Assembly: GCF_025152745.1 (NCBI RefSeq)
Contig: NZ_CP104042.1
Location: 124,001-188,000, forward strand
DNA length: 64,000 bases
Direction of reading: 5' to 3'
Source: Rhizobium sp. WSM4643
GTDB taxonomy: Bacteria > Pseudomonadota > Alphaproteobacteria > Rhizobiales > Rhizobiaceae
Shown here one piece after another: positions 1 to 64,000 of this stretch (its first letter is position 1; each line of letters opens with the position of its first letter). The position numbers and the translations under genes are program-made. The notes beneath the pieces are model-generated. The model did no database searches. It saw only the letters and a program-made list of their open reading frames with translations, and was not told the DNA's origin.

Positions 1-34
1 TCTGCGTTTACCTGTGATCATTGATTGGGTGGAG

Positions 35-1114
35 CTAGGCTCCGGCATGAAAGACGCGGCGCGGATTGCTGCGCATCATTTCGTCGAGAACCGTCCTGTC
101 GAGGCCGTGCCGCTGAAGACGGGGAAGGAAGTGGCGGAGGACGTAGGCGTAGCCGTTACCGCCATAATGCGTCAGCATCATCTTCAGAAACACGTCATGC
201 GACAGAAGAATACGGTCGAGATAACCGGCCTCGACGAGACGCACGATCGCGCGCGCCGCCTCCTCGTCGCTCGGGCACTGCACCTGCTGGTCGGCATAGA
301 AGAAATCCATGCCGATCATGTCGTATTCGATGAAGGCGCCGCGCTCTGCCAGCTCGCTCTGGTAGGCGATATCGTCATGCGACGGATTCATGTGGCAAAG
401 CACGGTGTGGCGGAGATCCGCCCCCTCCTCGGCCACCACGTCGAGCACGCGGTGGCCGAGACGGAACCAGCCCGGCAGATGCACCATCAGCGGAAGCCCG
501 GTCAGCACCTGTGCGCGTGCCGCACCGCGCAGCGACTTCTCCTCTTCGGCGGTGAAATCCGAGGAGACGCCGATCTCGCCGATCAGGCCGATCCTGACGC
601 CGGTGCCGTCGACGCCTTCCCTCGCCTCGCGGAGGATCTCTAGCGCGATGTCATCGACGCTCATTGTCGCGACGCCTTCCGGATGTGAGGAGCCGAGGTA
701 ATAACCCGCCCCCATCACGATGTTGAGACCGGATGCTTTCGAGATGCGCTGGAGCGCTTGGGGATCGCGGCCGATGCCCTTGCAGGTCGGCTCCACTACC
801 GTGCGGCCACCTTCTGTTACGAAGTCCTTGAGCTCGGAGATCGCCAGATGTTCGTCGTCGAGCGTGATATTGTGTTTGTTGACGAAGGGATCCTGCCGGA
901 GTTCGCCGAGGATCTCCATGCAGACGAAGCTTTCGGCAAGATATTGCCGTTCCGGCGTCTTCGGCGCATGCCACCAGCAGCGGCAGTCGTTGAGGATATG
1001 CTCGTGCATCAGCGTCACGCCGAGCGCATCCGCCGAAATCGGACCGGTCACGGTCATCACCTTGCCCGACCGGACATGCGCTTCGGACAGGTTCTCTCCA
1101 TTCTGTTCGCTCAT
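35..1114 (-). CDS. Phosphotriesterase-family metal-dependent hydrolase
   Basis: A 359-residue amidohydrolase-superfamily protein of the phosphotriesterase/PHP group. Metal ligands are visible in order: H37 and H39 in MHEHILND, a bridging E180 in GEIG, H212 in VHLP, H241 in CHMNPSHDD and D307 in LLSHD. The glutamate takes the place of the carboxylated lysine of true organophosphate hydrolases, as in E. coli PHP, so a lactonase or other hydrolase role is more likely than organophosphate degradation (inference). It is the last gene of an operon with a ribose-type ABC importer, starting 4 bases after the permease stop, and probably acts on the imported compound in the cytoplasm. The family call is firm; the substrate is unknown. 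Confidence 0.88.
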   Translation of the reverse strand: MSEQNGENLSEAHVRSGKVMTVTGPISADALGVTLMHEHILNDCRCWWHAPKTPERQYLAESFVCMEILGELRQDPFVNKHNITLDDEHLAISELKDFVTEGGRTVVEPTCKGIGRDPQALQRISKASGLNIVMGAGYYLGSSHPEGVATMSVDDIALEILREAREGVDGTGVRIGLIGEIGVSSDFTAEEEKSLRGAARAQVLTGLPLMVHLPGWFRLGHRVLDVVAEEGADLRHTVLCHMNPSHDDIAYQSELAERGAFIEYDMIGMDFFYADQQVQCPSDEEAARAIVRLVEAGYLDRILLSHDVFLKMMLTHYGGNGYAYVLRHFLPRLQRHGLDRTVLDEMMRSNPRRVFHAGA

Positions 1115-1118
1115 CGCT

Positions 1119-2123
1119 TCATCCTTTCCTGCTCAGCCGGAAATGGAAATTGGCCGTGAAGATGCGCGTGTTCAGCCAGATGGCGACGAGGATGATGGCG
1201 CCGGTGACGATCTGGGTGAAGAACGGCGATATGTGCATCAGGATCAGGCCGTTGCCGATGACGGCGATGGTCAGCGTGCCGAGCACGGTGCCCAGGATGG
1301 TGCCGCGTCCGCCCATCAGCGACGTTCCGCCGAGCACGACGGCAGCGATTACCTGCAGTTCGAAGCCGACGGCGGCATTGGACGAGCCGGAGCCGAGACG
1401 AGCGGCGATCAGCAGGCCGGCGACGGCGCAGGCGATGCCGGAGATGATATAGACCGAGGCGATGATCCATTTGGCCGGCATGCCGACACGCCGCGCGGCT
1501 TCCGCATTGGAGCCGACCGCCACGACCTGCCGGCCATATTTGGTCGCGGTGATGACGACGTAGCCGAGAATGGCGATGGCGATGGCGATGACCGCCGGGA
1601 TCGGGAAGCTCAGAATTTCGCCCCGGCCGAGCGCGAAGAAGCCCGGCGCATCCTTGATCGGAATGGAATAGCCCTGGGTCAGATAGAGCGCCAGACCGCG
1701 CAGGATCGAGAGGCCGGCAAGCGTGACGATGAAGGCCGGGATGCCCTGATAGGCGGTGAACCAGCCCTGGACCAGCCCCATGAAGCCGCCGAGCACGATC
1801 ATGCCGATGACGACCGACGGCCAGGGAATACCCATCGCCATGACGATCGCCGCGACTGCATTGACGAGGGCGACCTGCGAGCCGACCGACAGATCGATGC
1901 CGCCGGTGATGATGACGAAGGTCATGGCGATGGCGACAATCAGGATGGGGGCTGCCTGGCGCACGATGTTCAGGATGTTGCCGAGCGTGAAGAAGGTTTC
2001 GCTGCCGATCGAGAAGAAGATCATGCAGGCCAGGAAGAAGATGGCGATCGACAGGACCTGTGCGTGTTCACCGAAGAAATCGGCGACGCGCGAGCCGTGG
2101 CCGCGTTCCGTATAAGCTGTCAT
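1119..2123 (-). CDS. Ribose/fructose-type ABC importer permease
   Basis: A 334-residue inner-membrane permease of the RbsC/FrcC family with about eight to ten hydrophobic segments. The family stretch TGGIDLSVGSQVAL lies near residue 88, and the GGTSLMGGRGT loop near residue 270. Its ATG overlaps the stop of the upstream ATPase gene by 4 bases, and a GAAGGAG ribosome site precedes it. It forms the channel of the importer with the ATPase at 2120-2941 and the binding protein at 2938-3891. The sugar class is inferred from the family; the exact ligand cannot be read from the sequence. Confidence 0.92.
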   Translation of the reverse strand: MTAYTERGHGSRVADFFGEHAQVLSIAIFFLACMIFFSIGSETFFTLGNILNIVRQAAPILIVAIAMTFVIITGGIDLSVGSQVALVNAVAAIVMAMGIPWPSVVIGMIVLGGFMGLVQGWFTAYQGIPAFIVTLAGLSILRGLALYLTQGYSIPIKDAPGFFALGRGEILSFPIPAVIAIAIAILGYVVITATKYGRQVVAVGSNAEAARRVGMPAKWIIASVYIISGIACAVAGLLIAARLGSGSSNAAVGFELQVIAAVVLGGTSLMGGRGTILGTVLGTLTIAVIGNGLILMHISPFFTQIVTGAIILVAIWLNTRIFTANFHFRLSRKG

Positions 2124-2941
2124 TGTCTGGCTCCTTCACCGACGATCAGCCTGACGAGATCCTCGAGGTTGGTGCTGCCGATCTGCCGTTCGGCCACCTT
2201 CGTGCCCTCATACATCACCGCGATACGGTCGCAGACCCGGAAGAGGTCCTGCAGCCGGTGGGTGATGAGGATCACCGAGACCCCGTTTGCCTTGACGCGG
2301 TTGATCAGGGCGAGAACCGCCTCAACCTCGGCCACGGCAAGTGCCGAGGTCGGCTCATCCATGATCAGCACCTTCGGTTTGAAGGAGGCGGCGCGTGCAA
2401 TGGCGATCGCCTGGCGCTGCCCGCCGGAGAGCTGGGCGACCTTGCCGGTCGGCCTCGGGATGCGGATCTCGAGCGAATCCAGCATCTTGCGGGCCTCGGA
2501 CAGCATCGTCCTGGTGTCGAGAAACGGCCCGCGGCTGAGTTCGCGGCCGAGGAAGAGATTGCCGACGACATCGATATGATCGCAGAGGCTGAGATCCTGG
2601 AACACCATTTCGATGTTACGCCCACGCGCATCCGCGGGGCCGGAGAAGCGAACCTCTTCGCCCTCCATGGTGATCGTGCCGGCATCCGGAATGTAGGTTC
2701 CCGAGATGATTTTCGTCAGCGTCGATTTGCCGGCGGCGTTATCGCCGACGAGCCCCAGGCATTCGCCAGGGAAGATGTCGAGATCGACGCCGCGCAGGGC
2801 CTGGTGAGAGCCGAACGACTTGCGGATGCCGCGCAGCGAGATGCGCGGGTCGGATCGGGTGCCGCCGGATGTTCCGCTTCCGGAGGATGCGACCCCTCCG
2901 GAACCGGCGGCAGCGATGTCACGCTGTCCGCTTGCGATCAT
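2120..2941 (-). CDS. Ribose/fructose-type ABC importer ATPase, single domain
   Basis: A 273-residue ABC ATPase with one nucleotide-binding domain, like FrcA and unlike the double-domain RbsA. The Walker A is GDNAAGKST (66-74), with alanine where most relatives have glycine. The LSGGQRQ signature and the Walker B LIMDEPTSAL follow, then the H-loop ITHR. About 30 Ser/Gly-rich residues precede the ABC domain. The start is the ATG at 2941, which overlaps the stop of the binding-protein gene as ATGA. The longer upstream frame reads Arg/Gly-rich noise antisense to that gene and was rejected. Confidence 0.9.
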   Translation of the reverse strand: MIASGQRDIAAAGSGGVASSGSGTSGGTRSDPRISLRGIRKSFGSHQALRGVDLDIFPGECLGLVGDNAAGKSTLTKIISGTYIPDAGTITMEGEEVRFSGPADARGRNIEMVFQDLSLCDHIDVVGNLFLGRELSRGPFLDTRTMLSEARKMLDSLEIRIPRPTGKVAQLSGGQRQAIAIARAASFKPKVLIMDEPTSALAVAEVEAVLALINRVKANGVSVILITHRLQDLFRVCDRIAVMYEGTKVAERQIGSTNLEDLVRLIVGEGARQ

Positions 2942-3891
2942 TTGAAGACGGCCCGGTACGGCTCGACATTCTCCTTGGTCACGATGGTGATCGGTACCGA
3001 GATCGTCTTGGTGACGGCCTCGCCGGCCGAAGCCTTGACGAGCGCGTCGACGGCGGCACCGCCCATTGCGGCCGGATCCTGCTGGACGACGGCGACGACG
3101 AAGCCGGCATCGATGCCGGCAATGGCTTCGGCCGTTAGATCCCAACCGAACACCTTGATTTTATCCTGCTTGCCCTGGCTCTGGACAGCGGCGATCGCCC
3201 CCATCAAGGCCGGCTCGCCGGTGGCGTAGATCGCGGTCAGATCAGGATTGGCGGTGATCAGGTTTTCAGCCGCCGCAAGAGCGTTGTCCTGGATGTTCTG
3301 CCCGTCGACGACGCCGGCCATTTCAATGCCGTCGACGCCTTTCAAGGTCTTCTCGAAGCCGTCCTGGCGGATGTTCTGGATGAACGAGTTCAGCGCGCCG
3401 ACAACGCCGAGCTTGGCCTTGCCGCCCATGTTCGCCTTGACGTAGTCGAGGAAGTATTTGCCCATGTCGGCGCCGGCCGCGGCATTGTCCACGCCGATCT
3501 GCGCCTTCTGCGGGCCATCAGGCAGGATGGCGTCGATGGCGACGACCGGAATGCCGGCATCGGCCGCCTGCTTGACCGCCGGCATGATGCCGTTGACGTC
3601 GATCGCCACGACGGCAAGGCCGGAGACCTTTTCCTGGACGTAGGTTTCGATCGCGCTGTTTTGCGCGGTCGTCTCATTGTTGGCGTTGAAGATCACCAGC
3701 TTGACGCCGGCGGCATCGGCCGCCTTCTGGGCGCCCTCATTCATCTGATTGAAGAAAAGCGCCTGCTGGTTGATCTGCACCAGCGCGATGGTCTTCTTTT
3801 CCTGTGCCGCAGCGCTGGCCAGGCCGATGAAGGTCAATGCCGTGAAGCCGGCGGCTGCGATCATCGTTCGTCTTGTCAAATTCACTGTCAT
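2938..3891 (-). CDS. Periplasmic sugar-binding protein, ribose/fructose type
   Basis: A 317-residue periplasmic binding protein of the Peripla_BP_4 (RbsB/FrcB) family. It begins with a twin-arginine-containing signal region (LTRRTMIAAAGF) and a hydrophobic stretch ending near AAAQ. The mature part starts KKTIALVQIN and contains the family pattern VAIDVNGIMPAVKQAADAG. The ATG at 3891 follows a GAGGATGAGAAC ribosome site; an in-frame extension upstream has no such support. It is the first transporter gene after the LacI gene and captures the substrate for the permease and ATPase downstream. Ligand unknown. Confidence 0.9.
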   Translation of the reverse strand: MTVNLTRRTMIAAAGFTALTFIGLASAAAQEKKTIALVQINQQALFFNQMNEGAQKAADAAGVKLVIFNANNETTAQNSAIETYVQEKVSGLAVVAIDVNGIMPAVKQAADAGIPVVAIDAILPDGPQKAQIGVDNAAAGADMGKYFLDYVKANMGGKAKLGVVGALNSFIQNIRQDGFEKTLKGVDGIEMAGVVDGQNIQDNALAAAENLITANPDLTAIYATGEPALMGAIAAVQSQGKQDKIKVFGWDLTAEAIAGIDAGFVVAVVQQDPAAMGGAAVDALVKASAGEAVTKTISVPITIVTKENVEPYRAVFK

Positions 3892-3929
3892 GTTCTCATC
3901 CTCTTTTGGTTTTTTGACGTTGCTGATTG

Positions 3930-4952
3930 TTATTTCGCAGGCGGCGCAACGGAGTTCCGCACCACGATTTCGACAGGCAGGAGTTCCTCCGAAGCGGATG
4001 GTTTCCACTCGTGCCAATTGGTTTCCAGAAGCAGCTCCAGCGACCGCCGGCCGATCTGGCGCACCGGCTGGCGGATGGCCGTCAGCGGCGGTGCAAAAAG
4101 ATGAAGCGGACCGACGTCGTCGAAGCCGATGACCGAGATGTCATCAGGAATCGAGATGCCTCGGCTTCTGAAGACCTCGACCAGCCCGATGGCGATCTCG
4201 TCGGAGCTAGCGAAGATCGCCGTCGCCTTTTGGTCTCCGGAGAGATAGTCGAGTGCCGCCGCGCGGCCGTATTCGATCGTGTATTCGCCGGCATAACGAT
4301 CCGCCCTGGCTTCGTCGCCATACCGTTCTCTGAGCGCCTTCAGCAGGCCGTCATAACGCCTGCGGGCGCTGATCATGCGCTCGTCGCCGCCGATGAAGAG
4401 GACACGGCGATGGCCTTGCTCGGCCAGATGTTGGCCGGCGAGATAACCGCCCTGCTCATTGTCGCAGAACAGCTTCGGCGCCTTCGAATCGGGAATGTCT
4501 TCGTCGACGATGATGACCTTGCCGCTGCCGTTGATCAGCGCGGCAAGCGCGCCGTCGTCTGGGTGGTTGGTGACGAAGATCAAGCCGTCGACGTGATTGC
4601 GCTCGATCAGCTGCAGATATTCGATCTCGCGTCCCGGCCGATTGAGCGTGGCGTGCAACGAGACCGCCAGCTTCTTTTCATCGGCCGCCTGCTCGACGGC
4701 GGCGACGAGGGTCGCGAAGAAGGGATTGGCGATATCGGGCACGACGAGGCCGATCGTGTCCGAGCGCCCCCTGCTTAAGCGACGCGCATGCGGGTTCGGC
4801 CGGTAGTTCAGCGTCTTGATCGCATCCTCGATACGCTTCTTGGTCTGAAAAGGAAGGTCGAGGCTTCCGTTGACGAAACGCGACACGGTCGTGACCGACA
4901 CGCCCGCAGCCGCCGCAACATCCTTCAAGCTTGGTGTCGTTCCCTTGGCCAT
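3930..4952 (-). CDS. LacI-family transcriptional regulator
   Basis: A 340-residue LacI/PurR-type regulator. An N-terminal helix-turn-helix is visible at about residues 8-30 (LKDVAAAAGVSVTTVSRFVNG), with a hinge helix near 45-60 and a periplasmic-binding-protein-like effector domain beginning GLVVPDIANPF. It heads the operon with the ribose-type importer and the hydrolase, 38 bases upstream of the binding-protein gene and on the same strand. Two operator-like palindromes lie 15-41 bases upstream of its start. It is probably an autoregulating repressor released by the imported sugar (inference). Confidence 0.92.
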   Translation of the reverse strand: MAKGTTPSLKDVAAAAGVSVTTVSRFVNGSLDLPFQTKKRIEDAIKTLNYRPNPHARRLSRGRSDTIGLVVPDIANPFFATLVAAVEQAADEKKLAVSLHATLNRPGREIEYLQLIERNHVDGLIFVTNHPDDGALAALINGSGKVIIVDEDIPDSKAPKLFCDNEQGGYLAGQHLAEQGHRRVLFIGGDERMISARRRYDGLLKALRERYGDEARADRYAGEYTIEYGRAAALDYLSGDQKATAIFASSDEIAIGLVEVFRSRGISIPDDISVIGFDDVGPLHLFAPPLTAIRQPVRQIGRRSLELLLETNWHEWKPSASEELLPVEIVVRNSVAPPAK

Positions 4953-4966
4953 TGACTGGACCTGTT

Positions 4967-4993
4967 GTAAAGCGGTTTAGTAAAGCGCTTTAC
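4967..4993. promoter_or_regulatory. Tandem LacI-type operators upstream of the lacI-importer operon
   Basis: Two adjacent 14-bp elements share one base. GTAAAGCGCTTTAC (4980-4993) is a perfect palindrome with the central CG typical of LacI-family sites. GTAAAGCGGTTTAG (4967-4980) is an imperfect copy of the same pattern. Their centres are 13 bp apart. They lie just upstream of the regulator start at 4952, so autoregulation and control of the whole operon are likely. Binding by this particular regulator is an inference from position and symmetry. Confidence 0.7.
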
Positions 4994-5195
4994 AAGATAT
5001 CGATTGCTCGCCGTTGTCAACATCGATGAATGTGCAGGATCTGTTTTTCTTGCGAGCCGATCGAAGCTCGACCGGCAGGCCGCCAGCCGATCCTCGGCTC
5101 GAGCGCAGCCAGTCGCCGGTGATGGCTTCGAGATCTGGCTCGACGGCGTCACCGGGTTCGATTTATGACATTGCCAAGCCGGCGCGCTGGTGCCG

Positions 5196-6272
5196 TTAGA
5201 TGACGTGGTCCGTCGACGCGTCGAAGAGATGGATCTGGTGCGGATCGACCGAAAGTCCGATCATCTCTCCCGCTTTGACCCTGTCGCGGCGCGTCTCGAC
5301 GATCGTCACTTCCGGCTGGGTCTCCGCGACGATGAAAGTCGACGAGCCGGTCGATTCGACGAAGGCGATCGGCACGTCGAAGCTGCCATGCCCGGGCTCG
5401 ACGACGCCGATATGTTCCGGCCGGATGCCGGCGATGAGCTTACGCCCAGGCTCGATGGTGCGGTTGATCGCAAGCGTCTGCTTCACCGCGCCGAAATCCA
5501 GGATCAGGCTCTTGCTGTCTTCCGCGGCAATCGCGGGAATGAAATTCATCGCTGGCGAACCGATGAAACCGGCGACGAACCGGTTCGCCGGCCGGTCATA
5601 GAGATCAAGCGGCGCGCCCTGCTGTTCGATGATGCCGTCGCGCATCACCACCACATGGTCGGCCATCGTCATCGCTTCGATCTGGTCATGGGTAACATAC
5701 ACCGAGGTGGCGCCCAGCCGGTCGTGCAGGGCGCGGATTTCCTTGCGCATCGAGACGCGTAGCGCTGCATCAAGATTGGAAAGCGGCTCGTCGAACAGGA
5801 AGGCCTGGGGGTTGCGGATAATGGCGCGGCCCATGGCTACACGCTGCCGTTGGCCTCCCGAAAGCTGGCGCGGATAACGGTCTAGCAGCCGTGAAAGACC
5901 GGTGATGACAGCGACTTCCTCGGCTTTCCGCTTTGCCTCAGCCTTGGGGACGCCGTGCATTTTCAGCGAATAGGTCAGGTTCTGTTCCACCGTCATATGC
6001 GGATACAGCGCGTAACTCTGAAAAACCATGGCGATATTGCGCTCCCGCGGCGGGACGTCGTTCATCACCTCGCCGGCAATCTTCAGCGTGCCGCCGGTAA
6101 TTTTTTCCAGCCCGGCAAGCGAGCGGAGCAACGTGGACTTGCCGCATCCGGACGGGCCGACCAGCGCGACGAACGTGCCCTTGGGAATTGAAAGGTTGAC
6201 ATTCTTCAGCGCATGAAAAGCGCCGTAGTGTTTCTCGATGCCCGAGAGTTCGATCTGAATGTCCTGGCTCAT
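5196..6272 (-). CDS. Carbohydrate ABC importer ATPase, MalK/UgpC type
   Basis: A 358-residue ATPase of the MalK/UgpC family. It has Walker [11 protein letters not shown]-loop [10 protein letters not shown], signature LSGGQRQR, Walker [13 protein letters not shown]-loop THDQ, and a C-terminal OB-fold regulatory domain (IRPEHIGV near residue 285). The ATG at 6272 (MSQDIQIELSG) has AAGG about 8 bases upstream; the alternative is a TTG eight codons earlier. It is the last gene of the operon running 11509 to 5196 and energises the MalFG-type permeases at 6334-8133. Confidence 0.92.
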   Translation of the reverse strand: MSQDIQIELSGIEKHYGAFHALKNVNLSIPKGTFVALVGPSGCGKSTLLRSLAGLEKITGGTLKIAGEVMNDVPPRERNIAMVFQSYALYPHMTVEQNLTYSLKMHGVPKAEAKRKAEEVAVITGLSRLLDRYPRQLSGGQRQRVAMGRAIIRNPQAFLFDEPLSNLDAALRVSMRKEIRALHDRLGATSVYVTHDQIEAMTMADHVVVMRDGIIEQQGAPLDLYDRPANRFVAGFIGSPAMNFIPAIAAEDSKSLILDFGAVKQTLAINRTIEPGRKLIAGIRPEHIGVVEPGHGSFDVPIAFVESTGSSTFIVAETQPEVTIVETRRDRVKAGEMIGLSVDPHQIHLFDASTDHVI

Positions 6273-6333
6273 GCCGAAAACCTTGCTGGTCCCCAAGCGG
6301 GGCCGATGAGATGGCCAAGGGTGAAAAACGTTG

Positions 6334-7221
6334 TCATTTGACTGCTCCGGCGGCGATGCCGCGCGTTAACGTGCGCTGGAAGATCAAGAAGAAGATCACG
6401 GTCGGTATTATACCCAGGAAAGCCGCCGAGGCCTGCAGCACCGGGTCCGACATATTCTGACCGCGGGTAAGGCCCATGGCGACCGAGACCGTCTGGTTGT
6501 TGTTGGACACCAGCATGACGAGCGGGATCAAGAATTCGTTCCAAGTCCAGATGAAAAAGAAGGTTCCGAGGACCATGAGTGTTGGCCGCAGTACTGGGAC
6601 GATGACGAACCACAGCGTTTTCCAGTGGGTCGAACCATCCATCTCGGCCGCTTCGAGGATTTCCTTGGGAAAGGTACTCAGCACGGTCGAGAGCAGGTAA
6701 GTCCCGAACGCGCTTTGCAGGACCGCGAAAATAATGATCACGGAAAGCTGCGTATCGTAGAGACCGCTCGCTTTCGCCATGTAGTAAAGTGGGTAGATGA
6801 TCGATTCCTGCGGCACCATAATGCCCAGAAGAAAGACCACCAAAATCACGCGCGAACCCGGCACCTTGCCGACCCCAATCGCATAGGCGTTGAACAGGCT
6901 TATCAGTACCCCTAACACCGACACGGCGAGACTGATCACCACGCTGTTGAGCAGCTTGCGGCTGAAATCAGACACGGTCCAGAATTTCTCGATCGCCGTG
7001 AGATCGATCGACCGGGGAATCGAAAGCGGTCCGCCGACCGCGTATTCGGCACTCGCCTTGACGGCGTTGAGCAGAGCAAGGAAAAAGGGAAACAGCGTAA
7101 AGGCGAGGAGTAGAATAAGGATGGCCAGCACCACCCACCGCATGGGATCGCGTCGCGCGCGATCGGCTGCCACCGTCGCCTTTGCCTTGGTCGTACCATC
7201 GCTGAGAACTGAGTAAGCCAT
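6334..7221 (-). CDS. Carbohydrate ABC importer permease, MalG type
   Basis: A 295-residue inner-membrane permease of the MalG/UgpE type with about six membrane segments; the first spans residues 30-50 (VLAILILLLAFTLFPFF). The EAA loop appears as EAAEMDGSTHWKTLWFVIVPVLRPT near residue 190 and contacts the ATPase. It starts 3 bases after the stop of the MalF-type gene, so the two are translationally linked. The protein ends GIAAGAVK, the usual C-terminus of the family. Substrate unknown. Confidence 0.92.
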   Translation of the reverse strand: MAYSVLSDGTTKAKATVAADRARRDPMRWVVLAILILLLAFTLFPFFLALLNAVKASAEYAVGGPLSIPRSIDLTAIEKFWTVSDFSRKLLNSVVISLAVSVLGVLISLFNAYAIGVGKVPGSRVILVVFLLGIMVPQESIIYPLYYMAKASGLYDTQLSVIIIFAVLQSAFGTYLLSTVLSTFPKEILEAAEMDGSTHWKTLWFVIVPVLRPTLMVLGTFFFIWTWNEFLIPLVMLVSNNNQTVSVAMGLTRGQNMSDPVLQASAAFLGIIPTVIFFLIFQRTLTRGIAAGAVK

Positions 7222-7224
7222 GAT

Positions 7225-8133
7225 CTACTCCTTCGACTCCTGCTGGCTCTGGAAGCGTAGGAAAATGACAGCCAAAGCGATCGTCAGAGTCGTTTGCACG
7301 ACCGCGATGGCTGCGGCATAGCCGACGCGCTGTGTTGTGAAGAAGTGGTAGTAAGTCAGATAGGATGGCACGAGGGTGGCGTTATCGGGGCCGCCGGCGG
7401 TGATGACAAAGATTGGCGCAAAGACTTTAAGCGCTGCGATCAGCGTGGTCAGCACAACGACGAAAATCTCCGGCGCCAGAAGTGGAATGGTGATCGTCAC
7501 CAGCCGGCTCCACCAGTTTGCCCCATCGAGCTCGGCAGCCTCGTAGAGCGAAGGGTCGATGCGCGAAAGACCGGCCATGAAAACCACCAGACAGTAACCG
7601 ACCTGTATCCAGACAATGACCAGTGAGACGGCAGCGAGCGCGTATGTCGCATCGCCGATCCAGTTCTGTGCGAGATTATCAAGGCCAATGGCCTTTAGCG
7701 TGATGTTGATGACACCGACGGGATTGAGAATCCAACCCCAGAGGACGCCCGCGACCGTTACGGGCAGAATCTGCGGTAAGTAAAAGCCGGCTCTGAAAAA
7801 GCTCGAGACCCATTCACCGAATTGGTCCCTGACATAGTCGAACAGCAGAGCGGCCAGGACCAGGCCGATGCACACCGGTATCACGGTCATCGAAACGATG
7901 AACAGCAGCGTGTGATACATCGATCCCCAAAATTGATCATCCGTCAGCAGGCGATGATAGTTCTGCAGGCCGACCGGTCGTGGCGTGCCGACGCCTTTCC
8001 ATGCCGTGAAGCTCAGCCCGAGATTCGCAAGCTGCGGTATGAGTACGATCAGAATGAAGCCGATCGTCCCCGGAATGAGATAGAGGCTATAGCTTCGTGA
8101 ACCGTCGCTCGATCGCTGGCTGGATATGGCCAT
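7225..8133 (-). CDS. Carbohydrate ABC importer permease, MalF type
   Basis: A 302-residue inner-membrane permease of the MalF/UgpA type. The first membrane segment is LIPGTIGFILIVLIPQLANL (about residues 18-37). The EAA loop is EAAELDGANWWSRLVTITIPLL, near residue 200. It lacks the large periplasmic loop of E. coli MalF. It lies between the binding-protein gene and the MalG-type gene of the same operon and pairs with the latter to form the channel. Confidence 0.92.
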   Translation of the reverse strand: MAISSQRSSDGSRSYSLYLIPGTIGFILIVLIPQLANLGLSFTAWKGVGTPRPVGLQNYHRLLTDDQFWGSMYHTLLFIVSMTVIPVCIGLVLAALLFDYVRDQFGEWVSSFFRAGFYLPQILPVTVAGVLWGWILNPVGVINITLKAIGLDNLAQNWIGDATYALAAVSLVIVWIQVGYCLVVFMAGLSRIDPSLYEAAELDGANWWSRLVTITIPLLAPEIFVVVLTTLIAALKVFAPIFVITAGGPDNATLVPSYLTYYHFFTTQRVGYAAAIAVVQTTLTIALAVIFLRFQSQQESKE

Positions 8134-8199
8134 ATCATTCTTCCTTCAGCCTCGCCCGCTGGGCCGCGCCTTCGGCGCAGCCCAGCGTTCAAGGTCGCG

Positions 8200-9462
8200 C
8201 TACTGATTTTCCTGCGTGTCGTCGTAAACCTGCTTGATCTGTTCGACGAACTGCTCCGCAGTAAGACTGCCCTGGAAGAGACCGGTGTCCTTCTGGTTGA
8301 GCACGTCGTAGTAGCCGGGAACCGGCCAGTCAGGATAGAAACCGAGGCCGTTTTTGTCAGAGATCTGCTTGAAAACCGCTGCGGCGTTCTTACCGATGGG
8401 GTTGGTGATGACGGAAAGATCAGCGGCGATCGGCACGCCGCCGGCATTGCCGAGTTCAGCTTGGTATTTCGGCGACAAGGTCAGGCTGATCCACTCGGCG
8501 GCGAGATCGGGATTCTTGCTACCCTTGGGAACGACCCAGAGATTGCCTGTCGAGCCAACCGAATATTTCGGCGTCGGAATGACGAACTGACCCCACTCGA
8601 AGTCCTTGATGGTCGAGGCGAAGGTGCCGAGATTCCAAGTGCCCGAGACGTACATCGGCGCCTTGCCGGAGGTGAAGAGCAGAGCCGCGTCCGGGTCCTT
8701 CATGCCCGTGGAGTCCTTGTTGATGTAGCCCTTTTTGACCCAGTCGAGCAATGTTTGCGCCGCATAGAGGTAGGGCGCGCCGTCGAGGGGAGCCTTCAAG
8801 CCCTGATAATTCTGGACCCAGGCGTCATCGGCCTTGGTATAGGCTAGAGAGGCTAGCAAGTGCTGGCCACTGGTGTCGATCGCCCCGAGCGCGAGAGGCG
8901 TGAGACCCTTCTGCTTGAAGGCTTCCATGTCAGCGACCCACTCTTCGAGCGTCGTCGGCGGCTTGAGGCCTGCCTTTTCGAACATGTCAATATTGTAGAA
9001 GCACGAGACATATTCGCCGAAGACCGAAACGCCCCAAACAGGGCCGGAACCATAGATGCCCTTTTCGTCATAACGGCTAAGGACAAAATCGCCTTCGTTA
9101 AGGATCTTGTCCCAGCCTTCCTTCTTCACATAGTCATCCAGGTTGGTGAGCAATCCCTGGCTTGCAACCAAGCCAGCGGTCGCATTGCCCTTGTTGTACT
9201 CGAGCACGTCGGGGGCCTGATCGGAATTGAGGATCATGCCGCCTGAGGCCTGCAACTGCTGAAAGGTCTTCTGCTCGAAGCTGACGTTGATGTCTGGATG
9301 TTTCGTCTTGAACTCCTCGAGCGCTTTCTTCCAGACAATGCCCTGGGCCGTGGTCGGCTCCTCGAACCACCAGATCTTGAAGGTCTTCTGTTCGGCATGG
9401 CCGACCGATGTCATCAGCATCGCCGTGCCGAGTGCCAGCGCAAGTCTTGCAATTCTTTTCAT
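8200..9462 (-). CDS. Extracellular sugar-binding protein, family 1
   Basis: A 420-residue solute-binding protein. The Sec signal peptide covers about residues 1-23 (ending SVGHA), followed by a mature domain starting EQKTFKIWWFEE with the family-1 pattern FKTKHPDINVSFE. The ATG at 9462 follows a strong GGGAGGAAAGC ribosome site. It is encoded after the two cytoplasmic enzymes and before the permeases of this operon. Family-1 proteins bind mono- to oligosaccharides; the neighbouring isomerase-like and NAD-dependent enzymes suggest an unusual monosaccharide, polyol or glycoside (inference). Confidence 0.92.
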   Translation of the reverse strand: MKRIARLALALGTAMLMTSVGHAEQKTFKIWWFEEPTTAQGIVWKKALEEFKTKHPDINVSFEQKTFQQLQASGGMILNSDQAPDVLEYNKGNATAGLVASQGLLTNLDDYVKKEGWDKILNEGDFVLSRYDEKGIYGSGPVWGVSVFGEYVSCFYNIDMFEKAGLKPPTTLEEWVADMEAFKQKGLTPLALGAIDTSGQHLLASLAYTKADDAWVQNYQGLKAPLDGAPYLYAAQTLLDWVKKGYINKDSTGMKDPDAALLFTSGKAPMYVSGTWNLGTFASTIKDFEWGQFVIPTPKYSVGSTGNLWVVPKGSKNPDLAAEWISLTLSPKYQAELGNAGGVPIAADLSVITNPIGKNAAAVFKQISDKNGLGFYPDWPVPGYYDVLNQKDTGLFQGSLTAEQFVEQIKQVYDDTQENQ

Positions 9463-9563
9463 GCTTTCCTCCCAAAAAAGCGGCTGCGCCGCGAAAAAAC
9501 CAAGTTAGTCAGGCGTGGCGCCGCCGGGCCTCCCAGCCCGATGGCCCTAGCTTAGGCGGTCGA

Positions 9564-10463
9564 TCAGGGATCAACAACGAAATCTCCGCCCCGGCACTTC
9601 TTCAGATAGTTGAGCCCGTGAACCTGACCAGTCATTTCAAGCGCGTCGCGATAGACCGGGTCGTGCCAGCCTTCGATGTCGATCGAGCCAGACCAGCCGG
9701 CAAGGCGCAGTTCTGAAATAATGTCGGTCCAGTTGCTGTCGCCGAAGCCCGGCGTGCGCATGAAGACGAACTTCTCCTTGCCGAAGATGCCGTGTTCCTT
9801 GATGACCTCCCAGCGGATGGTCGCATCCTTGCCGTGGACGTGGAAGAATTTGTGCGCCCATTTGCGGATCTGCGGCAAAGGATCGATCAGATAGACCATC
9901 TGATGGCACGGCTCCCATTCCAGACCAATATTATCATCCGGGGTCTCGTTGAACATCAGCTCCCAGGCATCTGGATTGTGGGCGATGTTCCAGTCGCCGC
10001 TTGCCCAATTGCCGTCCATGGCGCAATTCTCGAAGGCGATCTTGATGCCCTTGTCGGCCGCCCGCTTGGCAAGCTCGCTCCAGACCTGCTTGTAGCGAGG
10101 CAGGCTGTCGGTCAGCGGCTTGCCGCGGATGCGGCCGGTGAAGCCGGCAACGCAGGTGGCGCCGAAGTGATGGGCATTGTCGATGCAGTGCTTCCAGCCC
10201 TCCAGCGTTTCGAGGTCGATTGCGGTTTCTTCCAACGGGTTGCCGAACATGCCGAGCGTCGAGATGGTGATGTCGCGGTCGCCGATCGCATCGAGGCAGC
10301 GCTTGCCGAGCTCGGCAAGGTCCTGGCCCTTGGTCGTTTGCCAGAAGAAGGGCTCGAAGCTTTCGAAGCCCATATCGGCGATCTCGCCGATGCTGGTAGC
10401 GGCATCGCCCTTGTTGCCGCTGACCATGGTGCCGATGCGAATGGATTTTGCAGGGTTGCTCAC
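9564..10463 (-). CDS. Sugar phosphate isomerase/epimerase-type TIM barrel protein
   Basis: A 299-residue protein of the xylose-isomerase-like TIM-barrel superfamily (AP endonuclease family 2 fold). Likely metal ligands lie in IAFENC (residue about 140), GLEWEPCH (near 180), FHVHGKDA (near 208) and SIDIEGWHDP near the C-terminus. It starts with GTG, with AGGA about 10 bases upstream, 11 bases after the oxidoreductase stop. In such pairs the dehydrogenase makes a keto-sugar which the barrel protein isomerises, epimerises or cleaves. That role is inferred from context. Confidence 0.85.
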   Translation of the reverse strand: MSNPAKSIRIGTMVSGNKGDAATSIGEIADMGFESFEPFFWQTTKGQDLAELGKRCLDAIGDRDITISTLGMFGNPLEETAIDLETLEGWKHCIDNAHHFGATCVAGFTGRIRGKPLTDSLPRYKQVWSELAKRAADKGIKIAFENCAMDGNWASGDWNIAHNPDAWELMFNETPDDNIGLEWEPCHQMVYLIDPLPQIRKWAHKFFHVHGKDATIRWEVIKEHGIFGKEKFVFMRTPGFGDSNWTDIISELRLAGWSGSIDIEGWHDPVYRDALEMTGQVHGLNYLKKCRGGDFVVDP

Positions 10464-10474
10464 GTCACTTGATC

Positions 10475-11509
10475 CTATGCTGAAATTTCGACGCGCCTGC
10501 CCGTCTTGGCGCTTTCGATCGCGCCGAAGACCATGGCAAGGCTTCTGATATTGTCGGAATTGACCGTCTCGGGCCGTCTGCCGGTACCGATCGCCGCGAT
10601 GAAGTCGGCGATGACGCTGGCGTGGCCATGGGTCTCCTCGTCATGTTCCGGACCGGGAACGTTTACGGCTGCAGAGCCGCGTAGAAGACCGGGCTCTTCG
10701 CCGGCGACAGTCGCCTTGAAACTCTCCTCGCCATCCCAGGTGAGCATTCCCTTCGAGCCGACGAGACGCCACTGGCTTTCCCAGCTGGTGCGCTCGCCCT
10801 CGGCGCACCAGGAGCCGCGGTAGGTGAAGACGATGTCGTCGGAAAATTCGAAGATGGCGTTGGCTGCGGCGCCGTGCCGGTACCACGAACCCTTCGGATT
10901 GCGCTCGACGCAATAGACGGCGAGCGGCTTCCTGTCGGCGACGTAGCGCGCCGCATCGAAGGTGTGAATCGCCATGTCGAGAAGCAGGACGTTGTCCATC
11001 TCTTCGCGGAAGCCGCCGAAGTGCGGCGCCAGGAAGAAGTCGCAATGGATGCCGGTGAGTTCGCCGATCGCGCCGCTATCGACAAAGCGGCGCAGGCGCC
11101 TGACGCCTGATATGAAGCGACGGTTCTGGATGACGGCGTGGATGCGGCCGGTCTCGGCGGCAAGATCGATCAGTGCGGCGCCCTCGGCAAGCGAGGCCGC
11201 CATCGGCTTTTCGCTGAGCACATGGCAGCCGGCCTTGAGGGCGGCCGAAACGACGTCGTAGCGCGCAGCCGGAATGACGATATCGAAGACCAGGTCGGCC
11301 TTCGTGGCCGCGATCACGTCGGACAGGTCCGAACCGATGACGGCGCCTTCAAGGCTGAACTCCCCGGCAAGCTTTTCCGCCGTCTCCCGGTTCAGGTCGA
11401 CGAGGCCGACAATGGTGATGGAGTCGGCCAGCAGAGGGTTGGAAGCGATGGCTCGCAACCAACCTTTGGACATAGCTCCGCACCCGCACAGAATGGCACT
11501 GAATTTCAC
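10475..11509 (-). CDS. Gfo/Idh/MocA-family NAD(P)-dependent oxidoreductase
   Basis: A 344-residue sugar or polyol dehydrogenase. The N-terminal Rossmann fold begins FSAILCGCGAMSKGWL, and the family motif LSEKPMA (residue about 95) carries the conserved lysine; a C-terminal alpha/beta substrate domain follows. Translation most likely starts at the GTG at 11509, since GGAGGAAATC lies immediately upstream. The longer frame to 11587 would run through the palindromic operator. It is the first gene of the operon with the isomerase-like protein and the MalFGK-type importer, divergent from the LacI gene. Confidence 0.88.
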   Translation of the reverse strand: MKFSAILCGCGAMSKGWLRAIASNPLLADSITIVGLVDLNRETAEKLAGEFSLEGAVIGSDLSDVIAATKADLVFDIVIPAARYDVVSAALKAGCHVLSEKPMAASLAEGAALIDLAAETGRIHAVIQNRRFISGVRRLRRFVDSGAIGELTGIHCDFFLAPHFGGFREEMDNVLLLDMAIHTFDAARYVADRKPLAVYCVERNPKGSWYRHGAAANAIFEFSDDIVFTYRGSWCAEGERTSWESQWRLVGSKGMLTWDGEESFKATVAGEEPGLLRGSAAVNVPGPEHDEETHGHASVIADFIAAIGTGRRPETVNSDNIRSLAMVFGAIESAKTGRRVEISA

Positions 11510-11556
11510 GATTTCCTCCAGGGGAATGGTGTCAACTCTCCTCGTGACACGCACTC

Positions 11557-11570
11557 CGTAAACGTTTACG
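11557..11570. promoter_or_regulatory. LacI-type operator between divergent oxidoreductase operon and lacI gene
   Basis: CGTAAACGTTTACG is a perfect 14-bp palindrome with the central CG step typical of LacI/GalR-family operators. It lies 48 bases upstream of the GTG start of the oxidoreductase and 156 bases upstream of the divergent LacI-type gene, so the obvious candidate regulator is that neighbour. It is in the right place to block the promoter of the catabolic operon. Confidence 0.75.
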
Positions 11571-11658
11571 ACTGTATGCGGAAACATTTTGCGGTGTCAA
11601 TAGACGCCAACTGGGAAATTACGGGCCCCCGATCCGGACGGATCTGAATTAAAGAAAG

Positions 11659-11708
11659 GGAGCAAGATGTCGTCCGAAAACCGCGCACACTTTTCGGCAT
11701 CATGCTCC
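11659..11708. repeat. Rhizobial-type intergenic palindromic element
   Basis: An imperfect palindrome of about 50 bp. GGAGCAAGATGTCGTCCGAAAA forms the left arm in degenerate form, and TTTTCGGCATCATGCTCC the right arm, around a GC-rich centre (CCGCGCACAC). A half copy of the same family lies at 29499-29532. From memory, this sequence type recurs between genes in Rhizobium genomes; that has not been checked here. It covers the ATG at 11702, which argues against that codon as the start of the following gene. Confidence 0.65.
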
Positions 11709-11725
11709 GGGGAAAATCGTCAGCG

Positions 11726-12769
11726 ATGAAGGGGATTCGCCAGCTTGCCGAACACTTGAATATCTCGATCGGCACGGTCTCCCGCGCGCTGAACGGCAAG
11801 CCTGATGTCAATCAGGAAACCCGCCGGCGGGTGCTGGCGGCGGCCGAGGAACTCGGCTACGTCGCCAACCAGTCTGGGCGGAGCCTGAGGCAGGGGGAGA
11901 CAAAGGTCATCGGGTTGATGATCGAATCCAGCAAGGAGACGGTCGAGAATGCCGACAACTTCTTCCTCGGCGTCACCAGCGGCCTGCAGAGCGTCTTTGC
12001 TCGTCACAAGCTCGACCTCATCATGTTGCCCTGCCCGAGCGATGAGGATCCGCACGAATATCTGAAGCGGATGGTGGCGCGGCGCATCGTCGACGCGATG
12101 ATCATCTCGGACACGCAGCGCGTCGACCGACGCATCGACTTTCTGTCGCGGGCGAAGATCCCCTTCGTCGCGCTCGGCCGCAGCCTTTCGGCCAGCAATT
12201 TTCCTTGGATCGATCTCGATTTCGAGGGCGTGGCCGACCATGCTGTCGAGCGGCTGATCACGCTGGGACATCGCCGGATCGCAATCACCGCGCCATCGAG
12301 CGAGGCCAACCTCGGCTATCTCTTTATCGACAGCTATCGCCGGGCGCTCGAGCGGCACGATATTGCCTTCGACCCCTCACTCGTCATCCGCGTCAGGTCG
12401 AGCGAACAGGGCGGCTATCAGGCGGCCCATGAGCTGCTGCTGCTCGAAGAGCGGCCGACGGCGGTGATCCTGATCTACGAGCTGATGGCGATCGGCCTTT
12501 ACCGCCGCCTGATGGAATCGGGCGTCATGCCCGGCCGCGACCTTGCGGTGATCGGCTTCCGCGACGCTCCGCGCGCACGGTTCCTGCAGCCGTCGCTGAG
12601 CTGCTTCCGCATCTCGCTCTACGATCTCGGTGTTGCGCTCGGCCAGATGCTTCTCGCCAACATGCCTGCCTATCGAGATTTCTATCCGGGAGGCGAGCGC
12701 AACATCATCTGGCCGCTCGAACTGATGCCGGGCGAAAGCGATGCGTTTCGGGTTGGGGTCATGGCCTGA
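11726..12769 (+). CDS. LacI-family transcriptional regulator
   Basis: A 347-residue regulator. The helix-turn-helix is at residues 1-25 (IRQLAEHLNISIGTVSRALNG), followed by the hinge GYVANQSGRSLRQG and an effector-binding domain starting VIGLMIESS. The start is the ATG at 11726 rather than the one at 11702, because 11702 lies inside a palindromic repeat; the ribosome site (GGGGA at 11709) is distant, so this remains uncertain. It is divergent from the oxidoreductase-importer operon and is its likely repressor through the palindrome at 11557-11570. Confidence 0.9.
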   Translation: MKGIRQLAEHLNISIGTVSRALNGKPDVNQETRRRVLAAAEELGYVANQSGRSLRQGETKVIGLMIESSKETVENADNFFLGVTSGLQSVFARHKLDLIMLPCPSDEDPHEYLKRMVARRIVDAMIISDTQRVDRRIDFLSRAKIPFVALGRSLSASNFPWIDLDFEGVADHAVERLITLGHRRIAITAPSSEANLGYLFIDSYRRALERHDIAFDPSLVIRVRSSEQGGYQAAHELLLLEERPTAVILIYELMAIGLYRRLMESGVMPGRDLAVIGFRDAPRARFLQPSLSCFRISLYDLGVALGQMLLANMPAYRDFYPGGERNIIWPLELMPGESDAFRVGVMA

Positions 12770-12777
12770 GCACTATC

Positions 12778-12799
12778 GGCTTGCTTCCGGAAGCGAGCC
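12778..12799. terminator. Hairpin between convergent genes
   Basis: GGCTTGCTTCC and GGAAGCGAGCC form an 11-bp stem with one G-T pair and essentially no loop. It lies between the LacI gene stop (12769) and the stop of the convergent monooxygenase gene (12803). There is no clear T-run on either strand, so efficient intrinsic termination is uncertain. Confidence 0.4.
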
Positions 12800-12802
12800 C
12801 CC

Positions 12803-14149
12803 TCATGTACCTGATGCAAAGAACCGGTTCTCCGGTCGCGGCAATCCGAGATGTTCGCGCAGCGTCGTGCCCTCGTATTCGCCGCGGAACAGGCCGCGGC
12901 GCTGCAGTTCCGGTACCAGCCGTCCGGTGACATCGAGGAGACCCTGCGGCAGATAGGGGAAGACGACGTTGAAACCGTCCGAACCCTCCTCGTCAAGCCA
13001 GCGCTCCATCTCGTCGGCGATGCTGGCCGGCGTGCCGACGAAGGCAAGGCCGGCATAGCCGCCGTAGCGTTGCGCCAGCTGGCGCACCGTCAGATTTTCT
13101 TCGGCGGCAAGCTTCAGCACCTGTGCCCGACCGGTCTTGCTGGCATTGGTGTCGGGAATATCGGCCGGCAGCGGTGCGTCGGGATCGAAGCCCGAAGCGT
13201 CATGGCCGAGCGCGATCGAAAGCGAAGCGATGGCGCTGTCGTAATGCACCAGACTGTCGAGGGTGGCGCGTTTGGCGCGGGCCTCCTCGATGCTGTCGCC
13301 GACGATAATGAAGGCGGCAGGCAGGATCTTCAGATGCTCGCGGTTGCGGCCGATGGCTTCCATGCGGCCCTTGATATCGGCATAAAGCGCCCTGCCAGCG
13401 GCAAGATCGCGCGGCGAACAGAAGACCATCTCGGCGGTCTCCGCGGCAAGCTGGCGGCCGGCGTCCGACTGCCCGGCCTGGACGATGACTGGCCAGCCCT
13501 GTGGCGGCCGGGCGATATTGAGCGGCCCGCGGACGCTCAATTCCTCGCCCTTGTGGCCGAGCACATGCATCTTTTCCGGATCGAAGAACAGGCCGCTCTC
13601 ACGGTCGCGGATGAAGGCATCGTCGGCGAAACTGTCCCAGAGCCCGGTTACCACGTCGTAGAATTCCCGGGCGCGATGATACCGCTCGCCATGCTCCACA
13701 TGTTCGTCAAGGCCGAAATTAAGCGCGGCGTCGGGGTTGGACGTCGTGACGATGTTCCAGCCGGCGCGGCCGCCGCTGATATGGTCGAGCGAGGCGAAAC
13801 GACGGGCGATGTGATAGGGTTCGTCGAAGGTGGTGGAGGCGGTGGCGACGAGGCCAATGCGCTCCGTTACCGCTGCCAGCGCCGAGAGCAGCGTGAGGGG
13901 CTCGAAGGAGGTGACCGTGTGGCTGCGCCTGAGCGCCTCGACCGGCATATTGAGCACGGCAAGGTGATCGGCCATGAAGAAGGCGTCGAATTTCGCCCGT
14001 TCCAGCGCCTGCGCAAAGGACTTCAGATGGGCGAAATTGAAATTGGCGTCGGGATAGGAGCCGGGATAGCGCCACGCGCCGGTATGCAGGCTGACGGGAC
14101 GCATGAAGGCGCCGAGGCGCAACTGCCGTGGGGTCATGACTTTCCTCAT
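12803..14149 (-). CDS. Flavin-dependent monooxygenase, NtaA/SnaA/DszA family
   Basis: A 448-residue LLM-class (bacterial luciferase-like) FMNH2-dependent monooxygenase. Family features include the N-terminal LRLGAFMRPVSLHTGAWRYP, FMADHLAVL (about 60), GRAGWNIVTTSNPDAALNFG (about 127-146), and the flavin-binding VIVQAGQSDAGRQLAAETAE near 220. Relatives oxidise dibenzothiophene sulfone, nitrilotriacetate or pristinamycin precursors, so this one probably cleaves a C-S or C-N bond using reduced flavin from a separate reductase. It is divergent from an SfnB-like gene and shares the region with a second paralogue at 20886-22283. Substrate unknown. Confidence 0.88.
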   Translation of the reverse strand: MRKVMTPRQLRLGAFMRPVSLHTGAWRYPGSYPDANFNFAHLKSFAQALERAKFDAFFMADHLAVLNMPVEALRRSHTVTSFEPLTLLSALAAVTERIGLVATASTTFDEPYHIARRFASLDHISGGRAGWNIVTTSNPDAALNFGLDEHVEHGERYHRAREFYDVVTGLWDSFADDAFIRDRESGLFFDPEKMHVLGHKGEELSVRGPLNIARPPQGWPVIVQAGQSDAGRQLAAETAEMVFCSPRDLAAGRALYADIKGRMEAIGRNREHLKILPAAFIIVGDSIEEARAKRATLDSLVHYDSAIASLSIALGHDASGFDPDAPLPADIPDTNASKTGRAQVLKLAAEENLTVRQLAQRYGGYAGLAFVGTPASIADEMERWLDEEGSDGFNVVFPYLPQGLLDVTGRLVPELQRRGLFRGEYEGTTLREHLGLPRPENRFFASGT

Positions 14150-14459
14150 GGATCAGGCAAGGCGGCCGCCCTGCCCCGCATTGGGCGTTCTGTCTGAAGC
14201 CGCTGCAGCGACGCATCGGATATCGGTTACGTAGGAACTCGACGAACTCAAATCGAGGCCGGCTCCGCTAATTTCCGGTAGCGATTTCGGTGCTTCTCCG
14301 GCCGCGTTTTCGCAGAACCGCCCGTCTGAGACACTAATCGCGGCAGCCACAAGCCCATAAGCAAACACTTTTTATTTTCTATCACATCTATAGAATTTGT
14401 ACTCTTATCTCGACGCTCGATTTCTTTCACCGATAGGGCCGTCAGAAATGGAGACATCG
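14150..14459. other. Intergenic region between divergent monooxygenase and SfnB-like genes
   Basis: This 310-base stretch separates two divergently transcribed genes and must hold both promoters. It becomes A+T-rich at about 14355-14420, including TCTATAGA near 14390. No convincing coding frame, terminator, riboswitch or strong palindrome was found. A LysR-type or sulfur-responsive site is possible but cannot be assigned. Confidence 0.5.
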
Positions 14460-15677
14460 ATGAACACCGTGCTGAGGCAAGCAGACCAGATCCGGCCCGT
14501 GGCCGACCGTATCGGCAGCGACGAGGAGGCGATCGCCACTGCCCGCAGACTGGCGGTGCAATTTGCCGCGCGCGCCGCCGAGCGTGACGCAGAGCGGATC
14601 CTGCCGTTTAGCGAACTCGATCTCATCGCCCAGTCCGGCCTTCTGGCAATCACCGTGCCCGCGCAATATGGCGGCCTCGACATCTCCAACGCCGTGCTTG
14701 CCGAGATCACGGCGATCCTTTCGGAGGCGGACGGCTCGATCGGCCAGATCCCGCAGAACCATTTCTATATTCTCGAAGCGCTCAGAACCGACGGCGGCGA
14801 GGATCAGCAGCGTTATTTCTTCGGCCGGGTGCTGGCCGGCGACCGTTTCGGCAATGCGCTTTCCGAGCGCGGCACCAAGACCGTCGGCCACTACAACACG
14901 CGCATCACCCGTGACGGTCCGGGTTACCGGATCAACGGCCGCAAATTCTATTCGACCGGCGTCCTCTTCGCCGACTGGATCACCATCTTCGCGCTCGATC
15001 CGGAGGACCGGTTGACCATGGCCTTCGTCCCGAAGGGCACCGAAGGTGTCGAGATCGTCGACGACTGGGACGGTTTTGGCCAGCGCACCACCGGCAGCGG
15101 CACGACCATCCTCGACAATGTCTATGTCAGCGCCGATTCCGTGGTCTTCCATCACAAGGGCTTCGAGCGGCCGACGACGATCGGCTCCGTTGGTCAGATT
15201 ATCCATGCCGGCGTCGATCTCGGTATCGCACGGGCGGCCTTTGCCGAAACGCTGGAATTCGTCAGGACGAAATCGCGCCCCTGGATGGATAGCGGCCTTG
15301 AGCGTGCCTCAGACGATCCGCTGACGATCGCCAAAGTCGGCCAGATCGCCATTCGCCTGGAAGCCGCAACGGCTCTCGTGGAGCGCGCCGGGCACAAGGT
15401 CGATGCTGCGCAGGTCGAGACGACGGAGGAAAAGGTGATCGCAGCGACGCTGGCGGTTGCCGCCGCCAAGGTGCTGACGACCGAAGTGGCGATCGAGGCC
15501 GCGAATACGCTCTTCGAGCTTGCCGGAACTTCGTCGGTGCAGGCGAGCCTCAACCTCGACCGCCACTGGCGCAATGCCCGCACCCATACGCTGCATGATC
15601 CCGTGCGCTGGAAATATCACGTCGTCGGCAACTACCATTTAAACGGCGTAACGCCGCCGAAGAACGGCGCGCTCTGA
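14460..15677 (+). CDS. SfnB/DszC-type flavoprotein (acyl-CoA dehydrogenase fold)
   Basis: A 405-residue protein of the acyl-CoA dehydrogenase superfamily, closest in pattern to SfnB and DszC, flavin enzymes of sulfur-compound oxidation. It shows the N-terminal helical domain (LIAQSGLLAITVPAQYGG), a middle beta domain (YRINGRKFYSTG, about 165-176) and a C-terminal helical domain ending RHWRNARTHTLHDPVRWKYH, typical of this subgroup. The ATG at 14460 is preceded by GGAGACATCG; the ATG four codons earlier is less well placed. Acyl-CoA oxidation is less likely, as no other fatty-acid gene is near. Confidence 0.85.
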   Translation: MNTVLRQADQIRPVADRIGSDEEAIATARRLAVQFAARAAERDAERILPFSELDLIAQSGLLAITVPAQYGGLDISNAVLAEITAILSEADGSIGQIPQNHFYILEALRTDGGEDQQRYFFGRVLAGDRFGNALSERGTKTVGHYNTRITRDGPGYRINGRKFYSTGVLFADWITIFALDPEDRLTMAFVPKGTEGVEIVDDWDGFGQRTTGSGTTILDNVYVSADSVVFHHKGFERPTTIGSVGQIIHAGVDLGIARAAFAETLEFVRTKSRPWMDSGLERASDDPLTIAKVGQIAIRLEAATALVERAGHKVDAAQVETTEEKVIAATLAVAAAKVLTTEVAIEAANTLFELAGTSSVQASLNLDRHWRNARTHTLHDPVRWKYHVVGNYHLNGVTPPKNGAL

Positions 15678-15700
15678 AATCTCCCAGTCTTCCAACCGAA

Positions 15701-15735
15701 AACCCCACCGCCGGGGCCGGCAGTGGTGTTTTTTC
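15701..15735 (+). terminator. Rho-independent terminator after the SfnB-like gene
   Basis: CCACCGCCGG and CCGGCAGTGG pair around a GG loop with one C-A mismatch, followed by TGTTTTTTCTTT. The T-run is on the plus strand, so it terminates the gene ending at 15677 before the convergent gene ending at 15757. Confidence 0.75.
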
Positions 15736-15756
15736 TTTCGATGAAAGATGGCCGCC

Positions 15757-16965
15757 TCAGCTATAGAGGCTGACCTCCGGTATCTTGTCGTTCAGCACGA
15801 ATTCACCGACTTCCTTCGCCTTGTAGAAGACCGGATCGTGCAGCGTATGGGTGCGGACATTGCGCCAGAAACGGTCGAAACGGTATTTGTCGGCCGTCGA
15901 GCGCGCGCCCGTCAGCTCGAAGACGCGCGAGGTGATGTCGAGCGAGACATGGGTGGCGTGGACCTTGGCGGCATAGGCTTCCGCCGCCGCCTCGCCGCGC
16001 TCGCGCGCCGTCACATCTCGGCCGCGGGCAAGGCCCGCCTGCACGGCGGCTGCCGCATTGTCGGCAAGGGCCGCCGAGGCCTTCAGCGCGGCGGTGAATT
16101 CGCCGACGCGTTCGAGGATATAAGGATCATCGGCCGCCCGCTCGACACCCGAGGTGATCCATGGCCGGGTCGTGTTGCGGACATAGTCGACGGCAGCCTG
16201 CAGCGCGCCTTCCGCCGTGCCGAGATAAAAGTTGACGAAGACCAGCTGGATGAACGGCGTATTGAAGGTCGACAGCACCGGAGGTGCTGCGTCGGGTGCA
16301 GCCGGCGCGCCGACGAAATCCTCCTCGTAAACGGGGAAATCATGAAATTCGACGCTGCCGCTGTCCGACAGGCGCTGGCCGATATTGTCCCAGTCGTCAT
16401 TGGCGACGTAACCTTGACGATTGGTCGGCACGGCGAAGCCGGCGATCTTGTCGTCGAGTGTCGCATTGGCATTGATATAGTCGGAGACCCGAGCTGCCGT
16501 GGAAAAGGACTTGCGTCCGTTCAGCACATAGCCATTGCCGCGACGGGTGAGCACCAGCCCGGGATCGCGCGGATTGACGGCGGCCCCCCAATAGAGGTTC
16601 CTCGCGACCGTATCGCTGCCCAGCGCATGGGCCCGCGCCGGATCAAGCGCCCAATAGATGTACTGGCTGTTGACATAGTGGTAGCCGAGCAGCTGGCCGA
16701 TCGAGCTCTCGCCACGGGCGAGAATGCGCACCAGCTTCAGCCCGTCGACCCAATCGAGGCCACCGCCGCCGATTTGCGTGGGATGCAGCGCATTGAGCAG
16801 CCCGGCATTCTTCAATTTGACGATCTCAGCGAGCGGCGGACGGCCTTCGCGGTCGAGGTCTGCCGCGTGCCGCGACAGGTCGGCAGAGATCTCCTCGGCA
16901 CGGGCAAAGAGGTCTTCGCGTGTCGGGTTTCGGCTGGCCGCGAAGATGACATTGGATTGGCTCAT
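15757..16965 (-). CDS. SfnB/DszC-type flavoprotein, second copy
   Basis: A 402-residue acyl-CoA-dehydrogenase-fold monooxygenase related to the protein at 14460-15677 but clearly divergent from it. It carries GYVLNGRKSFSTAARVSDYI in the middle domain and the terminal signature FDRFWRNVRTHTLHDPVFYKAKEVG. The ATG at 16965 (MSQSNVIF) follows TTGGAG; the upstream extension is unsupported. It lies 78 bases downstream of the binding-protein gene on the same strand and is probably co-transcribed with it. It may oxidise the imported compound before attack by a DszA-like partner (inference). Confidence 0.85.
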   Translation of the reverse strand: MSQSNVIFAASRNPTREDLFARAEEISADLSRHAADLDREGRPPLAEIVKLKNAGLLNALHPTQIGGGGLDWVDGLKLVRILARGESSIGQLLGYHYVNSQYIYWALDPARAHALGSDTVARNLYWGAAVNPRDPGLVLTRRGNGYVLNGRKSFSTAARVSDYINANATLDDKIAGFAVPTNRQGYVANDDWDNIGQRLSDSGSVEFHDFPVYEEDFVGAPAAPDAAPPVLSTFNTPFIQLVFVNFYLGTAEGALQAAVDYVRNTTRPWITSGVERAADDPYILERVGEFTAALKASAALADNAAAAVQAGLARGRDVTARERGEAAAEAYAAKVHATHVSLDITSRVFELTGARSTADKYRFDRFWRNVRTHTLHDPVFYKAKEVGEFVLNDKIPEVSLYS

Positions 16966-17043
16966 GGGCGGAACTCCAATTCTCCAAAAAGATGATCCGG
17001 CGGGAGCCGCACGCTTCCACCGCAAGGATCGAAGTGCAAGGTC

Positions 17044-18090
17044 TCAGAACAGCTTGTCCGGGATCCAGCTGGCGGTCGCCGCATCGCTGGTGCTGAAGGC
17101 CGGGATCTTTTCGGCCAGTTCCTCGATCGTCTTGACGCCGGCCGCACGCAGGCTTTCCTGCGTCAGAAGCGTCGGCTTCACGGTGATTTGGTGGGGAACC
17201 GTCTGTCCGGCGATTTCGAGTGCTGCGGCGCGAATAGAGACGGCGCCGACGACAGCAGGATTGGTCGCGACGGTCGCGACCCAAGGGCTGCCTTCCTCGG
17301 TAATTTCCTGGATATCGGCCGTCGAGACGTCGGCCGAATAGATCTTGAGCTTGCTTGCTAAGCCGAGATCGTTGGCGGCGAGCTTCACGCCGCGGGCGAA
17401 CTCGTCATAGGGGGCGAAGACGACCGATATATCGGGATTGGCGGTGAGCACGGCCTTCGCCTGATCGGCGGTCGAAGTGGCCGTCGTGTCGCTGACATTG
17501 CCGAAACGGGCCTTTTCGACCACGCCTTTATTGTCCGACTTGAACTTGTCCCAGACTTCGTTGCGGCGGTCGAGTGGCGCAAAGCCCGCGACGTAGACGT
17601 AGCCGGCGCTGAAGCTGTTGCCGTTGTCCTTCACCACCTGCTCGAGCGCCAGTGACGCGAGTTCGTGATCGCTCTGCTCCACCTGCGGAATCTTGGGGTT
17701 GTTGAGGTTGACGTCGAAGGCCACGACCTTGATGCCCTTGTCGAGCGCCTGCTGCACGACGTCGCCGAGCGATTCCGACAGGCCGTGGTCGATGACGATG
17801 CCGGAGACGTCGAGATTGATCGCCTGCAGGATCTGCTCGCGCTGCTCGGCGGCATCCTGCCGGCCGGGGAAGATGCGCAGGTCGATATCCAGCGCCTTGG
17901 CCTGGGCTTCAGCCCCTGCCTGGTAGGCCTGGAAGAAATCGCCGGCCGAGATGTAGCTGATCAGCGCGACCTTGACGCCGCCCTTGTCGAAAGGGGCAGG
18001 AGCGCCGGACAGACCATCGGCTTTTGCGCCTTGAATGAAAATGAACGGAATGACGGCGGCAGACAGTGCGAGCCGTGCGAGGGATTTCAT
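17044..18090 (-). CDS. Periplasmic binding protein, RbsB-like
   Basis: A 348-residue Peripla_BP_4 binding protein. The signal peptide is about residues 1-24 (MKSLARLALSAAVIPFIFIQ, then GAKA). The mature domain contains VKVALISYISAGDFFQAYQAG and GIVIDHGLSESLGDVVQQALDKG. The start at 18090 is supported by AAGGAACGCGACA. Its ATPase and permease are not in this operon but on the opposite strand across a 235-base divergent promoter region (18326-20868). RbsB-type proteins usually bind sugars, but the surrounding oxidative enzymes make a heteroatom-containing or glycosylated ligand possible. Confidence 0.88.
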   Translation of the reverse strand: MKSLARLALSAAVIPFIFIQGAKADGLSGAPAPFDKGGVKVALISYISAGDFFQAYQAGAEAQAKALDIDLRIFPGRQDAAEQREQILQAINLDVSGIVIDHGLSESLGDVVQQALDKGIKVVAFDVNLNNPKIPQVEQSDHELASLALEQVVKDNGNSFSAGYVYVAGFAPLDRRNEVWDKFKSDNKGVVEKARFGNVSDTTATSTADQAKAVLTANPDISVVFAPYDEFARGVKLAANDLGLASKLKIYSADVSTADIQEITEEGSPWVATVATNPAVVGAVSIRAAALEIAGQTVPHQITVKPTLLTQESLRAAGVKTIEELAEKIPAFSTSDAATASWIPDKLF

Positions 18091-18155
18091 TGTCGCGTTC
18101 CTTTTAGCAATCGGGAGCGTCGTCTGACAGGTTCGGCAGCCCTCGCGACGCATCG

Positions 18156-18172
18156 GATTATTAGATATAATC
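18156..18172. promoter_or_regulatory. Inverted repeat in the divergent promoter region
   Basis: GATTAT and ATAATC flank TAGAT in the A+T-rich part of the gap between the divergent binding-protein and ATPase genes. This gap must carry both promoters, and the repeat is a plausible binding site for an unidentified regulator encoded elsewhere. No regulator gene adjoins this cluster. Confidence 0.4.
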
Positions 18173-18325
18173 TCTATGTTTTTAGTAGAGTAAATGATCC
18201 GATTTTATGGGCCATGGGAGATTCTTTGTTTCCCGAGGGCAGTTCGCCGGGGAAAGGCGTGCCTGGAGTTCGACCGCCCGGACAGGGCACACTCCGGCTT
18301 CGATTGCAGTCCCGGACCTTTGTCG

Positions 18326-19810
18326 ATGCCGCTTCTTCACGTTGAAAATGTTACCCGCAGTTTCGGGTCGACGCGGGCGCTTGCCGGCGCTGATTTTTCT
18401 ATGGAACGCGGCGAGATCATGGCGCTGATGGGCGCAAACGGTGCGGGCAAATCGACGCTGGTCAAGATCCTCTCCGGCGTGCTTCCGGCTGATGGCGGCA
18501 CGGTCAGCCTCGATGGCCGCCCCTTTGCGCCCCATAGCCCGGCCGAAGCGGCAAGGGCCGGTGTCGTCACGGTGCATCAGTCGACGGATCTCGTCGGCGC
18601 GGCCGGTCTGACCGTTGCCGATACCCTGCTGCTCAACCGGTACGCCGATCGCAGCACACCCTTCTTCGTCTCGCACGCCGGCATCCGCCGCGCCGCGCAG
18701 GCAATGCTCGATGTCGCTGGCTTCACGCTGCCGCTCGACCGCGATTTCGGCACTCTCGCCAGCGCCGACCGGCAACTGGTGGCGATCGCCCGCGCGCTTG
18801 CCAACCGCGCCGACCTGCTCATCCTCGACGAGCCGACGGCAAGCCTTTCCGGAGAGGAAAGCCGCCGCCTCTTCGATATTCTGCTTGGGCTTCGCCAGAA
18901 AGGCCTGGCGATCCTCTATATCTCGCACCGCACCGGCGATCTCGAAGCGATTGCCGACCGCGCGCTCGTCATGCGCGGCGGCCGCGTCGTCGGCACCTTC
19001 GCGCGGCCGATCGATTTTTCGAGCGCCATCGAAACGATGATCGGCCGCAGACTGGATGCGGCGCGGCCGGATGCGCGTTCCGCGACCGGCCCGGCGATCT
19101 TCGAGATGCGAGATGCCAGGCTGCTCACTAAGGCCGCCTCCTTCGATCTGTCACTGCACGAGGGCGAGGTGGTGGCGGTGACCGGTGTGCTCGGCGCCGG
19201 CAAAAGCCGGTTGCTCCAGGCGATCTTCGGCGTGACGGCGCTTGCCGGCGGCCAGATGTTCCTCGATGGCCGGCTTTATCGGCCGAAAAGCCCGGCTGAG
19301 GCAATTGCGGCGGGTGTCGCCATGGCCGCCGAAGACCGTCACCGTTCCTCGCTAATGCCGCCGGCATGGCCGGGCAATTCACTGTCGGCGACGATCAGCC
19401 TGCCGCATCTTGGCAAATGGTATCCGCGCGGTTTCCTTATCGGCGGCCGTGAACGACGCGAGGCCGAACAGGCGATCACTCGTCTCGGCATCAAGGCCGC
19501 GGGTCCGCTCGCCTCGATCTGGTCGCTCTCCGGCGGCAACCAGCAGAAGGCGGTGATCGCCCGCTGGGAGGCGGAACCGAGCCGGCTGCTGCTGCTCGAC
19601 GAACCTTTCCAGGGTGTCGACGTCGGCGCCCGTCATGACATCATCCGGGCAATCCGCGCCCGCAGCGACCGGGCGACGCTGATTGCGACCTCCGACCCGG
19701 AGGAGGCCTATGAGGTGGCAGATCGCATCCTGGTCATCGACCGCCACGTGTTGATGCCCGCTGCAGGCGGAATTGCCGCTCCTTCCGCCATCCAGGGAAT
19801 ATCCGCATGA
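18326..19810 (+). CDS. Ribose-type ABC importer ATPase with two ABC domains
   Basis: A 494-residue RbsA-like ATPase with two nucleotide-binding domains. The first has Walker A GANGAGKST (about 36-44) and Walker B LLILDEPTASLSGEE. The second has the altered Walker A GVLGAGKSR (about 290), the signature LSGGNQQKAVIARW, and LLLLDEPFQGVDVGARHDI. The start is the ATG at 18326 (MPLLHVENVTRSFG); the longer frame upstream is not family-like. It overlaps the permease gene by 4 bases. It serves the binding protein at 17044-18090. Confidence 0.9.
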   Translation: MPLLHVENVTRSFGSTRALAGADFSMERGEIMALMGANGAGKSTLVKILSGVLPADGGTVSLDGRPFAPHSPAEAARAGVVTVHQSTDLVGAAGLTVADTLLLNRYADRSTPFFVSHAGIRRAAQAMLDVAGFTLPLDRDFGTLASADRQLVAIARALANRADLLILDEPTASLSGEESRRLFDILLGLRQKGLAILYISHRTGDLEAIADRALVMRGGRVVGTFARPIDFSSAIETMIGRRLDAARPDARSATGPAIFEMRDARLLTKAASFDLSLHEGEVVAVTGVLGAGKSRLLQAIFGVTALAGGQMFLDGRLYRPKSPAEAIAAGVAMAAEDRHRSSLMPPAWPGNSLSATISLPHLGKWYPRGFLIGGRERREAEQAITRLGIKAAGPLASIWSLSGGNQQKAVIARWEAEPSRLLLLDEPFQGVDVGARHDIIRAIRARSDRATLIATSDPEEAYEVADRILVIDRHVLMPAAGGIAAPSAIQGISA

Positions 19811-20868
19811 CGACGATCGATGACGACACTCTTCCACAGGCAAACACCCGGTCGAAGGCATCGCCGCAAGCCGATAGCGGTCGTCTTGCGGCTCTCGGGG
19901 CATTTCTCCGGGCGGGCGCGGTGTTCATCCTGCTGGCACTGCTCATCGTCGGCTTCACCGTCGCCGAGCCCGCCTTCATCAATATCGCCAATCTGATGAG
20001 CATCCTGCAGGCGGTGTCCGTCGTCGCCATTCTCGGCGCCGGCGTTACCGTCACGCTTGCCGTCGGCGGTTTCGACCTGTCGATCGGCGCGGTCGCCGCA
20101 TCGAGCGTGATGGCGGCGAGTTACGCGATGATCGTCTGGGGCCTTGATGCCTATGCGACGGTGCCACTGGTGCTCGCCTTCGGCGCCCTGGTCGGCCTCG
20201 TCAACGCCGTTCTCATCGTGCGCCTGAAGGTGCCGGATCTCTTGGCGACACTGGCGATGATGTTTCTGCTTTCCGGCCTGCAGCTGATCCCGACCGCCGG
20301 CCGGTCGATTTCATCAGGTCTCACCCTGCCCGACGGCTCGAAGGCGACCGGCGCTTACGACCCCGCCTTTTTGTTGATCGGCCGCTACAGCATCCTCGGC
20401 ACCCTGCCCGTTTCCGTGGTGCTGATGGCGGTGGTCGCCATCGCACTCTTCATTCTCACAGAACGCACCCGCATCGGCCGGCTGCTGTTTGCGACCGGCG
20501 GCAACGAGGTAGCGACCCGGCTTGCCGGCGCCTCGACGGTGCGGCTGAAGACGCTCGCTTATGTTCTGTCGGGCACACTGGCATCGCTCGGCGGCATTGT
20601 CATCGCTGCCCGCGTCGGGCGCGGTGATATTTCCTCCGGCGGCTCGCTGCTGATGGATTCGGTCGCCGCCGCGTTGATCGGCTTTGCCGTCTTCAACCTG
20701 CGGCGTCCAAACGTGCTTGGCACCATTGCCGGCGCCGTCTTCGTCGGCGTGCTGCTGAACGGCCTCACCATGCTGAACGCTCCCTACTACACTCAGGATT
20801 TCGTCAAGGGCGCCGTGCTCGTCGGCGCCTTAGCGCTGACCTACGGCCTCGGCCGCAGCAATCCCTAA
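19807..20868 (+). CDS. Ribose-type ABC importer permease
   Basis: A 353-residue RbsC-like inner-membrane permease. It starts with a roughly 35-residue hydrophilic N-terminus, then membrane segments beginning AGAVFILLALLIVGFTVAEPAF. The family loop VGGFDLSIGAVAASS lies near residue 87, and NEVATRLAGASTVRLK near 232 contacts the ATPase. It overlaps the ATPase gene by 4 bases and is followed 17 bases later by the second DszA-like monooxygenase, tying transport to oxidation. Confidence 0.9.
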   Translation: MTTIDDDTLPQANTRSKASPQADSGRLAALGAFLRAGAVFILLALLIVGFTVAEPAFINIANLMSILQAVSVVAILGAGVTVTLAVGGFDLSIGAVAASSVMAASYAMIVWGLDAYATVPLVLAFGALVGLVNAVLIVRLKVPDLLATLAMMFLLSGLQLIPTAGRSISSGLTLPDGSKATGAYDPAFLLIGRYSILGTLPVSVVLMAVVAIALFILTERTRIGRLLFATGGNEVATRLAGASTVRLKTLAYVLSGTLASLGGIVIAARVGRGDISSGGSLLMDSVAAALIGFAVFNLRRPNVLGTIAGAVFVGVLLNGLTMLNAPYYTQDFVKGAVLVGALALTYGLGRSNP

Positions 20869-20885
20869 TTCCAAGGAAGAAAGAC

Positions 20886-22283
20886 ATGACCCGCGAAATC
20901 AGGCTGAACGCCTTCGACATGAATTGCGTCGGACACCAGTCGCCAGGGCTCTGGCGCCATCCGCGCGACAAGTCCTCAACCTACAAGGATCTCGACTACT
21001 GGGTGCATCTGGCAAAGACGCTGGAGCGCGGCAGGTTCGACGGGCTGTTTATCGCCGACGTGCTCGGCGTCTACGATGTGCTGAACGGCAATGTCGATGC
21101 CGCACTTCGCCATTCGGCGCAGGTGCCGGTCAACGATCCCCTGCAGCTCATTCCAACCATGGCCTACGAGACCGAGCACCTCGGTTTCGGCCTGACGGCG
21201 TCGCTCTCCTTCGAGCATCCCTATACCTTCGCCCGCCGCATCTCGACACTCGACCACCTGACCAAGGGTCGCGTCGGCTGGAATATAGTCACCTCCTATC
21301 TCAACAGCGGCGCGCTCAATATCGGCCAGCCGGCACAGACGAAGCATGACGATCGCTACGACCTCGCCGAGGAATATCTCGAGGTCTGCTACAAGCTCTG
21401 GGAGGGAAGCTGGGAAGACGGCGCCGTCGTCCGTGACCGGGAAAGCGGTATCTTCACCCATCCCGACAAAGTCCACCCGATCCGCCATTCCGGCAAGCAT
21501 TTCAACGTGCCCGGCATTCACTTGAGCGAACCCTCGCCGCAGCGCACGCCGGTGCTCTACCAGGCCGGCGCCTCCAACCGCGGCAAGGATTTCGCCGGCG
21601 CCCATGCCGAATGCATCTTCGTCGCCTCTCCATCGAAGGCGGTGCTGAAGCGTTACGTCGCCAATGTCCGCGAGGCGGCCGAACGCGTCGGCCGCAACCC
21701 GCGCGAAATCCTCGCCTTCAACCTGCAAACGGTGGTTCTCGGCGAGACCGATGCGGAGGCGCAGCGGAAGTTCAACGAATACCGCAAATATGCCTCCTTC
21801 GAGGGTGCGCTGACGCTGATCTCCGGCTGGACCGGCATCGATTTCGGCCAGTTCGGGCCGGACGAGGTGCTGCGGCACCGCCATACCAATGCGGTGCAAT
21901 CGGCCATCGAGACCTTCACCACCATCGATCCCACCAAGGAGTGGACGGTGCGCGAAATGGCCGACTGGGTCGGCATCGGCGGTTTCGGCCCTGTTTTCGT
22001 CGGCTCGCCGCAAACCGTCGCCGATTTGATGCAGGAATGGATCGAGGACACCGATGTCGACGGCTTCAATCTTGCCTATGCCGTGACGCCCGAGAGTTTC
22101 GAGGATGCCGTCGATCTGCTGGTGCCGGAACTGCAGAAGCGCGGCGTCTACAAGACCGACTACGCCAAGGGAACGCTGCGGGAAAAACTTGGGCGGGCGG
22201 GGCCGCGGCTCGTCGCGCCGCATCCCGGTGCCGCCTATCGCAATTTCTTCGGCGAGCCAGCACGTGTCGCGGCCAACGGCTGA
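20886..22283 (+). CDS. Flavin-dependent monooxygenase, NtaA/SnaA/DszA family, second copy
   Basis: A 465-residue LLM-class FMNH2-dependent monooxygenase. It has the DszA/NtaA N-terminus (IRLNAFDMNCVGHQSPGLWR), FIADVLGVYD near 55, GRVGWNIVTSYLNSGALNIG near 132 and VLYQAGASNRGKDFAGAHAE near 225. An AAGGAAGAAAGAC ribosome site precedes the ATG. It lies directly after the Rbs-type permease gene. No flavin reductase is seen in the window, so reduced flavin must come from elsewhere. Confidence 0.88.
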   Translation: MTREIRLNAFDMNCVGHQSPGLWRHPRDKSSTYKDLDYWVHLAKTLERGRFDGLFIADVLGVYDVLNGNVDAALRHSAQVPVNDPLQLIPTMAYETEHLGFGLTASLSFEHPYTFARRISTLDHLTKGRVGWNIVTSYLNSGALNIGQPAQTKHDDRYDLAEEYLEVCYKLWEGSWEDGAVVRDRESGIFTHPDKVHPIRHSGKHFNVPGIHLSEPSPQRTPVLYQAGASNRGKDFAGAHAECIFVASPSKAVLKRYVANVREAAERVGRNPREILAFNLQTVVLGETDAEAQRKFNEYRKYASFEGALTLISGWTGIDFGQFGPDEVLRHRHTNAVQSAIETFTTIDPTKEWTVREMADWVGIGGFGPVFVGSPQTVADLMQEWIEDTDVDGFNLAYAVTPESFEDAVDLLVPELQKRGVYKTDYAKGTLREKLGRAGPRLVAPHPGAAYRNFFGEPARVAANG

Positions 22284-22405
22284 GCCAATAATGGCTGGGT
22301 GACAAAAAATATCTCGCCCAGTCCAACCATTCGAATCTAACCTCTATGACGATTTGCATTTCGTCCTGAATATGAGCACCCGAATTTCACCGATCAGGAG
22401 GGGTC

Positions 22406-24016
22406 ATGACCATATCATCTATCTCGCGGCGCACGCTGATGAAGGGCACCGCCCTGCTGCTGGCCTCGACGGCGCTCGCCCGACAGGCACTTGGGCAGGC
22501 CGCGCCCGGCGGCGGCCGGCTGATCGTTGCCGCCGATTCCGAGCCGAAGAACCTCAATCCCGCAATCGTTGCCTCGAACGGCGTCTTCTTCGTCGCAAGC
22601 AAAGTGATCGAGCCGCTGGCCGAAGCATCGTTCGACGGCAAGGACGGGCTTTCGCCGCGCCTCGCCACCTCCTGGGAGGGTTCGGCCGACGGCCTTTCCG
22701 TCATCTTCAAGCTGCGCGATGGCGTCACCTGGCACGACGGCAAGCCGTTCACCTCGGTCGATGTCGCCTTTTCCGCGCTGAACATCTGGAAACCGCTGCA
22801 GAATCTCGGCCGCCTGGTCTTCGCCAATCTCGAAGCCGTCGACACGCCTGACGATTACACCGCGATCTTCCGCTTCTCCAGGCCGACGCCGTTCCAGCTG
22901 ATCCGCAACGCGCTGCCTGTCGTCACCAGCGTCGTCGCCAAGCACATTTTCGACGGGACCGATATCGCCACCAACCCGGCCAACAACACGCCGATCGGCA
23001 CCGGCCCCTTCAAGTTCGCCGAACACAAACCCGGCGAATATTACCGGCTGACGCGCAATGAGAATTACTGGGACAAGGAGCAGCCGAAACTCGATGAGAT
23101 CGTCTTCCGCGTGCTGCCCGATCGCGAAGCAGCGGGCTCGGCGCTCGAAGCGGAAGAAATCCAGCTTGCCGCCTTCTCGGCTGTGCCGCTGGCCGATCTC
23201 GACCGTATCTCGAAGGTCGCCGGCATCAAGGTGATCTCGAAGGGCTACGAGGCCCTGACCTACCAGCTCGTCGTCGAGATCAATCATCGCCGCAAGGAGC
23301 TTGCCGATCTCAGGGTGCGCCAGGCGATTGCGCAGGCAATCGACAAGAAATTCGTGGTCGACACGATCTTCCTCGGCTACGCCGCCGCCTCCACCGGTCC
23401 CGTGCCGAAGAATGCGCCGCAGTTCTACACGCCGGATGTCGCGGCCTATGATTTCAACCCTGCCGCCGCCAACAACATCCTCGACAAGGCAGGCTACAAG
23501 CAAGGGGCAGACGGCAACCGATTCACGCTGAAGCTTCGCCCCGCGCCCTATTTCAACGAAACCCGCCAGTTCGGCGATTACCTTCGCCAGGCGCTGGCGG
23601 TGATCGGCATCAATGCCGAGATTGTCAATGCCGATGCGGCCGCGCACCAGAAAGCTGTTTATACCGATCACGACTTCGATCTTGCCGTCGGCCCGCCGGT
23701 CTTCCGCGGCGATCCGGCGATCTCCACCACCATTCTCGTCCAGTCCGGTACGCCAGCCGGCGTGCCCTTCTCCAATCAGGGCGGCTACGTCAATCCGGAA
23801 CTCGACAAGATCATCCAGCAGGCATCCGAAACCATCGACACGGCGGCGCGCACCGATCTCTACCGCAAGTTCCAGCAGTTGGTCGTCGCCGACCTCCCGC
23901 TGATCAACGTTGCGGAATGGGGCTTCATCACCGTTGCGCGCGACACCGTGCTCAACGTCTCGAACAACCCGCGCTGGGCCGTCTCGAACTGGGGCGATAC
24001 CGCGCTGCAATCGTGA
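22406..24016 (+). CDS. Dipeptide/nickel-type ABC substrate-binding protein
   Basis: A 536-residue family-5 solute-binding protein (DppA/OppA-like). The signal region is MTISSISRRTLMKGTALLLA with a twin arginine. The mature protein contains RLIVAADSEPKNLNPAI, DGLSVIFKLRDGVTWHDGKPF (the family-5 signature) and NTPIGTGPFKF. A strong AGGAGGGG ribosome site precedes the ATG. It opens a five-gene importer set with two permeases and two ATPases. The neighbouring monooxygenases and aminotransferase suggest a sulfur- or amine-containing ligand rather than peptides (inference). Confidence 0.9.
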   Translation: MTISSISRRTLMKGTALLLASTALARQALGQAAPGGGRLIVAADSEPKNLNPAIVASNGVFFVASKVIEPLAEASFDGKDGLSPRLATSWEGSADGLSVIFKLRDGVTWHDGKPFTSVDVAFSALNIWKPLQNLGRLVFANLEAVDTPDDYTAIFRFSRPTPFQLIRNALPVVTSVVAKHIFDGTDIATNPANNTPIGTGPFKFAEHKPGEYYRLTRNENYWDKEQPKLDEIVFRVLPDREAAGSALEAEEIQLAAFSAVPLADLDRISKVAGIKVISKGYEALTYQLVVEINHRRKELADLRVRQAIAQAIDKKFVVDTIFLGYAAASTGPVPKNAPQFYTPDVAAYDFNPAAANNILDKAGYKQGADGNRFTLKLRPAPYFNETRQFGDYLRQALAVIGINAEIVNADAAAHQKAVYTDHDFDLAVGPPVFRGDPAISTTILVQSGTPAGVPFSNQGGYVNPELDKIIQQASETIDTAARTDLYRKFQQLVVADLPLINVAEWGFITVARDTVLNVSNNPRWAVSNWGDTALQS

Positions 24017-24056
24017 TAGAATCGGCAGCAATTCTCTTTCAGAGGCCCTGTCCGGC

Positions 24057-25046
24057 GTGAGACGTGCAATCATCCTCCTGAGGCGCAGGGCGATCAGCAG
24101 CATTCCAGTGCTGCTGATCGTGGTGATCTTCACCTTTTTCTTGCTTGAGTCAGCCTCGGGCGATGCCGTCGACGCCTATCTCGGCTCGATCGGCGGCGGC
24201 GATGCCGCACTGAGGCAGTCGCTGCGCCAGAGCTACGGCCTCGACCAATCGATGTTTGCCCGCCTCTGGCTCTATCTTTCCTCACTCGCACGCTTCGATC
24301 TCGGCTGGTCGGTCGCCTTCGGCCGGCCAGTCGGTACGCTCATTGCCGAACGCCTGCCCAATACGCTGCTCCTGATGGGCAGTGCGACGGCACTCTCCTT
24401 CGGCCTCGGCTCGGCGCTCGGCATCCTTGCCGGGGCGCGGCCGGGCAGCCTGCGGGACCGATTGCTGTCGATCGGCTCGCTGATCGTCTATGCCATTCCG
24501 AGCTTCTGGCTTGGCCTAGTGCTGAGCATCGCCTTTTCGGTGAAGCTGCGCTGGTTTCCCATCGCCGGCGTCGAGACAATCGCTTCCGGCAAGACGGGTT
24601 TTTCGCACGGGCTTGATATCGCCGATCATCTCGTTCTGCCGGTCGGCGCGCTGGCGCTGATCTATCTCGCCTTGTTCCTGCGGGTGATGCGCAGCGGCAT
24701 GGCCGAGGCGTGGAAGCTGGATTTCGTGCTCTTCGCCCGCGCCAAGGGCCTGTCGCGCAGCCGCATTGTGCTGCGCCACGTGGCGCGCAATGCGCTGCTG
24801 CCGCTCGTCACCATGCTCGGGCTGCAATCGGCGGCCATGCTCGGCGGCAGCGTGGTGATCGAGAGCATCTTTGCGATCCCGGGTTTCGGGCGGCTGGCAC
24901 AGGAGGCGGTCAACGGCCGCGACGCACCGCTGCTGATGGGCATCATCGTCACCAGCGCCGTCTTGGTCATCTCGGTCAATTTCCTCGTCGATCTCGTCTA
25001 TGCCGCACTCGACCCGCGCATCGGCGCTTCGGAGGGCGGCGCATGA
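24057..25046 (+). CDS. Dipeptide-type ABC permease, DppB-like
   Basis: A 329-residue permease of the DppB/OppB family. The first membrane segment is SSIPVLLIVVIFTFFLLE; the family motif is DFVLFARAKGLSRSRIVLRHVARNALLP near residue 220. The GTG at 24057 is the most likely start because the frame becomes family-like just there and no ATG fits; AGAGG lies about 12 bases upstream. It overlaps the DppC-like gene by 4 bases. Confidence 0.85.
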   Translation: MRRAIILLRRRAISSIPVLLIVVIFTFFLLESASGDAVDAYLGSIGGGDAALRQSLRQSYGLDQSMFARLWLYLSSLARFDLGWSVAFGRPVGTLIAERLPNTLLLMGSATALSFGLGSALGILAGARPGSLRDRLLSIGSLIVYAIPSFWLGLVLSIAFSVKLRWFPIAGVETIASGKTGFSHGLDIADHLVLPVGALALIYLALFLRVMRSGMAEAWKLDFVLFARAKGLSRSRIVLRHVARNALLPLVTMLGLQSAAMLGGSVVIESIFAIPGFGRLAQEAVNGRDAPLLMGIIVTSAVLVISVNFLVDLVYAALDPRIGASEGGA

Positions 25047-25876
25047 ACTGGCTGCGGCGACTGCTGCGCACGCCGGAAGGTGCGGCAGGATTTGCAATCC
25101 TTTTCGTCCTGCTTTCGGCCGGGCTGCTCGCTCCCATCCTTTCATCGGGCGATCCGTTGAGGATCGCCGGCCGTGCGCTGCTGGCGCCGTTCACCGATCC
25201 GGCTTTTCCGCTCGGCACCGACCGGCTTGGTCGCGACGTGCTGGCGGGCCTGCTCTTTGGTGCCAGGACGTCGCTTGCCGTTGGCCTGGCGGCGGCGTTT
25301 GCGGCCATGGTGCTTGGGCTCTGCGTCGGCCTTGCGGCCGGTTTTGCCGGCGGGCTCGTCGACGAGGCGCTGATGCGGGTGGTCGACGCCTTCCAGATCG
25401 TGCCGGGCTTCCTGCTCGCTCTTGCGTTCGTCAGCACCATCGGCGTCTCGACGCCGGTGATCGTCCTTGCCATCGCACTCGGCACCTGGGCCGATCCGGC
25501 GCGGCTGACGAGGGCGCAGGTGCTTGCGATCCGTGAGCAGGATTATGTCGCCTCGGCAAGGGTGATCGGCATGCATCCGGCCGAGATCGCCTTCCGGGAA
25601 ATCCTGCCGAACGCGCTGCCGCCGGTGCTGGCGCTTTCGGCCACCATCGTCGCCGGCGCGATCCTCACCGAAGCAGCGTTGTCCTTCCTAGGCCTGGGCA
25701 ATCCCAATATCGCAACCTGGGGTTCGATGATTGCCGAGGGCCGCAGCGTGTTGCGTTCGGCGTCCTATCTCTCCGTCATACCGGGTGCGGCACTCGCCAT
25801 CACCGTGCTCGGCGTCCATCTCTTCAGCGAAGGCCTCGGCAAGGTGCTCGGCGATGACGATGCGAGGGCGGCATGA
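25043..25876 (+). CDS. Dipeptide-type ABC permease, DppC-like
   Basis: A 277-residue DppC/OppC-type permease. Its N-terminal segment FAILFVLLSAGLLAPIL precedes the family signature FPLGTDRLGRDVLAGLLFGARTSL (about residues 52-75). The coupling loop is QDYVASARVIGMHPAEIAFREILPN near 170. The ATG at 25043 overlaps the DppB-like stop. A longer upstream frame is antisense-like and was rejected. Confidence 0.9.
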   Translation: MNWLRRLLRTPEGAAGFAILFVLLSAGLLAPILSSGDPLRIAGRALLAPFTDPAFPLGTDRLGRDVLAGLLFGARTSLAVGLAAAFAAMVLGLCVGLAAGFAGGLVDEALMRVVDAFQIVPGFLLALAFVSTIGVSTPVIVLAIALGTWADPARLTRAQVLAIREQDYVASARVIGMHPAEIAFREILPNALPPVLALSATIVAGAILTEAALSFLGLGNPNIATWGSMIAEGRSVLRSASYLSVIPGAALAITVLGVHLFSEGLGKVLGDDDARAA

Positions 25877-26664
25877 GCATTTTCTGCAGCCTGCGACAGC
25901 TTTCGGTCACCTACGGGCGCGAGAGAAGCGGCGCGGCCGCGCTCGACGGTATCGACATCGATATCGCCGCCGGCGAAAGGCTGGCGATCATTGGCGAAAG
26001 CGGCTCCGGCAAGAGCACGCTCGCCCGTGCCCTTGCCGGTCTGCTGCCGGAGGGAGCGAAGGTCGGCGGCGAGATATTCTGGCCGGAGCTTGGGCATCCG
26101 CCCCGCCCCGGCCGCGATTTCGGCTTCGTCTTCCAGGATCCGGGCTCCAGTCTCAATCCCGTCCTGACGATCGGCGAGCAGATCGCCGAGGGCGCCAGGC
26201 GCCATCTCGGCCTCAGCTGGAAAGAGGCCTATGTCAGGGCCGAGGAGCTGCTTGGGCGGGTGCGGATACCCCAGCCTGACAAGGCGATGCGGGCCTTTCC
26301 GCATCAGCTTTCCGGTGGCCAGCGCCAGCGCGTGGCGATTGCCGCTGCCATCGCCGCGAGGCCTGCCCTGCTGATCGCCGACGAGGCGACGAGTGCGCTC
26401 GACGTCGTCGTTCAGGCCGAGATCGTCCGCCTGCTCGACGGGCTGGTGCGCGAGGACGGCATGACGCTTGTCTTCATCACCCACGACATCGCGCTTGCCT
26501 CCGGCTTCGTCGACCGCATGGCCGTTTTCCGCAATGCGAGACTGGTCGAGGCAGGGCCGGTCCGTTCGGTGCTTTCGGCGCCGAAAAGCGACTACACAGC
26601 CGCCCTTATCGCCAGCCATCGCGACCTCGCGACGCCGCCGCTGATCGCGGAGGTGCCGTCATGA
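25873..26664 (+). CDS. Dipeptide-type ABC ATPase, DppD-like
   Basis: A 263-residue ABC ATPase with Walker A GESGSGKST, Q-loop FQDPGSSLNPVL, signature LSGGQRQR, Walker B LLIADEATSALDV and H-loop THD. It lacks most of the C-terminal oligopeptide-transporter extension found in longer DppD proteins. It overlaps the genes on both sides by 4 bases and pairs with the DppF-like ATPase. Confidence 0.9.
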   Translation: MSIFCSLRQLSVTYGRERSGAAALDGIDIDIAAGERLAIIGESGSGKSTLARALAGLLPEGAKVGGEIFWPELGHPPRPGRDFGFVFQDPGSSLNPVLTIGEQIAEGARRHLGLSWKEAYVRAEELLGRVRIPQPDKAMRAFPHQLSGGQRQRVAIAAAIAARPALLIADEATSALDVVVQAEIVRLLDGLVREDGMTLVFITHDIALASGFVDRMAVFRNARLVEAGPVRSVLSAPKSDYTAALIASHRDLATPPLIAEVPS

Positions 26665-27443
26665 ACGACAGGCTGCTTTCCATCGAAAACCTGTCGAAAG
26701 GGTTTTCTTCTGCGGGACGCCGGATTGCTGCCCTCGATAATGTGTCGCTCACCATCGCGGCCGGGGAAACGCTCGGTCTCGTCGGCGCCTCCGGCAGTGG
26801 AAAATCGACGCTGTCGCGCATCCTGCTGCGGCTTCTCAGCGCCGATGCCGGCTCGATCCGTTTCGAGGGAGAGGATTGGCTCGCGCTGAACGGCGCGCCT
26901 TTGCGCCGCCGGCGGGCGCGTATGCAGATGGTGTTTCAGGACCCGCTTGCGGCCTTCAATCCGCTGGCGAGCGTCGGTGCGGTGCTCGACGATCCGCTTC
27001 GCATCCACGACATTGCGGCGAAAGGCCGGCGCCCGGGTGAGATCGCCACGCTGCTGGAGCGCGTCGGCCTCACCGCCGATCATGCCGCCCGGCCTGTGCG
27101 ATCGCTCTCCGGCGGCCAGCGCCAGCGCGTGGCGATTGCGCGGGCGATTGCGACGCGGCCGTCGCTGCTGGTGCTCGACGAGGCGGTGTCGGCGCTCGAT
27201 GTCACCGTGCGCGGCCGGATCCTCGAGCTCCTGGTCGATCTGCAGAAAGAACAGGGCATTGCCTGTCTGTTCATTTCGCACGATCTTGCCGTGGTCCGGG
27301 CCGTCTCCCACCGCATCGCCGTCATGGATGGTGGGCGGATTGTCGAGACCGGCCCGGCAGCGGCGGTCGTTGTCGCGCCGCAATCGGAGGCCGCCCGCGC
27401 GCTTATTGCCGCCGTCCCTCGTCTCGTGACCGATCCTTGCTGA
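26661..27443 (+). CDS. Dipeptide-type ABC ATPase, DppF-like
   Basis: A 260-residue ABC ATPase with Walker A GASGSGKST, Q-loop FQDPLAAFNPLASV, signature LSGGQRQR, Walker B LLVLDEAVSALDVTV and H-loop SHDLAVV. It completes the importer of 22406-27443. The aminotransferase gene begins 11 bases after its stop. Confidence 0.9.
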   Translation: MNDRLLSIENLSKGFSSAGRRIAALDNVSLTIAAGETLGLVGASGSGKSTLSRILLRLLSADAGSIRFEGEDWLALNGAPLRRRRARMQMVFQDPLAAFNPLASVGAVLDDPLRIHDIAAKGRRPGEIATLLERVGLTADHAARPVRSLSGGQRQRVAIARAIATRPSLLVLDEAVSALDVTVRGRILELLVDLQKEQGIACLFISHDLAVVRAVSHRIAVMDGGRIVETGPAAAVVVAPQSEAARALIAAVPRLVTDPC

Positions 27444-27454
27444 AGGAAGTATCC

Positions 27455-28549
27455 ATGTCCGATCTTGGTTGGAATCCCCTGCATGGCGTGCACTCCTATC
27501 CCGCGGAGCGCTACGCCGTCCTTGCCGACAGGATCGGCGGTATCTTGCGCAGCCGCAATGACATAGTGCTGATGCAGGCCGAGGCGGTGGTGGCGCTGGA
27601 GGCGGCGGCGGTCAGCCTTGGGCGCGCCGGTCTTTCAGCACTCAACATCATCACCGGGCCCTATGGCGGCTGGTTCGGTCAATGGCTGCGGCGGGGTGGC
27701 GCGGCGGTCGCCGATATCGTCGCCGAACCGGGCCTGCCGATCGAGATCGAAACAGTCGCCAAAGCGCTCCAGACGGGTCCGAAGATCGATGTTCTCGCGC
27801 TGGTGCACGCGGAATCCGCAAGCGGCCTTCTCAACCCCCTGCCCGAGATACTAGCACTTGCCCGGGCTCGCGGCATCGTCACGGTTGTCGACGCGGTCGC
27901 CTCAGTCGGCGGCCATCCGCTCGATGTCGACGGTCTCGGCATCGACATCGCCGTGATCGGCCCGCAGAAGGCGCTCTGCGGTCCGGCTGGCGTGTCCGCG
28001 CTTTCGGTCAGCGGCAGGGCCTGGGATCTGATGCTCAGTGACGGCGCACCGCGCGATTCGATCTTGTCTTTGGCCGATCTGAAGACTTGGGTCGATGGCG
28101 GCCGGCGTGGCCTGCCGGGAACACCGGCGCCGCTGGAATTCTTCGCGCTGGAGGCGGCGCTCGACCGCATCGAGGCTGAAGGCCTGGAGAATGTCGTCGC
28201 CCGCCATGCGCTGGCGGCATCGGCGACACGGGCGGGGCTTGCCGCACTCGGAGCCCCGGCCTGGGTGCCGGCAGTAAGAGCGTCGAACCTGGTCACGGCC
28301 GTGCCGGTGCCGGAGGCGCTGGCGCCTGCTGCGCTGATCGCAACTGCCGGGCAGCTCGGGGTTGAGCTGACCGAAGGCGTTGGAACCGCGCCGGTCCGTC
28401 TCGTGCGGCTGAACCACACGGGTTCGCGCGCCACATTCCAGACGGTGCTGTCGAATGTCGTGGCGTATGGCGCCGCCCTCAGGCAAGCAGGCCATCCCTC
28501 GGATATATCAGCCGCTTCGGAGGCAATATCCGCAGCCTACAGTCGATGA
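27455..28549 (+). CDS. Class V aminotransferase-family PLP enzyme
   Basis: A 364-residue fold-type-I PLP enzyme of the class V aminotransferase family, which includes serine-glyoxylate and ureidoglycine-glyoxylate aminotransferases and cysteine desulfurases. HAESASG (118-124) and VVDAVASVGGHPLDVDGLG contain the cofactor aspartate; GPQKAL contains the likely Schiff-base lysine K172. The ATG at 27455 follows AAGGAAG; a start six codons earlier is weaker. It lies directly behind the dipeptide-type importer and may act on the imported amine or its product. Exact reaction unknown. Confidence 0.85.
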   Translation: MSDLGWNPLHGVHSYPAERYAVLADRIGGILRSRNDIVLMQAEAVVALEAAAVSLGRAGLSALNIITGPYGGWFGQWLRRGGAAVADIVAEPGLPIEIETVAKALQTGPKIDVLALVHAESASGLLNPLPEILALARARGIVTVVDAVASVGGHPLDVDGLGIDIAVIGPQKALCGPAGVSALSVSGRAWDLMLSDGAPRDSILSLADLKTWVDGGRRGLPGTPAPLEFFALEAALDRIEAEGLENVVARHALAASATRAGLAALGAPAWVPAVRASNLVTAVPVPEALAPAALIATAGQLGVELTEGVGTAPVRLVRLNHTGSRATFQTVLSNVVAYGAALRQAGHPSDISAASEAISAAYSR

Positions 28550-28621
28550 AAGCCATATTCGGCCCTTGATAATCATGGTTCATCAAGGCAGGAGAGTAGC
28601 AATCGTGGAGACTTGGTGCAG

Positions 28622-29485
28622 ATGACAAGATTGCTGGATGCGCAGGGCCTGGAGATCTCACATGAGGGGCACCGCACCCGCCTGAAATGGCACCGGTTGC
28701 GCAAGCAATTTGCCGATCCGCTGTTCTCAGCCGAGGTTATGGCGGAGGGCTTTGCAGCAGGCGCCTCGATGGAGCTCGATCTGCGCGTACGTGCCGACGG
28801 CGGTTTCGTCGTGCTGCACGATGAGGATCTCGAAGGCGAGACGACAGGACATGGGTCGGTCGCCGAAAAGAGCATCGGCGACCTCGGCGATATCAGGATG
28901 CAAGAGGGCGACCGGCCGCTGATCCTCAGCGAGGATCTGGCTGCCATGATGCAATCGACGCATCCAGCCGCATTGCTGCAATTCGACATGAAGGACGACT
29001 ACGAAGCCATCGGTGCCAGAGGCGTCGCGCATCTGGCAACGCATTTTAGGGATATCGCCGCCTCGGTGATCGTCAGCGCCGACAGTCTGGATCTCATCGT
29101 CGCGGTCAAGGAAAAACTTCCCCACCTCCTGCGCGGGATCGATTGTACAGACAAGCTCTACAATATCGGGCAGGCCCGAGGCTGGAAGGCGGTCGAGACG
29201 GAACTGCGCGCCGACCTCAGCGGCCCGACCGAGCCGGACACGATCTATCTCCACTGGCCGCTGATCCTGGATGCCGCCAATCAAGGTCTTGACCTGATCG
29301 CGCTCTGCCGGGATGAAGGCAAACGCGTCGATGCCTGGACCTTCACCTTGAAGGATCCGGAAGCCGGTTTCAGCGAACAGGAATGGCAAGGCTTTTCGGC
29401 GCTGATGGCTCTGAAGCCGGATCAGATTACCACCGACGAGGCGCCGGCGACCGAACGTGCCTGGCGCCGTCGCATGGCAGATTAA
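28622..29485 (+). CDS. Glycerophosphodiester phosphodiesterase-family protein
   Basis: A 287-residue GDPD-type TIM barrel. ELDLRVRADGGFVVLHDEDLEGETTG (about 51-76) has the metal-binding Glu/Asp and the catalytic His-Asp. The first catalytic histidine, usually in an HRG motif, may be the one in KWHRLRKQ near residue 22, so the N-terminal part is unusual. VDAWTFT near 240 matches the late-barrel motif. GGAG at 28607 could also serve a GTG start at 28616. It stands alone, 72 bases after the aminotransferase gene. Activity is likely but substrate choice is unknown. Confidence 0.75.
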   Translation: MTRLLDAQGLEISHEGHRTRLKWHRLRKQFADPLFSAEVMAEGFAAGASMELDLRVRADGGFVVLHDEDLEGETTGHGSVAEKSIGDLGDIRMQEGDRPLILSEDLAAMMQSTHPAALLQFDMKDDYEAIGARGVAHLATHFRDIAASVIVSADSLDLIVAVKEKLPHLLRGIDCTDKLYNIGQARGWKAVETELRADLSGPTEPDTIYLHWPLILDAANQGLDLIALCRDEGKRVDAWTFTLKDPEAGFSEQEWQGFSALMALKPDQITTDEAPATERAWRRRMAD

Positions 29486-29498
29486 CCGGCGGACATTG

Positions 29499-29532
29499 GA
29501 GCATGATGCCGAAAGGTGTGAGAGGCTTTCGA
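29499..29532. repeat. Partial copy of the rhizobial-type palindromic element
   Basis: GAGCATGATGCCGAAAGG and the following bases match the right arm of the element at 11659-11708 read on the opposite strand. The other arm has decayed after CTTTCGAG. It lies between the phosphodiesterase-like gene and the diguanylate cyclase gene. Confidence 0.5.
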
Positions 29533-29614
29533 GACCCTAATTCTAGGTTTGTCGCCTGTTTTCTGCAGTTTGCATCATTTTAAACTTCTAGTGCTATCCG
29601 TAGCCAGCAGACAA

Positions 29615-31270
29615 ATGTTGGTGTCCGATATGCAAGGTGTTGATGCCGAAACAAATACTCGACAAGCAAATTCCAGCTTACAGGAAGCGTGGCATCTTGG
29701 GTGTACAGGCCGTTCGCTTGAGGCACTCACACTGGCCGGCGAAATCCTTGTTGATGCCGAGGCGCGGGGCGACGATCGCCTCGCCGCGCAATGCGACACC
29801 GACATTGCATGGTACTGTTTTCAAATCGGCAAGGCCGAACTTGGACTGACTCATATCCGGCGGGCGGTAGACTTCTGGAAATTGAACGGGGAGCGCAAAC
29901 AGGAAGCCTGCGCCCGGGCGTATTTCGGATGGTTGCTCTTGGAACTGGGATTGCCGGAGGAAGCGATCGAAGAAGCGACCCGAGCGTTGGATCTGGCCGA
30001 CAAGACGGCAGACCCGAAAGCACAAAGCCTGGCGACCAACGTCATTGGAATTATCTTCTGGTACAACAAGCAGCCCGACCGGGCCATCTTGATGAGCGAG
30101 AGGTCCGTCGCAATCGCCAGATCGATCGGCAACAAGACCTATGAAGGCTGGTGGCTCATCAATCTCGGCGGCGCTCATTCGGAAGCCGGATATATCGCGG
30201 AGGCGCTCGGTCGGCCGGAGGAAGGACGCCAGATGCTGGTGAGAGCGCTGGAACTGACCGAACTGGCGCTCGACATCGCAACCGAGACCGGCGACGGCTG
30301 GGCTGCTCGCATCTGTCTCGGCAATAAAGCCGAGTTCCTCAGTCACCTGGGCGAACATGACGAGGCGCTCCAGTGCATGGTCCGCTACCGGCTATTTCAA
30401 GAGAACAGCTATATCAGGGACAGGCAGCAATATCTCTACACCCTGGGCCAGATCTACAACAATTCCGGAAGATTCGAAGAAGCCCTGTCGCCGCTGCTCG
30501 AGGCGATGGAGCTGATCGACGCAGGCGGCAGTTTCGATTCCTGTATCCTGATCTATCTCTATCTGTCGCAGGCCTATGAGGGGCTGGGACAGTTCGATCC
30601 GGCGCTGGCGGCGCATAAAAAATACCATCAAGCCTATTTGCGCAATAGTGCCGAAAAAACCCAGCAGCGCGCACGTCTCGCCGAAATCTACTATGAAACC
30701 AAGCGGTTTAAAGAAGTTGCCGAAACGGAGTCGAAGCGCGCAGAAACGCTGGAGGCCTCCTATCAGAAATTGCAGGAGCAAACCGATATCCTTGCCAGTG
30801 CCGTCTATCTGGACGTACTGACCGGGCTCTATAACCGCAAATATCTCGACAGCCGCTTCAAAGAGTTGACATCTGAGAAGCGCCCATATTCCATCGCGAT
30901 GCTGGATGTCGACCACTTCAAGTCGATCAACGACAACTTCTCTCACATGATCGGCGACCGGGTCCTGGGTGCCATTGGAACTATATTGCGCAGCCAGTTG
31001 CGCATTACCGATCAGGCAATTCGCTTTGGCGGCGAGGAGTTCGTCGTCCTGTTCGCCGGCGCTCCCCGAGGCGCCGCAGATCTCTGTGAGAGGCTGCGTT
31101 TAGCCATTGAACGATGGGACTGGTCCGAGATCTGCAACGGGCTGCACGTCACGATCAGCATTGGGCTCGCCAGTACCCTGTCTGCCAAGTCTCCGAACGA
31201 TATTTTGGCGATCGCCGATCAGAATCTCTACGCGGCGAAAAAGACCGGTCGCAATCGCATTGTTTCGTAG
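29615..31270 (+). CDS. TPR-repeat diguanylate cyclase (GGDEF)
   Basis: A protein of about 551 residues with N-terminal tetratricopeptide-like repeats (about 10-370), a short coiled coil (ESKRAETLEASYQKLQEQTD) and a C-terminal GGDEF domain. The catalytic motif is GGEEF, and RITD five residues upstream is the RxxD inhibitory site. LTGLYNRKYLD opens the domain. It should make cyclic di-GMP in the cytoplasm with feedback inhibition; no membrane segment is seen, so the TPRs probably receive a protein signal. The start is uncertain: ATG 29615 or 29630, neither with a good ribosome site. It is monocistronic. Confidence 0.88.
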   Translation: MLVSDMQGVDAETNTRQANSSLQEAWHLGCTGRSLEALTLAGEILVDAEARGDDRLAAQCDTDIAWYCFQIGKAELGLTHIRRAVDFWKLNGERKQEACARAYFGWLLLELGLPEEAIEEATRALDLADKTADPKAQSLATNVIGIIFWYNKQPDRAILMSERSVAIARSIGNKTYEGWWLINLGGAHSEAGYIAEALGRPEEGRQMLVRALELTELALDIATETGDGWAARICLGNKAEFLSHLGEHDEALQCMVRYRLFQENSYIRDRQQYLYTLGQIYNNSGRFEEALSPLLEAMELIDAGGSFDSCILIYLYLSQAYEGLGQFDPALAAHKKYHQAYLRNSAEKTQQRARLAEIYYETKRFKEVAETESKRAETLEASYQKLQEQTDILASAVYLDVLTGLYNRKYLDSRFKELTSEKRPYSIAMLDVDHFKSINDNFSHMIGDRVLGAIGTILRSQLRITDQAIRFGGEEFVVLFAGAPRGAADLCERLRLAIERWDWSEICNGLHVTISIGLASTLSAKSPNDILAIADQNLYAAKKTGRNRIVS

Positions 31271-31315
31271 CGCTCTCAGCTCCAATCGGGTGTCGCGTCT
31301 GTGGCAATGGTGTGT

Positions 31316-32125
31316 CTATAGCCCCTCGATGTCGAGGATAAAGGCGAATTCGCCGGCAAGCCCCGGCGAGTGGGCGATGACAGGCCCGCCCTGCGCAAGC
31401 AGCCTGTCGACCGGCGGCATCACCACCATCGCGCCGCCCTCCTCGGCGATGAGTGCCCCGGCCAGCATGTCCCAGGCATTGAGGTGGCGTTCATAGTAGA
31501 GATCGGCGGCACCCTCGGCGACGCGGACGAGGTCGATGGCGGCAGCACCCATGCGGCGATAATCCATGCCCCGTTCATGGAGCCGCCGCGAGAGCGCGAG
31601 ATGGTCGTCGAAGCTCGTCTTGCGGGAATGGCCGAGAATGACAAGGGCATTGGCCGGATCGACGGTCGCAGCCGCATGGACCGGAATCCCGTCCTTGAAG
31701 GCGCCACCGCCGCGCACTGCGTGAAAGACCTTGTCTCCGGCGGCGTCGTAAACCACGCCGATCTCCACCTTTCCGCCGACGACGAAGGCGATCGAGACGC
31801 CCCAGTGCCGGAAGCCCCTGATATAGTTGGTCGTGCCGTCGATCGGATCGACGACCCAGGTGCCGCCCTTACCCGATCGCCCGCCGCTCTCTTCGCCCAT
31901 GAACGTATCATCGGGAAAGCGCGAGAGCAGGCCGTCGCGGATTGCCTGCTCGGCCCTCCTGTCGGCGATGGTGACGAAATCCTGCAATCCCTTGTTCTCG
32001 ACGGTGAGCGAGCCGGAGTCGGAATCGTGCCGAAACCGGGCGGTTTCCCGCCCGACTTCGAGAGCAACGGTGATCGCGACCTCCGCCCGTGCACGGATGG
32101 CGGCGGGATCGAATGCGGCATTCAT
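31316..32125 (-). CDS. Inositol monophosphatase-family phosphatase
   Basis: A 269-residue Mg-dependent phosphatase of the IMPase family. Metal-binding motifs are GEESGG (about 77-82), WVVDPIDGTTNYIRG (about 89-103) and AWDMLAG near 217. The family hydrolyses inositol, histidinol, 3'-phosphoadenosine or sugar phosphates. Its ATG overlaps the stop of the LacI gene (TGATG), so it belongs to the operon with the phosphodiesterase and importer. A role in removing phosphate from the phosphodiesterase product, for example inositol phosphate, is inferred. Confidence 0.88.
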   Translation of the reverse strand: MNAAFDPAAIRARAEVAITVALEVGRETARFRHDSDSGSLTVENKGLQDFVTIADRRAEQAIRDGLLSRFPDDTFMGEESGGRSGKGGTWVVDPIDGTTNYIRGFRHWGVSIAFVVGGKVEIGVVYDAAGDKVFHAVRGGGAFKDGIPVHAAATVDPANALVILGHSRKTSFDDHLALSRRLHERGMDYRRMGAAAIDLVRVAEGAADLYYERHLNAWDMLAGALIAEEGGAMVVMPPVDRLLAQGGPVIAHSPGLAGEFAFILDIEGL

Positions 32126-33129
32126 CAGGCAGTCCTTCTTCTGATCAGTGTCACTGGCGTAAATTCGACACGCGCCGTCAGGTCCGGCTCGACAATCCGG
32201 CTCATCAGCAGGTCGACCGTCTTTTCGGCCTGGACGTCGCAGGGTTGGCGGATGGTCGTGAGATCATAGGCGGTCCAGCTCGCCTGAGGAATGTCGTCAT
32301 GGCCGATGATGGAGAGCGGCGGCGCATCATCGCGGCCGCGACCCTGCATGACCCGGTCGATGACGCCGCAGGCCATGTAATCATTGGCGCAAAACAGTCC
32401 GTCGATGCCGGATGCGGCAAGTTCAGCAGCCGCATCATAGCCGCTTCGGTAGTCGTTGATCCTGACCTGCACGAACTCGGCCTCGACGCCGAGCTGCTTG
32501 CATCGCGCAATGAAGGCCTCGCTGCGTCGCCGCGCCGTATAGGATATGGCAGGTGCGGCCATCACGGCGGGCCTTTGCACGCCGCTGTCGATCAGGTGGG
32601 TTGCGGCGAGATGGCCGGCCATACAATCATCGGAGAGGATGCGGTCTACGAAGGGGATGTCGTTGCCCTTGTTAATCAGCACGATCGGCACGCCCTCGGC
32701 CGCGCATTGCTCGCAGATCTCGGTCGGCGGGGCATCCGAGGTGACGATAACGCCTGATACGGCGTAATGCAGCAGTTGGCCGATGACCGTCGAAGTATCG
32801 GCCTCCGGCGAGGTTGGCAGCAGGATGGGGCGGAAATTGCGGGCGAGCAGCACTCTTGCCAGATTCTCGATCTGCAGCGTGCGGAACGGATTGTCGAGGC
32901 CGGCCGCGACGAGGCCGACGAGATCGGAGCGTTTGTTGGTCAGGCTTCTGGCAAGATAGTTCACCCGGTAGCCGAGCTCCTTGGCGGCTTGGTAGACTTT
33001 TTCGCGCGTCTTCGGCGAGACGCTGGCATCCGGCGTGAAGGCGCGCGACACGGCAGCGCGCGAGACGCCCGCCACGCGCGCCACGTCGAAGGAGGTTACC
33101 TTGCGCGGTCCCTTATCCCTGTCTGCCAA
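32125..33129 (-). CDS. LacI-family transcriptional regulator
   Basis: A 334-residue LacI/PurR-type regulator. The helix-turn-helix is VTSFDVARVAGVSRAAVSRAF (about 11-31), with the hinge GYRVNYLARSLTNKRSD and an effector domain from LVGLVAAGLDNPF. It is embedded in the catabolic operon, overlapping the phosphodiesterase gene by 17 bases upstream and the phosphatase gene by one base downstream. It probably senses the imported ligand or a product. No clear LacI palindrome was found in the operon leader. Confidence 0.9.
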   Translation of the reverse strand: MADRDKGPRKVTSFDVARVAGVSRAAVSRAFTPDASVSPKTREKVYQAAKELGYRVNYLARSLTNKRSDLVGLVAAGLDNPFRTLQIENLARVLLARNFRPILLPTSPEADTSTVIGQLLHYAVSGVIVTSDAPPTEICEQCAAEGVPIVLINKGNDIPFVDRILSDDCMAGHLAATHLIDSGVQRPAVMAAPAISYTARRRSEAFIARCKQLGVEAEFVQVRINDYRSGYDAAAELAASGIDGLFCANDYMACGVIDRVMQGRGRDDAPPLSIIGHDDIPQASWTAYDLTTIRQPCDVQAEKTVDLLMSRIVEPDLTARVEFTPVTLIRRRTA

Positions 33130-33892
33130 CTGCTTTTTCCCTGCCTGCCGGTGGCCGCATCAGATCGGGCAGATCCGTGCAGATGCCGAGAACCGGAAGC
33201 TTCATGATATCAGCGAGGATGGCCGGCCGTTCCTCGTGCCAAAGCACGATCTCGCGGCCTTCCTCGAAGGCGCGACGCATCAACGCGTCGGTCACCAGAT
33301 CCTGCGGACGCTCGCCTGCCCTCTCCCAGCACAGATGGAGGATATCGGCCCCGGCCTCGTCGCCGAGCGCATGCGGATCGTGGCCGACACGGATCAGCAC
33401 GGAAAGCGGAAAATCGCAGGCGGCGTCGCGGAGTTCGCGCACCTGAGCCGTATCGAAGGAACCGAGACAGGCGAAACGCTGGTTCATCTCGGCAAGGTGC
33501 TGCCAGCAGTGCAGGCCTGTCCCGGGCGCCTTCAGCTCGACATAGAGGCCGCTCCCGGTCTCGCGGCCGAGCGCGGCCACCTCCGAAAAACTCGGCACGT
33601 CGACGCCGTCGAGCTCGGCAAGCTCCGCAGCCGTCATCTCGGAAATGCGGCGGTCGATGCCGAAGACGCGCTCGAGGTGGTCGTCATGCGAGACGACGAC
33701 CACGCCGTCCTTGGTCAACTGCGTGTCGAGCTCCCACATCTCAGCCCCGAGTTCGGCGGCGCGGCGGAAGGCGGTGATGGTGTTTTCACGTTCATGGCCG
33801 CTGGCGCCGCGATGGCCGATGCAGAAGGGAAGCTGGCCCTTGCCCGACGGCCAGCCATAACGCTCGAAAAATGCCGAGAAATCGCGGGGCAT
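33113..33892 (-). CDS. Glycerophosphodiester phosphodiesterase
   Basis: A 259-residue GDPD enzyme with the full motif set: CIGHRGASGHERENTITAF (catalytic His-Arg and Glu, about 24-42), WELDTQLTKDGVVVVSHDDHLERV (Glu/Asp and second His, about 53-76) and LYVELKAPG near 117. It hydrolyses glycerophosphodiesters to glycerol-3-phosphate and an alcohol. No signal peptide is seen, so it acts in the cytoplasm on imported substrate. It lies between the ATPase gene (1-base overlap) and the LacI gene. Confidence 0.9.
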   Translation of the reverse strand: MPRDFSAFFERYGWPSGKGQLPFCIGHRGASGHERENTITAFRRAAELGAEMWELDTQLTKDGVVVVSHDDHLERVFGIDRRISEMTAAELAELDGVDVPSFSEVAALGRETGSGLYVELKAPGTGLHCWQHLAEMNQRFACLGSFDTAQVRELRDAACDFPLSVLIRVGHDPHALGDEAGADILHLCWERAGERPQDLVTDALMRRAFEEGREIVLWHEERPAILADIMKLPVLGICTDLPDLMRPPAGREKAVGRQG

Positions 33893-34947
33893 CAGAGCCT
33901 CCTGCCGTTTTCGTCGAAGACGAAGACGCCGCGGCTGTCGATCGCCCAGCGGACGTCGTCGCCGACGTGGATATCACTGCGTACCGGCTGGATGGAGCGC
34001 AGCAGTGGTCCGCCGGCAAGAGCCACGTCGTAGAGGTTCTCGCGACCCTGTGTCTCGGCAAAGGTGACCTTGCCCGCCACGGCGATGTCGCCTGCCGGCG
34101 TAAAATGCTCCGGCCGGACGCCGAGCATCAGCTTGGTGCCCTCGGCGGCGCCGATTGTATCCGGCAGCGGCACGCGGATCTCGCTTTGCGGGATTGTGAA
34201 GGCGCCCTTGTCCACGACGCCGCGCAGGAAGGTGATCGGCGGATTGCCGAGAAAGCCGGCGACGAAAGCCGTCTTCGGATCGTTGTACATTTCGGCCGGC
34301 GTGGCGATCTGGACGATCTCGCCTTCCTTCATGATGGCGATGCGGTCACACATGCTCATCGCCTCCACCTGGTCGTGGGTGACGAGAATGGCGGTGATGC
34401 CGGTTTCGCGCTGCAGGCGGCGGATTTCCGATCGCATTTCGAGGCGCAGCTTGGCGTCGAGATTGGCGAGCGGCTCGTCGAGCAGCAGCACATCCGGCTT
34501 GCGGATCAGCGCCCGCGCCAGGGCCACGCGCTGCTGCTGGCCGCCGGAAAGCTCAGCTGGCCGGCGGCCCATCAGGTTGCCGATGTGAACGAGAGTGGCG
34601 ATGCGGTCGACTTCCTTGCGGATTTCGGCGGCCGCTATGCCCTTCACCTTCAGCGGAAAGCCGATGTTCTCGGCAACCGTCATGTGCGGATAGAGCGCAT
34701 AGGATTGGAAGACGACGCCGACATTGCGGACCTGGCTGGGCAGGTCCGTGACGTCGCGGTCGCCGAAGAGGATGCGCCCGCCGCTTGGCCGATGGATGCC
34801 GCAGACGGAAAACAGCGTCGTCGATTTGCCGCAGCCGGAAGGGCCGAGCAGCGCCAGCATTTCGCCGTTGCCCACTTCAAGCGTCATGTTCTCGATGACT
34901 TTGGTGGAGCCGAAGCTCTTCGAAAAATTGTCGAGGAGGATGCGCAT
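33892..34947 (-). CDS. ABC importer ATPase, MalK/UgpC type
   Basis: A 351-residue ATPase. It has Walker [10 protein letters not shown] (about 36-44), Q-loop [10 protein letters not shown], signature LSGGQQQR, Walker B LLLDEPLANLD, H-loop THDQ and a C-terminal TOBE/OB domain (GVRPEHFTP). It overlaps the MalG-type gene upstream and the phosphodiesterase gene downstream by one base each. The direct link to a glycerophosphodiesterase recalls the Ugp system of E. coli, where UgpC is followed by UgpQ. Confidence 0.92.
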   Translation of the reverse strand: MRILLDNFSKSFGSTKVIENMTLEVGNGEMLALLGPSGCGKSTTLFSVCGIHRPSGGRILFGDRDVTDLPSQVRNVGVVFQSYALYPHMTVAENIGFPLKVKGIAAAEIRKEVDRIATLVHIGNLMGRRPAELSGGQQQRVALARALIRKPDVLLLDEPLANLDAKLRLEMRSEIRRLQRETGITAILVTHDQVEAMSMCDRIAIMKEGEIVQIATPAEMYNDPKTAFVAGFLGNPPITFLRGVVDKGAFTIPQSEIRVPLPDTIGAAEGTKLMLGVRPEHFTPAGDIAVAGKVTFAETQGRENLYDVALAGGPLLRSIQPVRSDIHVGDDVRWAIDSRGVFVFDENGRRL

Positions 34948-35795
34948 CAGCCTTTGCTCCCGCCGCCGTAGATGTTCATGAGATATTTGTTGAAGAGCGC
35001 GTAAACGATCAGCACCGGAACGAGGTAGAAGACGCCGACCGCTTTGAACATGTTGAAGTCATAGTTGTTGTCGTCGGCGAGGAAGGCCGCGAGATAGACC
35101 GAAAGCACCTGCACCTGGTTACCAGGCGCCAGCACCTGCGGCAGGATGAATTCACCCCAGCCGGAGAGGAAAGAAAACAGGCCGAGCGCCATGATGCCGG
35201 GCTTGACCTGCGGCAGCACGAGGCTGCGCCAGACCCGGAAGCGCGAGGCGCCGTCGACGACGCCGGCCATCTCGATTTCCCAGGGCACTGTGTCGTAGAA
35301 GCCCTTCATCAGCCAGATGCCGAGCGGCAGGTCGATCGCCGCCTTCACCAGGATGACGCCGATCAGCGAATTGTAGAGGCCGATCATCTGCAGCACGATG
35401 AAGATGGCGATGATCAGCGTCACCGACGGAAAGGCATGCAGCACCATGACGCCGGCAAGGAAGAAGCCGCGCGCCGGGACGTTCAGCCGTGACAGCACGT
35501 AGCCCGCCATCGACGAGACGATAAGCACGAGACTGGTGGTGCAGGCAGCAAAGAGCAGCGTATTCACAGTCACCTGCCAGATGTTCGCCTTGCCCTCTGT
35601 CGTCTGCCACAGGAAGCGCCAGTGCTGGAGCGTCAAGCCCGAAGGCAGCAGCGCATCGGCCTGCTTGACCGTCACGGTGTCGAGGAAGAGATAAACATAC
35701 ATCAGGAGCAGCGGCAGGCTGACGATGGTCAGCGCCGATATGACAGGCCAGCTGCGGTAATTTGCCGAGGGCTGCGATCGTTCGGCCATGGTCAA
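34947..35795 (-). CDS. ABC importer permease, MalG/UgpE type
   Basis: A 282-residue inner-membrane permease with about six membrane segments, the first VISALTIVSLPLLLMYVYLF. The EAA-type loop is EIEMAGVVDGASRFRVWRSLVLPQV, near residue 175. It overlaps the MalF-type gene by 4 bases and the ATPase gene by 1. It pairs with the unusual long permease at 35792-37093. Confidence 0.9.
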   Translation of the reverse strand: MTMAERSQPSANYRSWPVISALTIVSLPLLLMYVYLFLDTVTVKQADALLPSGLTLQHWRFLWQTTEGKANIWQVTVNTLLFAACTTSLVLIVSSMAGYVLSRLNVPARGFFLAGVMVLHAFPSVTLIIAIFIVLQMIGLYNSLIGVILVKAAIDLPLGIWLMKGFYDTVPWEIEMAGVVDGASRFRVWRSLVLPQVKPGIMALGLFSFLSGWGEFILPQVLAPGNQVQVLSVYLAAFLADDNNYDFNMFKAVGVFYLVPVLIVYALFNKYLMNIYGGGSKG

Positions 35796-37093
35796 TCCTC
35801 GATCAAGGGCTTGGCGACAAGCGTGCCGTAGTTGAAGACGCGCAGATAGAGGAGCGACAGCATCACGCCGATGACGACGAGCACCAATGCCATGGCCGCA
35901 CCCAACCCGTATTCGAGGTTGCCGGCATAATTTCTCAGCGCCGTGTGATAGGCGGAGAGCGCCCAGACCTCGGTCGCGTTGCCCGGTCCGCCATTGGTGG
36001 CAAGCAGGATTTCATTGAAGGAGGCAAGCAGCGACAAGGTCTGATAGCAGGTGACGAAGAGGATCGGCCAACGCATCTGCGGCAGGACAATGTAGCGGAT
36101 CTGTTGCCAGCGCGAGGCGCCATCGACCTCGCTCGCATAGAACTGGCTCTTCGGAATGGCCTTCATCGCCGAGGAGAACACCAGCATGCCCATCGAGGCG
36201 CCGATGAAGCCGTTGATCAACACGACGAAGAGCCAAGCGTTATAAGCGTTATCGAGAAGATAGTTCTTCGGCGGATAACCGAACTTTCCCATCAAGATAG
36301 AGATGAATCCGCTGTCCCAGGCGAGCCACTTCCACAACAGGACGTATATGACGACGGGCGTGATGCGCGGCAGGAGCCAGATGCCGCGGAAGATAGAGGC
36401 AGGCGTCGGCCGCATGTAATGCGTCAGGATGGCGAGCAGCAGCGCATAACCGACATTGAAGAGCATCAGCACCAGCGCAACGTAGAGCACTGTATTGAAA
36501 AGCACACGTGCCATATCGGGCGACGTGGCCATGCGTGAGAAATTGTCGGTGGTCCAGGTCCAGCCGGTATAGGTGACCCTGGCGACGGTTTCCTTCTGTT
36601 CCGGTGTCAGCTTGAATCCCAGACTGTCCAGTGCCGAAAAGAGCTGCTCCTTGCTGTCGAAGCGGGTGTTGAGGACGGAGCGGTTGAACTGTTCGGAGAT
36701 CTGCTTGACCTCGCGTGTCGAAGGTCTCTCGGCAAGATCCTTGATCATGCGCTCGACGTCGCGGCGCACCGTGAACACCTCACCTGCATGTTTGGCGCGC
36801 AACTCCGTGGCAATCCCAGGCGCAAGCCCGAGAGCCTCGACGGCTTTGAGGCCCGTTTCATCGATCGTGTAGCGCGGTTCGGCCATTTCGGCGGCAATGT
36901 CTGGTAATGCCGATTTCAGCGCGATCAGGGAGTTGGGCGCGATCTGGTAGACACCGCCGGAAATACCCGTCGCCGTCGTCATGCTGGTCATCGAAAAGAC
37001 CGCCGTCAGAACGACCGGCATCAGGAAGAAGAGGATGATCATGATCGCGGCAGGCGCGATCATCACCAGTCCGAGCGCTCTGGACGATTTCAT
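35792..37093 (-). CDS. ABC importer permease, MalF/UgpA type with large periplasmic loop
   Basis: A 433-residue permease, over 130 residues longer than the usual 290-300. The first membrane segment (about 7-33) is followed by a hydrophilic insert at about 45-190 before the next segment VLFNTVLYVALVLMLFNVGYALLL. The rest is ordinary, with the EAA loop SEVDGASRWQQIRYIVLPQMRWP near 325. The insert sits where E. coli MalF has its P2 loop, which contacts the binding protein. It lies 66 bases after the binding-protein gene. Confidence 0.9.
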   Translation of the reverse strand: MKSSRALGLVMIAPAAIMIILFFLMPVVLTAVFSMTSMTTATGISGGVYQIAPNSLIALKSALPDIAAEMAEPRYTIDETGLKAVEALGLAPGIATELRAKHAGEVFTVRRDVERMIKDLAERPSTREVKQISEQFNRSVLNTRFDSKEQLFSALDSLGFKLTPEQKETVARVTYTGWTWTTDNFSRMATSPDMARVLFNTVLYVALVLMLFNVGYALLLAILTHYMRPTPASIFRGIWLLPRITPVVIYVLLWKWLAWDSGFISILMGKFGYPPKNYLLDNAYNAWLFVVLINGFIGASMGMLVFSSAMKAIPKSQFYASEVDGASRWQQIRYIVLPQMRWPILFVTCYQTLSLLASFNEILLATNGGPGNATEVWALSAYHTALRNYAGNLEYGLGAAMALVLVVIGVMLSLLYLRVFNYGTLVAKPLIED

Positions 37094-37159
37094 GAAAGCC
37101 CTCTCATCGCGGACCGACCGGGCGGCGATGTTGCCGCCGCCCGGAAGAGTGCTTCGATC

Positions 37160-38506
37160 TTAGCGGATGACGATCTTGTCGCCGAGCGTGCTCTTCAGCT
37201 CGCTCTCTGCATCACTGACCGCGGCGTCTACGGTCTTGGCGCCGGTCCAGGATGCCTCGAGGTTCTTCCACATGATGTTCCAATATTTGCCGAAATCGGA
37301 ATTGTTGGGCATCGCATTGGCATGCGGCAGCAGGCGCTCGGTGGCTTCACGTGTCCAGCGGTCGGCCGAGTAGAAGTCGACGGTGGATTCCGACTTGGAG
37401 ATGCCGAGATGGGCTGATTTGACCGCATGCAGCGCGTTGGTGCGCGGCTCGGAGGCGATCTTGACCAGCTGGGCGGCAATCTCGGTGTCTTCCTGGTCGT
37501 GACCTGCGGTCAGCAGGTAGACGAGCGGATGGGTCAGCGTATTGGCCTTGCCGCCTTCGCCGGCGGGGATCAGCGTGAAGATCACGTTGCCGAAGAAATC
37601 CTTCAGGCCTTCCTGGTTGACGAGGCGGGCATAGTGCCATGTGCCGCCGTCCCAGATGCCGGCCTTGCCGGTGGCGACTTCCTTCCACCACTGGTCGCCC
37701 GGCATGCCGATGTGGTTCTTCTTGGTGACGCCTGCCTTCACGGCATCGGCGAAGAACTGATAGGTGCGGGTCATCGCCGCCTTGTCGAAAACGAGCTTGC
37801 CGCCTTCTTCCATCGTGCCGCCGAAGCTGGTGTAGAATTGCCAGTAATCAGGGCCGTTGCTGGTACGCGGATAAAAACCGTAGCCGGCCTGGACGAGACC
37901 CTTGTCCTGCATCTTCTTGGCGTCTTCGAGCAGGTTCTTCATGGTGTACTTGCCGTCCTGGACGTTCTGCGGCAGCGCGTCCAGATCGGCATCGCTGTAA
38001 CCGATCGCCTTCATGTAAGGCTTCCAGAAGAACATCGGGCGGGATTCAGCGTCCTGCGGGATACCGTAGACGGTGCCGTTATAGGACGCGATCTTCAACA
38101 GGTTTTCATAGATGTCGCTGAGCGGCCATGAGTCGAGATCGACATAATCTTCGATCGGAACGATGAGGCCCGCCTGCGACCAGGGCGCGATGTCTTCATG
38201 GCCGCTGACGACGATATTCGGGGCGGTCTTGGCTTCGGCGGCAAGGGTCAGCGCCTGCTTGAAGTCCTCCCAGGCCGAATAGGGCTTCTTCTCGACGGTG
38301 ATCTTCAGGTCTTCGCCCTTGAGAGCAGCTTCGCGCTGCAGCTCCTGGGCTGCGATCTCGATCGCGTCGAGGCGATAAACGTCGTTCGGGCCGGTGCCGC
38401 CGGCCCAGACGCTGATGTGGACGTCCTTGGCGAGTGCAATTGCGGAGGTCGAGGCCAGGATGGCGGCTGCGACGGCAAGCGATTTCAGTGTCGGCAAAAT
38501 GGTCAT
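37160..38506 (-). CDS. Extracellular solute-binding protein, family 1
   Basis: A 448-residue binding protein with a Sec signal peptide of about 26 residues (ending STSAIALA). The mature part begins KDVHISVWAGGTGPNDVYRLDA. The start at 38506 follows GGGAGACGAAGAAG; the frame continuing to 38557 is less likely. It is the first gene of an operon encoding the importer, a glycerophosphodiesterase, a LacI regulator and an IMPase-like enzyme. A glycerophosphodiester ligand is inferred from those enzymes. Confidence 0.9.
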   Translation of the reverse strand: MTILPTLKSLAVAAAILASTSAIALAKDVHISVWAGGTGPNDVYRLDAIEIAAQELQREAALKGEDLKITVEKKPYSAWEDFKQALTLAAEAKTAPNIVVSGHEDIAPWSQAGLIVPIEDYVDLDSWPLSDIYENLLKIASYNGTVYGIPQDAESRPMFFWKPYMKAIGYSDADLDALPQNVQDGKYTMKNLLEDAKKMQDKGLVQAGYGFYPRTSNGPDYWQFYTSFGGTMEEGGKLVFDKAAMTRTYQFFADAVKAGVTKKNHIGMPGDQWWKEVATGKAGIWDGGTWHYARLVNQEGLKDFFGNVIFTLIPAGEGGKANTLTHPLVYLLTAGHDQEDTEIAAQLVKIASEPRTNALHAVKSAHLGISKSESTVDFYSADRWTREATERLLPHANAMPNNSDFGKYWNIMWKNLEASWTGAKTVDAAVSDAESELKSTLGDKIVIR

Positions 38507-38568
38507 CTTCTTCGTCTCCCTAGAAGAGCAGTGTGAGGCCTCTTGACGGGTCATCACTGTTGCGTGAC

Positions 38569-38630
38569 GGCCGTTCCGAAAACCCCACGAAACGTGGCGT
38601 ATCCCGCTCTAGGGGTTGAACGTAACGGCC
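38569..38630 (-). other. Structured leader upstream of the phosphodiester-uptake operon
   Basis: Nested inverted repeats occupy about 62 bases. GGCCGTT and AACGGCC form the outer stem, AACCCC and GGGGTT a middle stem, and CCACG-AAA-CGTGG an inner hairpin that competes with the middle stem. On the minus strand this would lie in the 5' leader of the operon starting at 38506. It resembles no riboswitch class I recognise. It may be an attenuator, an operator or a structural repeat. Confidence 0.4.
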
Positions 38631-38755
38631 GAATGACAAAATTGAGCACGTGTGCAAAAATATTATGACGATGTCCGCGCGAGTTGCAAGCGGCGGTTTT
38701 CGACAGGCGTCTTTTACGCTTCAAATTGCGTGTTTCCTGGTCTAGCATCCGAACT

Positions 38756-39214
38756 ATGAGCCTTGAATCCGTCCGCGCCTTCCTCGGCGCCCATGCACCC
38801 GATCTCGAAATCATCGAAACGCCCGGAAGCTCCTCGACGGTGGCGCTTGCCGCCGAAGCCCACGGCGTCGAACCCGCGCAGATCGCCAAGACGATTTGCC
38901 TACGCGTCGGCGAGCAGATGATGCTGGTCGTAGCCGGCGGCACGGCAAGGCTCGACAATCGCAAGTTCAAGGACACCTTTGGCGCCAAGGGGCGCATGCT
39001 CGGCGCCGAAGAGGTCGTGGCGATCACCAGCCATCCGGTCGGCGGCGTCTGCCCCTTCGGCCTGCCTTCGCCGCTGCCCATCTATTGCGACATCTCGCTG
39101 AAACGCTTCGATGAAGTCGTGCCGGCGGCCGGCTCGACGAACTCGGCCGTGCGGATCGAAACTGGGCGGTTGGCCGAGCTGACCGGCGCCAGTTGGGTCG
39201 ACGTCTGCCAGTAA
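38756..39214 (+). CDS. YbaK/ProX-type aminoacyl-tRNA editing domain protein
   Basis: A 152-residue stand-alone editing-domain protein of the YbaK/EbsC/ProX family, which hydrolyses mischarged tRNAs such as Cys- or Ala-tRNAPro in the cytoplasm. Visible family features are the central AKTICLRVGEQMMLVVAGG with a conserved lysine, LDNRKFKDTFGAKGRML, and GGVCPFGLPSPLPIYCD. The ATG at 38756 was chosen because the family homology starts there. It is divergent from the importer operon and not functionally linked to it. Confidence 0.88.
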   Translation: MSLESVRAFLGAHAPDLEIIETPGSSSTVALAAEAHGVEPAQIAKTICLRVGEQMMLVVAGGTARLDNRKFKDTFGAKGRMLGAEEVVAITSHPVGGVCPFGLPSPLPIYCDISLKRFDEVVPAAGSTNSAVRIETGRLAELTGASWVDVCQ

Positions 39215-39298
39215 CGCAGCCGAAGAACTTCACACGGGGGAAAGACTACCTATATTAGGTCCCGACATGCCGTGATTGTGCATGACAGGAGATCAGGA

Positions 39299-40294
39299 AT
39301 GCCGAGTGCCGTTTCGCGTTTTGCCAAGATCGCGGCAATTGCCGCACTGACGAGCGCCACCGTTTTTGCTTCCCTCGACGATGCCGAGGCGCGCCGCGCC
39401 GGCAGCTTCGGTTTCGGAAGCCGCGGCACGCGCACCTTTCAGGCGCCGCCTGTCACCCGCACCGCACCTGCCCCCACAGCGCCGATCGAACGGTCGATGA
39501 CGCCACGTCCGCAGACCACGGCACCTGCTACCGCTCAGCAGCCTTTCGGCGCTCAGCGCCCCGGTTTCTTCGGCGGCTTCGGCCGCTCGATGATCGGCGG
39601 TCTGATTGCCGGTGGCCTTCTCGGCATGCTGCTCGGCCACGGTTTCGGCGGCGGCTTCGGCTTCCTCGGCATGTTGCTGCAGATCGCATTGATCGGCGGC
39701 GCCGTCATGCTCGCCATGCGTTATTTCGCCAATCGCCGCCAGCCTTCCTACGGCGTTGGCGGCCGGAGCCAGTCCTATAGCATGTCGCCCGCCAACAATT
39801 CGTCTTTCCAGATCCCGGCGATCGGTTCGGGTGCTGGTTCCCTCCAGTCCTCGCGCGGCAACCGCTCCAACGACGAGATCGGATTGGCGAAGACCGATCT
39901 CGACAAGTTCGAGGAACTGCTGACCCAGGTTCAGACCGCTTACGGCGCGGAGGATTACGGCACGCTGCGCAGGCTGACGACACCCGAAGCGATGTCCTAT
40001 CTTGCCGAGGAACTCGGCGAAAACGCCACCAACGGCGTGCGCAACCGCGTCTCCGACGTCAAGCTGCTGCAGGGTGACATTGCCGAAGCTTGGCGCGAAG
40101 ATGGCCAGGAATATGCAACGCTTGCCATGCGCTATTCCTCGATCGATGCCATGGTCGAACGCGACACCGGCCGCGTCGTTTCAGGCGACGACCGCCGCCC
40201 GAGCGAAAGCACCGAGGTGTGGACCTTTGTGCGTAAGCCGGGCGCCGACTGGAAGCTTGCCGCCATCCAGGGCACCGAGCAGCGCGCCGCCTAG
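39299..40294 (+). CDS. Tim44-like domain protein, membrane-anchored
   Basis: A 331-residue protein with a signal-like N-terminus (about 1-27, ending DDAEARRAG), a Pro/Thr-rich linker, a Gly-rich hydrophobic segment (SMIGGLIAGGLLGMLLGHGFG and LGMLLQIALIGGAVMLAM, about 97-140) and a C-terminal Tim44-like domain from DEIGLAKTDLDKFEELL. The start at 39299 follows AGGAGATCAGGA. Tim44-like proteins bind membranes or partner proteins, but the function of this bacterial form is not established. It is monocistronic. Confidence 0.85.
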   Translation: MPSAVSRFAKIAAIAALTSATVFASLDDAEARRAGSFGFGSRGTRTFQAPPVTRTAPAPTAPIERSMTPRPQTTAPATAQQPFGAQRPGFFGGFGRSMIGGLIAGGLLGMLLGHGFGGGFGFLGMLLQIALIGGAVMLAMRYFANRRQPSYGVGGRSQSYSMSPANNSSFQIPAIGSGAGSLQSSRGNRSNDEIGLAKTDLDKFEELLTQVQTAYGAEDYGTLRRLTTPEAMSYLAEELGENATNGVRNRVSDVKLLQGDIAEAWREDGQEYATLAMRYSSIDAMVERDTGRVVSGDDRRPSESTEVWTFVRKPGADWKLAAIQGTEQRAA

Positions 40295-40319
40295 CGCGGT
40301 GCGCCAAATTGGCCTTCCC

Positions 40320-41351
40320 TTAATTCACCACGACAGGCTTGGAGCGCATGCGGGAAACCGTTTCGCGCTCCGCCCGCTTGCAGCGCATCGGCGGCAGGCC
40401 GCGGTCCATCAGGTCCATATCTTCGAGCACCATGTCGCCCATCTTCTTGAAGGCGCTGTCGAGCGCACCGGCCCGGTGCGCCGAGCGGAGGAAGCCATTC
40501 AGATTGCGCACCGGATGGCCGGGCGGCAACGGTTCTTCAGGGTAGACATCGCTCGCCGCCACGATATGGCCTGACGAGACGGCCGCCATCAGCGCATCAA
40601 AATCGACGACATCGGCGCGGCTGAGCAGGATGAAGGCGGCGCCCCGGCGCATGCTGGCGAAGGCCTCGGTGCCGAGAAATTTGCTGTTTTCGCTGGTGAC
40701 GGCGGCAGCGACGAAAATGAAATCGCTCTTTGTCAGGACGTCCTGAAGGCTTGCGGGCTCGACGCCGCTTTCCTCGATGATCGAGCGCGGCAGCCAGGGA
40801 TCGAACACCCGGATGCGCGCCCTGAAGCCGGACAGAACCCGGCGCAGCGCTTTGCCGAGATCGCCGAAGCCGACGATGCCGATCTCGGAGCCGGCGATCA
40901 GCCGCGCGCTTGCATTCCCCTCGCCGCCCCAGAGTTCCGTGCCCTGGCGGAAAGCGACATCCGCGTCGACGATGCCGCGCGCTAGAGCCAGCGCGAAACC
41001 GAGGCCGATTTCGGCGACCGGCTCGGCAAAGACCTGTCCTGTGGTAACGACATGGATGCCGCGCTGGAAGAGCACCTCGTAAGGCATGTTGTTGAGAAGA
41101 TTGCTTTCGACGTTGAGGATCGAGCGCAAGGCCGGCATTCTGGCCAGCGTTTCGGCCGAAAGCGGCGGCTGGCCGATGATGTAGCGCGCGATTCCGAGGA
41201 TCTCGTCGCCGAGTCCGGCGACATTCTCGGGATCGGCCTCGACGATCTCGTATTTCGCATGCAGTTCGGCGCGCGCCTTGTCGCTGAAGATCAGATCGAG
41301 CGTGCGCGGCTCGGGCGCGCTGATCGCCAGCGGCCGTTCAGTATTCGTCAT
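40320..41351 (-). CDS. D-isomer-specific 2-hydroxyacid dehydrogenase
   Basis: A 343-residue NAD-dependent dehydrogenase. It shows the nucleotide-binding GIVGFGDLG (about 157-165), the catalytic arginine in LLSRADVVD (about 243), the glutamate in YPEEPLP and the histidine in SAHRAGALD. These positions match the family's Arg-Glu-His triad. The ATG at 41351 follows GGAGGAGACACCA, a strong ribosome site. It is a single gene with no obvious pathway partner in the window; substrate unknown. Confidence 0.88.
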   Translation of the reverse strand: MTNTERPLAISAPEPRTLDLIFSDKARAELHAKYEIVEADPENVAGLGDEILGIARYIIGQPPLSAETLARMPALRSILNVESNLLNNMPYEVLFQRGIHVVTTGQVFAEPVAEIGLGFALALARGIVDADVAFRQGTELWGGEGNASARLIAGSEIGIVGFGDLGKALRRVLSGFRARIRVFDPWLPRSIIEESGVEPASLQDVLTKSDFIFVAAAVTSENSKFLGTEAFASMRRGAAFILLSRADVVDFDALMAAVSSGHIVAASDVYPEEPLPPGHPVRNLNGFLRSAHRAGALDSAFKKMGDMVLEDMDLMDRGLPPMRCKRAERETVSRMRSKPVVVN

Positions 41352-41628
41352 TGGTGTCTCCTCCATCGCAGCGATTTGCACCGTCATCGCCGGACAATTG
41401 ATAGACCCTGCGGGGGACGGTTTCCAGTTCGATCTTGTGGCGCGAGGCGCTGAGAGGAGCTATCGAAAGCGGCATCTGCCTATCAGATAAGCACTTGAAT
41501 TAGCTTGGTATTTCAAGGAGTTTTCGTTGACGGCGTGAATTCTTTGAACTAGCGTGATCTGTGCGACCTGGAACCATGCCGGTGTTCGGCGGCCGCAGGA
41601 TATTCGAAAACTCACGAGGGAATGAGCA

Positions 41629-42229
41629 ATGAAATCAGCAATCAAGAGCGGCCTGCTTGCCTTGGCTGCCGCAGCGCTTCCAGCCGTCGCCTATGCCCAT
41701 CCTGCGATCGGCGAAGCAGCCGGCTTCAGCCACGGCTTTGCCCATCCGATGTCTGGCCTCGATCACGTCCTCGCCATGGTGATGGTCGGAATTTTCGCAT
41801 TTCAGCTCGGCGGCCGCGCCACCTGGCTCGTGCCGACGACCTTCGTCCTGGTGATGGCGCTCGGCGGTGCCTTCGGCGCTGCCAGGCATTGCTGTTCCCT
41901 TCGTTGAAATCGGCATCGCGCTTTCCGTCGTCGTCCTCGGCGCCGTTGTTGCGCTCAACGTCAAGGCGCCGCTCGCCGCAGCACTCGGCATCGTCGGCCT
42001 CTTCGCTATCTTCCACGGTCATGCACATGGCGCCGAAATGCCGGAAAATGCCGCCGGCACCGCCTATGCCGCCGGCTTTATGATCGCAACCGCACTGCTG
42101 CACCTCGCCGGCCTTGCGCTTGGTTACGTCATCGGCCGCGCCGGTGAAGGTCAGGGCGTTTTCGTGACGCGCACGGCCGGTAGCATTGCCGCCATATCAG
42201 GCATCGGCCTTCTGGCCGGCTTGATCTGA
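41629..42229 (+). pseudogene. hupE: HupE/UreJ-family metal transporter, frameshifted
   Basis: HupE/UreJ proteins are small membrane proteins thought to import nickel or cobalt for hydrogenase or urease. The first part (41629-about 41880) has a signal peptide, the metal motif HPAIGEAAGFSHGFAHPMSGLDH split across it, and two membrane segments. The frame then runs into a stop at 41905-41907. The second part resumes one frame over at GIAVPFVEIGIALS and ends normally at 42229 with two to three membrane segments. One extra base, probably the A at 41884, explains the break; without it the protein would be about 199 residues, the family's normal length. A sequencing error is possible. Confidence 0.82.
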
Positions 42230-42286
42230 GCCTGACGGCATTTCTGAACAAAAACCAGGCGGCGGCCTAGACATCCAATCCGACAG

Positions 42287-42323
42287 AACGCCCGGCATGT
42301 GTAATGTATCGCCGGGCGTTTTT
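42287..42323 (+). terminator. Rho-independent terminator after hupE
   Basis: AACGCCCGGC and GCCGGGCGTT form a perfect 10-bp G+C-rich stem around a 14-base loop, followed by TTTTT. It ends the hupE transcript and insulates the cyd operon promoter that starts about 30 bases downstream. Confidence 0.85.
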
Positions 42324-42350
42324 GCGTCGTCGCTGCAAAGCGCTACGGAT

Positions 42351-42392
42351 TTGATCCAAGTCAAATTCGGCCACGTCGCGTCCGGCTATATC
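42351..42392 (+). promoter_or_regulatory. FNR/FixK-type box and -10 element upstream of the cyd operon
   Basis: TTGATCCAAGTCAA (42351-42364) matches the FNR/FixK consensus TTGAT-N4-ATCAA with one mismatch. TATATC at 42387-42392 is a fair -10 element. If transcription starts near 42399, the box is centred at -41.5, the exact class II activator position. This suggests microaerobic induction of the regulator-cydDCABX operon by an FnrN or FixK protein, which fits the high-affinity oxidase it encodes. Confidence 0.7.
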
Positions 42393-42473
42393 TAGCCAAG
42401 GATCAACGAAGGGACGTCCAAATTGACGCAGACCAGCCTTGCCGATTGCCGGAGGGACGCAAAGGTCAGTATA

Positions 42474-42499
42474 GTGATTTCAGAAATTTCTGAAATCAC
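42474..42499. promoter_or_regulatory. 26-bp perfect palindrome before the GbsR-type regulator gene
   Basis: GTGATTTCAGAAA is followed directly by its exact reverse complement, giving a perfect 26-bp palindrome centred at 42486/42487, 20 bases before the regulator start. It lies downstream of the predicted start site at about 42399. It is probably the operator bound by the regulator for autorepression (inference), but as RNA it would also form a 13-bp hairpin near the ribosome site. Confidence 0.7.
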
Positions 42500-42518
42500 A
42501 GACGCAACGGAAACGACC

Positions 42519-43097
42519 ATGAACCTTCCGCCTCTCGTCCAGTCCTTCGTTCTCCATTTCGGCGAAATGGGATCGCGCTGGGGAATCAACCGCACGGTCG
42601 GTCAGATCTATGCCCTGCTCTTCGTTTCGCCAGCACCCGTCTGTGCCGAGGAGATCGCCGATTCTCTCGGCATCTCACGCTCGAATGTGTCGATGAGCCT
42701 GCGCGAGTTGCAGGCCTGGAACCTCGTCATCCTGAAACACAAGCCTGACGATCGCCGTGATTTCTTCACCACGCCTGATGATGTTTGGCACATTTTGCGG
42801 ACGCTTGCCGAGGAACGGAAGAAGCGCGAAGTCGATCCGACGCTGTCTGTCTTACGCGAAATCCTGATGCAGCGGCCGGCCAGCGACGCCGAGCGCTATG
42901 CGCAGGCGCGCATGGGTGAGATGCACACGCTGATCGAGCAGCTGACGCATTGGTATGAAGATGTAAAACAACTTGAAACAGAAAGGCTTGCAACGCTACT
43001 CTCTTTGGGCGCGAAAGTGACGAAGCTTCTGGAGGCCAAGGACCGGGTGGTTTCGCTCGGCCGCAGCCGCCGGCCGAATCCTGCGAACAAGAGTTAG
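42519..43097 (+). CDS. GbsR/MarR-type transcriptional regulator of the cyd operon
   Basis: A 192-residue winged-helix regulator related to GbsR/MarR proteins. The DNA-binding region is GRTVGQIYALLF-like (INRTVGQIYALLFVSPAPVC) through LGISRSNVSMSLRELQAWNLV, with the wing HKPDDRRDFF; a C-terminal helical dimer segment follows. The ATG at 42519 has GGAAA upstream; a longer frame would translate the palindrome and was rejected. It lies 4 bases before cydD and probably controls the operon, including itself. Confidence 0.85.
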   Translation: MNLPPLVQSFVLHFGEMGSRWGINRTVGQIYALLFVSPAPVCAEEIADSLGISRSNVSMSLRELQAWNLVILKHKPDDRRDFFTTPDDVWHILRTLAEERKKREVDPTLSVLREILMQRPASDAERYAQARMGEMHTLIEQLTHWYEDVKQLETERLATLLSLGAKVTKLLEAKDRVVSLGRSRRPNPANKS

Positions 43098-43101
43098 CGC
43101 C

Positions 43102-44835
43102 ATGGGCACTGCTTTTTTCGACGCAAGAGACAGATCAGAGGCTCGGCCCCGGGATGGTGGTGCCGTTTCGCCCGGCCGTGACACAGCGAAAAGCGGGCTG
43201 CGCAGGGCGGCGATGCTGCAGGCGCTGGCCGCCGCCTTCTGGATTCCGCAAGCCGGCTTGCTGGCCGTCTCGCTCGGCCGCATCGCCGATGGCGGCGGAT
43301 TGCATGACGTTCTCTGGCCCGCCCTCGGTATCCTCGCCCTCGGATTTGCAAGAAGCTGCCTCGATGCGGCTGGCGGCCGCCTGGCTTTTCAAGCCGCCCG
43401 CACCGAACTCAGCCGCAGGCGGCAGATCGCCGCCATGGCGCTTTCCGTGTCGTCGCCGGTCGATCGCGACCGATCTGCCTCCGGCAAAGCCGCAAGCGTG
43501 CTTGGCGAACAGGCCGAACTGATCGTGCCTTACCTCGCCCGTTTCCAGTCGGCACGCATGAAGGCGAGCCTCGTGCCGCTTATCATCCTTGCCTTCATCC
43601 TGCCGGTCTCCTGGATCGCCGCGCTGGTTCTGCTGTTTGCCGCGCCGCTGATCCCCATCTTCATGGCGCTGATCGGCTGGCGCGCCCAGGCGGCCAGCGA
43701 AAGGCAACTCGTCGCCACCGGCGGCCTCAATGGCTTCCTGCTCGATCGGCTGCGCGGACTGGCGACCATCCGTGCGCTCGACGCGGTGGATGCAACGGCA
43801 CTGCGCCTGCGGTCGGAGGCGGAGTCGCTGCGTGTGCGCACCATGGCGGTGCTGAAGATCGCCTTTCTGTCCTCGGCGGTGCTTGAGCTTTTCGCCGCGC
43901 TCGGCGTGGCGATGATTGCCGTCTATGTCGGCTTCAGCCTGCTCGGCGAGATCCGCTTCGGCACTTGGCTAGGTCGGCTCGACCTGACCGAGGGACTGTT
44001 CATCCTGCTGCTCGCACCGGCCTTCTTCGATCCCCTGCGCGAACTCTCGGCCGTCTGGCATGATCGGGCGGCCGGCGAAGCGGCGCTGAAAGCCCTGGAC
44101 GCCCTCGCTGCCGGCGGCCTGTCCATCCGAGGAGCAGCCGAAGTCGCGCCAACAGCATCTGCCATCGTCGAAGCGCCGGCCATTCGTATTGAGAATGTCG
44201 ATTTCCGTTACGACGCCGCCGCGCGGTTGATCCTTGACGATTTCAACCTCGATATCGCGGCCGGCGAACATCTGGCGCTTCTTGGCGCCAGTGGTTCCGG
44301 CAAGTCGACGCTTCTTTCGCTGATTTCAGGACTGGTGCCCTGCACCGCTGGCCGCATCGTCATCGGCGGCATCGAACTTGCGGATGACAGCGCCCAAGCC
44401 TTGCGCGTTGGCATGGCATGGATCGGCCAGAGACCGCATATTTTCGCTGGCACCATCGCCGGCAATATTGCGCTCGGCAGGCCCGGTATCCTGCGCAGCG
44501 ACATGACGGATGCGCTCGACGCCGCCAGGCTCGGAAAAGTCGCCGCCTATGGCAACCGGCCGCTCGGCGAAGGCGGGATCGGGCTTTCCGGCGGCGAGGC
44601 GCTGCGGCTTGCGATCGCGCGGGCGGCCTGCAATCCGCATCTCCGAATCATCCTGGCCGACGAGCCGACTGCGCATCTCGACGCAGCCACCGCCGCCGAG
44701 GTGACCGACAGCCTGCTTTCGCTCGCCAGGGGCCGCACTTTGCTCGTTGCGACCCACGATCCGCTGCTTGCCGCCCGCATGCATCGCGCCATGCGCATCG
44801 ATGCCGACATCTTCATGAGGGAGGCCGCCGAATGA
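43102..44835 (+). CDS. cydD: Thiol reductant ABC exporter subunit CydD
   Basis: A 577-residue half-transporter with a membrane domain (about 35-320) and an ABC domain. Walker A is GASGSGKST (about 395-403), the signature is LSGGEALR and Walker B IILADEPTAHLD. With CydC it exports cysteine or glutathione to the periplasm, needed for cytochrome bd assembly. It overlaps cydC by 4 bases. The order regulator-cydD-cydC-cydA-cydB-cydX gives a complete oxidase unit. Confidence 0.93.
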   Translation: MGTAFFDARDRSEARPRDGGAVSPGRDTAKSGLRRAAMLQALAAAFWIPQAGLLAVSLGRIADGGGLHDVLWPALGILALGFARSCLDAAGGRLAFQAARTELSRRRQIAAMALSVSSPVDRDRSASGKAASVLGEQAELIVPYLARFQSARMKASLVPLIILAFILPVSWIAALVLLFAAPLIPIFMALIGWRAQAASERQLVATGGLNGFLLDRLRGLATIRALDAVDATALRLRSEAESLRVRTMAVLKIAFLSSAVLELFAALGVAMIAVYVGFSLLGEIRFGTWLGRLDLTEGLFILLLAPAFFDPLRELSAVWHDRAAGEAALKALDALAAGGLSIRGAAEVAPTASAIVEAPAIRIENVDFRYDAAARLILDDFNLDIAAGEHLALLGASGSGKSTLLSLISGLVPCTAGRIVIGGIELADDSAQALRVGMAWIGQRPHIFAGTIAGNIALGRPGILRSDMTDALDAARLGKVAAYGNRPLGEGGIGLSGGEALRLAIARAACNPHLRIILADEPTAHLDAATAAEVTDSLLSLARGRTLLVATHDPLLAARMHRAMRIDADIFMREAAE

Positions 44836-46523
44836 GCGGATTTGCTGCAGACCTCAAGCCGATCCTGCGTCTGTTCCTTGCCGAGCGCCGGCGTGCGCTG
44901 CTGCTTGGCGCAGCACTTTCGGCAGCGACGGTGACAGCCGGCATCGCCCTGCTTGGCCTGTCCGGCTGGTTCATCACCGCCACCTCGCTCGCCGGGCTTT
45001 CGGCCGCTACCGCCATCACCTTCGACGTCTTTGCGCCCTCAGCCGGCATTCGCCTGCTCGCCATCATCCGTACGGCCGCGCGCTACGGCGAAAGGCTGGC
45101 GACCCATGACGCAACGCTCGGCGTGCTCGCCGCCCTGCGCGAAAGGCTGTTTCGCGGCTTTGCCGAACAGGGTGCGGCTCGCACCCTGTTGCATCGTCCC
45201 GCAAAGCTGCTTTTCCGGCTGACGGCCGATATCGATGCGCTCGATTCCCTCTACCTGCGCATCCTCGTGCCGGCTGCAGTCGCGATCGGTGCAGCCCTGG
45301 CGGCAAGCGTGGTGCTGGGGCTGATGCATCCCCTGTTCGGTCTGTGCTTCGGCCTTTTTCTCGCCGGTGCCGGCCTCGGCCTGCCACTGATCGCCGGGCG
45401 GGCGGCGCGCAAACATGCCCGCCGACGTGCCCATGGCATCGAGGCGCTGCGGTCGCGAACGATCGATCTCGTTGCCGGCCAGACCGATCTGCTGATGGCC
45501 GGCCGCCTTGCCGCGCAGACAGGTACCATCGCTGCGGCCGACGCCTACTCGGCCCTCGCCGACGACCGGCTGAACCGTATCGAAACCGGCCTGACATTCG
45601 GCTTCGGCCTTGTCTCGACCCTGCTGCTGACGGCATCGCTGCTTGCCGTTGCGGCGCTTGCGGAAACGAAGGTGATTATCGCTCCTGTCGCCGCACTCGG
45701 CCTGCTCGTCGCCTTTGCGGCAGTCGAACCCTTCACGGCGCTGCGCCGCGGTGCCCTGGAGCTCGGCAGGACGCTGCTTGCGGCAAGGCGCATCGCGCCG
45801 CGGCTTGCCGTCGCGGCGGCACCCGAACCATTGGCAGTGCCGTTGCCGGGATGCGTTTTTTCGCTGGCGAAGGTGTCAGCCTTCCATGAAAACTCCACCG
45901 TGCCGGCGCTCGAGGATATCGAACTCACGCTTCAACCGGGCGAACGCCTCGCCGTCATCGGTAGCAGCGGCGCCGGCAAGTCGAGCCTGCTTGCCCTCCT
46001 TTCCGGGGAATTGCCGGCAAGGACGGGAAGCGTTGCCGCGATGGCGGCGACGCTGCTGACACAACGGACGGAGCTTTTCGAGGACAGCCTGCGCGGCAAC
46101 CTGCTCCTTGCAAACCCGGATGCAAACGAGGCCCGTCTTCGCGAAGCGCTCGCGGCCGCCGGGCTGCTTGCCGATATCGAGGCCATGCCGCGGGGGATCG
46201 ATACCCGGCTCGGCGAAGGCGGGCTTGGCCTTTCCGGTGGCCAGTCGCGCCGGCTGGCGCTTGCCCGGCTCTTCTTGCGCGACACGCCGCTCTGGCTGCT
46301 CGACGAGCCGACCGAGGGCCTCGATGGTGTCACTGCCCGCGACGTGCTCGCCCGTCTTTCCGCGATGGCGGCGGGCCGCTCGCTGGTGATCGCCACGCAT
46401 ATCCGCCGCGAGGCTGCGATTGCCGACCGCATCGCCGTCATCGAAGGCGGTCGCATCACAGAAATTTCGCGCCGCGGAGAGGCGGCGTTCGAAATGGCGC
46501 TCGACCGGCTTCGGCCGGACTGA
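44832..46523 (+). CDS. cydC: Thiol reductant ABC exporter subunit CydC
   Basis: A 563-residue half-transporter. The N-terminal membrane domain contains GIALLGLSGWFITATSLAGL, typical of CydC. The ABC domain has Walker A GSSGAGKSS (about 377-385), signature LSGGQSRRLALAR and Walker B LLDEPTEGLD. The ATG at 44832 overlaps the cydD stop; a much longer in-frame reading that starts inside cydD is spurious. It works as a heterodimer with CydD in the inner membrane. Confidence 0.93.
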   Translation: MSGFAADLKPILRLFLAERRRALLLGAALSAATVTAGIALLGLSGWFITATSLAGLSAATAITFDVFAPSAGIRLLAIIRTAARYGERLATHDATLGVLAALRERLFRGFAEQGAARTLLHRPAKLLFRLTADIDALDSLYLRILVPAAVAIGAALAASVVLGLMHPLFGLCFGLFLAGAGLGLPLIAGRAARKHARRRAHGIEALRSRTIDLVAGQTDLLMAGRLAAQTGTIAAADAYSALADDRLNRIETGLTFGFGLVSTLLLTASLLAVAALAETKVIIAPVAALGLLVAFAAVEPFTALRRGALELGRTLLAARRIAPRLAVAAAPEPLAVPLPGCVFSLAKVSAFHENSTVPALEDIELTLQPGERLAVIGSSGAGKSSLLALLSGELPARTGSVAAMAATLLTQRTELFEDSLRGNLLLANPDANEARLREALAAAGLLADIEAMPRGIDTRLGEGGLGLSGGQSRRLALARLFLRDTPLWLLDEPTEGLDGVTARDVLARLSAMAAGRSLVIATHIRREAAIADRIAVIEGGRITEISRRGEAAFEMALDRLRPD

Positions 46524-46596
46524 GCGAGCCGCATGCCCTGAGCGCTGATCGGCGCTGAGGAACGCTTGTATCCCGTGGGACCGTGGGAGAAAGACA

Positions 46597-48177
46597 ATGG
46601 AACTAGATATCGTAGCACTTTCGCGCTTCCAATTTGCGCTGACGGCGCTTTACCACTTTCTGTTCGTGCCCTTGACGCTCGGCCTGTCCGTGCTCTTGGC
46701 GATCATGGAAACCGTTTATGTCATGACCGGCCGCCAGATCTGGCGGCAGATGACGAAATTCTGGGGCACGCTGTTCGGCATCAATTTCGTGATCGGTGTC
46801 GCCACCGGCATCGTCATGGAATTCCAGTTCGGCATGAACTGGAGCTATTACAGCTATTATGTCGGCGACATCTTTGGCGCGCCGCTGGCGATCGAAGGCC
46901 TGATGGCCTTCTTCCTCGAAGCGACCTTCGTCGGGCTGTTCTTCTTCGGCTGGGACAAACTGTCGAAGGTCGGCCATCTGGTCGCCACCTGGGCGGTGGC
47001 GCTCGGCTCGAACTTTTCCGCGCTCTGGATCCTGATCGCCAATGGCTGGATGCAGAATCCCGTCGGCTCGGCGCTCAATCCGCAGACGATGCGCATGGAG
47101 ATCACAAGCTTCTTCGACGTGGTCTTCAACCCGGTTGCCCAGGCGAAATTCGTCCATACGGTATCGGCAGGTTACGTCTGCGCCTCGATCTTCGTGCTCG
47201 GCGTTTCTGCCTGGTATATCCTCAAAGGCCGGCATATCGAACTTGCCAAGCGCTCGATGACGGTCGCCGCCTCCTTCGGCCTCGCATCGGCACTATCAGT
47301 CGTCGTGCTTGGCGACGAGAGCGGTTATCTCGCCACCGAGAACCAGAAGATGAAGCTCGCGGCAATCGAGGGCATGTGGAAGACGGAACCGGCGCCGGCG
47401 GCCTTCACCGCCTTTGGCTTCCCCGACCAGGAGGCGCGCGAAACGCATTTTGCCGTGCACCTTCCCTGGGTCATGGGCCTGATCGGCACGCGCTCGCTGA
47501 CGACCGAAATCCCCGGCATCGACAAGCTCGAACAGCAGGCCGAAACCCGCATTCGGGGCGGGATCAAGGCTTACGACGCGCTGATGCAGATCCGTTCGGC
47601 ACCGACACAGGACCAGGTTGCGCAGGAAGTGCGCAACTCCTTCGAGGATCTCGGCCATGATCTCGGCTACGCTCTTCTGCTGAAGCGTTACGTCGACGAT
47701 CCGCGCCAGGCGACTGACGAGCAGATCGTTCACGCTGCGCGTGATACGATCCCGCACGTACCGACGCTCTTCTGGTCCTTCCGCATCATGGTTGGCCTCG
47801 GTATCTTCTTCATCCTGCTGACCGTCACCTTCTTCTGGCTGTCGGCGCGCCGCCATCTCGACAAATATCCGCTGCTTCTGAAGGTTGCCGTGCTGGCGAT
47901 CCCCCTGCCCTGGGTCGCCATCGAACTCGGCTGGGTGGTCGCCGAGTTTGGCCGCCAGCCCTGGGTGATCGAAGGCGTTCTGCCGACAGCCGCTGCCGTC
48001 TCCAGCCTCGGCGCCGGCACCGTGCTTCTGACCATCATCGGCTTTGCGGCACTCTACACGACGCTGATCGTCATCGAGATGGGCCTGATGATCAAGGCAA
48101 TCAAGCAAGGGCCGGAGCCGGACGACGAGCCGGAAGCGGTTCTGATTTCCGAAACCCTCGTCCCGGCCGCGGAGTGA
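46597..48177 (+). CDS. cydA: Cytochrome bd ubiquinol oxidase subunit I
   Basis: A 526-residue inner-membrane subunit. It has the N-terminal LSRFQFALTALYHFLFVPLTLG with a haem-ligand histidine near residue 20, and GWVVAEFGRQPWVIEGVL, the CydA quinol-site/GRQPW motif, near 450. The length matches E. coli CydA and indicates the long Q-loop form rather than the short cyanide-insensitive CioA form. A GGGAGAAAGACA ribosome site precedes the ATG. It oxidises quinol and reduces oxygen with high affinity. Confidence 0.95.
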   Translation: MELDIVALSRFQFALTALYHFLFVPLTLGLSVLLAIMETVYVMTGRQIWRQMTKFWGTLFGINFVIGVATGIVMEFQFGMNWSYYSYYVGDIFGAPLAIEGLMAFFLEATFVGLFFFGWDKLSKVGHLVATWAVALGSNFSALWILIANGWMQNPVGSALNPQTMRMEITSFFDVVFNPVAQAKFVHTVSAGYVCASIFVLGVSAWYILKGRHIELAKRSMTVAASFGLASALSVVVLGDESGYLATENQKMKLAAIEGMWKTEPAPAAFTAFGFPDQEARETHFAVHLPWVMGLIGTRSLTTEIPGIDKLEQQAETRIRGGIKAYDALMQIRSAPTQDQVAQEVRNSFEDLGHDLGYALLLKRYVDDPRQATDEQIVHAARDTIPHVPTLFWSFRIMVGLGIFFILLTVTFFWLSARRHLDKYPLLLKVAVLAIPLPWVAIELGWVVAEFGRQPWVIEGVLPTAAAVSSLGAGTVLLTIIGFAALYTTLIVIEMGLMIKAIKQGPEPDDEPEAVLISETLVPAAE

Positions 48178-48183
48178 CCTGCC

Positions 48184-49338
48184 ATGATCCTTCACGAACT
48201 CATCGACTATGAAACCCTGCGTCTCATCTGGTGGCTGCTGCTCGGCGTATTGCTGATCGCCTTTGCGACGACAGGCGGTTTCGATCTCGGCGTCGGCACG
48301 CTGCTGCCTTTCGTTGCCCGGACCGATACGGAACGGCGCGTGGCGATCAACACCATCGGCGCCACCTGGGAAGGTAACCAGGTCTGGCTGATCCTCGGCG
48401 GCGGCGCCATCTTCGCCGCTTGGCCGCCGCTTTATGCGGTCTCCTTCTCGGGCTTCTATCTGGCGATGTTCGCGATCCTCTTCGCGCTCATCCTGCGTCC
48501 GGTCGGTTTCAAATATCGTTCGAAGCGGGAAAGCACCAATTGGCGTAATGGCTGGGACTGGGCACTCTTCGTCGGCGGCTTCGTGCCGTCGCTGATCTTC
48601 GGCGTCGCCGTCGGCAATGTGCTGCAGGGCGTGCCTTTCCGCTTTGCCGACGATATGCGGATCTTCTACGAAGGTTCGTTCTTCGCCCTGCTCAACCCCT
48701 ATGCGCTGCTCTGCGGCCTGCTTTCCCTGGCTATGCTGACGATGCATGGTGCGGCTTGGCTGGTGTTGAAGTCGAGTGGCTCGGTTGCCGAGCGTGCCAG
48801 ACGCTATGGCAGCATCGCCGCCCTTGGTGTCATCGTGCTTTTCGCGCTCGGCGGCCTCTTCCTGTGGATCGGCGTCGGTGGCTATCGCATCACCAGCGAG
48901 ATCAGCCCGATCGGTCCCTCCAATCCGCTGCTGAAGACCGTGGCGCTGGAGAAAGGCGCGTGGCTTGCCAATTACGCCGCTCATTCATGGATGATCACCG
49001 CACCCGTCCTCGGCTTCGTCGGCGCTGCACTGGCCTTCATTGCCATGCGGGCAAGGCGCGAGGTCATGACGCTACTCTTCAGCAAGGTCGCGATCTTCGG
49101 GATCATTTCGACGGTCGGGCTGTCGATGTTCCCATTCATCCTGCCCTCCTCGCTCGATCCGCGATCGAGCCTGACGGTCTGGGATGCATCCTCCAGCCAC
49201 ATGACGCTGTTCATCATGCTTGTAGTGACGGTGATCTTCCTGCCGATCATCTTCGCCTACACAGCCTGGGTCTACAAGGTTCTGTGGGGCAAGATCGATG
49301 AGAAGTCCGTCACCGACAAGAACAGCCACGCCTACTGA
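48184..49338 (+). CDS. cydB: Cytochrome bd ubiquinol oxidase subunit II
   Basis: A 384-residue membrane protein with the conserved N-terminal segment LLIAFATTGGFDLGVGTLLPF and GATWEGNQVWLILGGGAIFAAWPPLYA near residue 60, plus about eight membrane segments. It starts 6 bases after the cydA stop. The stop codon lies at the start of a hairpin (49337-49358), part of an intergenic repeat before cydX. Confidence 0.95.
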   Translation: MILHELIDYETLRLIWWLLLGVLLIAFATTGGFDLGVGTLLPFVARTDTERRVAINTIGATWEGNQVWLILGGGAIFAAWPPLYAVSFSGFYLAMFAILFALILRPVGFKYRSKRESTNWRNGWDWALFVGGFVPSLIFGVAVGNVLQGVPFRFADDMRIFYEGSFFALLNPYALLCGLLSLAMLTMHGAAWLVLKSSGSVAERARRYGSIAALGVIVLFALGGLFLWIGVGGYRITSEISPIGPSNPLLKTVALEKGAWLANYAAHSWMITAPVLGFVGAALAFIAMRARREVMTLLFSKVAIFGIISTVGLSMFPFILPSSLDPRSSLTVWDASSSHMTLFIMLVVTVIFLPIIFAYTAWVYKVLWGKIDEKSVTDKNSHAY

Positions 49339-49418
49339 GCGGTTCAGCAGAACCGCTCTAACCTTTGTTTTTACGCAATTCCGGACGGAAAACCGCTTCG
49401 CAGTTTTCCTGGAATTGC
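49337..49418. repeat. Double-palindrome intergenic element (RIME-like) between cydB and cydX
   Basis: Two hairpins sit side by side. GAGCGGTTC and GAACCGCTC form a 9-bp stem (49337-49358). GCAATTCC and GGAATTGC, enclosing GGAAAAC and GTTTTCC, form a long interrupted stem (49375-49418). Two adjacent palindromes resemble the RIME elements described in Rhizobium; the match is from memory, not alignment. It may partly separate cydX expression from cydB. Confidence 0.6.
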
Positions 49419-49436
49419 TCTGAGGGAGATGAAACG

Positions 49437-49559
49437 ATGTGGTATTTCGCATGGATCCTCGGCCTGCCGCTGGCCGCCGCCTTCGCCGTCCTCAACGCCA
49501 TGTGGTATGAGCTGATGGACGACGCAGCCAGGAACAAAGCGTCCGAGCCGCGCAAGTAG
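49437..49559 (+). CDS. cydX: Cytochrome bd oxidase small subunit CydX
   Basis: A 40-residue single-span membrane protein that starts MWYFAWILGLPLAAAFAVLN, nearly the same as the N-terminus of E. coli CydX (37 residues), with a charged C-terminus. CydX binds CydA and stabilises the haems. GAGGGAGATGAAACG supplies the ribosome site for the ATG at 49437. It lies 98 bases after cydB beyond a double palindrome, so its level may depend on read-through. Confidence 0.9.
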   Translation: MWYFAWILGLPLAAAFAVLNAMWYELMDDAARNKASEPRK

Positions 49560-49567
49560 AAAAACAA

Positions 49568-49591
49568 AGGGCGCGGTTCAGGCCGCGCCCT
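49568..49591 (-). terminator. Terminator of the minus-strand oxidoreductase fusion gene
   Basis: AGGGCGCGG and CCGCGCCCT form a perfect 9-bp stem with a 6-base loop. On the minus strand it is followed by TTGTTTTT, so it terminates the operon ending at 49602. On the plus strand there is no T-run, but the hairpin lies 8 bases after the cydX stop and may protect that transcript's end. Confidence 0.75.
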
Positions 49592-49601
49592 CTCGCTAGC
49601 T

Positions 49602-51605
49602 TCAGCCTTCCAGCCACTTCACCTGATCGGGTGTCAGCTTGATGTCGAGCGCCGAGAGACTGTCTTCCAGTTCGGCGACGGTGCGCGGCCCGATCAGCGG
49701 AATGACCGGGAAAGGCTGGGCGATCACGTAGGCGAGCGCGATGTGGATCGGATTGCGGCCGAGCTTGTTGGCAAGCTCGATGGCGCGGTCGCGGCGTCCG
49801 AAGTTACGCTCGGAATACCAGACCCTGACGATCTCCTCATCATCCCGCTTGTCGCGGCCGGCGCGGTCGGTAAAGAAGCCACGGCCCTGGCTCGACCAGG
49901 CAAAGTTCGGGATCTGCTTCTCGTTCAGCCATTTTTTCCAGTCGTCATCGGAAGCGGCAACGCAGCCGGCCCAGATCGGGTCGAGCATCTCGGCGAGCGA
50001 GAAGTTGTTAGAAAGCGCTGCCGGCGCCGTCTTGCCGGTCTTTTCGGCATAGGCGATCGCTTCGTCGAAGCGGGTCCGCGTCCAGTTCGAGCCACCGAAT
50101 ATGCCGCGGATGCGTCCACGCTTGACCTCGGCATCCATGGCATCGACGAACTCGCCGACGGGCACGTCGGTATTGTCGCGATGCATGAAATAGATGTCGA
50201 CATAGTCAGTCTTCAGCCTCGAAAGCGTCTGGTCGAGCTGCTTTGCGATCATATCGGGATAGCAGAGCGGCGAGTGGGCACCCTTGCCGATCAGCACGAT
50301 CTCCTCGCGCGGCACCTTGCGGCTCGTGTGCCAGTCGCCGAAGATCGCTTCCGTCTTGCCGCCGCCATAGACATAGGCCGTGTCGAAGGCATTGCCGCCG
50401 GCCTCGTAGAAGGCGTCGAGCGTCAGCGAGGCAGAGGCGAAGTTCGGGAAGAACTCGAAGCCGAGTGTGACGACCGAGGCCGGCTTGGAAATGCCGGGGA
50501 TCTGACGCTGCGGAACGCCGTTGCCACGCGCGACCGTGCCGCCGGCAATGTTTGCCGTGCGCTTGCTGGCTTTCTCAACGCCGTATTCAAGACCGACCGA
50601 GGCGCGCCACTGGTCGAGTACACGCAAGTTTCCGATCGAATCTGCCCAGCTCATGCCGGGAGAGCTGAATTCGGTTCTGCCGGCACGGATGGCGTCGCCG
50701 GCCGCGTCCGCCTCGAAGGAATAGAGCCAGCGGTCTTCCCTCAGTTCGACGGTTTCTCGGCTGCCGCCCTTGAAGATCTCGATCTTGCCGACGCCGCCCT
50801 TGTGGCCGGAGGCAAACCAGAAGTCCTGGACCTCGATTCGGCCTTCAGAGCCGATGATGCGCAGTACATTGTCCTGCTGCGCCATGATCGAGCAGGAGAC
50901 TTCGGCGATGATCTCGTTCGGGAATTTGAGCACGGCAGATGCCCATTCATCGACGCCGCTTTCTCCGAGATGGGCGACGCCCGAAACCTTCTCCGGTTCG
51001 AGAAAGGCCTTGCCCTCTGCGGCGCCTGATATCAGTCTGGCCATCGAGACCGGATAACCGCCGACATCGAGAATACCGCCGCCGGCGGTATCGTTGGCGA
51101 AAAGCCGGTGTTCCGGCTTGTAGCTGCCCATATTGAAGCCGAAGCTCGAGCGGATGATCCGAACGGTGCCGATGACGCCGCTTTTGACGAGCTCGACCAG
51201 CTTTTGCGTCTGCGGATGCACGCGATACATGAAGGCCTCGCCGGCAAAGACGCCGGCTTTTTTTGCCTCGTAATAAACCGCTTCGGCATCATAGGCCGAG
51301 AGGGCGATCGGCTTTTCCACCAGGATGTGCTTGCCGGCGCGTGCCGCCTTGATTGCCCATTCGGCGTGGCCGGTGTGAGGGACGGCGATATAGATCGCAT
51401 CGATCTCCTTGTCGGAGAGCAGCGCCTCATAGCCGTCGACGATGCGGGCGCCGGAGAAACCATCGGCAAGGCCCGGCTTTGCCGGATTGCGGGTAGCAAT
51501 CGCTACCAGCTTTCCTGTGCGAGAATGGGCGACGCCGTCTGCAAAAGTGCGGGCGATGGTGCCGGGGCCGATGATGCCCCAGCGGATCGGTTGATCTGAA
51601 GTCAT
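49602..51605 (-). CDS. Fusion of Gfo/Idh/MocA oxidoreductase and aldo/keto reductase
   Basis: A 667-residue protein made of two oxidoreductases. Residues 1-330 are a Gfo/Idh/MocA enzyme: WGIIGPGTIARTF nucleotide site, HILVEKPIAL with the family lysine, and AGGGILDVGGYPVSM. Residues 370-667 are an aldo/keto reductase: NAFDTAYVYGGGKTE (Asp and Tyr), LIGKGAH (Lys), YFMHRDN (His) and the C-terminal IPLIGPRTVAELE. The linker is about 30 residues. It follows the importer ATPase gene and may do two successive redox steps, or an NAD(P)-recycling isomerisation, on the imported sugar (inference). Confidence 0.9.
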   Translation of the reverse strand: MTSDQPIRWGIIGPGTIARTFADGVAHSRTGKLVAIATRNPAKPGLADGFSGARIVDGYEALLSDKEIDAIYIAVPHTGHAEWAIKAARAGKHILVEKPIALSAYDAEAVYYEAKKAGVFAGEAFMYRVHPQTQKLVELVKSGVIGTVRIIRSSFGFNMGSYKPEHRLFANDTAGGGILDVGGYPVSMARLISGAAEGKAFLEPEKVSGVAHLGESGVDEWASAVLKFPNEIIAEVSCSIMAQQDNVLRIIGSEGRIEVQDFWFASGHKGGVGKIEIFKGGSRETVELREDRWLYSFEADAAGDAIRAGRTEFSSPGMSWADSIGNLRVLDQWRASVGLEYGVEKASKRTANIAGGTVARGNGVPQRQIPGISKPASVVTLGFEFFPNFASASLTLDAFYEAGGNAFDTAYVYGGGKTEAIFGDWHTSRKVPREEIVLIGKGAHSPLCYPDMIAKQLDQTLSRLKTDYVDIYFMHRDNTDVPVGEFVDAMDAEVKRGRIRGIFGGSNWTRTRFDEAIAYAEKTGKTAPAALSNNFSLAEMLDPIWAGCVAASDDDWKKWLNEKQIPNFAWSSQGRGFFTDRAGRDKRDDEEIVRVWYSERNFGRRDRAIELANKLGRNPIHIALAYVIAQPFPVIPLIGPRTVAELEDSLSALDIKLTPDQVKWLEG

Positions 51606-51644
51606 GGAAAATCCTCTTTCGTCTTTCTGTCCTGGGATTTCAGT

Positions 51645-52727
51645 TTAGCGAAGCCGCTTGCCGGCGCCGTCGAAAAGGAATGTGCGGCTGGCGGGAAGGC
51701 CGACTGTCAGCGTTTCGCGATTGCCGGCGACGCGCGATTCCGGCCGCTCGATGATCAGTTGCTCGGGGCCGATGGTGGCGTAGATGTAGCTGGTATTGCC
51801 AAGATGTTCGGCGACGTCGATGGTAACGGTGAGGTCGGCATCGCCCGTGCCCGCATCGACGAAATGTTCGGGACGGATGCCGAGCGTCACCTTTGCGCCG
51901 GCTTCGATGGGATCGGCGACCGGCAGCGTCAGACGGGTATTGGCATCGCTTTCCAACGCAATCACCGCCCTGCCCGGCTGCGTCTCAACCACCACGGCCT
52001 TGAGGAAATTCATCTTCGGCGAGCCGACGAAACCGGCGACGAACTGGTTGGCGGGATCGTCGTAAAGATCGAGCGGTGCGCCGATCTGCTCGATATTGCC
52101 GGCGCGCAGCACGACGATCCTGTCGGCGAGCGTCATCGCTTCCGTCTGATCATGGGTGACGTAGATCATCGTCGTGCCGAGCTTCTTGTGCAGTCTAGAT
52201 ATCTCGACGCGCATCTGCACGCGCAGTTCGGCGTCGAGGTTCGACAAAGGTTCGTCGAACAGGAAGACCTGGGGTTCGCGGACGATGGCGCGGCCGATCG
52301 CGACACGCTGGCGCTGACCGCCGGAAAGCTGCTTTGGCCGGCGCTTCATCAGTTCGGTGATCTGCAGGATCTCGGCGACATGGCGCACGCGCCGCTCGGT
52401 GTCGGCTTTCGGATTGCCGTTCATGCGCAGGCCGAAGCTCAAATTTTCCTCGACCGTCAGGTGCGGATAGAGCGCATAGGACTGGAAGACCATGGCGATG
52501 CCGCGGTCGGCCGGCTCGACGTCGTTGACGACCCGGCCGCCGATCTGAAGCTCGCCTGATGTAATGTCCTCGAGGCCGGCGATCATCCTGAGCAGCGTGG
52601 ACTTGCCGCAGCCGGAGGGGCCGACGAAGACGACGAATTCGCCGTCCTTCACCTCCAGATTTGCGCCATGGATGATCTCAAAGCCGCCGAAGCGCTTGAC
52701 GATGTTGCTGAGTGAAAGCTCTGCCAT
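51645..52727 (-). CDS. Carbohydrate ABC importer ATPase, MalK/UgpC type
   Basis: A 360-residue ATPase with Walker [10 protein letters not shown] (about 36-44), [10 protein letters not shown], signature LSGGQRQR, Walker [13 protein letters not shown]-loop THDQ and a C-terminal OB domain (GIRPEHFVD). It lies between the MalG-type permease gene and the oxidoreductase fusion gene in one minus-strand operon running from 55803. Confidence 0.92.
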
Positions 52728-52751
52728 GCAGCCTCCCGATTATTTGCCCGA

Positions 52752-53588
52752 TTATTTGATTGCGCCGGCCGCGATGCCGGCGATGAAATGGCGCTGAAGA
52801 GCCACGAAGATGACGAGGATCGGCGCCGTCAGCAGCACCGCGCCGGCCATGATGCCGCCCCAGGAGACCTTGGTGAGGCCGATCAGCGTTCCCAATGCCA
52901 CCGGCGCCGTCATCATCCCCGGTCTGGAATTGATCAGCAGCGGCCAGAGGTAATTGTTCCACGAGTGCAGGAACAGAATGATCGCCAATGCCGCCATGGT
53001 CGGGCGCGCCAGCGGCAAGGCGATGCGCAGGAAGATCTGCCATTCCTTGACGCCCTCGACTCGGGCCGCATCAAAGAGCTCGCCCGGCATCATTGAGAAG
53101 GATTGCCGCATGAACAGCACCCCGAGCGAATTGAACAGCGGCGGCACGATCAGCGCCACCCAGGTGTTTGCCAGCTTGAACTCGCGCGCCACCATGATGA
53201 ATTGCGGGATGACGACCACGGAGAACGGAAGCGTGATCGTGCCGAGGATGATGGCGATGACGACGGAGCGGCCGACGAAACGGTAACGCGCCAGCGCCCA
53301 GCCGGCCATCGAGGTCAGCAGCACCGAGAGCACTGTATAGATGAGCGCCACGCCGATGGAGATCACCATCGCGCCGATGAAATCGGTATCGGCCTGCAGG
53401 TTTTTGAAATTCTCGACGAAGTTGGTCGACGGCCAGAGCACGATGTCAGGACTGAAGATGCCGTTGTCGGGCATGGTCGAAAAGACGAACATCATCCAGA
53501 GCGGAAACAGCCAGATCAGCGCCAGCGGCGCCAGTGCGGCATGCAACGCGATCTGGCGCAGCAGAAGGGATTGCGATTTGGATTTCAT
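52752..53588 (-). CDS. Carbohydrate ABC importer permease, MalG type
   Basis: A 278-residue inner-membrane permease with the first segment APLALIWLFPLWMMFVFST, the EAA-like loop DAARVEGVKEWQIFLRIALPLARPT near 185, and the family C-terminus GIAAGAIK. It overlaps the MalF-type gene by 4 bases and precedes the ATPase gene by 24. Confidence 0.92.
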   Translation of the reverse strand: MKSKSQSLLLRQIALHAALAPLALIWLFPLWMMFVFSTMPDNGIFSPDIVLWPSTNFVENFKNLQADTDFIGAMVISIGVALIYTVLSVLLTSMAGWALARYRFVGRSVVIAIILGTITLPFSVVVIPQFIMVAREFKLANTWVALIVPPLFNSLGVLFMRQSFSMMPGELFDAARVEGVKEWQIFLRIALPLARPTMAALAIILFLHSWNNYLWPLLINSRPGMMTAPVALGTLIGLTKVSWGGIMAGAVLLTAPILVIFVALQRHFIAGIAAGAIK

Positions 53589-54448
53589 TTCGGATCCCTC
53601 CCGACCCAGAGATTGAAAAGCGAGATCGCCACGGCAAGGGCGGCCATCGTATAGGCGATCGCCGAGGCATAGCCGAAGTTCAGCGAGGTGAAGCCCTGGC
53701 GATAAAGCAGCAGGCCGAGCGTCTCGGTGCCGCCGCCAGGACCGCCGCGATTGGTGATCAGGAAGGGCTCGGCGAACAGCTGCATGGTGCCGATCACCGA
53801 GAGCACCACGCAGAAGAGGATGATCGGTTTGAGGAGTGGCAGGGTGATGTGGAAGAACTGCTGGACCTTGCTCACCCGATCGAGCGTCGCAGCCTCGTAG
53901 ACATCATCGGGAATCGACTGCAGGCCGGCGAGGATGATGATGGCGTTGTAGCCGGCCCAGCGCCATGTGACGGCAAGGATGATCAGCGCCATGGCGGCAT
54001 TTGCATTGTCGAACCAGGAGACCGGGCTGAGACCAACAGCCGAGATCAGCTTGTTGATGATGCCGAAATCGAGGCTGAACATCAGCCGGAAGACGGCAGC
54101 GTAGGCGACCTCGCCGACGACGACAGGCGCAAAGAAGGCGAAGCGGAAGAGCGGCCGGGCTTTCAGCAGCGGCGAATTGAGCAGCACGGCCATGACTGTC
54201 GCAAGCGCGATCATCACAGGCACCTGGATCACCAAGATGATCAGCGTATTGTAGAGAGCGTTGTAGAAAGCCGGGTCATAGAAGAGCCGGCCCCAATTGG
54301 CTTGGAAACTGAATTTCCACGGATTGATTCGCGTGTTCTGAAACGAAATCAGGAACGAATTGATGATCGGCCAGACCCAGAAGGTGGCAAAGACCAGCAG
54401 ATAGGGGGCGAGGAACGCATAGGCGCTCCGGGTTCTGAACGGCATCAA
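53585..54448 (-). CDS. Carbohydrate ABC importer permease, MalF type
   Basis: A 287-residue inner-membrane permease with the first segment YAFLAPYLLVFATFWVWPII and the coupling loop DDVYEAATLDRVSKVQQFFHITLPLLKP near 200. Its length is standard for the family, with no large periplasmic loop. It lies 80 bases after the binding-protein gene. Confidence 0.92.
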   Translation of the reverse strand: MMPFRTRSAYAFLAPYLLVFATFWVWPIINSFLISFQNTRINPWKFSFQANWGRLFYDPAFYNALYNTLIILVIQVPVMIALATVMAVLLNSPLLKARPLFRFAFFAPVVVGEVAYAAVFRLMFSLDFGIINKLISAVGLSPVSWFDNANAAMALIILAVTWRWAGYNAIIILAGLQSIPDDVYEAATLDRVSKVQQFFHITLPLLKPIILFCVVLSVIGTMQLFAEPFLITNRGGPGGGTETLGLLLYRQGFTSLNFGYASAIAYTMAALAVAISLFNLWVGRDPK

Positions 54449-54528
54449 GCCTCCTCCTCACGAACGAATGACCGGCTGCTTTGCAAGCCGGGGGGAAACC
54501 GGGCGCCTGAAGCGCCCGGCATCGTCAT

Positions 54529-55803
54529 TCATTGCGCGATCGGAAGGCCGGTCGCCGAAGCAATCTGCTTGGCGGCATCGTCGAGAGCCGCCTTTGCATC
54601 GGGATAGCCGCCAGCGAAGAACTTCGTCTGCGTCGCCTTGAAGATGGCTTCGGCATCGCTCTGGAAGGCGGTGCCGCGGCTCGGCACGATCTTGGGCAGT
54701 GTCGCCAGAATATCGGCCCAGACCTTCTGGCCGCCCCAATAGGGCTGCGGCTCGTTGACGAAGGGATCCTTCTCGGCCGAAAGCAGCGACGGGACCAGAC
54801 CGAATTCCTTCAGCATGGTGATCTGGCCCTCATCCGTGCCGAGGGCGTAGTTGACGAATTTCCAGGCGGCTTCCTTATTCGCGGATGTCGCCGAAATGGC
54901 GAGCGACGAACCGCCGAGATTGGCCGCATGCGGGCCATCGGCCGTCAGGCTCGGCATTCTGTAGACGCCCCACTTGCCCTTCAGATCGGGCGAGGTCGAG
55001 CGCACGGTGCCCTCGTACCAGCCGCCATACAGCTGGCTTGCGGCCTTGCCGGCGGTATTGGCCTGGATCTTTTCGTCCCAGTTTGCTGCCGTCAGCGTGC
55101 CGGCATCCTTCATTTCCTTCACCTTTTGCAGCGAGGCGACGCAGGCCGGCTGGTTGATGGTGATATTCTGGCCGTCGGTCGAGTAATAGCCGCAGCCCTG
55201 TTCGTTGGCGATCATGCGAAACCATTCGCTGTCGCCGTTGAAGTCGGCCTGGGCCATGACGACGCCGGGATTGGCGGCGGAAATCTTCTTGCCGGCGGCG
55301 ATGAAATCGTCCCAGGTGCTGATCGTGCTCGGATCGACGCCGGCCTTTTCGTAGAGATCGCGGCGGTAGAAGACGGCGACGGGGCCGGAATCCCACGGCA
55401 TGGCGTAAGCGACATCGCCGACCTCGAGCTCGGTGCGCTTGAAGTCAGGGAATTTCGCCTGGATATCGGCCGTGTAGCCGAGCTCCTTCAGATTGGCGAA
55501 GCAATCCGGGAAACGGCTCCAGAAGATTTCAGCCTCGAAATTCTCGATGCTGACAATGTCGGGCAAGCCATCGCCGCCGGCAGCGCAGGCAGCGAGCGTC
55601 TTGTCGAAGACCTGGCTGTTGCCGAGGTCCTCGACGGTGATCTTGATATCGGGAAACTGCTTGTTGAAGCCTGGAAGCGTGGACTTCAATGCCGATGCAG
55701 CGACATTCCAGCTCCAGATGGTGAGATTGGCCGGCTGCGCGAATGCGGAGCCGGAAGCAAGCATTGCGACAGCTGCGGTCGCAGCGAGAAGTTTGAAACG
55801 CAT
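54529..55803 (-). CDS. Extracellular sugar-binding protein, family 1
   Basis: A 424-residue binding protein with a Sec signal of 22 residues (MRFKLLAATAAVAMLASGSA, then FA). The mature domain contains ANLTIWSWNVAASALK and the family pattern FNKQFPDIKITVEDLG. GGGAGGATTTTCA precedes the ATG at 55803, so the 110-residue upstream extension antisense to the AraC gene is rejected. It opens the operon with two permeases, an ATPase and the double-oxidoreductase fusion, and is divergent from an AraC regulator. Confidence 0.92.
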   Translation of the reverse strand: MRFKLLAATAAVAMLASGSAFAQPANLTIWSWNVAASALKSTLPGFNKQFPDIKITVEDLGNSQVFDKTLAACAAGGDGLPDIVSIENFEAEIFWSRFPDCFANLKELGYTADIQAKFPDFKRTELEVGDVAYAMPWDSGPVAVFYRRDLYEKAGVDPSTISTWDDFIAAGKKISAANPGVVMAQADFNGDSEWFRMIANEQGCGYYSTDGQNITINQPACVASLQKVKEMKDAGTLTAANWDEKIQANTAGKAASQLYGGWYEGTVRSTSPDLKGKWGVYRMPSLTADGPHAANLGGSSLAISATSANKEAAWKFVNYALGTDEGQITMLKEFGLVPSLLSAEKDPFVNEPQPYWGGQKVWADILATLPKIVPSRGTAFQSDAEAIFKATQTKFFAGGYPDAKAALDDAAKQIASATGLPIAQ

Positions 55804-55887
55804 TGAAAATCCTCCCTTTTCAATTGCCGATCTTACGAACGCGGTTAAACTATCTGCAAGGGAGCGGCTGTCTCCTAAAAAGGGAAC

Positions 55888-56805
55888 ATGGATTTGGCGG
55901 AAAGTAAGATCGGTACGCGTGCAATCTACCAGCCCGGCGCAAGCAGCATCGAGGGGTTGCCGACGGCGCTGCAAATATTTCACGCTCATCCGCCTGTTAT
56001 GGCCATGCCGCACTGGCACGCGCAGGTCGAGGTCAACTACGCGATTCGCGGCACCGTTCATTACCGCATGAGCGACCATGAATTCCGGTTGAACGCCGGC
56101 GAAATGTGCCTCTTCTGGGGTGGCCAGCCGCATCAGATGGATGAATCCTCAGACGATTCGCTCTATGCCGGCGCCCATCTGCCGCTCGTCTATTTCTTCC
56201 GGCTGCGCCTGCCGATCAGCGTTTCCAGCCGGCTGATGAAGGGCGAGACGCTGCTGACATCGGCAACGGACGCCGCCGACAACGAGAACTTCACCCGCTG
56301 GTTTCGCTATGCCAACTCAGGCGATCCCGCCAAGGCCCAGCATGCCGTGGACGAGCTGCTGCTGCGCATCGAGCGCATCGCGCTCGAACCCTATTCGATG
56401 ACGTCGCAGGCAACCGTCAATCTCGAAGGGGATCACCCGCATCCGCATTCCTCGCGCAGCGTGGCTCGCATGTGCGATTTTATCGCCGCTAATTTCCTGC
56501 ACGACATCGATTCCGTCGATATCGCCCGCGCCGCCGACCTGCATCCGAAATATGCGATGAACCTGTTCAAACGATCGACCGGCATGACGCTCAGCAAATA
56601 TGTGACGCTGCTGCGGCTGTCGCGCGCCCAGGCGATGCTGATGACCGAGGGCGCCAATGTGCTGCAGGTGGCGATGGACAGCGGCTTCGGCTCGATCAGC
56701 GCCTTCAATAAGTCCTTCCGCCACATCGCCGGCATGTCGCCGTCGAATTTCCGCCGCGACATCCGGCTGGTGACGACGATGCCCTCCGGCGCTTTCCGCA
56801 ACTAG
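55888..56805 (+). CDS. AraC-family transcriptional regulator, MelR-like
   Basis: A 305-residue regulator. The N-terminal cupin-type sensing domain carries MPHWHAQVEVNYAIRGTVHY and FWGGQPHQM, resembling MelR and related sugar regulators. The C-terminal pair of helix-turn-helix motifs covers about 195-290, with ARAADLHPKYAMNLFKRSTG and VAMDSGFGSISAFNKSFRHI. It is divergent, across 84 bases, from the sugar importer operon starting at 55803, which it probably activates when sugar binds. Confidence 0.9.
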   Translation: MDLAESKIGTRAIYQPGASSIEGLPTALQIFHAHPPVMAMPHWHAQVEVNYAIRGTVHYRMSDHEFRLNAGEMCLFWGGQPHQMDESSDDSLYAGAHLPLVYFFRLRLPISVSSRLMKGETLLTSATDAADNENFTRWFRYANSGDPAKAQHAVDELLLRIERIALEPYSMTSQATVNLEGDHPHPHSSRSVARMCDFIAANFLHDIDSVDIARAADLHPKYAMNLFKRSTGMTLSKYVTLLRLSRAQAMLMTEGANVLQVAMDSGFGSISAFNKSFRHIAGMSPSNFRRDIRLVTTMPSGAFRN

Positions 56806-56902
56806 CTCAGGGCCGGCCGCAATTCGGCGTTCTGTGCGTCTGCCTGCGACTTGTTTTTCACTGGGCAAAAAAGAACCAACGCCTAAGGTGGCGGCAGAAT
56901 AC

Positions 56903-56930
56903 GCACATTTTCTGTGCAAGTGCATGCACT
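56903..56930 (+). promoter_or_regulatory. Putative NtrC-type enhancer sites
   Basis: GCACATTTTCTGTGC (56903-56917) fits the NtrC core GCAC-N7-GTGC exactly and is extended by an A/T match in each arm. A perfect palindrome, AGTGCATGCACT (56919-56930), follows at once and may be a second, weaker site. The first is centred about 106 bases before the predicted sigma-54 start, a usual enhancer distance. Nitrogen-limitation control of the guanidine operon is inferred. Confidence 0.65.
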
Positions 56931-56989
56931 ATGCATTTCCGGGAGAATTGATGCCATCGCATTATCAATGAAATCAATGATTTATAATT

Positions 56990-57005
56990 TGGCACACCCC
57001 TTGCT
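56990..57005 (+). promoter_or_regulatory. Sigma-54 (RpoN) promoter of the guanidine operon
   Basis: TGGCACACCCCTTGCT matches the -24/-12 consensus TGGCAC-N5-TTGC. The GG at 56991-56992 and GC at 57003-57004 are separated by the required 10 bases. The start would fall at about 57016, just before the riboswitch aptamer, so the transcript begins almost directly with the aptamer. Confidence 0.82.
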
Positions 57006-57019
57006 TCGGTATTTGCAGA

Positions 57020-57127
57020 GTTGGTGGCTAGGGTTCCGGCGTCGCAAGACGTGACTGGTCCGAGAGCTGCCACCGGCGAGGGAGACATCCCGCCGGGTGC
57101 ACGGCGGGACAAAAGCCCGGGAGACCT
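57020..57127 (+). ncRNA. Guanidine-I riboswitch (ykkC class)
   Basis: The conserved ykkC blocks are all present and in order: GGTGGCTAGGGTTCCG, a CGTC-GCAA-GACG hairpin, TGACTGGTCCGAGAGC, GCCACC closing with the first GGTGGC, a GGGA-GACA-TCCC hairpin, and ACGGCGGGACAAAAGCCCGG followed by GAGA. This class binds guanidinium and turns downstream genes on. The genes after it (importer, DUF1989 pair, urea/guanidine carboxylase) are the classic targets of this switch. Confidence 0.95.
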
Positions 57128-57132
57128 CGTAA

Positions 57133-57174
57133 GCCAAGGGATTGGCGGCACGATGGTCATTGCCGATCCCTTTT
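57133..57174 (+). terminator. Riboswitch expression platform: terminator with competing hairpin
   Basis: AAGGGATTGGC (57136-57146) pairs with GCCGATCCCTT (57162-57172) with one G-U pair, followed by TTTT ending at 57174: an intrinsic terminator with a short U-run. GCCAA-GGGA-TTGGC (57133-57146) is an alternative hairpin that uses the same 5' strand and would prevent the terminator. A guanidine-bound aptamer probably favours the latter (inference). The gene start follows at 57200. Confidence 0.7.
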
Positions 57175-57199
57175 GAAGAAAAGCAAAAGGGGAATTTCA

Positions 57200-58273
57200 A
57201 TGCAGACTTTTTCGAAGATTCTTTCCATGACCGCCCTGACGGCGTCCCTGGCGCTCGGGCTCGTTTGCCAAGCCAAAGCCGAACAGAAGACGGATTTCAA
57301 GGTCGCCTGGTCGATCTATGTCGGCTGGATGCCCTGGGGCTACGCCGCCGATCACGGCATCGTCAAGAAATGGGCCGACAAATACGGCATCAAGATCGAG
57401 GTCACCCAGTTCAACGACTACGTCGAATCGATGAACCAGTATACCGCCGGCGCCTTCGATGCCGTGACGCTGACCAACATGGACGGCCTGTCGATCCCGG
57501 CCGCCGGCGGCGTCGATACGACAGCAGTCATCGTCGGCGACTTCTCGAACGGCAATGATGCCGTCATCCTCAAGAACAAGACGAGCCTTGCCGACATCAA
57601 GGGCCAGAATGTCAATCTCGTCGAATTTTCCGTCTCGCATTATCTGCTTGCCCGCGCGCTCGAAAGCATCAAGCTGACCGAGCGTGACGTCAAGGTGGTC
57701 AACACGTCCGACGCCGATATGGTCGCCGCCTACAAAACGGCAGACGTGACCGCAGTCGTCACCTGGAACCCGCTGGTCTCGACCATTCTCGAGGATCCCA
57801 CGGCCAAGAAAGTCTTCGACAGCTCGCAGGTGCCGGGCGAAATCATCGACCTGATGGTCGCCAATTCAGGCGTGCTGAAGGACAATCCGAATTTCGGCAA
57901 GGCGCTCGCCGGCATCTGGTATGAAACCGCCGCCCTCCTGACCGCCGACAGCGCCGATGGCAAGGCTGCGCGCGAGGCGATGGGCCAGGCATCGGGCACC
58001 GATCTCAAGGGCTACGAGTCCCAGCTCGCCGCCACCAAGCTGTTTGCAAAGCCGGCCGATGCAGTCGCCTTTACAGCCTCGGGCAGCCTGTCGAAGACCA
58101 TGGATCTCGTCCGCAACTTCCTGTTCGAGAAGGGTCTGCTCGGCAATGGTGCGCCATCGGCCGACGTCATCGGCATCGAAATGCCGGACGGGAAGGTTCT
58201 CGGCGACAGCGGCAACGTCAAGCTGCGCTTCACCGAGACCTACATGAAGGCGGCCGCCGACGGTTCGCTCTGA
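57200..58273 (+). CDS. Guanidine-operon ABC importer substrate-binding protein
   Basis: A 357-residue periplasmic binding protein of the nitrate/sulfonate/taurine type. The signal peptide is about residues 1-26 (ending CQAKA); the mature part begins EQKTDFKVAWSIYVGWMPWGYA, and YTAGAFDAVTLTNMDGL matches the family. AAGGGGAATTTCA precedes the ATG at 57200. As the first gene under a guanidine-I riboswitch it is expected to bind guanidine or a guanidino compound; the automatic family name (taurine or nitrate) would mislead. Confidence 0.9.
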   Translation: MQTFSKILSMTALTASLALGLVCQAKAEQKTDFKVAWSIYVGWMPWGYAADHGIVKKWADKYGIKIEVTQFNDYVESMNQYTAGAFDAVTLTNMDGLSIPAAGGVDTTAVIVGDFSNGNDAVILKNKTSLADIKGQNVNLVEFSVSHYLLARALESIKLTERDVKVVNTSDADMVAAYKTADVTAVVTWNPLVSTILEDPTAKKVFDSSQVPGEIIDLMVANSGVLKDNPNFGKALAGIWYETAALLTADSADGKAAREAMGQASGTDLKGYESQLAATKLFAKPADAVAFTASGSLSKTMDLVRNFLFEKGLLGNGAPSADVIGIEMPDGKVLGDSGNVKLRFTETYMKAAADGSL

Positions 58274-58338
58274 GCGATCCCAAAGCAGTGGCGCGGCGTT
58301 GACCGCGCCGTCCACCTTTCATCAGCGGAGCTTTCCTC

Positions 58339-59157
58339 ATGCGCTGGATCAACACGAGGCCGAGCCGGGGCGCGCAGCTTGCCTTGACGCTGCTGCCCTT
58401 CGTGCTGCTGACCGTTGTCTACACGGTCGGCTCGGCCGAACGGCTGGCGGAAAACGCCAACGACAAGCTGCTGCCCGGCCTTGCCGGTTTTGCAGATGCG
58501 ATCGACCGCCTGGCCTTCATCGCCGATCCGCGCACCGGACAATATCTGCTCTGGTCCGATACGGGGGCGAGCCTGATCCGGCTGTTGGCCGGCCTCGGCA
58601 TCTCCACAGTCACCGCGCTTATCATCGGCATGCTGATCGGCATGCTGCCGTATCTCCGAGCCCTGCTCTCCCCCTTCGTGGCCGTCATCTCGATGGTGCC
58701 GCCACTGGCGCTGCTGCCAATCCTCTTCATCGCCATGGGGCTCGGAGAAGCCTCGAAGATCGCGCTGATCGTCATCGGCGTCGCGCCGACGATGATCCGC
58801 GACCTCGCGCTGAAGGCGCTGGAGCTGCCGCGCGAACAGATCGTCAAGGCTGAAACGCTCGGCGGTTCCTCCTGGCAGATCGGCCTTCGTGTCGTGCTGC
58901 CGCAGATCCTGCCGCGGCTGATCACCTGCCTCAGGCTTCAGCTCGGTCCAGCCTGGCTGTTCCTGATTGCGGCCGAGGCGATCTCGTCGGATTCCGGCCT
59001 CGGCTACCGCATCTTCCTCGTCCGCCGTTATCTCTCGATGGACATCATCTTTCCCTATGTCGTCTGGATCACGCTGCTCGCCGTGGTCATGAATTATATC
59101 CTCGATCGCATCCGCATCGCCGTCTTCCCCTGGTCGGAGCTGGAGAAGCAGGCATGA
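58339..59157 (+). CDS. Guanidine-operon ABC importer permease
   Basis: A 272-residue SsuC/TauC-type permease with about six membrane segments. The first is QLALTLLPFVLLTVVYTVGS; the coupling loop is REQIVKAETLGGSSWQIGLRVVLPQILP, near residue 180. GGAG lies 12 bases before the ATG. It overlaps the ATPase gene by 4 bases. Confidence 0.9.
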   Translation: MRWINTRPSRGAQLALTLLPFVLLTVVYTVGSAERLAENANDKLLPGLAGFADAIDRLAFIADPRTGQYLLWSDTGASLIRLLAGLGISTVTALIIGMLIGMLPYLRALLSPFVAVISMVPPLALLPILFIAMGLGEASKIALIVIGVAPTMIRDLALKALELPREQIVKAETLGGSSWQIGLRVVLPQILPRLITCLRLQLGPAWLFLIAAEAISSDSGLGYRIFLVRRYLSMDIIFPYVVWITLLAVVMNYILDRIRIAVFPWSELEKQA

Positions 59158-59984
59158 GCGAGTTGGTGATCGAAAAGATCTGGAAAGAGTATGGCGACCA
59201 GATCGTCCTCGAAGACGTGTCGCTGACGGTCGCCTCGCGCGCCTTCGTCGCTCTCGTCGGCTCATCCGGCTGCGGCAAGTCGACATTCCTGCGCATGCTG
59301 CTCGGCCAGGAGCGGCCGACGCGAGGGACAATCCTGCTCGACGGCGAAGCCCTGCCGCAGGAGCCGGGGCCGGATCGCGGCGTCGTCTTCCAACGCTACT
59401 CCGTCTTCCCGCATCTGACCGTCCTCGGAAACGTGCTACTCGGGCGGGAACTCTCGGCGTCTCGCTGTAAGGCCAAGCTTTTCGGCGCTGCCCGTCAAAA
59501 CGCCATCGACGAAGCCCGGCGGCTGATTGCCGAAGTCGGCCTTTCCGGCGCCGAGGACAAATATCCGGCGCAACTATCAGGCGGCATGCAGCAGCGCCTG
59601 GCGCTGGCGCAGGCGCTGATCATGAAGCCGAAGGTGTTGCTGCTCGATGAGCCCTTCGGCGCGCTCGACCCCGGCATTCGCGCCGAAATCCACACGTTGA
59701 TGAAGCGGCTCTGGCACGAAACGCAGATGACCGTCGTCATGGTGACGCACGACATGCGCGAGGCCTTCACGCTGGCGACGCGCGTCGTCGCCTTTGAGCG
59801 CAAGCGTGACCGCCCGGAGGAAAAGGAGCGCTACGGCGCGACAATCACCAAGGACATTTCGATCTGGCCGCCGAGGCTTGCCGGCACGCCCTCCATCTTC
59901 AGCCCCGACCGGGACGGCCCGGTCATTTCTCTGGGCCTTCGCCGGGACGACCCGGCTTCCAGTCCGTCAGGAGAAAAACCATGA
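59154..59984 (+). CDS. Guanidine-operon ABC importer ATPase
   Basis: A 276-residue SsuB/TauB-type ATPase with Walker A GSSGCGKST (about 37-45), Q-loop FQRYSVFPHL, signature LSGGMQQR, Walker B LLLDEPFGALD and H-loop THDM. The C-terminal 45 residues after the ABC core are Pro/Arg-rich and low in complexity. Its stop overlaps the start of the first DUF1989 gene (ATGA). Confidence 0.9.
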   Translation: MSELVIEKIWKEYGDQIVLEDVSLTVASRAFVALVGSSGCGKSTFLRMLLGQERPTRGTILLDGEALPQEPGPDRGVVFQRYSVFPHLTVLGNVLLGRELSASRCKAKLFGAARQNAIDEARRLIAEVGLSGAEDKYPAQLSGGMQQRLALAQALIMKPKVLLLDEPFGALDPGIRAEIHTLMKRLWHETQMTVVMVTHDMREAFTLATRVVAFERKRDRPEEKERYGATITKDISIWPPRLAGTPSIFSPDRDGPVISLGLRRDDPASSPSGEKP

Positions 59985-60802
59985 TGCATGTCAGGCGTTC
60001 GCCCGAAGAAATCGCCGCCAACCGGCAGCGCTACGAGGAACATCAGAAGAAGGGGCTGGAATTTGCCCCAAAGGCCTTGCCGGCGCCGAGCCCCCTGCCC
60101 GCTCCCGCGATCGACGCGGCTGCGATCATCCATCAGGAAACCATCCCCGGCGGCTGGTACTGGTCGACTGCGGTCAAGCGCGGCGAGGCGCTCCGCATTG
60201 ACCAGAATGAAGGCGGATCGACTGTAGCGCTCGTTGCCTGGAACGCCACTGATACCAGCGAACGGCTCAATCTCGTCGATACGGTCAAGGTGCAGTGGAC
60301 GACCGCCCTCGGCAAGGGCCGCGTCATCTTCTCGGATATGGGCCGGGTGATGTTTTCTCTGATCGAGGATAGTTCCGGCGCGCATGACTGCCTGATGGGC
60401 GGCTCGACGGCAGCGTCGAACGCTGCAAGATATCCCGGCATCAAGACCCGCAATACCCGCGACAATCTCGTGATCGTCGCCGGCAAGCTTGGTCTCACCA
60501 GGCGCGATATTCCGGCGATTCTCAATCTCTTCGCCCCCGTCCGCGTCGACGATGACGGCGGCTTCCATTGGCGCGGCAAGCTCTCCAACAGCGGCGACTA
60601 TACCGAGTTGCGCGCCGAAATGGACATGATCGTCGGCCTCTCGAATTGCCCGCATCCGCTCGATCCCGACCCGGTCTATGCGCCGAAGCCGGTGATCGTC
60701 ACGCGCTTTCGCGCAGCCGAGCCCGCAGTCGACGACCTCTCGCGCACCGCAACCGCCGAAGCCCTGCGCGGCTTCGAGAATAACGCCGCGATGCTGGCCT
60801 GA
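59981..60802 (+). CDS. Urea carboxylase-associated protein 1 (DUF1989), probable carboxyguanidine deiminase subunit
   Basis: A 273-residue DUF1989 protein. Family features include IPGGWYWSTAVKRGEALRI, HDCLMGGSTAASNAAR with a Cys-type metal/active-site cluster, and LSNCPHPLDPD near the end. In guanidine-degrading bacteria two such proteins (CgdA and CgdB) form the carboxyguanidine deiminase, which converts carboxyguanidine to allophanate and ammonia. CAGGAGAAAAACC precedes the ATG. Which subunit this is cannot be fixed here. Confidence 0.88.
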   Translation: MMHVRRSPEEIAANRQRYEEHQKKGLEFAPKALPAPSPLPAPAIDAAAIIHQETIPGGWYWSTAVKRGEALRIDQNEGGSTVALVAWNATDTSERLNLVDTVKVQWTTALGKGRVIFSDMGRVMFSLIEDSSGAHDCLMGGSTAASNAARYPGIKTRNTRDNLVIVAGKLGLTRRDIPAILNLFAPVRVDDDGGFHWRGKLSNSGDYTELRAEMDMIVGLSNCPHPLDPDPVYAPKPVIVTRFRAAEPAVDDLSRTATAEALRGFENNAAMLA

Positions 60803-60814
60803 GGGAGGATAAAG

Positions 60815-61465
60815 ATGACCGATTTCATCAAGACTTCTGCTTCGCGCGGCCTCGAAAACGCCGTGCAGGATCATTTCATTCCGGCCGAAGCGCCATGGTC
60901 CGGCATCGTGCGCAAGGGCCAGACCATCCGCATCGAGGACAGCTACGGCCAACAGGCAATCGACACGCTGTTTTATCGCGCCGATGATTTTGCCGAGCGT
61001 TATTCCGACCAGGATACGATGCGGGCGCAGGGTGGCGCCTATATCGGCACCGGCACGAAGATCATCTCGAACGAGGGCAACGTCATGCTGGTCATGACGG
61101 CCGACAGCTGCGGCCGCCACGATACATCAGCTGGCGCCTGCTCCTGCGAGAGCAACACGGTGCGCTTTGGCCACGGCACCAAATACCTGCATGCCTGCCG
61201 CGACAATTTCGTGATCGAGGTAACCAAACACGGCATGAGCAAGCGCGACATCGTGCCGAACATCAATTTCTTCATGAACGTGCCGATCAAGCCGAACGGC
61301 GAGATGACCATTGTCGACGGCATTTCCGCACCCGGCGACTATATCGAGCTGGTGGCGGAGATGGACGTGCTCTGCGTCATCTCCAACTGCCCGCAGATCA
61401 ACAATCCCTGCAATGGCTTCGATCCGACGCCGATCCGGGTGCTGATCTGGGACGGCGAGGACTGA
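60815..61465 (+). CDS. Urea carboxylase-associated protein 2 (DUF1989), probable carboxyguanidine deiminase subunit
   Basis: A 216-residue DUF1989 protein, paralogous to the preceding one. SYGQQAIDTLFYRADDFAER lies near residue 46, SCGRHDTSAGACSCESNTVRFG (about 103-124) is Cys/His-rich, and VISNCPQINNPCNGFDPTPIRV closes the protein. GAGGGAGGATAAAG is a strong ribosome site. Its 12-base distance from its partner and 3-base distance to the carboxylase gene support one enzyme pathway. Confidence 0.88.
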   Translation: MTDFIKTSASRGLENAVQDHFIPAEAPWSGIVRKGQTIRIEDSYGQQAIDTLFYRADDFAERYSDQDTMRAQGGAYIGTGTKIISNEGNVMLVMTADSCGRHDTSAGACSCESNTVRFGHGTKYLHACRDNFVIEVTKHGMSKRDIVPNINFFMNVPIKPNGEMTIVDGISAPGDYIELVAEMDVLCVISNCPQINNPCNGFDPTPIRVLIWDGED

Positions 61466-61468
61466 TCG

Positions 61469-64000
61469 ATGTTTACCAAGGTCCTGATCGCCAACCGCGG
61501 CGAAATCGCCGTCCGCGTCATCCGCACATTGAAGAGGATGGGCATCGCCTCGGTCGCCGTCTATTCCGATGCCGATCGGTTCTCGATGCCGGCGCTGACC
61601 GCCGACGAGGCCATGCGCCTCGGCCCGGCGCCGGCAGCCGAGAGCTATCTCAACGTCGATGCCGTCATCGCCGCCTGCAAGGCGACGGGAGCCCAGGCTG
61701 TGCATCCGGGCTATGGCTTCCTCTCGGAGAATATCGGCTTTGCCGAGCGGCTTGCCGCCGAGGGTATCGCCTTCATCGGCCCGCGGCCGGAACATCTGTC
61801 GGCCTTCGGCCTGAAGCACACGGCGCGCGAACTGGCGAAAGCCAGCGGCGTGCCGCTGCTGCCCGGCACCGATCTCTTGCAGAGCGTCGAAGAGGCGCTT
61901 TCGGCCGCAGAAACCGTCGGCTATCCCGTCATGCTGAAGAGCACGGCTGGCGGCGGCGGCATCGGCATGCAGCTCTGCGCCGATGCCGCAAGCCTCAGGG
62001 CCTCTTTCGAAAGCGTACAGCGGACCGCCCGCGCCAGCTTCGGCGATGCGCGTGTCTATATCGAGCGCTTCGTTGCCGAAGCACGCCATGTCGAGGTACA
62101 GATCTTCGGCGACGGCAAGGGCCGCGTGATCGCGCTTGGCGAACGCGACTGCTCGCTGCAGCGGCGGAACCAGAAGGTCGTCGAGGAGACTCCTGCACCT
62201 GGCCTCTCCGCGGAGACAAGGGCGCGGCTGCACAAGGCGGCGATCGATTTGGGAAGCTCGGTCTCCTATGAATCGGCCGGCACCGTCGAATTCATCTATG
62301 ATCCCCAGCGTGAGGAATTCTATTTCCTTGAGGTCAATACCCGCCTGCAGGTCGAGCATCCTGTCACGGAAGCCGTCTTCGGCATCGACCTCGTCGAATG
62401 GATGATCCGGCAGGCGGCCGGCGAGGACGTGCTCTCGGGCGCCAGAGGCCTGACGCCGAAGGGTGCGGCGATCGAGATGCGTATCTATGCCGAGATGCCG
62501 CATGCCGATTTCCGCCCGAGCGCCGGCCTGCTGACCGAGGTTGTCTTCCCGGACAATGCTCGCGTCGACGGCTGGATCGAGACGGGAACCGAGGTCACGC
62601 CCTTCTATGATCCGATGCTCGCCAAGCTGATCGTGGCGGCGGAAGACCGGCCGGCGGCGATCGAGAAGCTGAAGGCAGCACTCGCCGAAACGTCGATATC
62701 AGGCATCGAGACCAATCTCGATTATTTGAGAACGATCGCCGCTTCCGAGCTGCTTGCCGGCGCCAAAGTGGCGACGACGGCGCTGCGCGACTTCGCCTTC
62801 GTTCCCGATGTCGTCGAGGTTCTCGCACCGGGCGCACAGTCAAGCATCCAGGAACTGCCGGGCCGGCTCGGCCTCTGGCATGTCGGCGTGCCGCCGAGCG
62901 GTCCGATGGACGAGCGCTCCTTCCGCCATGCCAACCGGCTGGTCGGCAATATCGACGTGACGGCTGCACTCGAATTGACGGTTTCCGGCCCGACATTGCG
63001 GTTTTATGCCGACCAGACGATCGCGCTTGCCGGCGCCCGGATGGCGATGACATGCGACGGCATAAAGTTGCCGCATGATGCGCCAGTACTGATCCGTGCC
63101 GGTCAGGTTCTGTCGATTGGTACGATCGAAGGACCAGGACAGCGCGCCTATCTCGCCGTCGCCGGCGGTTTTGCCGCACCCGTCGTGCTCGGTTCGCGCG
63201 CGACTTTCGGCCTCGGTCAGTTCGGCGGCAACGCCACCGGTACGCTGAAGACAGGACATGTGCTGCATTTTGCTCGGGAGGCGCCGGCCGAACCGGCCGG
63301 ACCGGCAACGGAGCCGGCCGCCTTGACGCGCGAATGGGATGTCGGCGTGGTCTACGGTCCGCACGGCGCGCCAGATTTCTTCGAGGATAACGATATCGAG
63401 ACGCTGTTCTCGACGGCCTACGAAGTGCATTTCAACAGCGCCCGCACCGGCGTTCGCCTCATCGGTCCTGCCCCGGTTTGGGCGCGCCACGATGGCGGCG
63501 AGGCTGGGCTGCACCCCTCCAACCTGCACGACAATGCCTATGCGATCGGGGCGATCGATTTCACCGGCGACATGCCGATCATTCTCGGCCCCGATGGCCC
63601 AAGCCTTGGCGGCTTCGTCTGCCCGGCGGTGATTGCCCGCGACGAGCAGTGGAAGATGGGCCAGTTCAAGCCCGGCGACCGTATCCGCTTTCATGCAGTC
63701 GTGCGGCCGGAAGACCCGATCGCTGGTCCAGCGGTACGGCGGGTCGCGGAAGAAACGGGTTCGCCGATCGTCGGCACCAGCGAGGAGGGACCGGTTTCGG
63801 TCGTCTATCGCCGGCAGGGCGACGACAACCTGCTCGTCGAATATGGGCCGATGACGCTTGATATCGCGCTTCGGCTGCGGGTGCATCTGCTGATGCAGGC
63901 CGTTGTCGAGGCTCGCCTTCCCGGCATCGTCGACCTTACCCCCGGCATCCGCTCGCTGCAGATCCATTATGACGGCACGCAGCTGACGCGCCGGCGCCTG
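61469..64000 (+). CDS. Urea/guanidine carboxylase, C-terminus cut by window end
   Basis: The 844 codons present run to the last base with no stop. Residues 1-450 are a biotin carboxylase domain: IANRGEIAVRVIRT, the glycine loop KSTAGGGGIGM (about 157-167) and EVNTRLQVEH (288-297). From residue 462 (ELPGRLGLWHVGVPPSGPMDE) comes the KipA-like part of the carboxyltransferase, then the start of the KipI-like part. The rest of KipI and the biotin carrier domain lie beyond the window. Under a guanidine-I riboswitch and beside two DUF1989 genes it most likely carboxylates guanidine rather than urea; the active-site residues that would prove this were not compared. Confidence 0.93.
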   Translation, partial: MFTKVLIANRGEIAVRVIRTLKRMGIASVAVYSDADRFSMPALTADEAMRLGPAPAAESYLNVDAVIAACKATGAQAVHPGYGFLSENIGFAERLAAEGIAFIGPRPEHLSAFGLKHTARELAKASGVPLLPGTDLLQSVEEALSAAETVGYPVMLKSTAGGGGIGMQLCADAASLRASFESVQRTARASFGDARVYIERFVAEARHVEVQIFGDGKGRVIALGERDCSLQRRNQKVVEETPAPGLSAETRARLHKAAIDLGSSVSYESAGTVEFIYDPQREEFYFLEVNTRLQVEHPVTEAVFGIDLVEWMIRQAAGEDVLSGARGLTPKGAAIEMRIYAEMPHADFRPSAGLLTEVVFPDNARVDGWIETGTEVTPFYDPMLAKLIVAAEDRPAAIEKLKAALAETSISGIETNLDYLRTIAASELLAGAKVATTALRDFAFVPDVVEVLAPGAQSSIQELPGRLGLWHVGVPPSGPMDERSFRHANRLVGNIDVTAALELTVSGPTLRFYADQTIALAGARMAMTCDGIKLPHDAPVLIRAGQVLSIGTIEGPGQRAYLAVAGGFAAPVVLGSRATFGLGQFGGNATGTLKTGHVLHFAREAPAEPAGPATEPAALTREWDVGVVYGPHGAPDFFEDNDIETLFSTAYEVHFNSARTGVRLIGPAPVWARHDGGEAGLHPSNLHDNAYAIGAIDFTGDMPIILGPDGPSLGGFVCPAVIARDEQWKMGQFKPGDRIRFHAVVRPEDPIAGPAVRRVAEETGSPIVGTSEEGPVSVVYRRQGDDNLLVEYGPMTLDIALRLRVHLLMQAVVEARLPGIVDLTPGIRSLQIHYDGTQLTRRRL

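Follow-up and report, generated by a model that had tools for sequence, protein, structure and literature searches.

A Guanidine-II (mini-ykkC) riboswitch was found wholly within the 3' coding end of an ABC importer ATPase gene of Rhizobium sp. WSM4643, 25 nt upstream of the UAAP1 start codon, where it is nested as the second switch of a guanidine operon headed by a Guanidine-I riboswitch. The pathway from guanidine to ammonia is itself already known. Guanidine-II riboswitches usually occupy 5' leaders or intergenic gaps, a placement that is customary and not strictly defining, and the element in the window (the whole stretch of 64,000 nt that was analysed) is not so placed, the ATPase frame running on to its stop at 59984. 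The same DNA letters consequently serve as the tail of the ATPase protein and as a putative sensor acting on the gene that follows, and codon choice has visibly been sacrificed in evolution to preserve the aptamer RNA. Riboswitch searches restricted to untranslated regions would overlook nested switches of this sort. The features of the locus are collected in Table 1.

Table 1. Features of the Rhizobium guanidine operon, in window coordinates
Feature	Position	Strand	Basis
NtrC-like palindrome GCAC-N7-GTGC (weak)	56903..56917	.	
sigma-54 (-24/-12) promoter motif TGGCACACCCCTTGCT	56990..57005	+	12/12 consensus positions
Guanidine-I (ykkC) riboswitch aptamer	57017..57125	+	RF00442 84.0 bits, gathering score 63, full length
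Guanidine-I expression platform	57126..57199	+	
ABC importer substrate-binding protein	57200..58273	+	TIGR03427 551 bits, cut-off 333.9 (scanned from 57209)
ABC importer permease	58339..59157	+	PF00528 70.6 bits
ABC importer ATPase	59154..59984	+	ABC domain matches stop near aa 215/276
Guanidine-II (mini-ykkC) riboswitch	59906..59955	+	RF01068 40.2 bits, gathering score 32
P1-P2 linker with anti-Shine-Dalgarno UUUCUC (59926-59931)	59925..59940	+	predicted ligand-free window fold
UAAP1 Shine-Dalgarno AGGAGAA, within ATPase frame	59969..59975	+	sequence
UAAP1 / CgdA, carboxyguanidine deiminase subunit	59981..60802	+	TIGR03425 294.7 bits, cut-off 205.95
UAAP2 / CgdB, carboxyguanidine deiminase subunit	60815..61465	+	TIGR03424 334.2 bits, cut-off 284.7
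guanidine carboxylase	61469..64000, runs on to 65008	+	TIGR02712 1804 bits over 1179 aa
allophanate hydrolase	65010-66815 (L003 11011-12816), past window		TIGR02713 783.9 bits, cut-off 511.05

Operon genes, promoter and leading Guanidine-I riboswitch

The locus is supported, by tests on its sequence, as a guanidine-nitrogen assimilation operon encoding an importer, a carboxyguanidine deiminase (UAAP1 and UAAP2), a guanidine carboxylase and an allophanate hydrolase. The gene order proposed in a first-pass annotation, with an ABC importer, two DUF1989 genes and a urea-carboxylase-type gene downstream of the aptamer, was confirmed by model matches for every component. The start of the substrate-binding protein was taken from a relative whose annotated gene is likewise 1074 nt, and the annotated ATPase gene of one relative is also 831 nt with a 4-nt overlap with UAAP1; in the window the UAAP1 ATG and the ATPase TGA share ATGA. 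UAAP1 and UAAP2 are DUF1989 proteins, and passed the cut-offs of both models used as criteria for CgdA and CgdB, to which they are putatively assigned. The full length of the carboxylase was read from the genome past window position 64000, where its biotin domain had been expected and was found (Biotin_lipoyl, aa 1117-1176); the allophanate hydrolase predicted to follow was also located there.

In published work (PMC11410670), guanidine carboxylases are required to have Asp at the positions of both K. lactis 1330 and 1584, the two residues that set them apart from urea carboxylases. In alignments to 3va7, D697 of the Rhizobium carboxylase matched K. lactis N1330 and D932 matched D1584, so that this TIGR02712 protein carries both residues, and the mark of urea carboxylases (Asn at K. 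lactis 1330) is absent from it, Asp being found there instead. It is the one TIGR02712 protein over cut-off in the genome, which also encodes a separate urease. Urea carboxylation with taurine/nitrate import as the true function of the locus was rejected, given both guanidine aptamers and these signature residues, and 'taurine/nitrate transport', offered by the first-pass annotation as the standard label, is not quite the usual one. The sequence tests, including both Asp residues, support the earlier reading of a guanidine-to-ammonia operon under Guanidine-I; that reading was incomplete, however, as it passed over the sigma-54 promoter, Guanidine-II and the location of the latter within the ATPase gene.

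The Guanidine-I aptamer, earlier placed at 57020-57127, was recovered at full length and above the gathering score by the Rfam scan of the region (E 1.6e-13 in the 64-kb scan), and no other RF00442 match reached E <= 0.001 anywhere in the 6.4-Mb genome. Within its expression platform, CCCTTTT (57168-57174) is able to pair with AAAAGGGG (57185-57192), the Shine-Dalgarno of the substrate-binding protein gene, or alternatively with the upstream AAGGGATTGGC to give a terminator-like helix. A hairpin of the CCCTTTT/AAAAGGGG type occurred in the predicted fold of all 25 related platforms viewed, from a set of 49 unique ones. Either a Shine-Dalgarno-sequestering hairpin or a terminator-like helix is possible for this platform, judging from the modelled folds.

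The sigma-54 consensus is GG-N10-GC at -24/-12, and TGGCACACCCCTTGCT, the only 12/12 match on either strand of the window, ends 11 nt upstream of Guanidine-I. Transcription is predicted to start at about 57016, and the operon, read from this promoter, would then yield a transcript opening with Guanidine-I. A sigma-54 site scoring at least 9/12 accompanied the Guanidine-I core in all 79 named loci that have one, and in 38 of 49 order and class cores, a set that includes the window's own locus and repeat views of one genome (L168, L169 and L276). The promoter motif suggests that guanidine serves to supply nitrogen under nitrogen limitation, and nitrogen control of the operon would presumably be exerted via sigma-54. 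Further upstream, GCAC-N7-GTGC, an NtrC-like site, is present without mismatch in the window, and 13 of 79 related upstream regions also have it exactly (chance expectation 0.4% per 220 nt); being exact in just those 13 loci, it was set aside as a firm element and kept as a hint.

Constraint on the aptamer RNA and recurrence of the nested position

The last 25 codons of the ATPase are the riboswitch-bearing stretch. Hairpins P1 (59907-59924) and P2 (59941-59956) carry the loops ACGG and ACGA and encode the peptides DRDGPV and RRDDPA in the window. The element, the one Guanidine-II match in the genome, shares with RF01068 the two hairpins and the ACGR loops, and its linker may, as in that family, mask a Shine-Dalgarno; it differs in sitting within coding sequence.

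Mean synonymous diversity over nine aptamer codons was 0.039, whereas codons for matched amino acids gave 0.368 (sd 0.047), and none of 100,000 resamplings was as low; a non-redundant set of 68 sequences gave 0.048 versus 0.380, again with 0/100,000 as low. Across 74 sequences (79 distinct regions minus L184, L243, L254, L258 and G313), 96.6% of 962 cells were paired (shuffles, 95.2%), and two-sided changes were seen in 7 of 13 pairs against 1.5 in shuffles, a number reached by none of 500. Codons 264 and 267 (n = 81) read R-P (G-C) in 37 cases, R-L (G-U) in 32 and Q-L (A-U) in 9, with Q-P (A-C), W-L and P-P occurring once each. The P1 and P2 loops were found in four combinations of codon phase across lineages, namely (1,1), (1,2), (0,2) and (2,0). 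In this codon-phase set, L043 and L267 were counted as inside, since Infernal places the aptamer there where the hairpin finder had missed it, and L058, a Guanidine-I-only control in which a chance hairpin pair had been scored inside, was left out; the 42 Guanidine-I-only loci were a chosen subset of the Guanidine-I matches. The low synonymous variation, the co-variation of pairs and the four phase combinations therefore indicate that the RNA, and not the peptide, has been selected.

Many root-nodule Rhizobium belonging to the leguminosarum group were found to have the operon, and it is present in R. johnstonii 3841 (L190). Among 119 Guanidine-II matches examined in the order, 25 lay between an ATPase homologue (>50% identity) and UAAP1, with the ATPase stop located past the aptamer at 15 of these, between the two hairpins at 2 and upstream of the aptamer at 8; beside G392 and G177, the two of 121 matches outside the 119, no operon genes were seen. 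In 80 named loci the aptamer was inside the ATPase in 68 and partly inside in 7 (stop between the hairpins), and 5 had none by the hairpin criterion when set at 4 bp, a number that rises to 15 at 5 bp; the 5 comprise L243, L254 and L258, in which that criterion found no aptamer, and L184 and L200, which have a shortened form. The aptamer was inside in 9 of 11 genomes from other orders, the ATPase stopping upstream of it in 2, and in three records annotated by others the ATPase stop was past the aptamer. As named loci and numbered genomes share members (L240/G187, L228/G385, L205/G281 and L243/G322), these sets are not independent. In a quick tree of 71 rows with long branches, used for this purpose alone, the aptamer moved between the inside and outside positions at least 5 times. 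Being translated is therefore not required of the aptamer, the nested position not being universal (the stop precedes the aptamer in 8/25 loci of the order and 2/11 others).

Predicted switching at the UAAP1 start and competing explanations

The reading that we consider likely is a two-switch operon, in which a sigma-54 promoter and a leading Guanidine-I riboswitch are followed by the nested Guanidine-II as an ON switch for UAAP1 coupled to translation of the ATPase. Guanidine-II would, on its sequence, bind the ligand of its class, and the direction of switching is taken by analogy from published Guanidine-II work. In the absence of guanidine, the P1-P2 linker would occlude the deiminase Shine-Dalgarno by pairing with it; when guanidine is present, the loops of the two hairpins would kiss, keeping the linker away and leaving the deiminase gene translatable. 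Owing to the overlap of the ATPase TGA and the deiminase ATG, ribosomes ending the ATPase would pass through the aptamer, so that deiminase output would be set jointly by guanidine and by the traffic of ribosomes arriving from the Guanidine-I-controlled genes upstream. This coupling is suggested by the gene arrangement.

In the published design of Guanidine-II (PMC9094411), the linker between P1 and P2 is complementary to the Shine-Dalgarno. In the ligand-free fold predicted for the window, the UUUCUC linker is paired with the UAAP1 Shine-Dalgarno, 12 nt downstream of P2, and the unpaired probabilities along AGGAGAA were 0.98, 0.25, 0.01, 0.01, 0.01, 0.02 and 0.09 in the free fold and 0.36, 0.06, 0.03, 0.68, 0.82, 0.90 and 0.92 with the linker masked. 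Masking thus opened only AGAA (0.68-0.92), the first A and both G staying or becoming mostly paired. The consensus fold of 74 relatives contained the two hairpins, and the linker helix was absent from it. Linkers formed only modestly better duplexes with the Shine-Dalgarno than did their shuffled versions (median rank 35 of 200; 10 of 73 in the best 5%), mean accessibility was 0.29 versus 0.40 shuffled (lower in 48 of 73), and the window region outperformed its shuffles in folding by just 1.8 sd, with 8 of 200 as good.

More tentatively, the nested placement may itself be a regulatory device, a two-receptor coincidence gate that reads guanidine and ribosome traffic over sigma-54 nitrogen control. 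Ribosomes translating the ATPase would keep opening the aptamer, and guanidine would be sensed solely in the gaps between them. The Guanidine-II of Vreelandella boliviensis is described as also accepting methylguanidine (PMC12508155), and the two receptors may therefore differ in ligand breadth. The presence of aptamer and codons in one sequence makes both aptamer function under translation and gating by upstream translation testable. Counting against the preferred reading, passing ribosomes may melt the Guanidine-II aptamer and override its effect.

An unlikely alternative, though the strongest of those weighed, is that Guanidine-II works but is a relic, UAAP1 being made by simple termination-reinitiation at ATGA and translation making the aptamer irrelevant. 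An ATGA-type overlap was present in 47 of 68 inside-type loci (UAAP1 start inferred by homology), L243/L179 has the operon and the overlap without an aptamer, and L184 lacks 33 nt in frame and so retains a single hairpin in place of the usual two. For M. tuberculosis ppe2, too, reinitiation at AUGA next to a riboswitch has been described (PMC11260477). The strong synonymous constraint and compensatory changes in Rhizobium and its relatives, however, are unlike those of a relic, and the anti-Shine-Dalgarno belongs to the predicted fold of the window. It is very improbable that the element has its effect on the gene upstream of it or on the transcript, through mRNA stability, premature termination or ribosome slowing in the ATPase tail, and not on UAAP1 initiation: P1 followed by AUUUCUCU was scored terminator-like, yet the scanned stretch contained 4 such sites for an expectation of 2.9 and the T-rich tail was not conserved in relatives, by which P1 was rejected as an intrinsic terminator, while the Shine-Dalgarno 12 nt past P2 and the complementary linker are as published for Guanidine-II (PMC9094411). 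Least credible of all is that selection acted on a repeated RDDP-type peptide at the ATPase C-terminus, the aptamer match arising as a side effect of that recurring protein motif, since, although 87 inside-type loci read both hairpins in one codon phase and encode similar peptides, peptide selection was rejected on the codon, pair and phase tests, with synonymous sites almost fixed, base pairing governing the amino-acid changes, the same RNA encoding GGTAR..LPGRPG-like peptides in three f91 genomes, RGRP..AGTTR in G313 and DRDDP..RPGRPG in G324, the same aptamer lying downstream of the ATPase stop in 8 of 25 loci of the order, and the same operon being headed by Guanidine-I.

The preferred two-switch reading has partial precedents. 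In M. tuberculosis ppe2 and metE, B12 riboswitches are likewise combined with a translated upstream ORF, ppe2 sharing the AUGA overlap and termination-reinitiation, whereas there a short leader ORF is translated in place of the end of a conserved ATPase gene, and the riboswitches are of another class, with another ligand and an OFF direction (PMC11260477). The guanidine operon of V. boliviensis is reported to carry a Gd-I leader and an internal Gd-II between cgdB and gca, and it shares with Rhizobium the combination of both riboswitch classes, importer, cgdA/B, carboxylase and allophanate hydrolase in one operon; its Gd-II is intergenic, whereas that of Rhizobium is upstream of cgdA and inside the ATPase coding sequence, and its operon additionally has mgdH/mgdL (PMC12508155). 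The Rhizobium locus gives a second layout of the two-class guanidine operon, in Alphaproteobacteria. Another published two-switch layout also has Guanidine-I before importer and deiminase and Guanidine-II for later genes, but there Guanidine-II serves the carboxylase and allophanate hydrolase, unlike in Rhizobium, where it stands before UAAP1. In the Paraburkholderia sprentiae plasmid stretch, the importer was not found between Guanidine-I and UAAP1. On the two plasmids examined, those of Pantoea agglomerans and P. sprentiae, Guanidine-II was located in the gap between UAAP2 and uca.

The guanidine operon and its two riboswitch classes

An Rfam scan of the whole window gave two matches over cut-off, the Guanidine-I aptamer claimed in the first-pass annotation and a Guanidine-II aptamer (see table); each class had one match in the 6.4-Mb genome at E ≤ 0.001. 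The ABC importer, the two DUF1989 genes (UAAP1 and UAAP2) and the urea-carboxylase-type gene named there were all present. The biotin domain and allophanate hydrolase expected past position 64000 were found on the same contig, the former in the remainder of the carboxylase (1179 aa at full length), the latter with its start set one base past the carboxylase stop, following a relative's annotation. D697 and D932 of the carboxylase align with N1330 and D1584 of the K. lactis urea carboxylase (3va7), the two positions by which guanidine carboxylases are called in the accessible text of PMC11410670. By sequence, the carboxylase, UAAP1/UAAP2 (as carboxyguanidine deiminase) and allophanate hydrolase correspond to the known guanidine-to-ammonia route; this pathway and its Guanidine-I control, as the first reading had them, are already known, and the new element is the placement of Guanidine-II within the ATPase gene. 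The genome carries a separate urease, so the operon would not be required for growth on urea. Gene context suggests the substrate specificity of the importer.

UAAP1 relatives at 93-95% identity belonged to Rhizobium of the leguminosarum group, and a 1649-base stretch was 96% identical on a Rhizobium sp. plasmid. The upstream divergent ABC transporter and AraC-type regulator are not obviously members of the operon. Neither of the two SMR-family exporter genes of the source genome has a Guanidine-I or -II match, as the only such matches lie in the guanidine operon.

Coordinates of features in the window and in other records
Feature	Position	Detail
Divergent ABC transporter (permease, solute-binding protein) and AraC-type regulator	53585-56805	regulator at 55888-56805
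Sigma-54 site	56990-57005	TGGCACACCCCTTGCT; 12/12 positions
Guanidine-I aptamer	57017-57125	84.0 bits, cut-off 63
Guanidine-I platform	57126-57199	
Guanidine-II aptamer	59906-59955	40.2 bits, cut-off 32
SMR-family exporter genes, source genome	G000:C1:3329983-3330255 and 2131058-2131336	
Single Guanidine-II hairpin, Rhizobium phaseoli JHI366	L184:4957-5003	
Extra Guanidine-II match, Thioclava plasmid	L279:12730-12774	directly 3' of allophanate hydrolase gene
Guanidine-I aptamers, Paraburkholderia sprentiae	L280:3806-3929 and 6756-6888	opposite strands

Conservation of the Guanidine-II element inside the ATPase gene

The Guanidine-II aptamer spans approximately codons 251-268 of the ATPase gene, near the 3' end of a 276-residue frame in which ATPase domain matches stop near residue 215. 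The UAAP1 Shine-Dalgarno still lies within the ATPase coding sequence, and the UAAP1 ATG overlaps the ATPase TGA. A relative's annotation gave identical gene lengths and overlap; it listed no riboswitch, but its table held no RNA genes at all. Third-party annotation of Thioclava (Rhodobacterales) and Sinorhizobium records also placed the aptamer within the ATPase gene.

Several tests show the intragenic element to be real; the conserved entity at the ATPase 3' end is the RNA and not the peptide. Mean synonymous diversity of the nine stem/loop codons was 0.039 across 94 ATPase genes, against 0.368 (sd 0.047) for matched amino acids elsewhere in the gene, and none of 100,000 resamplings was as low; for the 68 sequences less than 93% identical the values were 0.048 and 0.380, again with 0/100,000 as low. 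The Arg253 codon was CGG in 89 of 90 Arg cases, unlike those of Arg226 (CGC in 82/92) and Arg241 (CGC in 62/93). At the codon pair 264/267, 81 genes carried Arg-Pro (G-C, 37), Arg-Leu (G-U, 32) or Gln-Leu (A-U, 9), with single cases of Gln-Pro (A-C), Trp-Leu and Pro-Pro. Across 74 sequences, 96.6% of hairpin cells were paired versus 95.2% in shuffles and at most 53.8% in a slid alignment control. Changes on both sides were seen in 7 of 13 pairs, four of the pairs being invariant and so uninformative on covariation, versus 1.5 in shuffles (0/500 as high). Codon phases were (1,1) in 87 inside-type loci, (0,2) in three of family f91, (2,0) in one of f35 and (1,2) in one of f27; a fifth combination was a chance match in control locus L058, and these counts include some loci under both a name and a number. 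Since lineages differ in the phase in which they translate this RNA, they differ in the peptide as well.

Distribution and position relative to the ATPase stop

At E ≤ 0.001, a scan of 397 Rhizobiales genomes gave Guanidine-II in 111 (over cut-off in 103) and Guanidine-I in 101 (over cut-off in 77). An ATPase homologue (>50% identity), Guanidine-II and UAAP1 were arranged in this order at 25 of the 119 Guanidine-II matches examined in these genomes, with the ATPase stop past the aptamer in 15, between its hairpins in 2 and ahead of it in 8. Among 42 loci selected for Guanidine-I without a Guanidine-II match nearby, one (L179) lacked the aptamer at its ATPase-UAAP1 junction, and another genome, represented by two overlapping stretches, had an inside-type aptamer missed by the search. 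The aptamer was inside the ATPase frame in 68 of 80 named loci, which overlap the numbered ones, and partly inside in 7; 5 gave no match by the hairpin criterion. Among 289 alphaproteobacterial genomes searched, 9 from outside the order had an inside aptamer, and two further loci, detected by hairpins only, had it past the ATPase stop. Inside and outside positions interchanged at least five times on a quick ATPase tree (71 rows). In this comparison it is the ATPase stop codon that moves, the aptamer keeping its place 5' of UAAP1.

One of five further plasmid records, from Novosphingobium, carried UAAP1, UAAP2 and the carboxylase gene, but the stretch scanned gave no match over cut-off to a guanidine riboswitch. 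In R. phaseoli JHI366, whose ATPase gene is shortened in frame by 33 nt, a single Guanidine-II hairpin takes the place of the two seen in close relatives, a natural one-hairpin variant with the UAAP1 overlap kept. On the Thioclava plasmid, some 10 kb carry three guanidine switches: the extra Guanidine-II match 3' of the allophanate hydrolase gene, a Guanidine-I ahead of the importer and a Guanidine-II in the ATPase gene.

Promoter, proposed switching and published systems

The sigma-54 site was the sole 12/12 match on both strands of the window. Each of the 79 named loci that have a Guanidine-I core had a site of at least 9/12 lying 22-25 nt 5' of it. Of the 49 order and class cores, 38 had such a site within 120 nt, versus 885 of 20,000 random 120-nt stretches. 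The DUF1989 genes presumably correspond to COG3665. Sigma-54 control of this kind of gene has been described before in a general way, as 102 COG3665 genes, 59% of them named urea carboxylase, are given as sigma-54 regulated in the accessible text of PMC12316311. An NtrC-like palindrome was also present upstream, poorly conserved. In the Guanidine-I platform, a CCCUUUU/AAAAGGGG-type hairpin that covers the Shine-Dalgarno was kept, and the switch may therefore act on translation besides, or in place of, termination.

The intragenic Guanidine-II element would act on UAAP1. Without guanidine, the linker between its hairpins P1 and P2 would hold the UAAP1 Shine-Dalgarno by pairing; in the predicted ligand-free fold of the window, linker AUUUCUC pairs with GGAGAA around P2. 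When the linker was masked, the AGAA part was predicted to be unpaired at 0.68-0.92, up from 0.01-0.09, while both G remained paired and the first A turned mostly paired, so the fold alone gives no fully free Shine-Dalgarno. Mean accessibility of the GGAG-type core over 73 relatives was 0.29 in the free fold and 0.58 with the linker masked; shuffled linkers gave 0.40. Linker:Shine-Dalgarno duplexes ranked only modestly well in relatives, and their consensus fold had the two hairpins and no linker helix. Kissing loops that restrain an anti-Shine-Dalgarno have been proposed for Guanidine-II (PMC9094411, in the part available); what would be new here is that ribosomes from the ATPase gene may pass through the aptamer. 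The nearest precedent found was the B12 switch of ppe2, where an upstream ORF is translated and ribosomes reinitiate at AUGA (PMC11260477, available text).

Guanidine operons with both classes are published for three enterobacteria and Vreelandella (PMC12508155), where, in the text available, Guanidine-II serves the carboxylase gene, whereas in the window it lies in the ATPase gene, ahead of UAAP1. A literature search gave no report of a Guanidine-II riboswitch within a transporter gene; its coverage of subscription papers was incomplete, so absence is not proven. Guanidine-II was found in the gap 5' of the carboxylase gene on a Pantoea and a Paraburkholderia plasmid. Of the two Guanidine-I aptamers of P. 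sprentiae, one lies 5' of UAAP1 and the other on the far side of a small group of genes, among them one for an oxygenase.
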